NCBI RefSeq assembly: GCF_001552555.1
Contig: NZ_BCRK01000035.1
Span: 1-40,118, forward strand
Length of the DNA stretch: 40,118 nt
Direction: 5' to 3'
Source: Nocardiopsis trehalosi NBRC 14201
Lineage (GTDB): Bacteria; Actinomycetota; Actinomycetes; Streptosporangiales; Streptosporangiaceae
The position numbers and the translations under genes are program-made. The notes beneath the pieces are model-generated. The model worked only from the letters and a program-made list of their open reading frames with translations, was not told where the DNA came from and made no database searches. Positions 1-40,118 of this stretch are shown one piece after another; position 1 is the stretch's first letter; every line of letters starts with the position of its first letter.

Positions 1-50
1 CGTCCCGCCGGGGTCGGCGGGGCGGCGCGGCCGGGGCGGCGGCGGGTCGG

Positions 51-893
51 TCAGTCGAGGCGGAACACCCCGACGGCGTCGTAGGCGTGCCAGGACCCCT
101 GGGTCTTGGTGATGGAGACCGTGTTGCGCCCGGCCGCGAAGCGCTCGGCGGGCAGGGTGAGTTCGACGAAGGAGGGGCGCAGCGCGGTGCCGGGCGCGGT
201 GGCGTCGCCCTCCAGCGAACCCCGGGTGGCGCCGCCCTCGAAGGCGACGTCGGCGGTGTCGGTGCCGTTGACCGCGATGACCGCGGTCCCGGCGAGGGTG
301 GCGTGGGTGTCGATGAGCCAGATGGCGAACCCGAGGTCGTCCCCCGGCGCGTCGGGCAGTTCGAAGTGCAGCCGGAAGGTGTGCGACCGCCGGCCGGCCC
401 AGGAGTCGGAGGGGCCGGGGTGCAGGTAGGACCAGTCGGCGGCGGGGTCGCTGCTGCCGTGGGTGAAGTCGACCCCGTTCGGGAACGTCGACAGGAAGCG
501 CGACTGGCCGCCGGAGGGGGCCAGCGCCAGCTCCAGGCTCTTGGAGTCGAACGCGCCGACGGTGGCCACGGGGGTGCCGCCGACGACGATCGACTCGGTG
601 GAGGTGCCGCGCACCGCGGCGGTGGGGCGGCTGCGCCGCCCGGCGGCGTCGACGGTGACGATGCTGTAGTAGCGGGTCCGCGCCTCGGGCCCCAGCGTGT
701 CGTGGGTGAGCCGGCCGTAGACGGTCTTGCCGACGAGGGTGTCGTCGCTGATGTCGACGCGGCGGCTCTCCCCGGCGTGCACGGCGTAGTGGTCGACCAG
801 GGGCTCCCAGGCGGCGAGGTCCCAGGTGAGGTCGATGGCGCCGATGCGCCCTTCGGCGGCGAGGCCGGTCACGGGCTTGGGGCTGCGGCTCAC
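51..893 (-). CDS. Fibronectin/rhamnogalacturonan-lyase domain III-like protein
   Basis: A 280-residue protein of unknown function, probably carbohydrate-binding. The first ~100 residues look like a fibronectin-type III module (opening GLAAEGRIGAIDLTWD, later TRYYSIVTVDAAGRRS). The last ~150 residues resemble the galactose-binding-like beta-sandwich at the C-terminus of family 4 polysaccharide lyases: a LHFELPD strand, AVIAVNGT, and near the end AAGRNTVSITKTQGSW followed by YDAVGVFRLD. No lyase catalytic domain and no signal peptide are visible, so it is a binding module without its usual enzyme. The GTG start at 893 overlaps the phoD stop by 4 bases and has GGAGG upstream inside phoD, so the two are translationally coupled. 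Co-expression with an exported phosphatase suggests a role at the cell surface, but how it would be exported is unclear. Domain assignment is by pattern recognition only. Confidence 0.7.
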   Translation of the reverse strand: MSRSPKPVTGLAAEGRIGAIDLTWDLAAWEPLVDHYAVHAGESRRVDISDDTLVGKTVYGRLTHDTLGPEARTRYYSIVTVDAAGRRSRPTAAVRGTSTESIVVGGTPVATVGAFDSKSLELALAPSGGQSRFLSTFPNGVDFTHGSSDPAADWSYLHPGPSDSWAGRRSHTFRLHFELPDAPGDDLGFAIWLIDTHATLAGTAVIAVNGTDTADVAFEGGATRGSLEGDATAPGTALRPSFVELTLPAERFAAGRNTVSITKTQGSWHAYDAVGVFRLD

Positions 894-2491
894 TGGGTGC
901 CTCCACTCACCGGGGTGAGGCCGGGGCGGCCGGCCTCCGTGACGAACCGGGCGGCGCTGGTGACGGTGCCTCCGTCGTCCGCCTCGATCTGGTCGATGAC
1001 CTTGAAGTCGGAGGTGACCTCCGTGGGCGTCATGTCCACCTGGACGTAGCCGCGGCGGGCGTTGTACAGGCGCACGTGCGGGTTGCCGAGCCAGATGGGC
1101 GCCAGGTTGTCGGTGTCGGCGCCGTCGCCGTCGGAGGCGACCGAGGTGGTGATCAGCTCGGTGCCGATGGTGGCGGAGTCGGGGTCGGTGAAGTCGGCCT
1201 TGAGGTCGGCGGCGGCGTGCCGGTGGATGTCGCCGGTCAGCACGAGCGGGTTGGCGACCCGGTGCTCGGTGAGCACGTCGAACAGGCGCTGCCGGTTGGC
1301 GGTGAACCCGTCCCACTGGTCCATGCTGTAGGAGGTCCCGGAGCCGACCGTGCGGTCGATGCGGGCCATGACGACCTGCTGGGCGAGGACGTTCCAGGTG
1401 GCGCGGCTGGCGCGCAGCCCGGCGTAGAGCCACTCCTCCTGGTCGCCGCCGAGGATGCTGCGGCGCGGGTCGGTGTGGTCGCCGTCGGGGACGCCGCCGT
1501 CGGCGGGCACCGGGTCGCGGTACTGGCGGGTGTCGAGGACGTTGAACTCGGCGAGCCGGCCGTAGCGCACCCGCCGGTACAGGCGCATGTCGGGGCCCGA
1601 CGGCAGCGACGCGTCGCCCAGGGGCTGGTTCTCGTACCAGGCGCGGTAGGCGACGGCGCGGCGGCGGCGGAAGTCCTCGGGGCCGGCGCCGTACTGCGAC
1701 ACCTCGTCGGCGTAGTTGTTCTCGACCTCGTGGTCGTCGGTGGTGACGAGCCACGGCGCGCGGGCGTGCGCCGCCTGGAGGTTCGGGTCGGTGCGGGTGA
1801 GGCTGTACCGGAGCCGGTACTGCTCCAGGGTGAGGGTGGCGGCGGCGTGGGCCGAGCCGAGCGCGCCGGTGCCCTGCCGCCACAGGTTGGCGGCGGTGAT
1901 GCCGTACTCGTAGATGTAGTCGCCCAGGAACAGCACCAGGTCCAGGTCCTGCTCCGCCATGTCGCGGTAGGCGGTGTAGTGCCCGTGGTACCACGCCTGG
2001 CAGGACGCCATGGCGAAGGCGAGGCGCTCGGGCCGGGCGCCGGCGGCGGGCGCGGTGCGGGTGCGGCCGACGGGGCTGATCTCGCCGCCCGCGCGGAACC
2101 GGTAGAAGTACTCGCGGCCCGGCTCCAGGCCCTTGACGTGCGGGTGCACCGCGTGGGCCAGGTCGGGCCGGGCGACGGCGCGGCCGCGCTTGGCCACCCG
2201 GCGGAACCGGTCGTCGGTGGCGACCTCGTACTCGACGGTGTAGTCGCGGCGCGGCATGCCGCCGTGCCCGTCCTCGGCCAGCGGCTCCGGCGCCAGCCGG
2301 GTCCACAGGACGACGCTGTCGGAGCCGGGGTCGCCCGACGCCACCCCGAGGCGGTAGGGGGAGTCGGGGACGGCGCCGCGGGTCGGCGCGGCGTGCGCGT
2401 CGACGCCGGTGCCCAGCGCGTACGACGCCGCGCTGATCCCGGTGAGGGCGAGGAAGGTGCGTCTGTTGTACGAGGGGGATTGGTCGGTCAT
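890..2491 (-). CDS. phoD: PhoD-family alkaline phosphatase/phosphodiesterase, Tat-exported
   Basis: Exported metallophosphoesterase of the PhoD family (Ca/Fe-dependent phosphodiesterase/phosphomonoesterase that releases phosphate from esters outside the membrane). The N-terminus carries a twin-arginine signal (NRRTFLALTG then an Ala-rich segment ending AHA), so it is probably exported folded. An N-terminal PhoD beta domain (residues ~45-150, SPYRLGVASGDPGSDSVVLWTRL) precedes the metal-binding core: FLGDYIYEYG near residue 187, DDHEVENNY near 252 and GDIHRHA near 420. The 533-residue length is normal for the family. The start at 2491 is chosen because it places the Tat motif close to the N-terminus; ATG at 2497 is an equally possible start. 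A weak PHO-box-like element lies ~75 bases upstream. It is followed by a coupled sugar-binding-like gene. Confidence 0.93.
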   Translation of the reverse strand: MTDQSPSYNRRTFLALTGISAASYALGTGVDAHAAPTRGAVPDSPYRLGVASGDPGSDSVVLWTRLAPEPLAEDGHGGMPRRDYTVEYEVATDDRFRRVAKRGRAVARPDLAHAVHPHVKGLEPGREYFYRFRAGGEISPVGRTRTAPAAGARPERLAFAMASCQAWYHGHYTAYRDMAEQDLDLVLFLGDYIYEYGITAANLWRQGTGALGSAHAAATLTLEQYRLRYSLTRTDPNLQAAHARAPWLVTTDDHEVENNYADEVSQYGAGPEDFRRRRAVAYRAWYENQPLGDASLPSGPDMRLYRRVRYGRLAEFNVLDTRQYRDPVPADGGVPDGDHTDPRRSILGGDQEEWLYAGLRASRATWNVLAQQVVMARIDRTVGSGTSYSMDQWDGFTANRQRLFDVLTEHRVANPLVLTGDIHRHAAADLKADFTDPDSATIGTELITTSVASDGDGADTDNLAPIWLGNPHVRLYNARRGYVQVDMTPTEVTSDFKVIDQIEADDGGTVTSAARFVTEAGRPGLTPVSGGTQ

Positions 2492-2633
2492 CGGCATACG
2501 TGGCGTCCATCCGCTCAGGGACATGGCGCATCGATGGTGCGTCAAGGGCGTTGAGGTTGGATAGATGGCGGGTGAGCCCGAAGTGGAATCGGGGGGACGA
2601 ACGGCGCACTGAGGACCGTCCGCCCCCGCCGCC

Positions 2634-4172
2634 TCATCCGGTGGCGCGGTGGGCGCGGCGCAGGGCGCCGCGGTCGTGCGTGCCGGCATGGGTCACCGGG
2701 ATGCGGGGCACCACGATGACGCGTTCGGGCACGTAGGGCGGGTGCAGCCGGTCCTCCAGCCAGGCGCGCAGCGCCTCGCCGGTGGTGTCCGCGCCGTCGG
2801 CGAGCGTGGCGGCGGTGTGCAGCACGGCGCCGCCGGGGCCGGGGACGTCGAACGTCGCGGCCTCCATGACGTCGGGGTGCTCGGCCAGGACGTCGTCGAC
2901 CTGGCGCGGGAACACGGTGCGCCCGCCGACGCGCAGGGCCTCGCTGCGGCGCCCGAGCAGGGTGAGCCGGCCGGCGGAGTCGAGCGCGCCGATGTCGCCG
3001 GTGTCGACCCAGCCGTCGCGCAGCACGCGCGCGGTCGGCTCGGGCCGGTGCAGGTAGCCGTCCATGGCGGCGGCGGTGCGCACCCACACCTCGCCGGCCC
3101 GGCCGGGCGGCAGGTCGGCGCCGGTGTGGTCGCGCACGGCGACCTGGACGCCGGGCAGCGGGCGGCCGACGCTGCGCATGGCGGCGCGGTCGCCGTCGCG
3201 GTAGTCGTCGGGGCGGAGCATGCTGATCGACCCGGTCTCGCTCTGCCCGTAGCAGGGGTGCAGGACCGGGCCGAGGAGGTCGACGGCGGCGCGCAGCAGC
3301 GCGGGCGGCATCGGGCCGCCGGACGGGATGACCTGCCGCAGGCTGGACACGTCGGTGCGGGCCAGCGCCGGGTGGGTGACGAGCTCGGCGACGGCCGACG
3401 GCATGAGCAGCACGTGGGTGACCCGCCACCGCTGGACGGCGGCGAGGACCTCCCCCGGTTCGGCGCGGGGCAGCGACACCACGGTGCCGCCCTTGGCGAC
3501 GGCGGCGTCGGCCATGGCGCGGGCGCGGGCGTCGACCCGCTCCAGGCAGAGGAACGTCGCGGCGCCGCCGCCCTGCGGCGGGGCGGGCACGGTCGCGTGG
3601 ACGTCGGCGGCGCGGAACCGGCGCAGGACGGGCCGCGGGGTGCGCGTGCTGCCGCCGGTCAGGCCGATCCATCTGGGGTCGCCGAGGCGGGCGAGCGGGG
3701 CGAACGGGTCGCCGGGCTGGTCGTCGGCGAGCGCCAGCAGGTCCTCCCCGGTCTTGGCGGGGCCCAGGGTGAGGACCCGGGTGCCGCGGCGTTCGGCCGC
3801 CTCCAGCTCCTCCGCCAGGTCGGCGCAGTGGGCGGGGTCGACGGCGAGCGCGGCGGGGCCGATCTCGGCGAGCAGCCGCTCGCGGACGTCGGGGGCGAGC
3901 GCGTCGGGCACGTGCGCGACGCCGGCGCCGACGAGGTGGGCGGCGTGGGTGAGCAGCAGCCCCCGGGTGGACGCCGGGGCCATGGTCGCCAGGATGCGGC
4001 CGGGGCCCAGGCCCAGGGCGCGCAGCGCGCGCCCCATGGCGAAGGCGAGGTCGAGGGCCGCGCCGGCGGACGTCTCGCCGTCGGGGTCGACGAACGCGAT
4101 CCGTTCGGGGGCGCGGGTCAGCGCGGACAGGGGTCCGCGGACCGCGGTCCGCGTGTCTTCGGTGGTCGTCAT
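2634..4172 (-). CDS. ANL-superfamily acyl-CoA synthetase/adenylation-like protein, degenerate active site
   Basis: A 512-residue member of the acyl-CoA synthetase/NRPS adenylation/luciferase family by overall fold. Motif A5 (CYGQSETG, ~307-314), A7 (DGWVDTGD, ~386-393) and A8 (GRRSEALRVGGRTVFP, ~407-422) are clear. Two motifs are abnormal. The A3 phosphate loop reads LTGGSTRTPRP (~171-181) where TSGTTGxPKG is expected. The A10 segment reads IPVTHAGTHDRGAL (~491-504), so the lysine of the usual GK pair, needed for adenylate formation, is Thr. Adenylation is therefore doubtful; it may do only a second half-reaction, bind a substrate or act as a scaffold. It has an excellent Shine-Dalgarno (AAGGAGGAGGAG) and lies 32 bases after the glyoxalase-like gene, as the last gene of a three-gene operon. 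The frame is intact, so it is not a decayed pseudogene. Confidence 0.85.
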   Translation of the reverse strand: MTTTEDTRTAVRGPLSALTRAPERIAFVDPDGETSAGAALDLAFAMGRALRALGLGPGRILATMAPASTRGLLLTHAAHLVGAGVAHVPDALAPDVRERLLAEIGPAALAVDPAHCADLAEELEAAERRGTRVLTLGPAKTGEDLLALADDQPGDPFAPLARLGDPRWIGLTGGSTRTPRPVLRRFRAADVHATVPAPPQGGGAATFLCLERVDARARAMADAAVAKGGTVVSLPRAEPGEVLAAVQRWRVTHVLLMPSAVAELVTHPALARTDVSSLRQVIPSGGPMPPALLRAAVDLLGPVLHPCYGQSETGSISMLRPDDYRDGDRAAMRSVGRPLPGVQVAVRDHTGADLPPGRAGEVWVRTAAAMDGYLHRPEPTARVLRDGWVDTGDIGALDSAGRLTLLGRRSEALRVGGRTVFPRQVDDVLAEHPDVMEAATFDVPGPGGAVLHTAATLADGADTTGEALRAWLEDRLHPPYVPERVIVVPRIPVTHAGTHDRGALRRAHRATG

Positions 4173-4204
4173 GTGCGCTCTCCTCCTCCTTGTGGGCGCT
4201 GCGG

Positions 4205-4894
4205 TCACCGGTCGAACCCGAGGCGGACCGGACCGGCGTCCGTGGCGATCGTCGCGGCGACCGGGCGGTCGCTCACGGTGCGGCGGACCCGCACGCCGAG
4301 GTCGGCGGCCGGGGTGCCGAGCCAGGCGTCGAGGTCGTCCACCGTCGTCTCGACCTCGAGGGCCGTGTAGGAGAGGGGGGTGCAGCGGTGCCCGGCGGCG
4401 GCGAGTTCGCGGGGCAGGCGCGCCCGGCGGGTGGGCCGGTCGTGCCAGGTCTGGAAGAAGGGGAGGCAGGGCCGGCGGCGGGCGGCGGCCATCCCGGCCT
4501 CGGTCCAGGGGAGGCGTTCGCCGTCGGCGCGCACCGACGCGCCGCGGCGCAGGCCGGGGTCCTCCCCGGTGAGGACGCGCAGCCGCGCGGCGGTGCGGGC
4601 GGCGTCGGGCACGGCGGCCGCCCACAGCAGGGCGGCGGGGCCGTCGGTGGTGGCGTCGAGCAGGGTGCGGCCGTTGGGCCGCTCCTTGGCGAGGCGTTCG
4701 TCGTGGACGGTGTAGACCTCCAGGTAGGGGCAGTGGGGCGCGTCGAACGGCACAAGGTGCTGGGTCAGGCCGTCGGAGCGGGGGCCGCCCGCGACCAGGC
4801 CGAAACCGCACTCCCAGTAGAGCCGTTCGCGGATGGCGTCGAGCGTGCGGGCGGCGACGATGAGGTGGTCGATGGTCGGGGTGTCGCGGATCAT
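4205..4894 (-). CDS. Glyoxalase-like (VOC) domain protein
   Basis: A 229-residue protein opening TPTIDHLIVAARTLD and continuing with a GGPRSDGLTQHLVPF region and LEVYTVHDE. This is the pattern of the glyoxalase-like branch of the vicinal oxygen chelate superfamily, where His from the first strand and Glu from a later strand bind a metal. A second half (YTALEVETTVDDLDAWLG) gives the usual two-module architecture. The substrate cannot be told from sequence. The start at 4894 has GAGGAG eight bases upstream. It lies 43 bases after the FAD oxidoreductase and 32 before the ANL-like gene, so the three are almost certainly co-transcribed. A role on the product of the oxidoreductase is inference. Confidence 0.8.
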   Translation of the reverse strand: MIRDTPTIDHLIVAARTLDAIRERLYWECGFGLVAGGPRSDGLTQHLVPFDAPHCPYLEVYTVHDERLAKERPNGRTLLDATTDGPAALLWAAAVPDAARTAARLRVLTGEDPGLRRGASVRADGERLPWTEAGMAAARRRPCLPFFQTWHDRPTRRARLPRELAAAGHRCTPLSYTALEVETTVDDLDAWLGTPAADLGVRVRRTVSDRPVAATIATDAGPVRLGFDR

Positions 4895-4937
4895 GCGGCG
4901 GGCTCCTCGGGTCGGGTGCGGTCGGTCGGGCGGCGGG

Positions 4938-6206
4938 TCAGGGCGTGGTGCGCGCGGCGCACCGCCCGGACCGCGGCGATCCGCGCCGACGCGGCGCGGG
5001 GACGGGGAGGGCGGGTCCGTCCCCTCCGGCGCGGCGGTGCGCCGCCTCGGGCCGGAGCGCGTCCGGGACGGCGGACCGGTCGCCGTGCAGGACCTCGCCG
5101 ACGAGCGCTTCGGCGGTGCGGCGGGCGGCGGCCGCGGCGTGGTCGCCGTAGCCCGCTGCGACGTGCACGCCCGGCAGGCCGGGGACCGCGCCGATGAGCG
5201 GCCGCCCGGTGGGTGTCACCGCGACGGCGGTGACCGCGGCGCGCCCGGAGCGGGCGCGCAGGTCCAGCCCGGTGCGGTCGGCGGCCCTGCGCACCAGGTC
5301 GGCCCCCGCGGCGGACGGGACGAGGACGGCCCCGGGCCCCGCGCCGGCGGCGCCGGGCGGTGCGGGCGCGGCGGGGGCGCCGGACGGCAGCGGCACGATG
5401 CCGGGGGCGGCGGGGTCGGCGCCGCCGAAGGGGGCGGTCGCCACCGGACCGCCCGCGGTGGCGGCCACGACGACACCGCCGTGCCGGCCGGCGGCGACCA
5501 GGAGGTCCGCGTCGGCGTAGGTCCACGGCGGTGCGGCGGCGCCGGGCAGGTGGACGGCGACCCGGTGGCGCGCCGCGACGGGCGCACCGGGCAGCAGCCG
5601 CGCGGTGCGCGCCCCGGCGGCGACGACCACCCTGCCCGCCGCGACCTCACCGGCGGCGGTCACCACGCGCAGCCGCCCGGCACGTCCGGCGGGGTGGAGG
5701 GCGCGGACGGGGGTGTCCGGACACCAGTGGGCGCCCGCCTCCGTCGCGGCGGACCGAGCGGCGGCGAGGTAGCGGTCGCGGTCGAGGTGCGGGGCGTCCG
5801 GGGTGAGCAGGAGGCGCCCGCCCGCCGCGCGCGGCGCGGCGGGCACCGCCGGGTCGTCCGGGTCGAGCCACGCGGCGGCGTCCGGCAGCGGACCGGCGGC
5901 GGCGAGGGTGCGGGCGGCGGTGCGGTCGAGGGCGCACAGCAGCGCGGCACGCCCGGCGATCGGTGTATCGCCGCCGAGGCGGTCGGCGTCGGCGGCGGCC
6001 CGCTGGGCGGCGCCGCCGAGCCACGCGGCGAGTCCGGGGTCGGCCCATTCCCAGGGGCGCGGTACGGCGGGCACCGGCAGGGTCGGCGGGCCGTCCGCCG
6101 CGCCGGTGTCGACGACCGCGACCGACGCGCCGGCGCGGGCGAACGCCTCGGCCGCGCACGCCCCGATGATGCCGCCCCCGATGACCACCACGTCGTAGTG
6201 GCGCAC
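4938..6206 (-). CDS. FAD-dependent oxidoreductase, DAO (glycine/D-amino-acid oxidase) family
   Basis: A 422-residue flavoprotein of the DAO family, whose members oxidise the C-N bond of amino acids or secondary amines with FAD and oxygen. The N-terminus is a Rossmann dinucleotide fold (HYDVVVIGGGIIGACAAEAF, with VVDTG at the end of the second strand). A second conserved block near the C-terminus (TPTGRPLIGAVPGLPGVHVAAGYGDH) is the typical FAD/substrate segment; the commoner GHG is GDH here. The middle (~250-310) is unusually rich in Ala, Gly and Pro. GTG at 6206 is chosen because GGAGG lies just upstream and the next residues begin the Rossmann strand. It is first in an operon with a glyoxalase-like and an ANL-like gene; its promoter appears to lie ~350 bases upstream. 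Confidence 0.87.
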   Translation of the reverse strand: MRHYDVVVIGGGIIGACAAEAFARAGASVAVVDTGAADGPPTLPVPAVPRPWEWADPGLAAWLGGAAQRAAADADRLGGDTPIAGRAALLCALDRTAARTLAAAGPLPDAAAWLDPDDPAVPAAPRAAGGRLLLTPDAPHLDRDRYLAAARSAATEAGAHWCPDTPVRALHPAGRAGRLRVVTAAGEVAAGRVVVAAGARTARLLPGAPVAARHRVAVHLPGAAAPPWTYADADLLVAAGRHGGVVVAATAGGPVATAPFGGADPAAPGIVPLPSGAPAAPAPPGAAGAGPGAVLVPSAAGADLVRRAADRTGLDLRARSGRAAVTAVAVTPTGRPLIGAVPGLPGVHVAAGYGDHAAAAARRTAEALVGEVLHGDRSAVPDALRPEAAHRRAGGDGPALPVPAPRRRGSPRSGRCAARTTP

Positions 6207-6538
6207 CGCCCACCTCCGTTCCGGGCCGCCCACGCGCCCCTCTCCCCCGGCGCCGCGTGGTGGCGCGCCCCTCTGCCGGGCGCCCCGCCACCGCCCACCG
6301 GGCCGGGCCTGCCACGCGAGGGCCGGGCCCACCCGGTGACCGCGCGGCGGCCCCGGCGCGGACCGGACGCCACCGGCGCCCCGCCCGCGCCGGGCGACGG
6401 CCGCCGAGGAGGTCCGGATCGCGGGTGCTCCCGCGCCCGATCCCCGGGGCGGCCGCCCCGGGAATGGACGCGGAATAAGCGGCCGAACACCGGACGCCGC
6501 CGGGGGATATGCATTCTCCGGAAATGGCGTCGACGCCC

Positions 6539-6567
6539 GTCGGGATATCCCGACAAGCGCGAGTGTA
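6539..6567 (-). promoter_or_regulatory. Promoter -10 (TACACT) with palindromic operator at +1
   Basis: Reading leftward, TACACT (6562-6567) fits an actinobacterial -10 element. Seven bases later, at the expected transcription start, begins the perfect 16-base palindrome GTCGGGATATCCCGAC (6539-6554), and a second perfect palindrome GGCGTCGACGCC follows at 6526-6537. A palindrome covering +1 is a usual position for a repressor operator. No clear -35 is visible. The promoter would serve the FAD-oxidoreductase operon, giving a leader of about 350 bases. The regulator is not identified. Confidence 0.5.
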
Positions 6568-6835
6568 GCCAAAATCGAATCGCGCGGACACTACCGCAAT
6601 GGGCCTGTTGAGCGGGACATACGGCTCAATATTGCCGCACAGTAGACGACAATACCCGCATAACCGGACACGTCGGAATGGAATAACCCCGGCCGCGACA
6701 CGCCGAGGCGAACGTGCGTCTTGCCTTTTCCGCACTCCCCCGGAGAATGGCCGCCGATCGCGCCCGCACGGCAATATCGCCCGCGCCCGCCCCCGGCGCC
6801 GCGCCCTCCGGACGCACGGGAGACCCCGCGCCCGT

Positions 6836-6841
6836 TAGGAT
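6836..6841 (+). promoter_or_regulatory. -10 element TAGGAT for a leaderless transcript
   Basis: TAGGAT is a good actinobacterial -10 hexamer. Counting seven bases downstream places +1 exactly on the GTG at 6849, and there is no ribosome binding site before that codon, so a leaderless mRNA is likely. No strong -35 is visible. Confidence 0.55.
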
Positions 6842-6848
6842 GCGCGGC

Positions 6849-7325
6849 GTGTCGAGCCGCCTCCCGTCCCGCGCCGCCGCCCTCCTCGGCGTCCGCCTGG
6901 TCCTGCTGCTCTCCGCGGGCTGCGCCCTCACCGCCGCCGGCGGACTCGCCGCCGCCGAGGTCGCGGGCGCCGCGCCACCGCTGTGGCCGAACGCGCTCGC
7001 CGCCGGGTGTGTCGCGGGGTGCGCGGGGGCGGCGGCCGCCGTCGCCGGCGGGCACCGGGCGGGGGCGCCGTGGCCGGCCGCCGCCCTCGCGGCCGTGCCC
7101 GCCCTGGGGTTCGCGGCGACCGCTTCGGCGGAGGCCGAGGCCGCCTTCGGCTGGTTCGCCGCCGCGCCCCACCCGCTGGCACTCCAGGTGATCACCTGGG
7201 GGACGGCGGTCGGCGCGTTCGGGACCCTCGCGGCCGTCGCCGGGTGCACGGCCGCCGCCGTGCTGCTCCTCCTGCCGCCCGTGCGCCGCGCGCTCCGATC
7301 GGCCCCCACCGCCCGGCCGCGCTGA
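6849..7325 (+). CDS. Small multi-pass membrane protein, function unknown
   Basis: A 158-residue, Ala-rich hydrophobic protein with about four predicted membrane segments: LLGVRLVLLLSAGCALTAAG, a segment in LWPNALAAGCVAGCAGAAAAV, one around AAALAAVPALGFAATASA, and ITWGTAVGAFGTLAAVAG extending to LLLLP. It ends in a short basic tail (RRALRSAPTARPR). I do not recognise the family. GTG 6849 is chosen because a -10 hexamer lies at the correct distance for leaderless initiation; ATG 6840, in frame, is the alternative. It is transcribed away from the FAD-oxidoreductase operon. A real gene is supported by the long hydrophobic pattern and strong GC bias at third positions. Confidence 0.65.
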   Translation: MSSRLPSRAAALLGVRLVLLLSAGCALTAAGGLAAAEVAGAAPPLWPNALAAGCVAGCAGAAAAVAGGHRAGAPWPAAALAAVPALGFAATASAEAEAAFGWFAAAPHPLALQVITWGTAVGAFGTLAAVAGCTAAAVLLLLPPVRRALRSAPTARPR

Positions 7326-7667
7326 ACCCCGGCGGGGCGGCGCCGCCCCGGACACGGGAACGGCAGTGGAGGACCCGGTGAGCGGCGAGGGCGCGGCGCG
7401 CGGCACCGACGCGGGACCGCCGGGCGGACGCATCGCCGTCGCCGCCCTGCGGGGCACGCCCCGCGGGGCGGGACGCCGGCTCGGGACGGGGGCGGTGGAG
7501 ACGGCGGCTCCTACCGGCGCGGCCACGCGGCGGCGGAGGGCGCGCCGGTACCGGGGCGGGGTCGCAAAGGCGCGGAACGGGCGCGGGACCGCGAGGGGCG
7601 GGCGATGGCGCGGGGGCGCACGGCCGCCTGCGGGGCGGCCGACCGGGGCGCGGCCCCGGGGTGCGGA
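7326..7667. other. Intergenic, no gene seen
   Basis: 342 very GC-rich bases between convergent genes. Open frames here have proline/arginine-rich compositions typical of non-coding GC-rich DNA. The only structure I can support is the hairpin at 7621-7641. Confidence 0.5.
7621..7641 (-). terminator. Hairpin terminator downstream of the bifunctional nuclease gene
   Basis: Perfect 8-bp stem CGGCCGCC/GGCGGCCG with a five-base loop, 27 bases after the DUF151 stop codon. There is no T-run, which is usual for actinomycete terminators. Confidence 0.5.
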
Positions 7668-8138
7668 TCAGGTGGTGCGGCCGAAGTCCTCGGGGGAGAT
7701 CTGGTCGAGGAACTCGCGGAACTTCTCGACCTCGTCCTCCTGCTCGTCGGGGATGGGCACCCCGGCCTCGTCGATGACGTCGTCGTGCGCGTAGATGGGC
7801 GCACCCGTGCGCAGGGCGAGGGCGATCGAGTCGGAGGGGCGGGCGCTGACCTCGACGCCGTTGGAGAACACGAGTTCGGCGTAGAAGATGCCGTCACTCA
7901 GCGACGTGATGTTGACGGTGCTCAGGCTGGCGTCGAGCGCGTCGAGCACGTCGCGGAAGAGGTCGTGCGTGAGCGGGCGCGCGGGGATGACCCCCTGCTG
8001 GGCGAGCGCGATGGCGGTGGCCTCGACCGCGCCGATCCAGATGGGCAGGTAGCGCTCGCCGTCGGACTCCTTGAGCAGGACGATCGGTTGGTTCGAGGGC
8101 ATCTCGACCCGGACGCCGACGACCTCCATGTGCTTCAC
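7668..8138 (-). CDS. Bifunctional nuclease family protein (DUF151/BFN)
   Basis: A 156-residue protein of the BFN/DUF151 family, named after a plant bifunctional nuclease and widespread in actinobacteria. Core motifs are present: IVLLKESDGERYLPIWIG, EATAIALAQQG, RPLTHDLFRDVL and the SARPSDSIALALRTGAPIYA block, followed by an acidic C-terminus. GTG 8138 is chosen because it follows GGAG at a proper distance; ATG 8129 is an alternative. In mycobacteria the homologue lies two genes from garA with a MerR-type gene between; here the FHA gene is directly upstream and the MerR gene is absent. A large hairpin (8221-8277) separates the two, so separate transcription is possible. Biochemical function in bacteria is poorly defined. 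Confidence 0.88.
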   Translation of the reverse strand: MKHMEVVGVRVEMPSNQPIVLLKESDGERYLPIWIGAVEATAIALAQQGVIPARPLTHDLFRDVLDALDASLSTVNITSLSDGIFYAELVFSNGVEVSARPSDSIALALRTGAPIYAHDDVIDEAGVPIPDEQEDEVEKFREFLDQISPEDFGRTT

Positions 8139-8220
8139 TGCGGCTCCGTCCCACGACTCGTCGTGCCGGCTGGGCACTCGCCAGGATGTACGTTCCGTCC
8201 TTTCACGGTACACCGCCGAG

Positions 8221-8277
8221 GTGCGCCCCCGCCGGGTCGGGCCCGGGTGGACCGGGCCCGGACCGGCGGGCGCGCAC
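8221..8277 (-). terminator. Large nested hairpin between the FHA and BFN genes
   Basis: A 57-base imperfect palindrome built from three nested arms: GTGCGC/GCGCAC outside, CCCGCCGG/CCGGCGGG in the middle and GGGCCCGG/CCGGGCCC inside, closing on a five-base loop. It lies ~130 bases after the FHA stop and ~80 before the BFN start. A terminator for the FHA transcript is the simplest reading; a leader structure for the BFN mRNA is the alternative. Confidence 0.55.
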
Positions 8278-8405
8278 CGGCCGCGCGGCGCGGCCGGACG
8301 ACCCTGCCGCCCCCGCCGCCGGGGCCGTGCCGGTGGTGCTCGTTACAAGGCTGTCCGGTGGAGGGGGCGCGCAAACCTGGAGGGGCCGGACCTATCAGGC
8401 CGGGT

Positions 8406-8945
8406 TCACCGCCGGGGCTTGGTCAGCAGCACGAGCCGGAACTTGCCGATCTGGACCTCGTCGCCGCCGCCGAGTTCGGCCTCGTCGATCCGCTCGCGGT
8501 TGACGTAGGTGCCGTTCAGGCTGCCGACGTCGCGCACACCGAACCCGTTGCCGCGCCGGAAGAACTCGACGTGCCGCCGCGACACGGTGACGTCGTCGAG
8601 GAAGATGTCGCTGTTCGGGTGGCGACCGGCGGTGGTGACGTCACTGTCGAGCAGGAACCGGCTGCCGGCGTTGGGGCCGCGCTTGACGACGAGCAGCGCG
8701 GTACCGGGGGGCAGGGCGTCGACGTTGGACTGGTCGCCCGCCATCTCCTCGGCCGCGTCGGCCTCGGCCTCAAGGGCCTGGATGCCCGAGATCGAGATGG
8801 TGGACGTGGTCTCGCCGACGGAGTCGCCGCGCCGCTCGGAGCGGGCGCCCTCCTGTCCCGCGCGGATGGGGGAACCACAGTTGGAGCAGAAACGGGCATC
8901 ATCCGCAACGGCGTGACCGCACTGTGTGCAGTAAACGCTCGACAT
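8406..8945 (-). CDS. garA: FHA-domain protein, GarA/OdhI-like, with N-terminal zinc ribbon
   Basis: A 179-residue regulator. Residues 6-23 form a zinc ribbon (CTQCG and CSNCG, CxxC-x13-CxxC). Residues 44-48 read GETTS, the N-terminal motif whose threonines are phosphorylated by Ser/Thr kinases in GarA (Mycobacterium) and OdhI (Corynebacterium); in those proteins the phosphorylated tail folds back on the FHA domain and switches binding to 2-oxoglutarate dehydrogenase and glutamate enzymes. The FHA domain (~85-175) has all core residues: AGRHPNSDI, SRRHVEF and GSLNGTYVN. ATG 8945 has TAGGAGG about 12 bases upstream. Its position beside a BFN gene and downstream of a phosphatidyltransferase matches the mycobacterial garA neighbourhood. 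Regulation of 2-oxoglutarate metabolism here is inferred from the family; the zinc ribbon is not part of mycobacterial GarA. Confidence 0.82.
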   Translation of the reverse strand: MSSVYCTQCGHAVADDARFCSNCGSPIRAGQEGARSERRGDSVGETTSTISISGIQALEAEADAAEEMAGDQSNVDALPPGTALLVVKRGPNAGSRFLLDSDVTTAGRHPNSDIFLDDVTVSRRHVEFFRRGNGFGVRDVGSLNGTYVNRERIDEAELGGGDEVQIGKFRLVLLTKPRR

Positions 8946-9295
8946 AGGTCGGCTCGGCCTCCTACCGCACGGGGCGGTGCTTGATTCGGCTGGTTGTCAT
9001 GTGCGCCTGGCGGCCGGACGGTTCGGCCACCCACACTTCGAAAACGGGGCGCGCCGGTGGGATGTTCCCGGTCCGCCTCGCGGTCCTCACATGGTGCCAT
9101 CCCCCGCCCTCGGCCACACGCCGACTCCGCGAACCCCGGCCGCGCCGGGCATCCGGCCCGCCCGGCGGCCGCCGGTGCGGGAACACTCGACTCTAAACCA
9201 TAACCACGCGGAACAGCAGCCTCCGCCCGCCCCACGGGGGCGGGCGGAGGCGGTGTCCGCTGGTGGCGGCCCCGGCGGCAGGCCGGGGCGCGGGA
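8946..9295. other. Intergenic: FHA promoter region and upstream gene's terminator
   Basis: 350 bases without a supportable gene. It holds the terminator hairpin at 9219-9251 and, read leftward, a possible -10 (TATGGT, 9197-9202) for the FHA gene, with no clear -35 partner. A leader of roughly 240 bases would result. Confidence 0.45.
9219..9251 (-). terminator. Strong hairpin terminator after the nucleotidyltransferase gene
   Basis: Perfect 15-bp stem, arms GCCTCCGCCCGCCCC (9219-9233) and its exact complement (9237-9251), with the loop ACG, ~45 bases after the stop codon at 9296. Confidence 0.8.
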
Positions 9296-11794
9296 TCAGC
9301 CCTCGGCCTGCTCGACCACCGCCGCCCACTCGTCCAGGAGGCGCTGCGCGGTGTCGGAGTCGGGGCCCTCCGCCCACAGGTGGGTGACGGCCTCGGAGGT
9401 GTCGGGCAGGACCAGCGCCCAGGAGCCGTCGGCCTCGATGACCCGCACCCCGTCGGTGGTGTCGATCTCGCGGCCCTCGGCGGCCTCGACGACGGCGCGC
9501 ATGACGCTGCCCTTCACGGCCCACGGCGTGGGCACCGAGCGCCGCAGCAGGTGCGCCTGCGGGATGCGGCGGTCGATCTGGCTCAGCGACAGCCGGGTGC
9601 GCGCGACCAGGCCCAGCAGGCGGACGAACGCCGCGATGCCGTCGCCGGTCCGGGAGAACTCGGGCAGCACGTAGCCGCCCCGGCCGTCGCCCGCGAACAC
9701 GATGTCGTCGGCGCTGGCGGCCTTGGTGAGCTCGTCGGTGGCCGTCGGCGTCCACTGCACCTCGACCCCGTGGAACGCCGCCACCTGCTCGGCGACCCGG
9801 GTGGTGGTGACCGGCAGGGCCACCCGGCCGCTCCGGCGCTCGGCGGCCACCAGGTCGAGCACGACCAGCAGGGCGCGGTCGTTGTCGATCAGCTCGCCGT
9901 TGTCGTCCACCAGGGACAGCCGCTCGGCCACCGGGTCGAACCGGACGCCGAAGTCGGCGCCGGAGGAGCGCACCAGGTCGCCCATGCGCTCCAGGTCGCG
10001 CATCTGCTTGGCGAGGGTGTCGGTGGGCGACGCCTCGTCCAGCCGGTTGTTGACGGTGAGCACGTCGACGCCGATCCGGCCCAGCAGCGAGGGCAGGATG
10101 AGCGACCCGCTGCCGCCGGCGCAGTCGACCACGACCTTCAGCCCGGCCTCGTCCACCCCGGAGGTGTCGATGCGGCGCAGCAGCTCGTGGGCGTAGTTCT
10201 CGACGCCGCGGGACGGGAACGACAGCTCGGCGATCTCGCCGGGGAACGCGCGCCGGTACTCGGCGCGGGAGTAGACCCGCTCCAGCTTGCGCTGGCCGGC
10301 CGGCGACAGGTCGGCGCCCCGCTCGTCGAAGAACAGGATGTCGACCGACTGCGGGTCGCCCGGCGAGGTGCGCAGGCTGATGCCGCCGCTGACCCCGCTC
10401 TGCGAGGTGTGGTAGCGGGCCACCGGCAGCGGCACGACCTCCAGGTCGCGGACGTCGATCGCGCTCGCGGTGAGCGCGCTGACGACCGCGCGCTTGAGCG
10501 TGCGCGCCGCCCGGGAGACGTCCCGGGAGGTGGTGACCACCGACCCCTTCTTCAGCGTGGTGGCGTAGGCGCTGGCCAGGCGCACGGCCAGTTCGGGGGT
10601 GATCTCGACGTTGATCAGCCCGGAGACCCCGCGCGGCCCGAACAGGGAGCGCTGGCCGCGCGACTCCCAGATGACGTTGGCGTTGACGACCGCGCCGGCC
10701 TCGATCGTCTTGAAGGGGTAGACCTTGATGTCGTTGGAGACGAACGCGTCGGACTCGATGACGCACTCCTCGCCGACGATCGCCCCCTCCTCGATCCGCG
10801 AGCCGGACATGACGTCGGTGTTCTTGCCGATCACGCAGCCGCGCAGGTTGGCGCTGGCGCCGACGTAGACGTTGTCGTGGACCACGCTGCGGTGCACGAA
10901 CGCGTCGGAGCGCACGACCACGTTGCTGCCGAGGACGGTGAACTCGCGCAGCTCCGCGCCGGCCTCGACCTTGGCGTAGTCGCCGATGTAGAGCGGGCCC
11001 TTGAGCACCGCCTCGGGGTCGACCTCGGCGCCCTCGGCCACCCACACGCCCGGCGACACCTCGAAGCCGTCGATCTCGACGTCGACCTTGCCGGACAGCA
11101 CGTCGGCCTGCGCGCTGAGGTAGCTCTCGTGGGTGCCGACGTCCTCCCAGTAGCCGTCGGCGATGTAGCCGTACAGCGGCGCGCCGTCCTTGAGCAGCTT
11201 GGGGAAGACGTCGCCCGACCAGTCGACCACCTCGCCCTCGGCGACCTCGTCGAGGACCTCGGGCTCCATGATGTAGATGCCGGTGTTGACGGTGTCGGAG
11301 AACACCTGGCCCCACGTGGGCTTCTCCAGGAACCGCTGCACGCGGCCCTGCTCGTCCACGATGATGATGCCGAACTCCAGCGGGTTGGCGACCCGCTTGA
11401 GGCCGATGGTCACCTTCGCGCCGTTCTCGCGGTGGAAGCGGACCATGTCGGTGAGGTCGATGTCGGTGAGCGCGTCACCGGAGATCACGATGAACGGTTC
11501 GCCGCGCAGGTGCTCCTCGGCGTTCTTCACGCTGCCGGCGGTACCCAGGGGCACCTCCTCGGCGACGTAGTGGAGGTTCATGCCGAGCTCCTCGCCGTCA
11601 CCGAAGTAGTTCCGGATCAGCGTGGCGAGGAACTGGACGGTCACGACCGTGTCCTCGAACCCGTGCCGCTTCAGCAGGCGCAGCACGTGCTCCATGATCG
11701 GGCGGTTGACGACGGGCAGCAGGGGCTTGGGCTGGTTGGCGGTCATCGGGCGGAGGCGCGTGCCCTCGCCTCCGGCCATGACTACGGCCTTCAC
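9296..11794 (-). CDS. Mannose-1-phosphate guanylyltransferase/phosphomannomutase-like fusion
   Basis: An 832-residue three-part protein. Residues 1-~235 are a nucleotidyltransferase that makes NDP-sugars (KAVVMAGGEGTRLRPMTANQPKPLLP signature split over the start; later ISGDALTDID, FLEKP, NTGIYIMEP, DGYWEDVGT). A left-handed beta-helix of hexapeptide repeats follows (~250-370). The rest (~380-832) has the phosphohexomutase fold, but its catalytic loops are altered: the metal loop usually DGDADR reads DPVAER (~616), and the sugar loop is degenerate, while the serine-loop region reads TTSRDVSRA (~419). It is therefore probably a guanylyltransferase with a non-catalytic mutase domain. The length matches the ~830-residue Streptomyces protein usually annotated mannose-1-phosphate guanylyltransferase, which I recall as also adjacent to a phosphatidyltransferase. 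The start is GTG 11794; the gene follows the phosphatidyltransferase by 55 bases. Likely role: GDP-mannose for glycolipids or glycoproteins. Confidence 0.88.
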   Translation of the reverse strand: MKAVVMAGGEGTRLRPMTANQPKPLLPVVNRPIMEHVLRLLKRHGFEDTVVTVQFLATLIRNYFGDGEELGMNLHYVAEEVPLGTAGSVKNAEEHLRGEPFIVISGDALTDIDLTDMVRFHRENGAKVTIGLKRVANPLEFGIIIVDEQGRVQRFLEKPTWGQVFSDTVNTGIYIMEPEVLDEVAEGEVVDWSGDVFPKLLKDGAPLYGYIADGYWEDVGTHESYLSAQADVLSGKVDVEIDGFEVSPGVWVAEGAEVDPEAVLKGPLYIGDYAKVEAGAELREFTVLGSNVVVRSDAFVHRSVVHDNVYVGASANLRGCVIGKNTDVMSGSRIEEGAIVGEECVIESDAFVSNDIKVYPFKTIEAGAVVNANVIWESRGQRSLFGPRGVSGLINVEITPELAVRLASAYATTLKKGSVVTTSRDVSRAARTLKRAVVSALTASAIDVRDLEVVPLPVARYHTSQSGVSGGISLRTSPGDPQSVDILFFDERGADLSPAGQRKLERVYSRAEYRRAFPGEIAELSFPSRGVENYAHELLRRIDTSGVDEAGLKVVVDCAGGSGSLILPSLLGRIGVDVLTVNNRLDEASPTDTLAKQMRDLERMGDLVRSSGADFGVRFDPVAERLSLVDDNGELIDNDRALLVVLDLVAAERRSGRVALPVTTTRVAEQVAAFHGVEVQWTPTATDELTKAASADDIVFAGDGRGGYVLPEFSRTGDGIAAFVRLLGLVARTRLSLSQIDRRIPQAHLLRRSVPTPWAVKGSVMRAVVEAAEGREIDTTDGVRVIEADGSWALVLPDTSEAVTHLWAEGPDSDTAQRLLDEWAAVVEQAEG

Positions 11795-11849
11795 CGGGGC
11801 CACCCCCCGACCTCGTGCGGTTGACGGCGAATCGCCCTCGGGCGCGTGC

Positions 11850-12602
11850 TCATGGTGGGGACGTCGCTCCCTTCCTGTCGCTGGGCGGTGGCCCGGAGTG
11901 ACCGCCGTCGGGCCCGCGCGGGGTGTCCGCGCCGGGGTCGCCGGGATCGGCTCCGGGAAGGCCGGTCGTGGCCGCCGGACGCACCGCGTGCTCTGCACCC
12001 GCGGCGGACGGACGGTCGGCCCGACGGGTCTGGCGGATCAGCCGCAGACCCTGGACTGTGTACAGCAGTCCGGCCCACCAATAGATAGCCGTTCCCCAGA
12101 TGGCGAACGCCCAACCCACGATTTGCGCCACATCACCGACGATGCCCTGGTATGCGGCGAGGAACAGCAGCGGGAACGAGTACAGCAGGCAGAGGGTGGC
12201 GGCCTTTCCGGCGAAGTTCACCGGCAGGGTGCCGTACCCGTAGTGCCGCAGGACGGGGATGGCCAGCACGATCAGGACGTCGCGGAGCACGAGGACGGCC
12301 ATCAGCCACCACGGCACGATGCCGCGCATGACGAGGCCGAACAGCGCCGCGAAGATGTAGAGGCGGTCGGCCAGCGGGTCGAGCACCACGCCGAGCCGGC
12401 TGGTCTGGTTCCACGCCCGCGCGATCTTGCCGTCGAGCCAGTCGGAGACGCCCGCGAACGCGAGCACGCCGAGCGCCCACCAGTCGGCCTGTGGGACCAG
12501 CACGAGCCACAGGAAAAGGGGCACGCCGACCAGGCGCAGCATGCTCAGCAGGTTCGGGACCGTCCAGACGCGGTCGCGCGCCGCGGACTCTTGGTTCGCC
12601 AC
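11850..12602 (-). CDS. CDP-alcohol phosphatidyltransferase family membrane protein
   Basis: A 250-residue integral membrane enzyme that joins an alcohol headgroup to CDP-diacylglycerol. The complete family signature DG-x2-AR-x8-G-x3-D-x3-D is present in DGKIARAWNQTSRLGVVLDPLAD, near residues 55-77, with about six membrane segments around it (e.g. LLSMLRLVGVPLFLWLVLV, LMAVLVLRDVLIVLAIPVL). A hydrophilic Pro/Gly-rich tail (~200-250) follows. The substrate (phosphatidylglycerol-phosphate, phosphatidylinositol-phosphate or cardiolipin route) cannot be assigned. GTG 12602 has GGAGG immediately upstream. It begins the transcription unit that continues into the nucleotidyltransferase gene 55 bases later, pairing lipid-headgroup and sugar-nucleotide synthesis. 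Confidence 0.92.
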   Translation of the reverse strand: MANQESAARDRVWTVPNLLSMLRLVGVPLFLWLVLVPQADWWALGVLAFAGVSDWLDGKIARAWNQTSRLGVVLDPLADRLYIFAALFGLVMRGIVPWWLMAVLVLRDVLIVLAIPVLRHYGYGTLPVNFAGKAATLCLLYSFPLLFLAAYQGIVGDVAQIVGWAFAIWGTAIYWWAGLLYTVQGLRLIRQTRRADRPSAAGAEHAVRPAATTGLPGADPGDPGADTPRGPDGGHSGPPPSDRKGATSPP

Positions 12603-13077
12603 CCCACCTCCCTCGTGTCCGGATAGCGAGCCTACCCGGCGGCGCACCACCCCATGCCGGTGCGGTGCCGCGCGACCAGCGGCATCGGGGCCCGGGACGG
12701 CTCCGGGACGGTCCCGGGGCGGGTGGGGCCGCGGCGGCGCGGCGGCCGCGACCGGCCCGGGAGGGGGTGCGCGGGGGTCGCGCCGACGGCCCGGGGGGAA
12801 GCGGGCGAGGGCGGGGGGCGTCCGCCGCGGCGCGCGCGGACCGCGCCGCGAACCCCCCAAATAGGGAGGATCAGCCCTTTAGGTGGCACACGCGGACATT
12901 CCTGGCTACGCTCGCCGCGTTAGCCGCTATCACGTCGGGTGTTAAGACGTGATTAAATCGCGGCCGAGCGGCCATCGACCCATGCTGTCGGGGGTGCCAC
13001 GATGGCCGCGTCGAGAGCACGACCGGCGCGCCCGCCGGACGACGGGCCGCCGGACGCGGAATGGAAAGGGGTGCGCC
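12603..13077. other. Divergent promoter region between phosphatidyltransferase and cstA
   Basis: 475 bases without a supportable gene. The first ~270 are extremely GC-rich. The part from ~12870 to 12960 has more A and T and contains the inverted repeat at 12929-12953; it is the likely promoter region for cstA. I could not assign -35/-10 pairs with confidence. Confidence 0.5.
12929..12953. promoter_or_regulatory. Inverted repeat upstream of cstA
   Basis: Perfect arms ATCACGTC and GACGTGAT separated by nine bases, in a locally AT-richer stretch ~125 bases upstream of the cstA start. It could be an operator or a hairpin in the cstA leader. It does not match the CRP consensus that controls cstA in enterobacteria. 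Confidence 0.5.
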
Positions 13078-15282
13078 GTGGCGACACGCACGGCCCGCAC
13101 AGGTTCGAGTCCCACCCCGCCGAAGTGGACGCCCGCGCGCATCCTGGTGTGGGCCGCGGTGGCCGTCGTCGGCGCGGTGGCGTGGAGCGTCGTCGGGCTG
13201 TCGCGCGGTGAGGAGATCTCCGCCGCCTGGCTGATCTTCGCCGCGGTGGCGAGCTACGCGATCGCCTACCGCTTCTACGCCCGGTTCATCACCTACCGGG
13301 TGCTGCGCGTCGACGACACGCGGGCCACCCCGGCCGAGCGGATCGACAACGGCGCCGACTTCACGCCCACCGACCGGCGGGTGCTGTTCGGCCACCACTT
13401 CGCGGCGATCGCCGGCGCGGGCCCCCTGGTGGGCCCGGTGCTGGCCGCGCAGATGGGCTACCTGCCCGGCACGCTGTGGATCATCCTCGGCGTCATCTTC
13501 GCCGGCGCCGTGCAGGACATGGTGGTGCTGTTCTTCTCGATGCGCCGCAACGGCAAGAGCCTCGGCCAGATGGCCCGCGAGGAGATCGGCCCGGTGGGCG
13601 GGATCGCCGCGCTGATCGCGGTGCTCGCCATCATGGTCATCCTGCTCGCGGTGCTGGCCATGGTGGTGGTCAACGCGCTCGCGGAGTCGCCGTGGGGCGC
13701 GTTCTCGCTGATCATGACCATCCCCATCGCGCTGCTGATGGGTTTCTACCTGCGCTACATCCGGCCCGGCAAGGTCATCGAGACCTCGGCCATCGGCGTG
13801 GTCCTGCTGCTCCTCGCGATCATCGGCGGCGGCTGGATCAACGCGAACCCCACGCTGCACGAGATGTTCCTGTTCAGCCACAACGAGCTGACGTTCGGCC
13901 TGATCGTCTACGGGTTCGTCGCCTCGGTGCTGCCCGTGTGGATGCTGCTCGCGCCCCGCGACTACCTGTCGACGTTCATGAAGGTCGGCGTGGTCGTGCT
14001 GCTGGCGGTATCGATCATCTTCGCCTGGCCGTCGCTGCGGCTGCCGGCGGTCACCGAGTTCGCCTTCAACGGGCAGGGGCCGACGTTCGCCGGCGCGCTG
14101 TTCCCGTTCCTGTTCATCACGATCGCCTGCGGCGCCCTGTCGGGCTTCCACGCGCTGGTGTCCTCGGGCACCACGCCGAAGCTCATCGAGAAGGAGTCGC
14201 AGGTCCGGATGATCGGCTACGGCAGCATGCTGACCGAGTCGTTCGTCGCGGTGATGGCGCTGGTGGCGGCGTGCATCCTCGACCCGGGCGTGTACTTCGC
14301 CATGAACATGCCGGCCGGCGTCCTCGGCGACACCGTGCAGAGCGCGTCGGCGGCGGTCACCCAGCTCGGGTTCAGCGTGACACCCGAGACCCTGCAGCAG
14401 ACCGCCGACGCGGTCGAGGAGAACAGCATCCTGTCGCGGACCGGCGGCGCGCCGACGTTCGCCATGGGCGCCGCGCACATCTTCTCCGCGGTCTTCGGCG
14501 GCCAGGCCATGATGGCGTTCTGGTACCACTTCGCGATCATGTTCGAGGCGCTGTTCATCCTGACCACGGTCGACGCCGGCACCCGCGTGGGCCGGTTCAT
14601 GCTGCAGGACACCCTCGGCAACGTCTACAAGCCGATGCGCGACGTCAGCTGGAAGCCGGGCCTGTGGCTGACCAGCGCGCTCATCGTGGCGGGCTGGGGC
14701 TACTTCCTGTGGGCCGGCGTGAACGACCCGCTGGGCGGCATCAACCAGCTCTTCCCGCTGTTCGGCATCGCCAACCAGCTGCTGGCGGCGGTGGCGCTGG
14801 CCGTGGCCACGACCCTGCTCATCAAGTCGGGGCGGGCGAAGTACGCGTGGATCACGATCATCCCGCTGGCCTGGGACGCGGTGGTCACGCTGACCGCGAG
14901 CTACCAGAAGGTGTTCTCCAGCGACCCGGCGATCGGGTTCTTCGCGCAGCGGGCGCAGTACGCCGAGGCGCTGGCCGACGGCGAGACGAGCTTCGGCTCG
15001 GCCCCCGACGTCGAGGCGATGCAGAAGGTCGTCACCAACACCACGGTCGACGGCGTTCTGTCGGCGCTGTTCGCGGTGCTGATCATCATCATCCTGGCCG
15101 ACGCCTGCCGGGTGTGGATCAAGGCCCTGCGCGCCGGGGGCGACCTGCCCACCACCGAGGAGCCGCACACGCCGTCGAAGCTGTGGGCGCCCTCGGGGCT
15201 GATCGCCACGCGCGAGGAGCGCGAGATCATGCGCGAGCGCGCCGGGTCCGGCGCCGGTGGTCCGGGGGCGGCCGACTCGTGA
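13078..15282 (+). CDS. cstA: CstA-family carbon starvation/pyruvate transporter
   Basis: A 734-residue polytopic membrane protein of the CstA family. In E. coli, members take up pyruvate (and were earlier linked to peptide uptake) under carbon limitation. Conserved features include the N-terminal RVDDTRATPAERIDNGADFTPTDRR stretch (split here by family-typical spacing), LFGHHFAAIAGAGPLVGPVLAA, the PGTLWIILGVIFAGAVQDMVVLF segment, SGFHALVSSGTTPK near residue 355, and GGINQLFPLFGIANQLLA. About 16-18 membrane helices are apparent and the length is normal. GTG 13078 is used because AAAGGGG precedes it and the product then has a short basic N-terminus. Its stop overlaps the start of a YbdD-type small protein, the standard CstA partner. 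Confidence 0.96.
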   Translation: MATRTARTGSSPTPPKWTPARILVWAAVAVVGAVAWSVVGLSRGEEISAAWLIFAAVASYAIAYRFYARFITYRVLRVDDTRATPAERIDNGADFTPTDRRVLFGHHFAAIAGAGPLVGPVLAAQMGYLPGTLWIILGVIFAGAVQDMVVLFFSMRRNGKSLGQMAREEIGPVGGIAALIAVLAIMVILLAVLAMVVVNALAESPWGAFSLIMTIPIALLMGFYLRYIRPGKVIETSAIGVVLLLLAIIGGGWINANPTLHEMFLFSHNELTFGLIVYGFVASVLPVWMLLAPRDYLSTFMKVGVVVLLAVSIIFAWPSLRLPAVTEFAFNGQGPTFAGALFPFLFITIACGALSGFHALVSSGTTPKLIEKESQVRMIGYGSMLTESFVAVMALVAACILDPGVYFAMNMPAGVLGDTVQSASAAVTQLGFSVTPETLQQTADAVEENSILSRTGGAPTFAMGAAHIFSAVFGGQAMMAFWYHFAIMFEALFILTTVDAGTRVGRFMLQDTLGNVYKPMRDVSWKPGLWLTSALIVAGWGYFLWAGVNDPLGGINQLFPLFGIANQLLAAVALAVATTLLIKSGRAKYAWITIIPLAWDAVVTLTASYQKVFSSDPAIGFFAQRAQYAEALADGETSFGSAPDVEAMQKVVTNTTVDGVLSALFAVLIIIILADACRVWIKALRAGGDLPTTEEPHTPSKLWAPSGLIATREEREIMRERAGSGAGGPGAADS

Positions 15283-15527
15283 GCGGCGCGCCCTCCGGCC
15301 GGGCCCCCTCCCCCGAGGGCGGCCCGACCGGGCTGCGCGCGCGCCTCGCCGCGGGCCTGCGCGACGCCTGGCAGGTGGTGCGCGGCATCAGCGGCGAGCG
15401 GGCCTACGAGATCTACCTGGAGCACCACACGCGGGTGCACCCCGGCACCCCGCCCATGGGCGAGCGGGAGTTCTGGCGCCGCCACATCGACCGCGGCGAC
15501 ACCGACCCCGGCTCCCGCTGCTGCTGA
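15279..15527 (+). CDS. YbdD/YjiX family small protein (CstA partner)
   Basis: An 82-residue protein of the YbdD/YjiX family, small soluble proteins encoded directly after CstA-type transporters and reported to be needed for transport activity. Hallmarks are DAWQVVRGISGERAYEIYLEH, HPGTPPMGEREFWRR and the C-terminal CC pair. In some bacteria the C-terminal pair contains selenocysteine; here both codons are TGC, followed by TGA as an ordinary stop. The N-terminal ~20 residues (SGAPSGRAPSPEGGPTG) are a non-conserved extension. The GTG start overlaps the cstA stop by four bases, indicating coupling and a fixed stoichiometry with the transporter. Confidence 0.93.
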   Translation: MSGAPSGRAPSPEGGPTGLRARLAAGLRDAWQVVRGISGERAYEIYLEHHTRVHPGTPPMGEREFWRRHIDRGDTDPGSRCC

Positions 15528-15548
15528 CCCGACCCGCCCCGCGCACGC

Positions 15549-15584
15549 GGAAGGGGCCGCGACCGGACGGTCGCGGCCCCTTCC
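15549..15584. terminator. Bidirectional terminator between cstA operon and thyX
   Basis: Near-perfect 17-bp inverted repeat (arm GGAAGGGGCCGCGACCG) closing on two bases, placed between two convergent genes, 21 bases after one stop and 14 before the other. The left arm gives a C/T-rich tail in one direction. Confidence 0.8.
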
Positions 15585-15598
15585 GGGGTGTCGGGGGG

Positions 15599-16399
15599 TC
15601 AGACCTTGCGGTACTCGGGGACCCAGGAGCCGTCGTCGGTGACCTGGAAGTCGCCGAAGAGGGCCGGGGCCTCGGCGCGCATGACCTCGCCGATGCGGCC
15701 GAACAGGAGGCGGATCTCCTCCTCGGCGCCCGGGGCGGTCCGGGACTCCAGGGTGTGGCGGAGGGTGCGGACGTTGGCCGTCCACACCAGGCCGGTGGCG
15801 ACGCCCTCGGGGGCGAAGCGCCGCATGAACGAGGTGCGGTGCTTCTTCTCGGCGAACTTCTTGCCGTCCTCGTCGAGGCCGAAGTGGTCGGCCATCCAGA
15901 GCTGGAACTCCTCCATGCGGGTGAGCATCTCGGTGGCGCGCTTCATCAGCTCCGGGTCGTCCTTGGCCCACTCGGGGAACCAGAACGGCAGGTCCGTCAG
16001 GCGGACGAAGCGCAGCGACTCCTGGGAGACGGCGACGCCGGGCCGGTGCCGGACCAGCTCGTGCGTCAGCACGCGGCTCACGTTGTGCAGCACGAAGCTG
16101 AAGCTGACGTGCTCCAGGACCGAGCCGTGCAGGCTGGCGAGGATGTTGGTGAGGTAGGCGTCCTGGTCGGTGCGGACGCGCGTGACATTGGGGTTGAGGC
16201 CCGGTTCCCACGAGCGGTAGCACAGCCGCCCGGCGAACTCCGCGAGGTTCTGCGGGTCGTTCAGCGCGGTGTCCAGTTCGCCGCGGTCGAGCCGCTCCAG
16301 CCAGCTCTGCCCGCCGACGTCGGCGAGGTAGCGGGCGACCTCGTCGTAGTCCAGCTGCGGACGCGCGATCAGGTGGACCTCAGGCTCGACACTCTTCAC
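15599..16399 (-). CDS. thyX: FAD-dependent thymidylate synthase ThyX
   Basis: A 266-residue flavin-dependent thymidylate synthase that methylates dUMP to dTMP using methylenetetrahydrofolate, FAD and NADPH. The diagnostic motif reads RHRPGVAVSQESLRF: RHR at 117-119, Ser at 128. The usual spacing is RHR-x7-S, so there is one extra residue, as seen in a longer ThyX branch. Other conserved pieces are LEHVSFSFVLHNVSRVLTHELV and the C-terminal FMRRFAPEGVATGLVW, where substrate arginines lie. GTG 16399 is chosen because it begins the conserved region; an ATG at 16459 would add an Arg-rich stretch lying inside a stable stem-loop. The gene is monocistronic: hairpins lie on both sides. Confidence 0.95.
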   Translation of the reverse strand: MKSVEPEVHLIARPQLDYDEVARYLADVGGQSWLERLDRGELDTALNDPQNLAEFAGRLCYRSWEPGLNPNVTRVRTDQDAYLTNILASLHGSVLEHVSFSFVLHNVSRVLTHELVRHRPGVAVSQESLRFVRLTDLPFWFPEWAKDDPELMKRATEMLTRMEEFQLWMADHFGLDEDGKKFAEKKHRTSFMRRFAPEGVATGLVWTANVRTLRHTLESRTAPGAEEEIRLLFGRIGEVMRAEAPALFGDFQVTDDGSWVPEYRKV

Positions 16400-16454
16400 C
16401 GTGGTTCTTCTCCCCCGTCGCCGGGCCGCGGGCGGCTCCGGCCCTTCGACCATC

Positions 16455-16509
16455 GACACGCGGCGGCCGGTACGCGCCCATCTGGGGCGCGGGCCGTCCG
16501 CCGCGTGTC
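16455..16509 (-). promoter_or_regulatory. Stable stem-loop in the thyX leader
   Basis: Outer arms GACACGCGGCGG (16455-16466) and CCGCCGCGTGTC (16498-16509) pair perfectly over 12 bp. CGG/CCG and CGCGCCC/GGGCGCG pair inside, and the loop is five bases. It lies 56 bases upstream of the thyX start and is separate from the terminator of the preceding gene (16544-16569). A leader structure or an operator would fit; no promoter hexamers are clear. Confidence 0.5.
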
Positions 16510-16543
16510 CGAACCTAGCATCGGCGGGGGGCGCGCACGCCGC

Positions 16544-16569
16544 GGGGGACGGCCGGGCGGCCGTCCCCC
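16544..16569 (-). terminator. Hairpin terminator after the 47-residue membrane peptide gene
   Basis: Perfect 11-bp stem GGGGGACGGCC/GGCCGTCCCCC with loop GGGC, ~85 bases after the small gene's stop. Confidence 0.6.
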
Positions 16570-16652
16570 CACTGCGTTCCGGGCGGGTGCCCGGTCGACC
16601 GGTCCGTCACCGGGCGGGGCCGGGGGCGGGCGCGGTCAGCGCGGTCAGCGCG

Positions 16653-16796
16653 TCACAATCCGAGGAAGAGGTTGCTCGGGGCGACGATCAGGCCGACGAC
16701 CACGAGGACGATGCCCCACAGGAGCTGCTTCTGGAGCAGGGCGTAGACGCCGGCGACGATGAGGACGATTCCGAGGATCAGAAGTAGAATACCCAT
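16653..16796 (-). CDS. Small membrane peptide related to GPGG-motif proteins
   Basis: A 47-residue peptide, almost entirely hydrophobic: MGILLLILGIVLIVAGVYAL, a short polar turn LQKQLLWG, a second hydrophobic segment IVLVVVGLIVAP, and SNLFLGL. Length and two-helix layout match actinobacterial small membrane proteins that carry a GPGG motif in the second half; here that position reads APSN. The ATG lies at 16796 and the stop at 16653-16655, with no other gene overlapping. The first codons (GGT ATT CTA CTT) are unusually rich in A/T third positions for this genome, perhaps to keep the start region unstructured. The ribosome binding site is weak. Function unknown. Confidence 0.72.
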   Translation of the reverse strand: MGILLLILGIVLIVAGVYALLQKQLLWGIVLVVVGLIVAPSNLFLGL

Positions 16797-17038
16797 GGCC
16801 CACCGACTGCCCCGGTCTCCCGTCGGCTAACACACCATCCGCGGGGAAATCCTCGATCCGGAATGTTTTACCTGCTCAGGGGTGTTCTGCGGGCTGCGGT
16901 GAACCGCCGCGCCGATCGCCCGAACGCGGCGGGGACCGCGTCGGCCGGGCCGATCCGGCCCCTTCGGCGCCCGCGTGGCGCCCGCATTCGCCCCGCGTCG
17001 CCCGCTCTCGCGCGTCCGCCGGGCCGCGCCGCCCGGCG

Positions 17039-17072
17039 CGGTGCGGGCGGCGGTCGGCCGCCGCCCGCACCG
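17039..17072 (-). terminator. Hairpin terminator after trpEG
   Basis: A 15-bp perfect stem (arm GGTGCGGGCGGCGG plus one closing pair) with a TCGG loop, directly after the trpEG stop at 17076. Confidence 0.75.
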
Positions 17073-17075
17073 GGG

Positions 17076-19256
17076 TCAGCCGCGGGCCAGGCGCAGCACC
17101 CGTTCGATGATCCCCTCGCCCACCGCGGCGGTGAGGATGGACTCGGGGTGGAACTGCACGGCCCACCGCTTCGCGGCGGGGTCCTCGATCGCCATGACCA
17201 CGGGCTCGTCGCCGTCGACCACGGCGGTGACCGCGAAGCCCTTCACCCGGTCGGGCGTGGTGTAGGTGGAGTGGTAGCGCGCCGCGCTGAACCCGCCGTC
17301 GAGCCCGGCCAGCAGCTCGCCGCCGGTGACCCGTACCCGGCCGGGCTTGCCGTGCACGGGCGCGGCGAGGGTGCGCAGTTCGCCGCCCGCGTGCTCCACC
17401 ATCGCCTGCAGGCCCAGGCAGACGCCGAACACCGGCAGCCCGCGCTCGGCGAGGACGTCGAGCAGCGCCGCCGTGCCGAAGTCGGACGGCAGGCCGGGGC
17501 CGGGCGACAGGATGACGAGGTCGGGGGCGAGGGTGTCGAGCAGCGCCGGGTCGAACCCGTGCCGCACGGTGGTGACCTCGGCGCCGTGCCGGCGGACGTA
17601 GTCGGCGAGCGTGTTGACGAAGGAGTCCTCGTAGTCGACCAGCAGGACGCGTTGGCCCGCGCCGGCCGGCGCGGGGGCCGCCTGCGGCGCGGCCGCGTCC
17701 TCGGGCGCGGCGTCCAGGGCCAGGGTCTCCAGCAGCGCGCGCGCCTTCAGGAAGGTCTCGCGCTCCTCGGCCTCGGGGTCGGAGTCGTAGAGCAGGGTGG
17801 CGCCGACGCGGACGGTGGCCACGCCGTCGCGGATCTGCGCGGTGCGCAGGGTCAGGCCCGTGTTCATCGACCCGTCGAAGTTGAGCACGCCCACGGCGCC
17901 GCCGTACCAGCGGCGGGGGGTGGCCTCGTGCTGCTCGATGAACCGCATCGCCCACGTCTTCGGGGCGCCGGTGATGGTGACCGCCCACATGTGGGTGAGG
18001 AAGGCGTCGAGCGCGTCGAACTCGGGGCGCAGCGTGCCCTCGATGTGGTCGACGGTGTGGATGAGCCGGCTGTACATCTCGATCTGTCGGCGGCCGATGA
18101 CCCGGACGCTGCCGGGTTCGCACACGCGCGACTTGTCGTTGCGGTCGACGTCGGTGCACATCGTCAGCTCGGACTCCTCCTTCAGGGAGGACAGCAGCTC
18201 GCGGATGTTCTCGGCGTCGCCGAGGGCGTCGTCGCCGCGCCGGATGGTGCCGGCGATGGGGCAGGTCTCGACGCGCTGGCCGCGGCCGGGGACGCCGGTG
18301 ACGCGGACGAACATCTCGGGTGAGGCGCCGACCAGGTACTCCCCCTCACCCAGGTTGAAGATGAACTCGTAGGGGGCGGGGTTGCGGGTGCGCAGGCGCT
18401 CGTAGAAGCGGGCCGGGGAGGCGCAGGCGCCGTAGGTGCGGTGCCCGGGGACGACCTCGAACAGGTCGCCGCGGACGAACTTCTTCTTGGCCTCGGCGAC
18501 GATGCGCGCATAGGAGCCGGGTTCGGGCTGGGGCGGCACCTCGGCGGTGACGACGGCGGGCGTGGGCTCGGTGGCGCGGGCCAGGCCGTCGGTGGCGGTG
18601 TCGCCGTCGGCCCCGGTGAACGCGGCGGGCACGGTGAAGTCGTAGGTGTAGCGGGTGCAGGTCTCGCGCTTGCGGTCGTGGACGATGATCTCGTCGGGCA
18701 GGTGCAGGAGGAGGTCGCGGTCGTCGGGGTCGCGGTCGAGGACGGGCTCGAGGGGCTCGAACTGGAAGGCGAGGTCGTAACCGAACGCGCCGTAGAGGCC
18801 CAGGTGGGGGTCGTCGGCGGCGGAGAACAGGGCGATCACCGAGCGCAGCGCCGAGAAGACGCTGGGGCGGCGGCTGCGCTGCTCCTCGGTGAAGAACTCC
18901 CCGGGGGCGGGCTCGGGGACGGTGGCCTCGACGGAGTCGGGGGCCGCGCCGGGGGCGGTGGGGGCGTGCTCGGCCAGGGCGCGGGCGACGACGGGCAGCA
19001 GCACCCGGCCGCGCGCGTTGAGCGCGGTGGCGGTGAGGCGGCGGCCCCGCGCGCCGATCTCGACGCACGGGTCCACGTAGCCCATGTGCCAGCGGCTGTA
19101 GCGGCCGGGGTACTCCATTCCGGAGGAGAGCACGCCGCCCCGGCGGTGGTCGACCGCCTCGGCGAGCTCGGCGAGCTCGACGGGGTCGCAGGCGGTGGCG
19201 GTGCGGCGGACGGTGAGGCCGCCGCCGGTGCGGTAGGAGGTGGAGCTTGCGTCCAA
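17076..19256 (-). CDS. trpEG: Fused anthranilate synthase (TrpE-TrpG)
   Basis: A 726-residue fusion catalysing chorismate + glutamine to anthranilate, the first step of tryptophan synthesis. Residues ~1-500 are the chorismate-using component: FEVVPGHRTYG, the NPAPYEFIFNLGE segment, VGASPEMFVRVTG, ETCPIAGTIRRG, CTDVDRNDKSRVCEPGSV and the WAVTITGAPK region. Residues ~525-726 are the glutamine amidotransferase: VLLVDYEDSFVNTLADYV, LSPGPGLPSDFG, the nucleophile in FGVCLGLQAM (~610) and HPES. The TTG start at 19256 is supported by AAAGGA six bases upstream. A leader peptide with tandem Trp codons and an attenuator lie upstream, arguing for a tryptophan role rather than phenazine or other secondary metabolism. 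No other trp genes are nearby; the gene is monocistronic and ends at a strong hairpin. Confidence 0.96.
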   Translation of the reverse strand: MDASSTSYRTGGGLTVRRTATACDPVELAELAEAVDHRRGGVLSSGMEYPGRYSRWHMGYVDPCVEIGARGRRLTATALNARGRVLLPVVARALAEHAPTAPGAAPDSVEATVPEPAPGEFFTEEQRSRRPSVFSALRSVIALFSAADDPHLGLYGAFGYDLAFQFEPLEPVLDRDPDDRDLLLHLPDEIIVHDRKRETCTRYTYDFTVPAAFTGADGDTATDGLARATEPTPAVVTAEVPPQPEPGSYARIVAEAKKKFVRGDLFEVVPGHRTYGACASPARFYERLRTRNPAPYEFIFNLGEGEYLVGASPEMFVRVTGVPGRGQRVETCPIAGTIRRGDDALGDAENIRELLSSLKEESELTMCTDVDRNDKSRVCEPGSVRVIGRRQIEMYSRLIHTVDHIEGTLRPEFDALDAFLTHMWAVTITGAPKTWAMRFIEQHEATPRRWYGGAVGVLNFDGSMNTGLTLRTAQIRDGVATVRVGATLLYDSDPEAEERETFLKARALLETLALDAAPEDAAAPQAAPAPAGAGQRVLLVDYEDSFVNTLADYVRRHGAEVTTVRHGFDPALLDTLAPDLVILSPGPGLPSDFGTAALLDVLAERGLPVFGVCLGLQAMVEHAGGELRTLAAPVHGKPGRVRVTGGELLAGLDGGFSAARYHSTYTTPDRVKGFAVTAVVDGDEPVVMAIEDPAAKRWAVQFHPESILTAAVGEGIIERVLRLARG

Positions 19257-19321
19257 GGCCGGTCCTTTGCGCGCAGTGCTGGGTGGAGGTGCGCCGCCGG
19301 ACCGGGGCCGGATACGACGAA

Positions 19322-19384
19322 GCGACCGCCGGTGCGGGCGGTCGCCGGTCGAGATGTTCGGGGTATGCGAACCGGAGCGCCGCC
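19322..19384 (-). promoter_or_regulatory. trp attenuator: alternative antiterminator and terminator
   Basis: Reading leftward on the RNA. Segment 2 (19371-19384, GGCGGCGCTCCGGT) can pair with segment 1 (GCGCCGC, 19390-19396, overlapping the end of the leader peptide) or with segment 3 (19337-19349, ACCGGCGACCGCC) in two 5-bp blocks. Segment 3 can instead pair with segment 4 (19322-19330) to form a perfect 9-bp hairpin, GCGACCGCC/GGCGGTCGC, as the terminator. The three pairings are mutually exclusive in the classical trp manner. The terminator is followed by TTCGTCGT rather than a pure U-run. Confidence 0.82.
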
Positions 19385-19428
19385 TAAGAGCGGCGCCACC
19401 ACTGGGAGTGCGGCGTTCGGATGCGCAT
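19384..19428 (-). CDS. trpL: Tryptophan leader peptide TrpL
   Basis: A 14-residue open frame, MRIRTPHSQWWRRS, with two tandem TGG codons three codons before the end, placed ~130 bases upstream of the fused anthranilate synthase. Its stop codon touches segment 2 of the attenuator. When Trp-tRNA is scarce, a ribosome stalled on the two Trp codons would cover segment 1 and free segment 2 to pair with segment 3, preventing the terminator; with ample Trp, the ribosome reaches the stop codon and the terminator forms. A -10 hexamer places transcription start exactly on the A of the ATG, so the leader mRNA is likely leaderless, as no ribosome binding site is present. Confidence 0.85.
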   Translation of the reverse strand: MRIRTPHSQWWRRS

Positions 19429-19435
19429 GCGGACC

Positions 19436-19441
19436 AGTGTA
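19436..19441 (-). promoter_or_regulatory. -10 element of the trpL-trpEG transcript
   Basis: TACACT read leftward; seven bases separate it from the A of the trpL ATG. The same hexamer appears before the FAD-oxidoreductase operon (6562-6567). The -35 region is weak. Confidence 0.6.
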
Positions 19442-19473
19442 GCGCGCGGCGCGGTGCCGCGGTACGGATCGGC

Positions 19474-19506
19474 GGGGGCGGGGGCGGGGGCGGGGGCGGG
19501 GGCGGG
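19474..19506 (+). repeat. Tandem GGGGGC hexanucleotide repeat between trpL and helD
   Basis: Five uninterrupted GGGGGC units followed by GGG, flanked on the left by GGC. Five-base G-runs separated by single C bases can form a G-quadruplex on this strand. The repeat lies between the trpL promoter and the divergent helD gene, ~33 bases from the first and ~85 from the helD start. Confidence 0.85.
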
Positions 19507-19591
19507 ATCGCACGACACCGGCGCCGCCTGATACGCTTCACCGTTGGCATTTCTGATGAAAAACGGACCCACACAGGAGTCTACCATCATC

Positions 19592-21976
19592 ATGGAGAAC
19601 CGTCAATCCGACGACGCGTTCACCGCGGCGCTCCGCGCCGAGCAGGCGCGGGTGACCGCCATGTACGAGCGGCTCGACCGGCTCCGCGAGCGCACCGCCG
19701 CCGCGGTGCGCGAGGTCCACGGGCGCGGCGGCGGGGGCGGCTACGCCGCCGTTGTCGAACGCGAGGTCGCCGCCGGGGAGCGGACCCGGCACCTGGCCCG
19801 GCTCTCCGCCGTCGAGGAGGGTCTGTGCTTCGGCCGGGTCGACCACCGCGGCACCGGCGGCTCCCCCGGTGACACCCTCTACATCGGCCGGATCGGCCTG
19901 CGCGACGAGGAGCACGACACCCTGCTGGTCGACTGGCGGGCCCCGGCCGCCCGCCGGTTCTACGCCGCCACCCCGGTGTCGCCGGGCGACGTGGTGCGCC
20001 GCCGCCACCTGTCCACCCGCGGCCGGACGGTCACGGGCCTCGACGACGAGGTGTTCGACCTCGACGCGCTGTCCGACGCCGACCGGCGGTCGCTGGTCGG
20101 CGAGGCCGCGCTGCTGGCGGCGCTGCGCCGGGGCCGCACCGGCCGCATGGCCGACATCGTCGCCACCATCCAGACCGAGCAGGACCGGGTGATCCGCTCC
20201 GGCCTGGCCGGCATCCTCGTCGTGCAGGGCGGCCCGGGCACCGGCAAGACCGTGGCGGCCCTGCACCGCGCCGCCTACCTGCTCTACACCCACCGCGCGG
20301 TCCTGGAGCGGCGCGGGGTGCTGGTGGTCGGCCCCAACGCGACGTTCCTGCGCTACATCGGCCGGGTGCTGCCGTCGCTGGGCGAGACCGACGTCGTGCT
20401 GTCCACCGTCGGCGAGCTGTTCCCGGGCGTGCGGGCGCGCGCCGTCGACCCGCCGCGGACCGCCGTCGTCAAGGGCGCGGAGCGCATGGCCGACCTGCTG
20501 CGCGCGGCGGTGGCCGACCGCCAGCGCACCCCCGCCGAGGCCGCGGCCGCGGGCGCCGCCCCCGACACCGGGGGCGACCTGCGCGTGGCCGTCGACGACA
20601 TGGTGCTGACGGCGGGCGCCGAGGTGTGCCGGCGGGTGCGCGACCGGGCCCGCGCGCTGCGCCTGCCGCACAACGTCGCCCGCAAGCTGTTCGTCAACGA
20701 GCTGCTGCCCGTGCTCGCCCGCGACCAGTGCGCCCTCCTCGACCGGCCGGCCGACGCCGCCGACCTGCGCCACGTCCAGGCCGCGCTGTGGAGCGAGCCC
20801 CCGGTGCGCGCGGCCCTCGACGCGCTGTGGCCGCACCTGATCCCGCAGGAGCTGGTCGGCGGGCTGCTGTCGGACGCGGGGGCGCTGCGCCGCGCGGCGG
20901 CGGCCGCCGGGCTCGGCCCCGCCGACCGCGACGCGCTGGCGCGCCCGGCCGACGCGCCGTGGACCGTGGGCGACGTGCCGCTGCTGGACGAGGCCGCCGA
21001 ACTCCTCGGCGAGGACGACTCCGCGGAGCGGGCGCGCGGGCGGCGGGCGGCCGCCGAACGCGCCGACGCCGAGCGCTACGCGCAGGGCGTCCTGGAGTAC
21101 ACCGGCCTGTACGAGGACGGCATGATGGCCGCCGCCGACCTGGCCGACCGCCACGCCGCCGACCCCGGCGGGCCGCCGCCCACCACCGCCGAGCGGGCGG
21201 AGCGCGACCGCACGTGGGCCTACGGGCACGTCATCGTGGACGAGGCGCAGGAGTTGTCGGAGATGGCGTGGCGCATGGTCATGCGGCGCGTCCCCGCGCG
21301 GTCGCTGACCGTGGTCGGCGACATCGCGCAGACCGGCAACCCGGCCGGGGCCCGCTCCTGGGCGGGCATGCTCGGCCGCTACGCGCACGGACGGCTGCAC
21401 GAGGAGCGGTTGCTGGTGAACTACCGGACGCCGGCCGGGATCATGGCGGTGGCGGCGGACGTGCTGGCGGCCGTGGCGCCGGACCGGCGCCCGCCGGAGT
21501 CGGTGCGCGACGACGGCGACCCGCCGCGCGCGGTGCGGGTGCCGCCCGGCGCGTGGGCGTCGGTGCTGCCCCGCGTGGTGGCGGCGGAGCTGGCGGCCGT
21601 GCGCGACGACGGCGCGGGCGCGGGCCGGGTGGCCGTCATCACCCCCGACGAGCGGCACGCCGCGACGGCCGCCCTGCTGCCCGGCGCGGTGGCCGACGCC
21701 GCGCCGGAGGCGCTGGACGCCCCGGTGGCCGTGCTCACGCCGACGGCCGCCAAGGGGCTGGAGTTCGACGCGGTGGTGGTCGTGGAGCCGGCCGCGATCA
21801 TGGCGGGCTCGCCCATGGGCGGGCACGACCTCTACGTGGCGCTCACCCGGGCCACCCGGCGGCTGCTGGTGGTGCAGGAGGGCGAGCCGCCCGACGTGCT
21901 GGCGCGGCTGCGCCCGGCCGGGCCGCCGCCCGGTCCGGGCGGGGCCGCGGAGGCGGCCGGGCCGGGCGCGGGCTGA
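19592..21976 (+). CDS. helD: HelD-type UvrD-like helicase (RNA polymerase recycling factor)
   Basis: A 794-residue superfamily-1 helicase-like ATPase of the HelD/HelR group, which binds RNA polymerase, removes it from stalled complexes and in some actinomycetes displaces rifamycins. An N-terminal charged coiled coil (RAEQARVTAMYERLDRLRER) resembles the arm HelD inserts into the polymerase. YIGRIGLRDEEHDTLLVDWRAPAARRFY is a strong family block. ATPase motifs: Walker A GPGTGKT (214-220), VIVDEAQE (~546), VVGDIAQT, NYRTPAGIM, AAKGLEFDAVVVVEP (~717) and LYVALTRATRRLLVV (~747). ATG 19592 has AGGAG 12 bases upstream. I looked for the rifamycin-associated inverted repeat that precedes helR genes and did not see it, so drug induction is not supported. 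It is divergent from trpL. Confidence 0.9.
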   Translation: MENRQSDDAFTAALRAEQARVTAMYERLDRLRERTAAAVREVHGRGGGGGYAAVVEREVAAGERTRHLARLSAVEEGLCFGRVDHRGTGGSPGDTLYIGRIGLRDEEHDTLLVDWRAPAARRFYAATPVSPGDVVRRRHLSTRGRTVTGLDDEVFDLDALSDADRRSLVGEAALLAALRRGRTGRMADIVATIQTEQDRVIRSGLAGILVVQGGPGTGKTVAALHRAAYLLYTHRAVLERRGVLVVGPNATFLRYIGRVLPSLGETDVVLSTVGELFPGVRARAVDPPRTAVVKGAERMADLLRAAVADRQRTPAEAAAAGAAPDTGGDLRVAVDDMVLTAGAEVCRRVRDRARALRLPHNVARKLFVNELLPVLARDQCALLDRPADAADLRHVQAALWSEPPVRAALDALWPHLIPQELVGGLLSDAGALRRAAAAAGLGPADRDALARPADAPWTVGDVPLLDEAAELLGEDDSAERARGRRAAAERADAERYAQGVLEYTGLYEDGMMAAADLADRHAADPGGPPPTTAERAERDRTWAYGHVIVDEAQELSEMAWRMVMRRVPARSLTVVGDIAQTGNPAGARSWAGMLGRYAHGRLHEERLLVNYRTPAGIMAVAADVLAAVAPDRRPPESVRDDGDPPRAVRVPPGAWASVLPRVVAAELAAVRDDGAGAGRVAVITPDERHAATAALLPGAVADAAPEALDAPVAVLTPTAAKGLEFDAVVVVEPAAIMAGSPMGGHDLYVALTRATRRLLVVQEGEPPDVLARLRPAGPPPGPGGAAEAAGPGAG

Positions 21977-22002
21977 GCCGGGGCCGGGTGGACCGGGGTG
22001 GC

Positions 22003-22036
22003 GCGGGGCGGGGCGGCGCGGCGCGCCCCGCCCCGC
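22003..22036. terminator. Bidirectional terminator between helD and the SRPBCC gene
   Basis: Perfect 12-bp stem GCGGGGCGGGGC/GCCCCGCCCCGC with a ten-base interior, 26 bases after helD and 15 bases after the convergent SRPBCC stop. Confidence 0.72.
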
Positions 22037-22050
22037 TCGCGCGCGGCCGG

Positions 22051-22575
22051 TCAGGCGTCCTCGGGGCCGTACCCCTCGGGCGGGCCGATCGTGGCGGACT
22101 CGGGCCCGAACGCGGCGCTGTAGTGCGCGAACAGCGGCTCCCACTGCCCGTGCGGGTCCTCGGCGGGCGGCACGCCGTCGAGGTGGGCGGCGAGCCCGTC
22201 GACGCAGACGTGCCAGCCCGCCGTGTCGCGGGCGGCCTTGCCCAGCTCGGTGAACAGGTTGGTGAAGACGAACTCGGTGCCGTCGCCGTCGGGGCGCAGC
22301 TCGATGCGGATGGTCTCGCCGCCCTGGGTGAACTCCAGCAGCCGGGGCGGGTCGTAGGCGAGCATCCGGCCCTCCTCGACCGGGTCGGCCTCGCCCGGGA
22401 AGCGGAACGCCAGCCGGGCGCCGACCGCGCGGTCGCCCTCGATGCTGGTCGGGTACCAGGCGGCCAGGTGCTCGGGCTCGGTGACCGCGCGCCAGACCTT
22501 CTCGGGCGGGTGCGGCAGCCGGCGCACGAAGCGCACGGCGTAGTGGTCGTCGGCGCGGTGCAGCTCACCGTTCAT
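22051..22575 (-). CDS. SRPBCC/AHSA1-family protein
   Basis: A 174-residue START/AHSA1-like protein: VRFVRRLPHPPEKVWRAVTEPEHLAAWYPTSIEGDRAVG, a central LLEFTQGGETIRIELRPDGDGTEFVFTN strand pair and an amphipathic C-terminal helix, forming a hydrophobic ligand cavity in homologues. The ligand is unknown. ATG 22575 follows GAGGAG at eight bases and overlaps the end of the ArsR gene by 11 bases; this ArsR-SRPBCC pairing is common in actinomycetes and proteobacteria. A decayed second copy of part of this gene is present at 23771-23799. Confidence 0.9.
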   Translation of the reverse strand: MNGELHRADDHYAVRFVRRLPHPPEKVWRAVTEPEHLAAWYPTSIEGDRAVGARLAFRFPGEADPVEEGRMLAYDPPRLLEFTQGGETIRIELRPDGDGTEFVFTNLFTELGKAARDTAGWHVCVDGLAAHLDGVPPAEDPHGQWEPLFAHYSAAFGPESATIGPPEGYGPEDA

Positions 22576-22927
22576 CGGAGGACTCCTCGGTCGGGCGTCG
22601 GGGCCCGGTGTCGGGCTCGGTGTCGGGCATGGTGCCGAGGTGGCGTTCGAGGTCGTCCAGCCGCCCGCTCCAGAGCTCCCGGTAGGGCTCCAGCCAGGCG
22701 TCGACCGCGCGCAGCGGCTCGGTGCGCACCCGGTACAGGCGCCTCTGGGCGTCGGTGCGCACCTCGACCAGTCCGGCCTCGCGGAGCACCCGCAGGTGCT
22801 TGGAGACCGCCGGCTGGCTGACGCCGAGGGCGGCGACGAGGTCGCCGACCGGGCGTTCGGCCACCCGCAGCAGGTCGAGGATGCGCCGCCGGTTGGGTTC
22901 GGCGAGGACCTCGAAGACCGCGGCCAT
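22565..22927 (-). CDS. ArsR-family transcriptional regulator
   Basis: A 120-residue winged-helix regulator: FEVLAEPNRRRILDLLRVAERPVGDLVAALGVSQPAVSKHLRVLREAGLVEVR is the complete ArsR DNA-binding core, followed by RRLYRVR (wing). No metal-binding cysteine pair (ELCVC) is present, so it is not a classical arsenic or zinc sensor; a small-molecule or protein signal is more likely. The promoter has TTGACG (22959-22964), an 18-base spacer and AATACT (22935-22940), seven bases before ATG 22927, so translation is probably leaderless. An AT-rich TATATA element inside the spacer could be its operator. It is co-transcribed with the overlapping SRPBCC gene. Confidence 0.93.
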   Translation of the reverse strand: MAAVFEVLAEPNRRRILDLLRVAERPVGDLVAALGVSQPAVSKHLRVLREAGLVEVRTDAQRRLYRVRTEPLRAVDAWLEPYRELWSGRLDDLERHLGTMPDTEPDTGPRRPTEESSDER

Positions 22928-23049
22928 GGAACCGAGTATTCCCCTCTGGATATATACGCGTCAAGACATACGAGGAGTCTCGCGCCTCCAGAGTGGCACA
23001 GACCGGGCCAAGGCGGCCGTTCCGGCCGGGGGTGGTGACCGCACCGGCC
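22920..23049. repeat. Duplicated segment, copy A
   Basis: Start and promoter of the intact ArsR gene plus the sequence upstream. Its last 39 bases (23011-23049) match 23950-23988 with a single difference. It aligns with copy B at 23874-23988 through shared blocks: the start-codon context, CTCTGGA, TACGCGTCA and CAGACCG. Confidence 0.8.
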
Positions 23050-23322
23050 GCCGCCAGATGTCATCCGGTTGCCGGCGACCACCCACGTCGGGCAGTCGTT
23101 ACGCCCGGGCAGAGTGCTTGCACCGCTCTCCCGGTACGGCCGACCGGAACGGTTTCCAGCTACGGCGCGCGGTTTCCAAGAACGCGGAAAGAATCCGCAG
23201 ATTCCGAGCGGGGCCGACCGGAATCCATGAGATCCGGAGCAGAAGACGGGCAACCGTGTTCTGAGGCACGGCGACGCGGTTCGACCCGACCCGATGGATT
23301 CCGGCCAGCCAGGCCGCTGTGA
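22928..23322. other. Intergenic region upstream of arsR, AT-richer than average
   Basis: 395 bases. It contains the arsR promoter and repeat copy A (to 23049). From ~23090 to 23322 base composition drops well below the genome's norm and I see no gene; frames crossing it lack protein-like composition. Confidence 0.5.
22935..22964 (-). promoter_or_regulatory. arsR promoter (TTGACG-N18-AATACT)
   Basis: Read leftward: -35 TTGACG at 22959-22964, -10 AATACT at 22935-22940, then seven bases to the A of the ATG. The spacer contains TATATATCC, a possible autoregulatory site. Confidence 0.6.
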
Positions 23323-23622
23323 CTATGGCGTGCCGCGATTCGTCGGCGAACCGCCGTAGGACTGGCGATTCTTGTCCTTGCGCAGACCGAGGAGCCCCAG
23401 AAGGCCGAGGAGGCCGAGCAGGCCCCAAAGGCCCCAGTCCCCCTCCTCATCACCCTCGCTGGTGCTGGTGTCGGCACTGGTGAACGACTCCGCGCCCGAG
23501 GCGTGACCGACCGGCGCGGTGGCCGCCTGGTTCGCCACCGTATCGGCTGAGGCGGAGGCGGCGGCCAATGGGGTCGCTGCGAGCGAAAGAATCAGACCGA
23601 ATGAAAGAAAAACCTTCTTCAT
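23323..23622 (-). CDS. Small secreted protein with WGxxGxxG C-terminal segment
   Basis: A 99-residue protein: an N-terminal Sec signal peptide (MKKVFLSFGLILSLAATPLA, predicted cleavage after ASA near 26), a Ser/Thr/Ala-rich linker, an acidic stretch SEGDEEGD (55-62), then WGLWGLLGLLGLLGLLGL (63-80) followed by RKDKN. Tryptophan, a Gly-Leu membrane segment and a basic cluster form the WGxxGxxG-CTERM type of putative C-terminal sorting signal; the extra ~15 residues after the basic cluster are unusual. It may be a substrate anchored or processed by an unknown protease. ATG 23622 follows AAGGGGAG. The DNA is markedly poorer in G+C than its neighbours and lies between a gene module and its decayed duplicate, suggesting recent acquisition. 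Function unknown. Confidence 0.78.
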   Translation of the reverse strand: MKKVFLSFGLILSLAATPLAAASASADTVANQAATAPVGHASGAESFTSADTSTSEGDEEGDWGLWGLLGLLGLLGLLGLRKDKNRQSYGGSPTNRGTP

Positions 23623-23770
23623 GACTCCCCTTGTAGTCTTGACAATTCTCAGTTGCGCATTTCGGAAAATACATCAAGCGGGACCCTTTCTTGGTTGCCC
23701 TCAAAATGGAACGGCAAACGCGATCTCGGGCTAATCTCAGAAGAACGAAGTCGTAGGCGGGTATCCGCCC

Positions 23771-23883
23771 CGGCGCACGAAGCGCACGGCGTGGTGGTCA
23801 CCGACACCCGGTACAGGCGCCCCCGCGCACCGGTGCGCACCTGATCGGTCCGGCCGCCACGACCTCGAGACCTGCGGCCATGG
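23771..23883 (-). pseudogene. Relic of a second SRPBCC-ArsR module
   Basis: Three fragments in the same order and orientation as the intact operon at 22051-22927, with the parts between deleted. 23771-23799 matches the SRPBCC gene (22520-22548) with one difference in 29. About 23805-23855 matches the middle of arsR (around 22727-22778), including the CACCCGGTACAGGCGCC block. About 23863-23883 matches the arsR start (around 22907-22929). The reading frame is broken between fragments. It is followed by a diverged copy of the arsR promoter region (copy B). Confidence 0.78.
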
Positions 23884-23988
23884 AACCGGGTGCTCTTCTC
23901 TGGACCTGTACGCGTCACGTCCCCTGCGGAGTGACGCAGACCGCCGCGGAGGCGGCCGTTCCGGCCGGGGGTGGGGACCGCACCGGCC
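23874..23988. repeat. Duplicated segment, copy B
   Basis: Diverged copy of 22920-23049. The promoter hexamers seen in copy A are not preserved (CGTCAC replaces CGTCAA; GGTGCT replaces AGTATT). The distal 39 bases (23950-23988) are almost identical to 23011-23049 and form one arm of the aldo/keto reductase terminator here. Confidence 0.78.
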
Positions 23989-24000
23989 CCACCCCCGGCC
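23963..24000 (-). terminator. Hairpin terminator after the aldo/keto reductase gene
   Basis: Perfect 14-bp stem GGCCGGGGGTGGGG/CCCCACCCCCGGCC with a ten-base loop, five bases after the stop codon at 24006. The right arm is lost in repeat copy A. Confidence 0.75.
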
Positions 24001-24005
24001 CCCCG

Positions 24006-24992
24006 TCAGCCGGCGCGGTCCAGCACCCCGCGCTGGTCGGCGGTCAGCTCCAGCCGGGCGCCGTCCAGCGCCTCGTCCAGCTGGGCCACCGAACTGACCC
24101 CGACCAGCGGGACCACCCGCGGGTCGTGCCCCATGAGCCAGGCGAGCACGACCTGGTTGCGCGTCGCGCCGGTCGCGCGGGCGACCTCGTCGAGCGCCGC
24201 CAGCCGGCGCGCGGTGCCCGGGTGGTCGTACGGGGCCGAGAGCGGGCGGTCGCTCCGGGTGTAGCCGCCCGACAGCAGCGGGGTGTAGGCGACCAGGGTC
24301 AGGTCCTCCTCCCGCGCGTAGTCGAGCAGCTCGGCGGTGGCGTGGACGTGGGCCGACTCCGGCAGCGCGATGTCGGCCCGCGGCCGCAGGTAGCTGTACC
24401 GGTACTGGAGCACCTCGTAACCGGGCCGCCCGGCCGCCGCGCTGCGCGCCCGCGCGCGCTCCACCCGCCACACGGCGTGGTTGCTCGCGCCCAGCAGGCC
24501 CGCGTCGCCGTCCGCCGCGAGCGCGTCGAGCGCGTCGACCGTCTCGGCGAGGGGGACGGACCGGTCCTCGATGTGGGTGTAGAGCAGGTCGAGCCGGTCC
24601 ACGCCCAGGCGGGCGCGGCTCTCGGCGGCGGCGGCGCGCACGGCCGCCGCCGACAGGCCCTCGGCGTCCTCCAGGCCGCGGCCCGCGGTGCGCGGGCGGG
24701 CGCCGAGCTTGGTGGCGATGACGACCTCGTCGGTGATGCCGCGAGCCGCCCGCCAGCGCCCGAGCAGGGCCTCGCTCTCGCCGCCGCGGCCGCCGTCGAC
24801 CCAGAACGCGTAGTTGTTCGCGGTGTCGATGAACGTGCCGCCGGCCGCGACGAACCGGTCGAGGATGGCGAAGGAGGTCGGCTCGTCCACGGTGACGCCG
24901 AGGATCATCGCGCCCAGGCACAGGGCGCTCACCTCGCGGGCGGCGGGGCCGGAGCCGATGATGGTGCGGGGAAGGGGGGTCGTTCCGTTCAT
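24006..24992 (-). CDS. Aldo/keto reductase
   Basis: A 328-residue NADP-dependent (beta/alpha)8 oxidoreductase of the aldo/keto reductase superfamily. The catalytic tetrad is recognisable: Asp and Tyr in FIDTANNYAFW, Lys in VIATKLGARP and His in LLYTHIED. C-terminal cofactor residues lie in the VPLVGVSSVAQLDEAL block. The substrate is unknown; homologues reduce aldehydes and ketones. ATG 24992 (MNGTT) is preferred over the upstream ATG (MVRMNGTT) because the promoter places +1 on it, giving a leaderless mRNA. The promoter is of the MerR type. The gene is transcribed in the same direction as, and immediately after, a TetR gene, whose stop codon overlaps the -35 element. Confidence 0.93.
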   Translation of the reverse strand: MNGTTPLPRTIIGSGPAAREVSALCLGAMILGVTVDEPTSFAILDRFVAAGGTFIDTANNYAFWVDGGRGGESEALLGRWRAARGITDEVVIATKLGARPRTAGRGLEDAEGLSAAAVRAAAAESRARLGVDRLDLLYTHIEDRSVPLAETVDALDALAADGDAGLLGASNHAVWRVERARARSAAAGRPGYEVLQYRYSYLRPRADIALPESAHVHATAELLDYAREEDLTLVAYTPLLSGGYTRSDRPLSAPYDHPGTARRLAALDEVARATGATRNQVVLAWLMGHDPRVVPLVGVSSVAQLDEALDGARLELTADQRGVLDRAG

Positions 24993-24999
24993 GCGCACC

Positions 25000-25030
25000 A
25001 TGCTGGGACGTGGAGCGCGGTCCAGGTCAA
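25000..25030 (-). promoter_or_regulatory. MerR-type promoter of the aldo/keto reductase
   Basis: Read leftward: -35 TTGACC (25025-25030), an elongated 19-base spacer, -10 CAGCAT (25000-25005), then seven bases to the ATG. The spacer region holds an inverted repeat GACCTGGA-N6-TCCACGTC (seven of eight positions symmetric). A 19-base spacer with an operator between the hexamers is the hallmark of MerR-family activation. No MerR gene is in the window. Confidence 0.68.
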
Positions 25031-25662
25031 GCCCGTCCGGCCGGCTCCGCTCCGGGATCGGCGGCGATGGCGCCGACCACGGCGTCGGTGACCGCGCCGA
25101 CCACGGTCTCCTCGGCCGCCTCGGGGTGCTCCAGCCACCACTCGCCGGCGGCCTGGACCATGCCGACCACGGCGTGGGCGAGGATCTGGGCGCGCAGCGG
25201 GTCGGGCAGGTGGCCCTCGGCCACCAGCATCTCGGCCAGCTCCTCGCCGAGGCGCCGGACCATCATGCCGAGGTCGCCGCGGGTGCGGGGGTCCTCGGAG
25301 GTGGCGCGGTCCATGAGGAAGCGGTACAGATTGAGGTTGCGCCGGATCATGCCCAGGTAGGCGCCGACCGTGGCGCGGGCGCGCCGCCGCAGCGGGGTGC
25401 CGCCGTGCAGTTCGGCGCGCACCCGCTCCATCAGCGGGTCGACGTGCCGCTCGGCCAGCGCGCGGTACAGCCCGCTCTTGTCGCCGAAGTGCCGGTAGAG
25501 GATGGGCTTGCTGATGCCGGCCTCGGCCGCGATGGCCGACATCGACGCGTCGGGGCCGTCGCGCTGGATGACCCCGTCGGCGGCGTCGAGGATGGCGCGG
25601 CGCCGCTCGGGGCTGCGGCCGCGGGCGGCGGTTCGGGTCGGCCGAGCGGGTTCGGAGGGCAC
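25027..25662 (-). CDS. TetR-family transcriptional regulator
   Basis: A 211-residue regulator. The DNA-binding domain (~18-65) reads RRRAILDAADGVIQRDGPDASMSAIAAEAGISKPILYRHFGDKSGLY, complete TetR helix-turn-helix. The C-terminal ligand domain includes NLNLYRFLMDRA and VVGMVQAAGEWWLEHPEAAEE, resembling regulators of lipid or fatty-acid genes. GTG 25662 lies two bases after the acyltransferase stop, so it is translationally coupled to that membrane protein and shares its promoter. The candidate operator CCGTTACGG (26825-26833), in the promoter ~1.1 kb upstream, may be its target, giving autoregulation of both genes. That link is inference. Confidence 0.92.
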   Translation of the reverse strand: MPSEPARPTRTAARGRSPERRRAILDAADGVIQRDGPDASMSAIAAEAGISKPILYRHFGDKSGLYRALAERHVDPLMERVRAELHGGTPLRRRARATVGAYLGMIRRNLNLYRFLMDRATSEDPRTRGDLGMMVRRLGEELAEMLVAEGHLPDPLRAQILAHAVVGMVQAAGEWWLEHPEAAEETVVGAVTDAVVGAIAADPGAEPAGRA

Positions 25663-25664
25663 CG

Positions 25665-26768
25665 TCAAACGGTAGCGCGAAGTCCCGGGAGGCGTTGGAA
25701 CACGGCGGTCACCAGCAGGCTCGCCGCCAGGACCGCGACGGTGTGCAGGGCCGTCATGGCGAGCATGCCCAGCACGCCGCCGGGGACCCCCGTGACGTCG
25801 CGCAGCGTGTAGAGCAGGATGACGTGCACCAGGAACACGCCGAAGCTGAGCCCGGACAGCCGGGCGATCCACCGCGGCGTGCCGGTGGCGCCGAACAGCC
25901 GGTCGCCGGCCGCGCGGAGCAGCAGGAACGCGGCGCCCGACATGGCCAGCACGGTCGGCGACAGGTAGTCGTAGAGGTAGTCGGAGGCGTCGCCCCAGCC
26001 GCCGTCGGCGATGCCCAGCAGGCCGGCGCCCGCGAAGGTGGCGGCCACCGACAGGACGAACACGGCCGCCGCGCCCCACAGCCCGGCGCGGCCCGGCCGG
26101 GTGCGCACCAGCAGGTAGCCGAACACGTAGTAGCCGACGAACGGCAGGAACCGGGTGACGGCGTTGGGCTCGCCCACGCCGTCGAACGCCGAGATGGCCT
26201 GGTCGGCCATTCCGATGGCGGTCATCAGCGCGGCGAAGCACCAGAGCCGGCGGGTGGTGGTGTGCTGCACGAGGTCGCGCAGGAACGGGGTGAGCACGTA
26301 CAGCCCGGCGAGCACGAACAGGAAGTAGAGGTGCAGCGACGGCGCGCCCGACAGCACGTCGCGGACCGCGTCCTCGGTGCCGATGCCCTTGCGGTGGACC
26401 TCCCACGCCAGGTAGACGACGGTCCACAGCGCCAGCGGCACCCCGATGCGGGAGAACCGCTTGGTGAAGAACCGGCGCAGCGCCTCGGTGCGCGGGCGCA
26501 GCAGCAGGGCGCCGCTGATCATGATGAACACGGGGACGCACCAGCGCATCGAGGAGTCGATGGCGTTGGCGGCCCACCACGAGGCGGAGCCGAACTCGGA
26601 GTGCACGGTGGTGACCACGGGCGCGTACACGTGCACCACGACCACGGCGAACATGGCGCAGACCCGCGCGAGGTCGAGCCAGGCGGTGGGGTGGGCGGGG
26701 GCCGACGTGTCGGGGGTGGCGGGGGCGGTGGGGGCGGCGGTGGAAACGCGGGAGGTCGTCGCTGCCAT
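25665..26768 (-). CDS. Acyltransferase family 3 (OafA-like) membrane protein
   Basis: A 367-residue integral membrane acyltransferase with about ten hydrophobic helices. The family pattern is clear at the N-terminus: LDLARVCAMFAVVVVHVYAP (the conserved His in helix 1), then VPVFIMISGALLL and RRFFTKRFSRIGVPLALW with the conserved basic residues. Such enzymes O-acetylate or O-acylate sugars of polysaccharides, glycolipids or antibiotics. The first ~28 residues (AATTSRVSTAAPTAPATPDTS) are low-complexity. It is the first gene of a two-gene unit with a coupled TetR regulator, transcribed from a promoter with TTGAGA-N17-TATCAG. Confidence 0.9.
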   Translation of the reverse strand: MAATTSRVSTAAPTAPATPDTSAPAHPTAWLDLARVCAMFAVVVVHVYAPVVTTVHSEFGSASWWAANAIDSSMRWCVPVFIMISGALLLRPRTEALRRFFTKRFSRIGVPLALWTVVYLAWEVHRKGIGTEDAVRDVLSGAPSLHLYFLFVLAGLYVLTPFLRDLVQHTTTRRLWCFAALMTAIGMADQAISAFDGVGEPNAVTRFLPFVGYYVFGYLLVRTRPGRAGLWGAAAVFVLSVAATFAGAGLLGIADGGWGDASDYLYDYLSPTVLAMSGAAFLLLRAAGDRLFGATGTPRWIARLSGLSFGVFLVHVILLYTLRDVTGVPGGVLGMLAMTALHTVAVLAASLLVTAVFQRLPGLRATV

Positions 26769-26793
26769 ATCGGGGGCTTTCGGTCCAATCGTC

Positions 26794-26842
26794 GGCGACC
26801 GCGGTCGCCCCTACTGATACCAGTCCGTTACGGAACTCTCAA
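26794..26842 (-). promoter_or_regulatory. Acyltransferase-tetR promoter with operator-like palindromes
   Basis: Read leftward: -35 TTGAGA (26837-26842), a 17-base spacer, -10 TATCAG (26814-26819). CCGTTACGG (26825-26833) lies in the middle of the spacer and is symmetric about its central base, a typical repressor position. A perfect 16-base palindrome GGCGACCGCGGTCGCC (26794-26809) covers the expected start of transcription. Confidence 0.65.
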
Positions 26843-26954
26843 TTCCTTCCCAGGATGCCACCCGTCATGCCGGTTCGGGACCGCGGGGACCGCCGCCGGT
26901 GGGAAACCGCCGGTCACGCGCCCGGGACCGGAACCCGCCCGCGGGCCGTCCGAT

Positions 26955-26972
26955 AGTGGAGCCCGCTCCACT
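26955..26972. promoter_or_regulatory. Inverted repeat before the sensor kinase gene
   Basis: AGTGGAGC-CC-GCTCCACT, perfectly symmetric, 33 bases upstream of the kinase start and overlapping a possible -10 (GATAGT). It may be the site for autoregulation by the response regulator. Its core resembles the operator of the aldo/keto reductase promoter (GTGGAGC then CGGTCCA). Confidence 0.45.
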
Positions 26973-27005
26973 GCACCGGGGCGCCGGGTCCCGGAGAATC
27001 GGACC

Positions 27006-28313
27006 ATGACCACCGCACCGGCCGCCGCGGCCGCCCCGCCCGCCCCCTCCCCCGCCGCACCGCCGGCCTCCCGCGTGGCCATCGGCGTGCGGTCCGCCCT
27101 CCAGCTCTGCCTGGCCGGCGGAACGGCGATCCTCAGCCTGCTCATCCCGCCGCTGCTGATCGCCGCCGGCGCCACCGTCGCCGTCGGCGGGCTCGGGCTG
27201 GTGCTGCTGCCGCTCGCCCTCGCCGGGGTGCGCCGGTGGGCCGACCTGGAGCGGGCCCGCATCGGCCGGGTGCTGGGCACCCCCGTCCCGGCGCGCGCCC
27301 GGCCGCTGCCCAAGGGCGTGGGGGCGCGGCTGCGCGCCGCGTTCACCGACCTCATGACGCTCCGCGAGCTGGCGTGGGTGTTCACGCACGTGCTGCTGGG
27401 CGTCCCGGGCCTCGCGCTGGGGCTCGTCTCGCTGGCGGCGATCCCCGGCGCCGTCGCCGAGGCGGCGCTGTGGTGGGCCTTCCCGCCCGACGCGCCGCTG
27501 AGCACGCTGGGCGTCCCCATGACGGACTGGGGCACCGCGCTGGCCGGCAGCGCGGCGCAGACCGCGCTCGGCGCCGTCCTGCTGCTGGGGGTGGCGCCGC
27601 CGGCGGCCGCCGCCCAGGCCCGCCTGGCGCGCGTCCTGCTCTCGCCGTCGCGGGCCGACCTGCTCGCCGAGCGGGTGGAGACCCTGACCGAGACCCGCGT
27701 CGGCGCGCTCGACGCGCACGCCGCCGAACTGCGCCGCATCGAGCGCGACCTGCACGACGGCACGCAGGCCCGCCTCGTGGCCCTGGCCATGCGGCTGGGC
27801 CTGGCCGAGCGGGTCGTCGGCACCGACCCGGAGGCCGCCGCGCGGCTGCTGCGCGAGGCGCAGGGCGGCGCCGAGGAGGCCATGACCGAGCTGCGCGACG
27901 TCATCCGCACCATCTACCCGCCGATCCTCGCCGACCGGGGCCTGGCCGGAGCGGCCGCGTCGCTGGCCGCGCGCAGCGCCGTCCCCGTGCGGGTCGACGT
28001 CGGCGACCTGGGGGCGGTGCCGGCCGCCGTGGAGTCGACCGCCTACTTCGTGGTCTCCGAGGCGCTGGCCAACGCGGCCAGGCACGCCTCGGCCACCCAG
28101 GTGGTGGTCCGGGTGTGGCGGGAGGGCGCGGTGCTGCGCGTGCGCGTCGTCGACGACGGCGTGGGCGGCGCCCGGGAGGCCGACGGCGCGGCCGCCGGAA
28201 CGGGCATCGCCGGGATGCGGCGCCGGGTGGCGGCCCTCGACGGCGCCCTGCACGTCACCAGCCCGGTGGGCGGGCCCACCGGGGTGGAGGTGGAGCTGCC
28301 GTGCGGGTCGTGA
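27006..28313 (+). CDS. Two-component sensor histidine kinase, NarL/HisKA_3 type
   Basis: A 435-residue membrane kinase. An N-terminal Ala/Pro-rich cytoplasmic stretch (1-~22) is followed by a sensor region with four or more membrane helices (LCLAGGTAILSLLIPPLLIA, GGLGLVLLPLALAG, HVLLGVPGLALGLVSLAAIPG, and one in SAAQTALGAVLLLGVA). The dimerisation/phosphoacceptor domain has ELRRIERDLHDGTQARLVAL with His at 250. The ATPase domain has EALANAARHAS, VVDDGVGG and GTGIAGMRRRVAAL. The signal is unknown; the membrane-embedded sensor with almost no extracellular loops suggests membrane stress or lipophilic compounds. ATG 27006 has GGAGA upstream. Its stop overlaps the response regulator start by 13 bases. 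Confidence 0.94.
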   Translation: MTTAPAAAAAPPAPSPAAPPASRVAIGVRSALQLCLAGGTAILSLLIPPLLIAAGATVAVGGLGLVLLPLALAGVRRWADLERARIGRVLGTPVPARARPLPKGVGARLRAAFTDLMTLRELAWVFTHVLLGVPGLALGLVSLAAIPGAVAEAALWWAFPPDAPLSTLGVPMTDWGTALAGSAAQTALGAVLLLGVAPPAAAAQARLARVLLSPSRADLLAERVETLTETRVGALDAHAAELRRIERDLHDGTQARLVALAMRLGLAERVVGTDPEAAARLLREAQGGAEEAMTELRDVIRTIYPPILADRGLAGAAASLAARSAVPVRVDVGDLGAVPAAVESTAYFVVSEALANAARHASATQVVVRVWREGAVLRVRVVDDGVGGAREADGAAAGTGIAGMRRRVAALDGALHVTSPVGGPTGVEVELPCGS

Positions 28314-28939
28314 TCGTCGAGGACAACGCGGTCCTCGCCGAGGGGCTGAACCTGCTGCTGGCCTCGTCGGGCTTCGAGGTGGCCGCGCGCACCGCCGACG
28401 CGCCGTCGTTCCTGGCGGCGGTGGCGGAGCACCGGCCGGACGTCACCGTGGTCGACGTGCGGCTACCGCCCACCTTCAGCGACGAGGGCGTCCAGGCGGC
28501 GCTGGCCGCCCGCGCGGCGGTGCCGGGGCTGCCGGTGCTGGTGTTCTCGCAGTACGTCGAGCAGGTGTACGCGCGCGACCTGCTGGCCGACGGGCTCGGC
28601 GGCGTCGGCTACCTGCTCAAGGACCGGGTGGCCCGGGTGGAGGAGTTCCTCGACGCGGTGCGCCGCGTGGCCGCGGGCGGGACCGCCATCGACCCGGAGG
28701 TGGTCGCCCAGCTCCTGGTCCGCCGGACCAGCCCGCTCGCCCGGCTCACCCCGCGCGAGCGCGAGGTGCTGGAGCTGATGGCCCAGGGTCTCGACAACGG
28801 CGACATCGCGGCCCGCCTGGTCGTCACCGAGCGGGCGGTGCACAAGCACATCGGCAACATCTTCCTCAAGCTCGACCTCGCCCCCACCGACTCCGGCCAC
28901 CGCCGCGTCCGCGCCGTCCTCACCTACCTCGACGCCTGA
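28301..28939 (+). CDS. Two-component response regulator, NarL/LuxR type
   Basis: A 212-residue regulator. The receiver domain (1-~120) has the acidic pair in VRVVIVEDNAVLAE, phosphoacceptor Asp52 in TVVDVRLPP, and the lysine in YLLKDRV. The output domain (~145-205) is a LuxR helix-turn-helix: LTPREREVLELMAQGLDNGDIAARLVVTERAVHKHIGNIFLKLDL. GTG 28301 is preceded by GGAGGTGGAG within the kinase gene; the 13-base overlap indicates coupled translation with its cognate kinase. The targets are unknown; no exporter lies beside the pair, so the inverted repeat upstream of the kinase is the only local candidate target. Confidence 0.94.
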   Translation: MRVVIVEDNAVLAEGLNLLLASSGFEVAARTADAPSFLAAVAEHRPDVTVVDVRLPPTFSDEGVQAALAARAAVPGLPVLVFSQYVEQVYARDLLADGLGGVGYLLKDRVARVEEFLDAVRRVAAGGTAIDPEVVAQLLVRRTSPLARLTPREREVLELMAQGLDNGDIAARLVVTERAVHKHIGNIFLKLDLAPTDSGHRRVRAVLTYLDA

Positions 28940-29033
28940 CCCCGGGCTCCCCGCCGGTCCCCAGGGGCGTTGGCCGTCGACCGGCGTCAACAGCCGTCGA
29001 CGGACACCGGGGAGTCTCGGCCGGGCGGCGAAC

Positions 29034-29067
29034 GGGGCGGTGCCGCCGCTGAAGCGGACACCGCCCC
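29034..29067. terminator. Terminator between response regulator and acyl-CoA dehydrogenase
   Basis: GGGGCGGTG (29034-29042) pairs with CACCGCCCC (29059-29067), and CCGC/GCGG inside closes a TGAA tetraloop. It lies between two convergent genes. Confidence 0.65.
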
Positions 29068-29096
29068 TGATCACCGAGGCATGACCTGCGGGGACG

Positions 29097-30335
29097 TCAC
29101 TTCACCGGGAGGCCCGTGACGGCGCGGCCGATGATGAGGCGCTGGATCTCGCTGGCGCCCTCGAAGATGGTGAAGATCGTCGCGTCGCGGTGCCAGCGTT
29201 CGACGGGGTACTCGCGGGTGTAGCCGTTGCCGCCGAGGAGGCGGAGGGCGTTCTGGGTGACGAAGGTGGCGGTCTCGCTGGCGTAGAGCTTGCTCATGGA
29301 GCCCTCGGCCTGGGCGAACTCCTTGTCGTTGCGGGCCATCCAGGCCGCGCGCCAGACCAGGAGGCGCGCCGCGTCGATACGGGTGGCCATGTCGGCGAGG
29401 GTGAACGCCACCGCCTGGTTCTCGGCGAGGGGGCGGCCGAACTGCTCGCGCTGGGCGGTGTAGTCGCGGGCGTACTCGAAGGCCGCGCGGGCGCAGCCGA
29501 CCGCCATCGCGCCGACGGAGGGCCGCGACGCCTCGAAGGTCTTCATGGCCGCCTGGCCGCCGGAGCGGCGGCCCTCGCGGACCCGGGCCAGGCGCTCGTC
29601 GAGCTTCTCCTTGCCGCCGAGCAGGCAGGAGCCGGGCACCCGGACGTCCTGGAGGACGACCTCGGCGGTGTGCGAGGCGCGGATGCCGTGCTTGGCGAAC
29701 TTCTGCCCCTGGCTCAGGCCGGGCGTGCGCGGCGGGACGACGAAGCTCGCCTGCCCGCGCGACCCCAGTTCGGGGTCGACGGAGGCGACCACCACGTGCA
29801 CGTCGGCGATGCCGCCGTTGGTGGCCCAGGTCTTGGTGCCGTTGAGGACCCACTCGTCCTTCGCCGCGTCGTACACGGCGCGGGTGCGGATGGCGCCGAC
29901 GTCGCTGCCGGCGTCCGGCTCGGAGGAGCAGAAGGCGCCGAGGCGGATGTCGTCGGCGGTGCCGAACATCTGCGGCACCCACTCGAAGAGCTGCTCCTGG
30001 GTGCCGTTGCCCGCGACGGAGACGGCGGCCAGTGCGGTGCCGGTGATGGCGAGGGCGATGCCGGGGTCGCCCCAGTACAGCTCCTCGAAGGCGACGGGGA
30101 TGCCGATACCGCTGGGCTCCAGCCACTGGTTGGCGAAGAAGTCCAGCGAGTACAGGCCGATCTTGGCCGCCTCCTGGAGGATGGGCCACGGGGTCTCCTC
30201 GCGCTCGTCCCACTCCGCCGCGGCGGGGCGGATGACGTCGCGGGCGAACCCGTGCGCCCAGTCGCGGACGTCGCGGACGTCCGCACTCGGTTCGAGGCTG
30301 AAGCCGGGGGTGGCCTCTCCGGCGCTGTCGCTCAT
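29097..30335 (-). CDS. Acyl-CoA dehydrogenase
   Basis: A 412-residue FAD-dependent acyl-CoA dehydrogenase catalysing alpha,beta-desaturation of acyl-CoA in fatty-acid or branched-chain amino-acid breakdown. Conserved blocks: [22 protein letters not shown] (flavin/substrate loop), [71 protein letters not shown] and [15 protein letters not shown], in which the Glu is at the catalytic-base position of short/medium-chain enzymes. ATG 30335 has AAGGA seven bases upstream. It is a single gene and its upstream region carries a large inverted repeat, so it probably belongs to a repressor regulon. The natural acyl-CoA cannot be deduced. Confidence 0.94.
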
Positions 30336-30422
30336 GTGTGCGTCCTTCGGTGGGCCCTCGGTGGCGAGGGTCGGGTGGCGGGCCGCCGGGCCGCCCGGGA
30401 GGGCGCCCGGGGAGGACGGCCT

Positions 30423-30455
30423 GAGGGTGGTGTTACCAACGGTAACACCACCCTC
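30423..30455. promoter_or_regulatory. 15+3+15 inverted-repeat operator before the acyl-CoA dehydrogenase
   Basis: Arms GAGGGTGGTGTTACC and GGTAACACCACCCTC are exact complements around a three-base spacer AAC. The core GGTGTTACC-N3-GGTAACACC looks like a TetR-family operator. It lies ~88 bases upstream of the start codon, in the promoter region. There is no T-run or nearby preceding stop to suggest a terminator, except that ramB ends ~100 bases further on. Confidence 0.72.
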
Positions 30456-30553
30456 GCCGGTCCACAACGACGGCCGCCGCCGCGCCGCCCGCGCGTCCGG
30501 GGCCGCACGGATGAGCGGTTCGCGCCGCACCGCCCACGCCCGGTCCTCGCGCG

Positions 30554-32023
30554 CTAGACCTCCTCGTAGCGGTCGAGGAAGGTGTACACGTCGGTCTCGT
30601 CCACGCCGGGGAAGGTGCCCGAGGGCAGCGCCGACAGGACGTGGGAGTGCGCGCGGGCCGACGGCCAGACCTGCCCCTCCCACCGCGACGCCAGCTCGGC
30701 GGGCGGCCGGACGCAGCACTCGCCCGTGGGGCAGTTCGACTTGGTGCGGTTGGTGGTCTCGCGCCCGCGGAACCAGCGCGACTCCTTGTAGGGGACGCCG
30801 AGCGTGATGGCGAAGTTCCGCTCGCGGCTGGGGTCGACGTGCGCCACGCACCAGTGGGTGCCGTTGGGCTTGTCGGTGTACTGGTAGTAGATCGAGTACC
30901 GGTCCGGCGACGCGAAGACCTGCCGCCCCGACCAGTAGCGGCACATCCGCTGCCCCTCGATCGCCCCGGTGTCGTCGGTGGGGAAGATCAGCCCGTCGTT
31001 CTCGTACGCCTTGTAGATGATGCCGGTCTCGTCGTTGCGGATGAAGTGGCAGACGAGGTCCAGGTGGCGGTGGGCGAGGTTGGTGAACCGGTGCGCGGCC
31101 ATCTCGTAGGAGACCGAGTAGACGTCGCGCAGGTCCTCCACCGACAGGTCGCGCGCCTTCTTGGCGTCCTGCAGGTAGGGCACCGAGGTGGTCTCGGGGA
31201 TGAGCACCGCGGCGGCGAAGTAGTTGGCCTCGACCCGCTGGCGGAGGAAGTCGGCGAAGTCGCGGGGCTGGCCGTGGCCGAGCACGAAGTGGCCGAGGGT
31301 CTGCAGCAGGATGGTCCGCGGGCTGTGCATGCCGAGGGACTCGCGCTTGAGGAAGATCCGCCGGTTGCGGGTGTCGGTGATCGACCGGACCGAGCGCGGC
31401 AGGTCCTGCACGTAGCGCAGCGTGAAGCCGTGGTGGGTGACGATCGCCAGGATCTGCCCCTGCGACAGCGCCCCGCCGCTGTAGCCGACCGCGTCGAGCG
31501 TCTCCTGGGCCGCCTTCTCGATGGCCGGGAAGTAGTTGCCGCGCTCGCGCATCTGCCGGCGCAGGTCGGCGTTGGCGCGCCGCGCCTCCTCGGGTGTGGC
31601 GGTGGGCTTGGCGCTGCGCCGCTTCAGCTCGTCGTAGAGACCGACGATGTGCTCCAGGACGTCGTTGGGGACGCGCTTGCCGACCTTGAGGTGCGGCAGG
31701 TTGAGGGTCTGGTAGACGGGGTCGCGCTGCGCCTCCTCCACCGCGATCTCCAACTGGGCGCGGCGGCTGGGCGGCTGCCGGGACAGCAGCTCCTCCACGG
31801 AGACCCCGAGCGCCTGCGCCAGCGCGGTGAGCAGGGACAGCTTGGGCTCGCGCTTGCCGTTCTCCAGCAGCGACAGCTGGGAGGGGGCGCGGCCGACGCG
31901 TTCGCCCAGGTCGGACAGTGTCATGCCGCGCGTACGCCGGAGGTGGCGGAGCCGCTGCCCGAACGTGACGAGATCCAGGTCACCCGGCAAAGACGGTATT
32001 TCTTCAGTCCCAAAGTACGCCAT
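30554..32023 (-). CDS. ramB: RamB-type regulator of acetate metabolism (ScfR family)
   Basis: A 489-residue regulator. An N-terminal XRE helix-turn-helix (~20-75: [40 protein letters not shown]) is followed by an IrrE/ImmA-like domain; the canonical HExxH zinc site is absent ([11 protein letters not shown]), as in RamB proteins. The C-terminal domain (DUF2083-like) contains several cysteines ([10 protein letters not shown]) that could bind a metal. In Corynebacterium and Mycobacterium, RamB controls glyoxylate-cycle and acetate-activation genes. Here it is divergent from aceA, the same arrangement as the target relationship known there. ATG 32023 is preceded by TAAGAT six bases upstream, so the mRNA is probably leaderless. 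Confidence 0.95.
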
Positions 32024-32029
32024 GCCTTC

Positions 32030-32035
32030 ATCTTA
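32030..32035 (-). promoter_or_regulatory. -10 element TAAGAT of ramB
   Basis: Read leftward, TAAGAT ends six bases before the A of the ramB ATG, predicting a leaderless transcript. A GAAGATCTTC palindrome (32047-32056) lies near the -35 position. Confidence 0.6.
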
Positions 32036-32081
32036 GGGAAAGAAACGAAGATCTTCACCCTGGCGAGGCTCGAAAAACCTT

Positions 32082-32097
32082 GGAAACTTGCGAAGAA
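32082..32097 (+). promoter_or_regulatory. Candidate RamB binding site
   Basis: GGAAACTTGCGAAGAA resembles the RamB consensus recalled from Corynebacterium glutamicum (AAACTTTGCAAA), differing by one deletion and one substitution. It lies between ramB and aceA, ~110 bases upstream of the aceA start, within a locally AT-rich stretch. Confidence 0.45.
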
Positions 32098-32207
32098 TCC
32101 TAGTCAACGGCAGGGAACGCCCCGCCGGGAGACGCGGAGACGCGCTCCCACCTGGGGCGGCACCGGCCGGCGAAATCCAGGGGACGAACACGAAGGCGGT
32201 ACAGACC

Positions 32208-33506
<1,299 letters not shown>

Positions 33507-33578
33507 CGCTGGCTCCTCTCCCCCTGACGGCAGCCCGCCCCGCTTTCGTGGCTGGGGCGCGGCGGGCCGGCCGTCACC

Positions 33579-33621
33579 GCCGCCGGCCTCGCGGCACCGT
33601 GTCACCCGCGAGGCCGGCGGC
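33579..33621 (+). terminator. Intrinsic terminator of aceA
   Basis: Perfect 16-bp stem (arms GCCGCCGGCCTCGCGG and its complement) with an 11-base loop followed by CCTTTT, ~75 bases after the aceA stop. Confidence 0.85.
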
Positions 33622-33679
33622 CCTTTTCGCGCCGTCCCGCGCCGCCGCGCCCGGCGGCTCCGGGGCGGCGCGGTTCTGC

Positions 33680-33685
33680 CATCAT
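33680..33685 (+). promoter_or_regulatory. Possible -10 of the CPBP-family gene
   Basis: CATCAT followed by seven bases and the ATG at 33693, with no ribosome binding site between, suggests a leaderless start. The hexamer match is moderate. Confidence 0.4.
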
Positions 33686-33692
33686 CGGCACC

Positions 33693-34562
33693 ATGGCCGA
33701 ACCCACCTCCGAGCAGCGGCCGGATGCGCCCGCCGAGCCGCCCGCGCCCGCCGCGATCCCCGCCCCGGCCGCCCCGGCCGCGCCGGCCGCCCTCCCGCTG
33801 CCCGCCCCGATGTCGGCGCGGCTGCTGCGCGGCGAGGTGCTGTGCGTCCTGGCGCTGTCGCTGGGCGCGGCCGCGGTCTCCGCGCTGATCTCCTTCGTCG
33901 GGTCGGTCACCGCCCCGCAGTCGCTCGCCCAGCAGACCGCGAGCCTGGTCGGTTCGCAGGCCGGCGCCGAGCGCCCCTGGCTCGACCTGTCGCGGCAGGT
34001 GTACTCGCTGCTGTTCGCCATGGCGCCGGTGGCGCTGGTGGTGCACCTGCTGCACCGCACCCGCGCGTCGGCCGCGACGATCGGGTTCGACGTGCGCCGA
34101 CCGGGGCGCGACCTGCTCGGCGGCGCCGCGCTGGCCGCCGCCATCGGCTGCGGCGGGCTGGTGGTGTACCTGGTGTCGTGGCGGCTGGGCCTCACCGTGA
34201 CGGTGGCGCCCAGCGCGCTCAACGACCACTGGTGGCAGCTGCCGGTCCTCGTCCTGCAGGCCGTGAAGAACGGCGTGCTGGAGGAGGTGATCGCGGTGGG
34301 CTACCTGCTGCTGCGGCTGGAGCAGCTCGGCTGGTCGCCGACGAAGGCGATCCTGGCCAGCTCGGTGCTGCGCGCCTTCTACCACCTCTACCAGGGGGTG
34401 GGCATGTTCTTCGGCAACCTGGTGATGGGGCTGGTGTTCTGCTGGTTCTACCGCCGCTACGGCCGGGTGATGCCGCTGGTGGTGGCGCACTCGCTCATCG
34501 ACATCGTGGCGTTCGCCGGGTCGGTCTACCTCATCGGGCGGGTCGACTGGCTGCCGGGCTGA
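33693..34562 (+). CDS. CPBP-family intramembrane metalloprotease-like protein
   Basis: A 289-residue membrane protein. The first ~48 residues are a Pro/Ala-rich cytoplasmic tail; seven or eight hydrophobic helices follow. The CPBP (Abi/CAAX-protease-like) motifs are present in a variant form: LEEVIAVGYLL in place of EExxxR, LRAFYHLYQG carrying the His of the second motif, and AHSLID as the third. Glu-Glu, His and His remain, so metal binding is plausible, but the Arg of motif 1 is absent; this variant seems typical of one actinobacterial branch. Substrates are unknown; relatives process membrane proteins or prenyl-modified peptides. The 3' end overlaps the convergent MFS gene by 32 bases. Monocistronic. 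Confidence 0.87.
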   Translation: MAEPTSEQRPDAPAEPPAPAAIPAPAAPAAPAALPLPAPMSARLLRGEVLCVLALSLGAAAVSALISFVGSVTAPQSLAQQTASLVGSQAGAERPWLDLSRQVYSLLFAMAPVALVVHLLHRTRASAATIGFDVRRPGRDLLGGAALAAAIGCGGLVVYLVSWRLGLTVTVAPSALNDHWWQLPVLVLQAVKNGVLEEVIAVGYLLLRLEQLGWSPTKAILASSVLRAFYHLYQGVGMFFGNLVMGLVFCWFYRRYGRVMPLVVAHSLIDIVAFAGSVYLIGRVDWLPG

Positions 34563-35790
34563 TCTGGTCCTCCAGGTGGCGGGGGCGGCCCAGCGGCAGG
34601 CCGACCGCGAGGTTGGCCGCCGCGATGACCGCCACCAGCGCCAGCGGGGCGTGCCAGCCGCCGGTGGCCTCGTGCAGCAGGCCGAACAGGAACGGGCCCA
34701 GGCCGCCCATGAGGTAGCCGATGCTCTGGCTGGAGGCGGAGAAGGCGGCGGTCCCGGCGGCGGTGCGGGTGCGTACCGCGAAGAAGGTGAGGGCCAGGGT
34801 GAACGTGCCCATGCCGATGCCGATGAACGTGGTCCACACCCACACGCCCGACAGCGGCGCCAGCCACAGCCCGGTGAGGCCCACGGCGTAGCAGGCGAAG
34901 AAGAACACGATGAACCCGCGGTGGTCGCGCACCCGCGCCATGAGGCCGGGCAGGATCAGCGACGCGGGCACGGCGAGCGCGGTGAGGTAGGACAGCGCGA
35001 GGCCAGCGGTGGCGGCGTCGAGGCCCTGGTCGCGCAGCATCTCGGCGTACCAGCCGAACATGATGTAGGCGATGGTCGACTGGGTGCCGAAGAAGAGCAC
35101 GCCCTGGCGGCCGATGGGCGTGGCCAGGACCCGGCGCAGCCCCAGCGCCGCGGCGGGGTCGGCGCGCGGCGGTTCGTGGCGCAGCACCAGCAGCCACGGC
35201 ACGGCGGCGGCCACGCCGAACAGAGCGAACGCGCCCAGGGCGACGTGCCAGCCGCCGCCCGCGTGCGCCAGCGGCACGGTGCCGGCGGCGGCCACCGTGG
35301 TGCCCAGCGCGAGGAAGGTGGTGTAGACGGTGGTCATGGTGCCGACGCGGTCGGGGAAGTGCTGCTTGACCAGGGTGGGCAGCAGCACGTTGCCGATGGC
35401 GCCGCCCGACAGCGCCACCGCGCTGAGCAGCAGGAACGGCAGCGCGTGGTCGACCGCCGCGCGCGCGGCGAGGCCCCCGGCGATGGCGAGCAGGGCGGCG
35501 ACGAGCACGTGGTGCTCGCCGAAGCGCCGGATGAGCGCGGGTGTGAGGGCGCCGAACAGCGCGAAGCACAGGACCGGCAGCGTGGTCAGCACGCCCGCGA
35601 CGACGGCGGACATGCCGAGGTCGGCGGTGATCTCGCTGAGGAGCGGGCCGACACTGGTGATGGCCGTGCGCAGGTTGAGGGCGGCGAGGGCGACCCCGGC
35701 GACCATGAGCCAGCCGACGCGGCGCGGGCGCCGCCGGGTACCGTCCGCCTCCGCCACTCCGGCCGCACTCCCCACTGTGACGCTTGCCAC
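34531..35790 (-). CDS. MFS transporter, CynX/NimT-like
   Basis: A 419-residue, twelve-helix major facilitator. The pattern LRTAITSVGPLLSEITADLGMSAVVAGVLTTLPVL at the N-terminus, followed by IRRFG, is characteristic of the CynX/NimT (cyanate/nitroimidazole) branch. A Ser-rich SASSQSIGYLMGGLGPFLFG segment occurs in helix 10-11. The substrate is unknown. GTG 35790 has GAGGGG close upstream and a TATGAT -10 twelve bases away. It is divergent from a GntR/FadR-type regulator, a common pairing in actinomycetes in which the regulator controls the transporter. Its end overlaps the CPBP gene tail to tail. Confidence 0.92.
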   Translation of the reverse strand: MASVTVGSAAGVAEADGTRRRPRRVGWLMVAGVALAALNLRTAITSVGPLLSEITADLGMSAVVAGVLTTLPVLCFALFGALTPALIRRFGEHHVLVAALLAIAGGLAARAAVDHALPFLLLSAVALSGGAIGNVLLPTLVKQHFPDRVGTMTTVYTTFLALGTTVAAAGTVPLAHAGGGWHVALGAFALFGVAAAVPWLLVLRHEPPRADPAAALGLRRVLATPIGRQGVLFFGTQSTIAYIMFGWYAEMLRDQGLDAATAGLALSYLTALAVPASLILPGLMARVRDHRGFIVFFFACYAVGLTGLWLAPLSGVWVWTTFIGIGMGTFTLALTFFAVRTRTAAGTAAFSASSQSIGYLMGGLGPFLFGLLHEATGGWHAPLALVAVIAAANLAVGLPLGRPRHLEDQISPAASRPAR

Positions 35791-35802
35791 TCGCCCCTCA
35801 CA

Positions 35803-35808
35803 ATCATA
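35803..35808 (-). promoter_or_regulatory. -10 element TATGAT of the MFS gene
   Basis: Read leftward, TATGAT lies 12 bases before the GTG start. The 5' leader would be only a few bases and includes GAGGGG. No clear -35. Confidence 0.5.
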
Positions 35809-35950
35809 GGATGACGGGATCTACACCCCGAGAGTAACGCATTCCCCGGCACCGCGTATTTCCGCGCCGGGACTGGTCTAAGCTCCGGCTACAACCGACC
35901 GCACCACCGTCGGCCCGCCCCCGCGGCCGACCGCTCCTGGAGGTAAGCGC

Positions 35951-36628
35951 GTGCCCCTCGCCTCGACACGCCGCACCGGTCTCGTCGACCAGGTCATCAG
36001 TCAACTCCGGAGCCAGATCGACTCCGGCGAGTGGGCCGTGGGCGACCGCATCCCCACCGAATCCGAGCTGTCGGACCAGCTGGAGGTCGGCCGCAACACC
36101 GTGCGCGAGGCCGTGCGCGCGCTCGCCCACGCCGGCCTGCTGGAGATCCGCCAGGGCGCCGGCACGTTCGTCCGCGCCTCCAGCGAGCTGGGCGGCGCGC
36201 TCCGCCGCCGCCTGGAGCGCTCGCGGCTGCGCGAGAACCTGGAGGTCCGGCGCGCCCTGGAGATGGAGGCCGCCCGCCTGGCCGCGCTGCGCCACACCGA
36301 CGACGACCTCTCCCGCATCGAGGGCGCCCTGGCGCTGCGCGACGCCGCCTGGCACCGGCGCGACATGGCCGAGTTCGTCGAGGCCGACTTCGGGTTCCAC
36401 CGCGCCGTGGTCGACGCCACGCACAACGCCCTCCTGATCGACCTCTACGACGACATCGCGCAGGCGGTCTACGACAGCATCGCCCACACCGCCTACGGGC
36501 AGCCGCGCCAGGACGAGACCATGGACCACGGCAAGCTCACCGCCGCCATCCGGGCCGGCGACCCCGACCGCGCGCTGCGCGAGGCGGCCTGCTACCTGGA
36601 CGAACTGCTGTCGCTGGCCGGCGACTGA
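35951..36628 (+). CDS. GntR-family regulator with FCD domain
   Basis: A 225-residue regulator of the FadR subfamily. The winged helix (~10-78) has GLVDQVISQLRSQIDSGEWAVGDRIPTESELSDQLEVGRNTVREAVRALAHAGLLEIRQGAGTFVR in order. The FCD ligand domain (~95-215) has ENLEVRRALEMEAARLAA, the metal-site Asp/His pattern in EADFGFHRAVVDATHN and DHGKLTAAIRAGDPDRA, implying a metal-bound carboxylate effector. GTG 35951 is supported by TGGAGG seven bases upstream. It is divergent from the MFS transporter, whose expression it probably controls. Its 3' end overlaps the convergent TetR gene by 37 bases. Confidence 0.93.
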   Translation: MPLASTRRTGLVDQVISQLRSQIDSGEWAVGDRIPTESELSDQLEVGRNTVREAVRALAHAGLLEIRQGAGTFVRASSELGGALRRRLERSRLRENLEVRRALEMEAARLAALRHTDDDLSRIEGALALRDAAWHRRDMAEFVEADFGFHRAVVDATHNALLIDLYDDIAQAVYDSIAHTAYGQPRQDETMDHGKLTAAIRAGDPDRALREAACYLDELLSLAGD

Positions 36629-37236
36629 AGGAGCAGGCTCGCGCCGGTCCGCCACATGACGTCGAGCAGCTCCGCCCGCGGCGGGTCGGCGTCCTCCCCC
36701 AGGGCCGCCGCCATGAGCTCGCGGAACCCGCCCAGGATCGCCGCGGCGGCGTAGCGGGGGCGCACCGCGGCGTCCAGCTCCCCGTCGCGCTGGCCCTTGG
36801 CGATGCTGCGCGCCCCGATCTCCACCTGGCGGGCCAGGCGCTCGGCGTCGGCCCGCGCCGCAGCGGGCTCGCGCAGCCGGCGGCCGACCACCATCCGGCC
36901 CATCGGGTCGTCGCACAGGAAGTCGATCTCGCGCGCCATGCGGGTGCGCTCGCGCTCGGGCCAGGGCGCGTCCGGCGCCATGACCACCGCGAACACCTCG
37001 GCGTCGTAGACGTCGTAGAACGCGTCGACCACCGCCGCCACCAGGCCGTCCTTGCTGCCGAAGTAGCGGTAGAGCAGCCCCGCCGACACCCCGGCGCGGC
37101 GCGCCACCTCGGCCACCTCCAGGGTGCCGTCGCCGGCCAGGATCGCCGCCCGCGCCTCGGCGAGCAGCCGCGCCCGCGTGGCCCGGCCGCGCGCCGACAC
37201 CGCGCCGCGCTCCTCCCCGCTCCCGCCCTCGCCCAT
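36592..37236 (-). CDS. TetR-family transcriptional regulator
   Basis: A 214-residue TetR regulator. Helix-turn-helix (~18-62): ATRARLLAEARAAILAGDGTLEVAEVARRAGVSAGLLYRYFGSKDGLVAAVVDAF. The C-terminal domain has REIDFLCDDPMGRMVVGRRLREP and RYAAAAILGGFRELMAAALGEDADPP. ATG 37236 has GGGAGGGG upstream. It is divergent from a three-gene ABC exporter, 225 bases away, so it most likely represses that exporter and responds to its cargo. Its tail overlaps the GntR gene. Confidence 0.92.
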   Translation of the reverse strand: MGEGGSGEERGAVSARGRATRARLLAEARAAILAGDGTLEVAEVARRAGVSAGLLYRYFGSKDGLVAAVVDAFYDVYDAEVFAVVMAPDAPWPERERTRMAREIDFLCDDPMGRMVVGRRLREPAAARADAERLARQVEIGARSIAKGQRDGELDAAVRPRYAAAAILGGFRELMAAALGEDADPPRAELLDVMWRTGASLLLQSPASDSSSSR

Positions 37237-37370
37237 ACCGCCCCTCCCGCCGGGTCCGCCGTCGCCAGTCTGCCCCGCCGGGCGGCGCCGCGCCGGGCGT
37301 AGCCGAATCCGGCCACGGCCGGGGTGCCCGGCGGTGCGCGGTCCGGGCCCGGTCGCGGCGCGGACTGTGC

Positions 37371-37437
37371 TAGCGTCTCGGTTTCGCGGCGCCCCGGACC
37401 TGCCCGACCGCAGGGACGAGCCTTTTTCGTCCGGTCG
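37371..37437 (+). promoter_or_regulatory. Promoter and leader stem-loop of the ABC exporter operon
   Basis: An extended -10, TGCTAGCGT (TAGCGT at 37371-37376), would start transcription near 37384. In the leader, CGACCG (37405-37410) pairs with CGGTCG (37432-37437), and GACGA (37415-37419) with TCGTC (37427-37431) around a T-rich loop. The ribosome site GAGGAG follows at 37445-37450. Confidence 0.42.
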
Positions 37438-37461
37438 AGAGTTCGAGGAGCGCACGGCACG

Positions 37462-38262
37462 GTGCGGATCTACTTCGCGGTGTTCGCCTGCGGGCTGCGC
37501 CGCTACTCCGGTTATCGCGCCGCCACGGCGGCGGGCGTCTTCACCAACAGCGTCTTCGGCGCCATCAGCGCGCTGGTGCTGCTCGCGGTCTTCGCGGCGC
37601 GGCCGCACATCAACGGCTACGACGCGGCCGACGCGGTCACCCACGTCTACGTGGCGCAGGCCCTCATCGCCCCAGTAGCCATCATGGGGCCGCAGCTCGA
37701 CCTCGCCGAGCGCGTGCGCACCGGTGACGTCGCCATCGACCTGCTCCGCCCGGCGCACCTGGCCCCGTGGTGGCTGGCGCACGACCTGGGCCGGGCGGCG
37801 TTCGGCGTGGTGTTCCGCAGCGTGCCCACCTTCGCGCTGGGCGCGGCGCTGTTCCCGCTGGTGCTGCCGGGCGACCCGGTGCGGTGGGCGGCCGCCGCCG
37901 CGTCGCTGGTGCTGGCCGTGCTCATCGGGTTCGGGCTGCGCTACCTGTACGCGCTCGCCGGGTTCTGGCTGCTGGACGCGCGCGGCGTCACCGCGGTGGC
38001 GGTCATGGTGGCCGGGTTCGCGTCGGGGCAGCTGCTGCCCCTGGTGCTGTTCCCCGACCCGCTGGCGGCGCTGCTGCGCGCGCTGCCGTGGGCCGGCCTG
38101 ATCCAGGTTCCGGTGGAGGTGTTCCTGGACAAGGACACCCTGCCGGGCGGGCACATCGCCGGCGGGCTGGCGTTCCAGGCGGCGTGGGCGGCGGCGCTGC
38201 TCGCCCTGGGCGCGCTGCTGACCGCGCGCGCCGCGCGCCGGGTGGTGGTCCAGGGTGGCTGA
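37462..38262 (+). CDS. ABC-2-type exporter permease (DUF990 family), subunit 1
   Basis: A 266-residue membrane protein with six hydrophobic helices, of the ABC-2-like permease family that works as a heteromeric pair with a second permease and an ATPase. It opens YFAVFACGLRRYSGYRAATAAG (the amphipathic entry segment), has VRTGDVAIDLLRPAHLAPWWLAHDLGRA in the cytoplasmic loop, and ends PWAGLIQVPVEVFLDKD plus a final helix. GTG 37462 is chosen because the conserved region begins there; GAGGAG is 11 bases away. Its stop overlaps the next gene's start. Cargo unknown. Confidence 0.9.
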   Translation: MRIYFAVFACGLRRYSGYRAATAAGVFTNSVFGAISALVLLAVFAARPHINGYDAADAVTHVYVAQALIAPVAIMGPQLDLAERVRTGDVAIDLLRPAHLAPWWLAHDLGRAAFGVVFRSVPTFALGAALFPLVLPGDPVRWAAAAASLVLAVLIGFGLRYLYALAGFWLLDARGVTAVAVMVAGFASGQLLPLVLFPDPLAALLRALPWAGLIQVPVEVFLDKDTLPGGHIAGGLAFQAAWAAALLALGALLTARAARRVVVQGG

Positions 38263-39118
38263 GCACGTGACCGGCCGAGCGGCCGACAGGAGGGCCGACC
38301 GGGCGGCCGACCGCATGGCCGATCCGCTGCGCGCCTACGCGCTGCTGGCCTGGACCTGGTGCCGCGCGCTCGCGCAGTACCCGTTGTCGCTCGCGCTGCT
38401 CACCGCGGCGCAGGCAGTGGCCGTGGCCGCCGAACTCGCCGCGGTGATGTTCGTGTTCACCCGCGCCGGGGAGCTGGCCGGGTTCGGCGCGCGCGAGGCG
38501 CTGCTCGTGTACGGGCTGGCCGCGCTGGCGTTCTCGCTGGCCGACCTGCTGCTGGGGTCGGTGGAGCGGCTGGGCGAGCACATCCGCCTGGGGTCGTTCG
38601 ACACGATGCTGGTGCGGCCGGTCTCCCCGCTCGTCCAACTGGCCACCGACCAGTTCTCGCCGCGGCGCCTGGGCAAGGCCGTCCCCGCGCTGGGGGCGGT
38701 GGTGGTGGCCCTGGCCGGGCTGGACGTCGACTGGACCGTGCAGCGGGCGCTGCTGCTGCCGGTGCTGGTGGTCTCGGGGACGGTCGTCTGCTGCGCGGTC
38801 TGGGTGATCGGGGCGTGCGTGCAGTTCTTCGTCCTGGACGCCCGCGAGGTCGCCAACTCGGTCACCTACGGCGGGCAGGCCCTGACCGAGTACCCCCTGG
38901 CCGTCTACGGCCGCAAGGTCGTCTACGCCGCCACGTTCGCCGTGCCGCTCGCCTTCGTGAGCTGGCAGCCCGCCCTCTACCTGCTCGACCGGCCCGACCC
39001 GTTCGGGCTGCCCGCGTGGCTGCGGTTCGCCTCGCCCGCGGTGGCCGCCGTGCTCTGCCTGGCGGCCGCCGCGGTGTGGCGGACCGGGCTGCGCCGATAC
39101 CGATCCACCGGGAGCTGA
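38255..39118 (+). CDS. ABC-2-type exporter permease, subunit 2
   Basis: A permease of up to 287 residues with six helices, partner of the preceding subunit. The loop GEHIRLGSFDTMLVRPVSPLVQLATDQFSPRRLGK is the counterpart of the RTGDVAIDLLRP loop and typifies this family; VSWQPALYLLDRPDPFGLPAWL is near the end. GTG 38255 overlaps the previous stop by eight bases. The first ~20 residues (RAADRRADRAADRMAD) come from a short imperfect DNA repeat and look non-conserved, so GTG 38267 or ATG 38315 may be the real start. The ATPase gene follows after two bases. Confidence 0.88.
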   Translation: MAEHVTGRAADRRADRAADRMADPLRAYALLAWTWCRALAQYPLSLALLTAAQAVAVAAELAAVMFVFTRAGELAGFGAREALLVYGLAALAFSLADLLLGSVERLGEHIRLGSFDTMLVRPVSPLVQLATDQFSPRRLGKAVPALGAVVVALAGLDVDWTVQRALLLPVLVVSGTVVCCAVWVIGACVQFFVLDAREVANSVTYGGQALTEYPLAVYGRKVVYAATFAVPLAFVSWQPALYLLDRPDPFGLPAWLRFASPAVAAVLCLAAAAVWRTGLRRYRSTGS

Positions 39119-39120
39119 CC

Positions 39121-40071
39121 ATGACCGCGATCATCGAGGCCGACGGCCTCGGCAAGGACTTCGTGCTGTCGGAGGGCCCGCTGTTCCGCCGGACCCGGCG
39201 CACGGTGCGCGCCGTCGACGACGTCGGCTTCACCGTCGGCGAGGGCGAGATGGTGGGCTACCTCGGCCCCAACGGCGCCGGGAAGTCGACCACCATGAAG
39301 ATGCTCATCGGCATCCTCACCCCCTCGCGGGGCCGCGTGCGGGTGGCCGGCCTGGAGCCCTCCCGGCAGCGCACCCGGCTGGCCGCGCGCATCGGCGTGG
39401 TGTTCGGGCAGCGCACCACGCTCTGGTGGGACCTGCCGCTGCGCGACAGCCTCGCGCTCACCCGCCACCTGTACCGGGTGCCCGCCGCCGACCACGCCCG
39501 GCGCCTGGCCGAGCTGACCGAGGTGCTGGAGCTGGGGCCGTTCCTGCGCACGCCGGTGCGCCAGCTCAGCCTGGGCCAGCGCATGCGCGGCGACCTCGCG
39601 GCGGCGCTGCTGCACGCCCCGCCGCTGCTCGTCCTGGACGAGCCCACCATCGGCCTGGACGTGGTGAGCAAGTCCGCGATCCGGGGGTTCCTGCTCCGGC
39701 TCAACGCCGAGCACGGCACGACGATCCTGCTCACCACGCACGACCTGGGCGACGTGGAGCGGCTGTGCCGCCGCGTCGTGGTGATCGACCACGGCCGGCT
39801 GGCGTTCGACGGCGACCTGGCCGGGCTGCGCGCCACCGCGCCGTCGCCGCGCACGCTGGTGGTGGACCTGGCCGAGCCGGCCCCGGCGATCGCCGCCGCG
39901 GGTGCGCGCACCGTGCGGGTCGAGGGGCCGCGGCAGTGGCTGGAGCTGAGCGGCAACCCCGCCGCGGTCATCGCCGAGGTGGCCCGCTCCCACCGGGTGC
40001 GCGACCTGACGCTGCGCGAGCCCGACATCGAGGACGTGGTCGCGCGGCTCTACGCGCGCCCCGCCCCCTGA
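39121..40071 (+). CDS. ABC transporter ATP-binding protein
   Basis: A 316-residue nucleotide-binding subunit of the exporter. Walker A GPNGAGKST (~54-62), the Q-loop in VVFGQRTTLWWDLP, signature LSLGQRMRG, Walker B LLVLDEPTIGLD and the H-loop TTHDLG are all intact. FGQRTTLWWDLPLRDSL is a hallmark of the ATPases that pair with DUF990-type permeases. A C-terminal extension of ~90 residues (from LVVDLAEPAP) is typical of this group. ATG 39121 has GGAG just upstream, overlapping the previous stop region. The operon looks complete with this gene. Confidence 0.95.
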   Translation: MTAIIEADGLGKDFVLSEGPLFRRTRRTVRAVDDVGFTVGEGEMVGYLGPNGAGKSTTMKMLIGILTPSRGRVRVAGLEPSRQRTRLAARIGVVFGQRTTLWWDLPLRDSLALTRHLYRVPAADHARRLAELTEVLELGPFLRTPVRQLSLGQRMRGDLAAALLHAPPLLVLDEPTIGLDVVSKSAIRGFLLRLNAEHGTTILLTTHDLGDVERLCRRVVVIDHGRLAFDGDLAGLRATAPSPRTLVVDLAEPAPAIAAAGARTVRVEGPRQWLELSGNPAAVIAEVARSHRVRDLTLREPDIEDVVARLYARPAP

Positions 40072-40094
40072 CGGCGGGCGCGGCGGCGGGCGAG

Positions 40095-40118
40095 CGGCGG
40101 GGGGCGGGGGGCGGGGGG
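40095..40118 (+). repeat. G-rich repeat after the ABC operon
   Basis: Runs of six G separated by single C reach the window's end (three runs visible), similar to the GGGGGC repeat at 19474-19506. Truncated by the window, so its full length is unknown. Confidence 0.6.

Follow-up and report, generated by a model that had tools for sequence, protein, structure and literature searches.

The window analyzed here, the whole 40,118-nt stretch from Nocardiopsis trehalosi NBRC 14201, encodes a fused anthranilate synthase (trpEG) on its minus strand. Among named sequences, those closest to this trpEG come from Streptomonospora and Nocardiopsis. A scan of 17076-19253 identified the domains Anth_synt_I_N, Chorismate_bind, and GATase. 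The start of trpEG is probably the TTG codon at 19256, which is preceded by AAAGGA and lies 127 nt after the stop codon of a short leader frame. The features of the leader region, including four switch strands and a further predicted pairing (P0), are as follows.

19436..19441, minus strand: -10 hexamer TACACT, separated by 7 nt from the leader ATG
19384..19428, minus strand: leader peptide ORF, MRIRTPHSQWWRRS*, 14 codons followed by TAG, with its start codon at the putative RNA 5′ end
19396..19401, minus strand: tandem Trp codons TGG TGG, within the leader ORF
19419..19428, minus strand: 5′ strand of P0, AUGCGCAUCC, which includes the start codon
19389..19396, minus strand: strand 1, pairing with strand 2
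19377..19384, minus strand: strand 2, forming 8 pairs with strand 1 (1:2), with the UAG spanning the loop and strand 2
19365..19375, minus strand: 3′ strand of P0, CCGGUUCGCAU, directly 3′ of 1:2 and partly reused in the predicted 2:3 fold
19337..19346, minus strand: strand 3, GGCGACCGCC, of which the pairing with strand 4 (3:4) covaries in relatives
19321..19330, minus strand: strand 4, GGCGGTCGCT, the other side of the covarying 3:4 stem, followed by TCGTCG with few T
17076..19256, minus strand: trpEG, fused anthranilate synthase, probable TTG start

None of the scanned neighboring ORFs is a trp gene. Downstream, trpEG is followed by a Thy1 ORF in the same orientation and next by an oppositely oriented CstA gene, and the intergenic region of the trpEG leader is shared with a divergent UvrD-type helicase gene (19592-21976, plus strand), which may be HelD-like. 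A run of CCCCCG-type repeats is visible by eye just upstream of the promoter (19471-19506, minus strand). The same genome carries a second, diverged anthranilate-synthase-like region on contig C15 (21176-23392; L001, L084, and L085), in which the GATase part precedes the synthase part, and a search of this region with the attenuator model gave no convincing match. This covariance model (R1), which was built from 55 sequences including the window and contains P0, found one convincing place in the 6.4-Mb genome, namely the window leader (E 4.2e-13); the next match had an E-value of 1.26, and no convincing second copy of the attenuator was found in this search.

The locus was originally predicted to be a complete trp attenuator whose Trp-Trp leader peptide is leaderless, and its visible parts were confirmed: the 14-codon frame runs from 19428 to 19384 on the minus strand with TGG TGG at 19401-19396, the -10 hexamer at 19441-19436 is exactly seven bases before the ATG, and no Shine-Dalgarno sequence precedes this ATG in the window. 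The best match to a -35 box in the window was 2/6, and none was convincing. Based on the spacing of the -10 hexamer, the 5′ end of the leader mRNA is probably located at, or within about 1 base of, its own AUG.

Trp codons and pairing were found to be kept in the bacterial family of the window (f1), as opposed to the loss that would have spoken against the original prediction. In this family, 142 of 150 genomes hold trpEG; 110 upstream regions (30 loci and 80 stretches) were examined, and 32 genomes were left out. A leader frame of 5-35 codons with tandem Trp codons occurs in 107 of the 110 regions (WW in 87 and WWW in 20), the regions without one being L092, L116, and L148. By eye, L092 has a leader start but its hairpin loop lacks a stop codon, and L116 has a single W. 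In 95 of the 107 leaders, the motif TAnnnT precedes the start codon by 6-8 nt, compared to 15 of 1539 other ATG/GTG codons in the same upstream DNA, although the former figure is somewhat favored because leader starts were picked with a preference for TAnnnT (56 of the 107 loci had one ATG/GTG candidate, and 51 had two to four). A Shine-Dalgarno-like motif was present in 0/107 leaders at the place tested, and the -35 box is enriched in the family (82/103 score at least 3/6, versus 42% of shuffles). Exclusion of L124 and L140, which failed the strand-2 rule, and of one duplicate over the first 100 nt left a set of 104 sequences, 96 of which have a hairpin of the form GRCCGYC...GGCGGYC 3′ of strand 2. 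L150 was further omitted from the MAFFT alignment A1 (55 rows), the 3:4 and 2:3 permutation tests, the neighbor swaps, and the f1 openness calculations described below.

The letters of the leader peptide vary in the family except at a few positions, and its translation is predicted, which leaves some room for an untranslated frame within a terminator that acts constitutively or within a riboswitch of a new type. Such a reading is hardly credible, given that WW or WWW is kept in f1 (107/110) and at the trpE loci of three other families (30/30 in f18, 18/19 in f19, and 8/9 in f36), that no Rfam match of note appeared at E up to 10, and that the literature treats relatives in Streptomyces venezuelae and S. 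lividans as tryptophan attenuators. Rfam 15, which includes a Trp_leader family, gave no gathering match in the window; the three weak matches in 19200-19560 (E 3.3 to 9.4) are unrelated. Comparison of the family sequences gives good support to a trp attenuator of the ribosome-mediated type, with a leader peptide that is leaderless.

In such an attenuator, stalling of a ribosome at the Trp codons would occlude strand 1 and let 2:3 form ahead of the synthesis of strand 4, and transcription would continue; with a ribosome reaching the stop codon, or with none, 3:4 would form and transcription would end. The 3:4 stem in the window is GC-rich and has 9 pairs plus G.U, and both of its sides changed at one pair in 25 of 55 aligned sequences. 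The U-tract is poor: of the 8 bases that follow the window stem, 3 are T, and the mean over the 104 sequences is 3.75/8. Folding of 128 nt of the window leader gave a z-score of -2.29, and RNAalifold on the MAFFT alignment recovered 1:2 and 3:4 only. Comparison of own and permuted duplex energies, for which 3:4 served as the positive control (z -9.8), gave no covariation for 2:3 (z -1.4, family set without L150).

When the Trp codons were masked as if occupied by a ribosome and strand 4 was absent, 2:3 was the minimum fold of the window (-16.8 kcal/mol), whereas the full-length window RNA folded into 3:4 when untranslated, with a ribosome at the stop codon, or with a stalled ribosome. Because the full-length RNA gives 3:4 even in the stalled state, the switch depends on 2:3 preceding the synthesis of strand 4, and 3:4 in every full-length state agrees with a decision taken before strand 4 exists. 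The 2:3 antiterminator is a plausible, modeled component. The three pairings of the original prediction hold in that 1:2 and 3:4 are present and 2:3 can fold, but the list was incomplete, as a fourth pairing at the 5′ end has comparative support.

This pairing, P0, was first seen in single folds of relatives, in which the 5′ end AUGCGAACC pairs with GGUUCGCAU just 3′ of 1:2. In the window, AUGCG (nt 1-5) is predicted to pair with CGCAU (nt 60-64) at pair probabilities of 0.84-1.0, with two further C-G pairs (0.84-0.85) and one A-U pair (0.29). The window P0 is weak (5 pairs, mismatches, and then 2 more; 3.9% of shuffles are as good) and below the family average, and codon 2 of the window is CGC, unlike the CGA of most relatives. 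The best P0 duplex has a run of at least 8 paired bases on the 5′ strand in 62 of the 104 relatives.

In a diverse subset (n=56), the duplex energy of P0 with its own partners was -13.10, compared to -10.55 with permuted partners (z -8.8, reached by 0/5000 permutations), and three controls with shifted segments gave z-scores of -0.2, +1.6, and -1.1. The full set (n=104) behaved similarly (z -10.1; shifted controls -1.2, -0.7, and -1.7). In swaps of partners between nearest neighbors, which respect kinship, the own partner was better in 23, worse in 9, and tied in 5 of the 37 differing pairs among 51 made (sign test p 0.02), while two negative controls gave p 0.30 and 0.34 and the positive control 3:4 gave 15 to 4. 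In alignment A1, three measures for P0 exceeded those of all 500 shuffles (0/500 each): the proportion of paired cells (79.2% versus 75.1), double-change cells (30 versus 17.1), and covariation (0.171 versus 0.125, and at most 0.073 when the partner was slid). The other two of the five measures, which are those least prone to false alarms from relatedness, did not exceed the shuffles, as pairs changed on both sides numbered 6 versus 5.1 (reached by 184/500 shuffles) and further pair types 19 versus 17.6 (139/500).

Individual positions were examined in a strictly anchored, no-indel set of 68 of the 104 sequences. The facing base is C for 4/4 GUG starts and for 7/64 AUG starts. Pairs 8 (41 versus a shuffle mean of 30.1, max 42) and 10 (47 versus 28.6, max 43) lie above the shuffles and pair 11 weakly so (32 versus 23.8, max 35), whereas pairs 7 (46/68 versus 46.5) and 9 (41 versus 41.3) show no excess. 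Moreover, codon 2 is CGA in 87 of the 104 leaders, or 87 of the 97 with Arg as the second codon, while in the trpEG genes of 60 named loci CGA makes up 49 of the 3651 Arg codons, which indicates that letters are kept here beyond the amino acid alone. These computations support the retention of P0 in relatives beyond the effect of common composition.

Folding of growing transcripts predicts when the start codon is accessible. For the window start codon, the predicted probability of being unpaired does not change monotonically with transcript length: it amounts to 0.59 at nt 30, 0.98 at nt 53, 0.07 at nt 66, 0.27 at nt 98, and 0.07 at nt 114. In f1, mean openness is 0.81 until P0 becomes able to form and 0.35 thereafter, or 0.71 when the 3′ segment of P0 is shuffled. 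The profile thus predicts a start codon that is open during the synthesis of strand 2 and shut soon after. P0 would pair the first ~10 nt of the RNA, which include the start codon here, with the segment 3′ of 1:2, closing the window start codon once ~64 nt of RNA are out. Initiation without a Shine-Dalgarno sequence is reported to require a local absence of structure (PMC3121790). A leaderless message offers ribosomes no second place to enter, and P0 should therefore leave the first ribosome a short loading time and then block further initiation. In addition, P0 takes letters needed by 2:3 and would hold the strand-2 region apart from strand 3; leaders that are untranslated or released should then fold into 3:4, and basal read-through would be low. 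In the stalled state of L121, P0 outcompetes 2:3 unless the 5′ end is also masked.

Our main reading, to which we assign a probability of roughly 0.7, is thus a ribosome-mediated trpEG attenuator with a leader RNA starting at its AUG, in which P0 is proposed to shut leader translation and to leave the switch off by default. P0 might instead be an outer extension that stabilizes 1:2 in a plain classical trp attenuator, with no role in ribosome entry. This is possible, with well short of an even chance in our estimation: P0 surrounds 1:2 and belongs to the same side of the switch, the AUG in f18 and f36 is often outside the helix, and the helices of several distant trpEG leaders are near rather than at the 5′ end, but the first base in f1 is paired in 60 of the 68 anchored sequences and 43 of 52 rows of A1, and structure at the start codon hinders initiation without a Shine-Dalgarno sequence (PMC3121790). 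The AUG is free at 0.57 after P0 can form and at 0.69 in the whole leader in f18, and at 0.67 and 0.81 in f36, and the common role may therefore be to hold strand 2 rather than to hide the AUG.

With an E-value limit of 0.01, model R1 gave matches in 81 of the 296 genomes of the class, matches that are biased towards P0 because the model contains it; among 40 hits that were fetched, the readable ones precede ORFs resembling trpE or trpS by eye. For unbiased sampling, the trpE loci of f18 (inferred to be the Streptomyces family), f19, and f36 were taken by protein without the RNA model, and trpE protein matches at the cut-off used were found in 59/61, 19/22, and 9/60 genomes, respectively. The WW leaders counted above for these families (30/30, 18/19, and 8/9 loci) have TAnnnT 5-9 nt before the start, the starts having been chosen with the same TAnnnT preference. 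P0 in f18 has different letters and gave a z-score of -5.5 in a diverse set (n=23) with null controls, and a pooled set (n=30; 17 from f1, 8 from f18, 4 from f36, and 1 from f19) gave -6.4. No clear P0 signal was found in f19 (n=18, z -1.3) or f36 (n=8, z -2.0), where control segments scored similarly.

The halves of P0 are near-perfect inverted repeats around the putative start site in many f1 members, as might be expected of a transcription factor operator in the DNA at +1 and ~+60. An operator would be expected to conserve its letters, whereas those of P0 differ between families with the pairing kept, its spacing varies, and bulges and register shifts occur; because sequence and spacing change, this reading was rejected as very improbable. 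Retaining the reading of P0 as an RNA helix that closes the leader, we tentatively extend it to the leaderless trp attenuators of Actinomycetes before trpE and trpS, and perhaps to distant fused trpEG leaders: these may carry a conserved 5′-terminal lock in which the start-codon region is itself a switch strand, with ribosome entry only during the first ~65 nt of synthesis and a default-off state after, a generalization that falls slightly short of even odds.

The trp leader of Escherichia coli and the his leader of Salmonella are not leaderless, with start codons away from the RNA end, and the ribosome-binding site of the E. coli trp leader pairs with distal leader RNA. In Sinorhizobium meliloti, trpL contains three Trp codons in a row. 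The attenuated gene of S. venezuelae is a fused trpEG. Similar to the window, E. coli trp has a 14-residue peptide, Trp codons at positions 10 and 11, and I:II, II:III, and III:IV logic, and its description includes super attenuation without leader translation; in Salmonella his, an extra hairpin has been proposed to cut read-through after ribosome release and so to lower the basal level (PMC1183508).

The original prediction regarded a leaderless leader before a fused trpEG as an unusual design. This novelty does not stand, as leaderless leaders have been published in S. lividans (PMC8079986) and S. meliloti (PMC7298713), and the observation at the locus is thus confirmed while its interpretation is partly supported. 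The S. lividans trpL1-trpE unit is like the predicted window leader in its leaderless ORF, consecutive Trp codons, two hairpins, and monocistronic anthranilate synthase gene, and it also has a uridine-enriched stretch; it differs in its 18-residue peptide with WWW, and P0 is not mentioned in the part of the published description that was examined (PMC8079986). An f18 peptide, MFAHSTQNWWWTAHPAAH, is one residue off the published S. lividans trpL1 (PMC8079986), and f18 trpE leaders with this type of peptide also show P0. In S. meliloti, the 5′ end of rnTrpL starts with the trpL ATG before trpE(G), the peptide has 14 residues, and trpE(G) is set apart from the other trp operons, with control by attenuation only during growth; it differs in that S. 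meliloti is an Alphaproteobacterium in which the terminated RNA, like the peptide, acts in trans (PMC7298713).

Among actinomycetes, classical trp attenuators have been predicted before the trp operons of Corynebacterium and Streptomyces, with experimental work on S. venezuelae and C. glutamicum (PMC1262725, PMC4833913), and the attenuator of S. venezuelae, reported by Lin, Paradkar and Vining in 1998, is alike as an actinomycete trp attenuator studied by experiment (PMC1262725, PMC4833913). The response of S. venezuelae was reportedly reproduced by models only when RNA triplexes were added (PMC4833913). If P0 works as proposed, it would be a candidate for the missing piece in these models. 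P0 was not found described in the titles, abstract openings, and parts of papers that were searched, and an earlier description is possible. These comparisons suggest that P0 is an added feature that makes an otherwise known type of attenuator a variant. The start codon is the sole ribosome entry signal of a leaderless leader, and here it is apparently one strand of a conserved helix; if true, the loading of ribosomes, the use of each leader only once, and a low basal read-through would all be coupled by a single helix.

Upstream of trpS-like ORFs in the family of the window and in f18, leader frames that combine two Trp codons with a closing helix are also visible by eye (L255 and L256; L236, L237, L239, L241, L244, and L264). 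In addition, WWW leaders precede distant fused trpEG genes from Chloroflexi, Bartonella, Mesorhizobium, and Binatia/Binatota records (L080, L078, L081, L067, and L070). In single folds of 11 distant leaders, a closing helix is predicted close to the 5′ end in these five, and weakly or not at all in the others.
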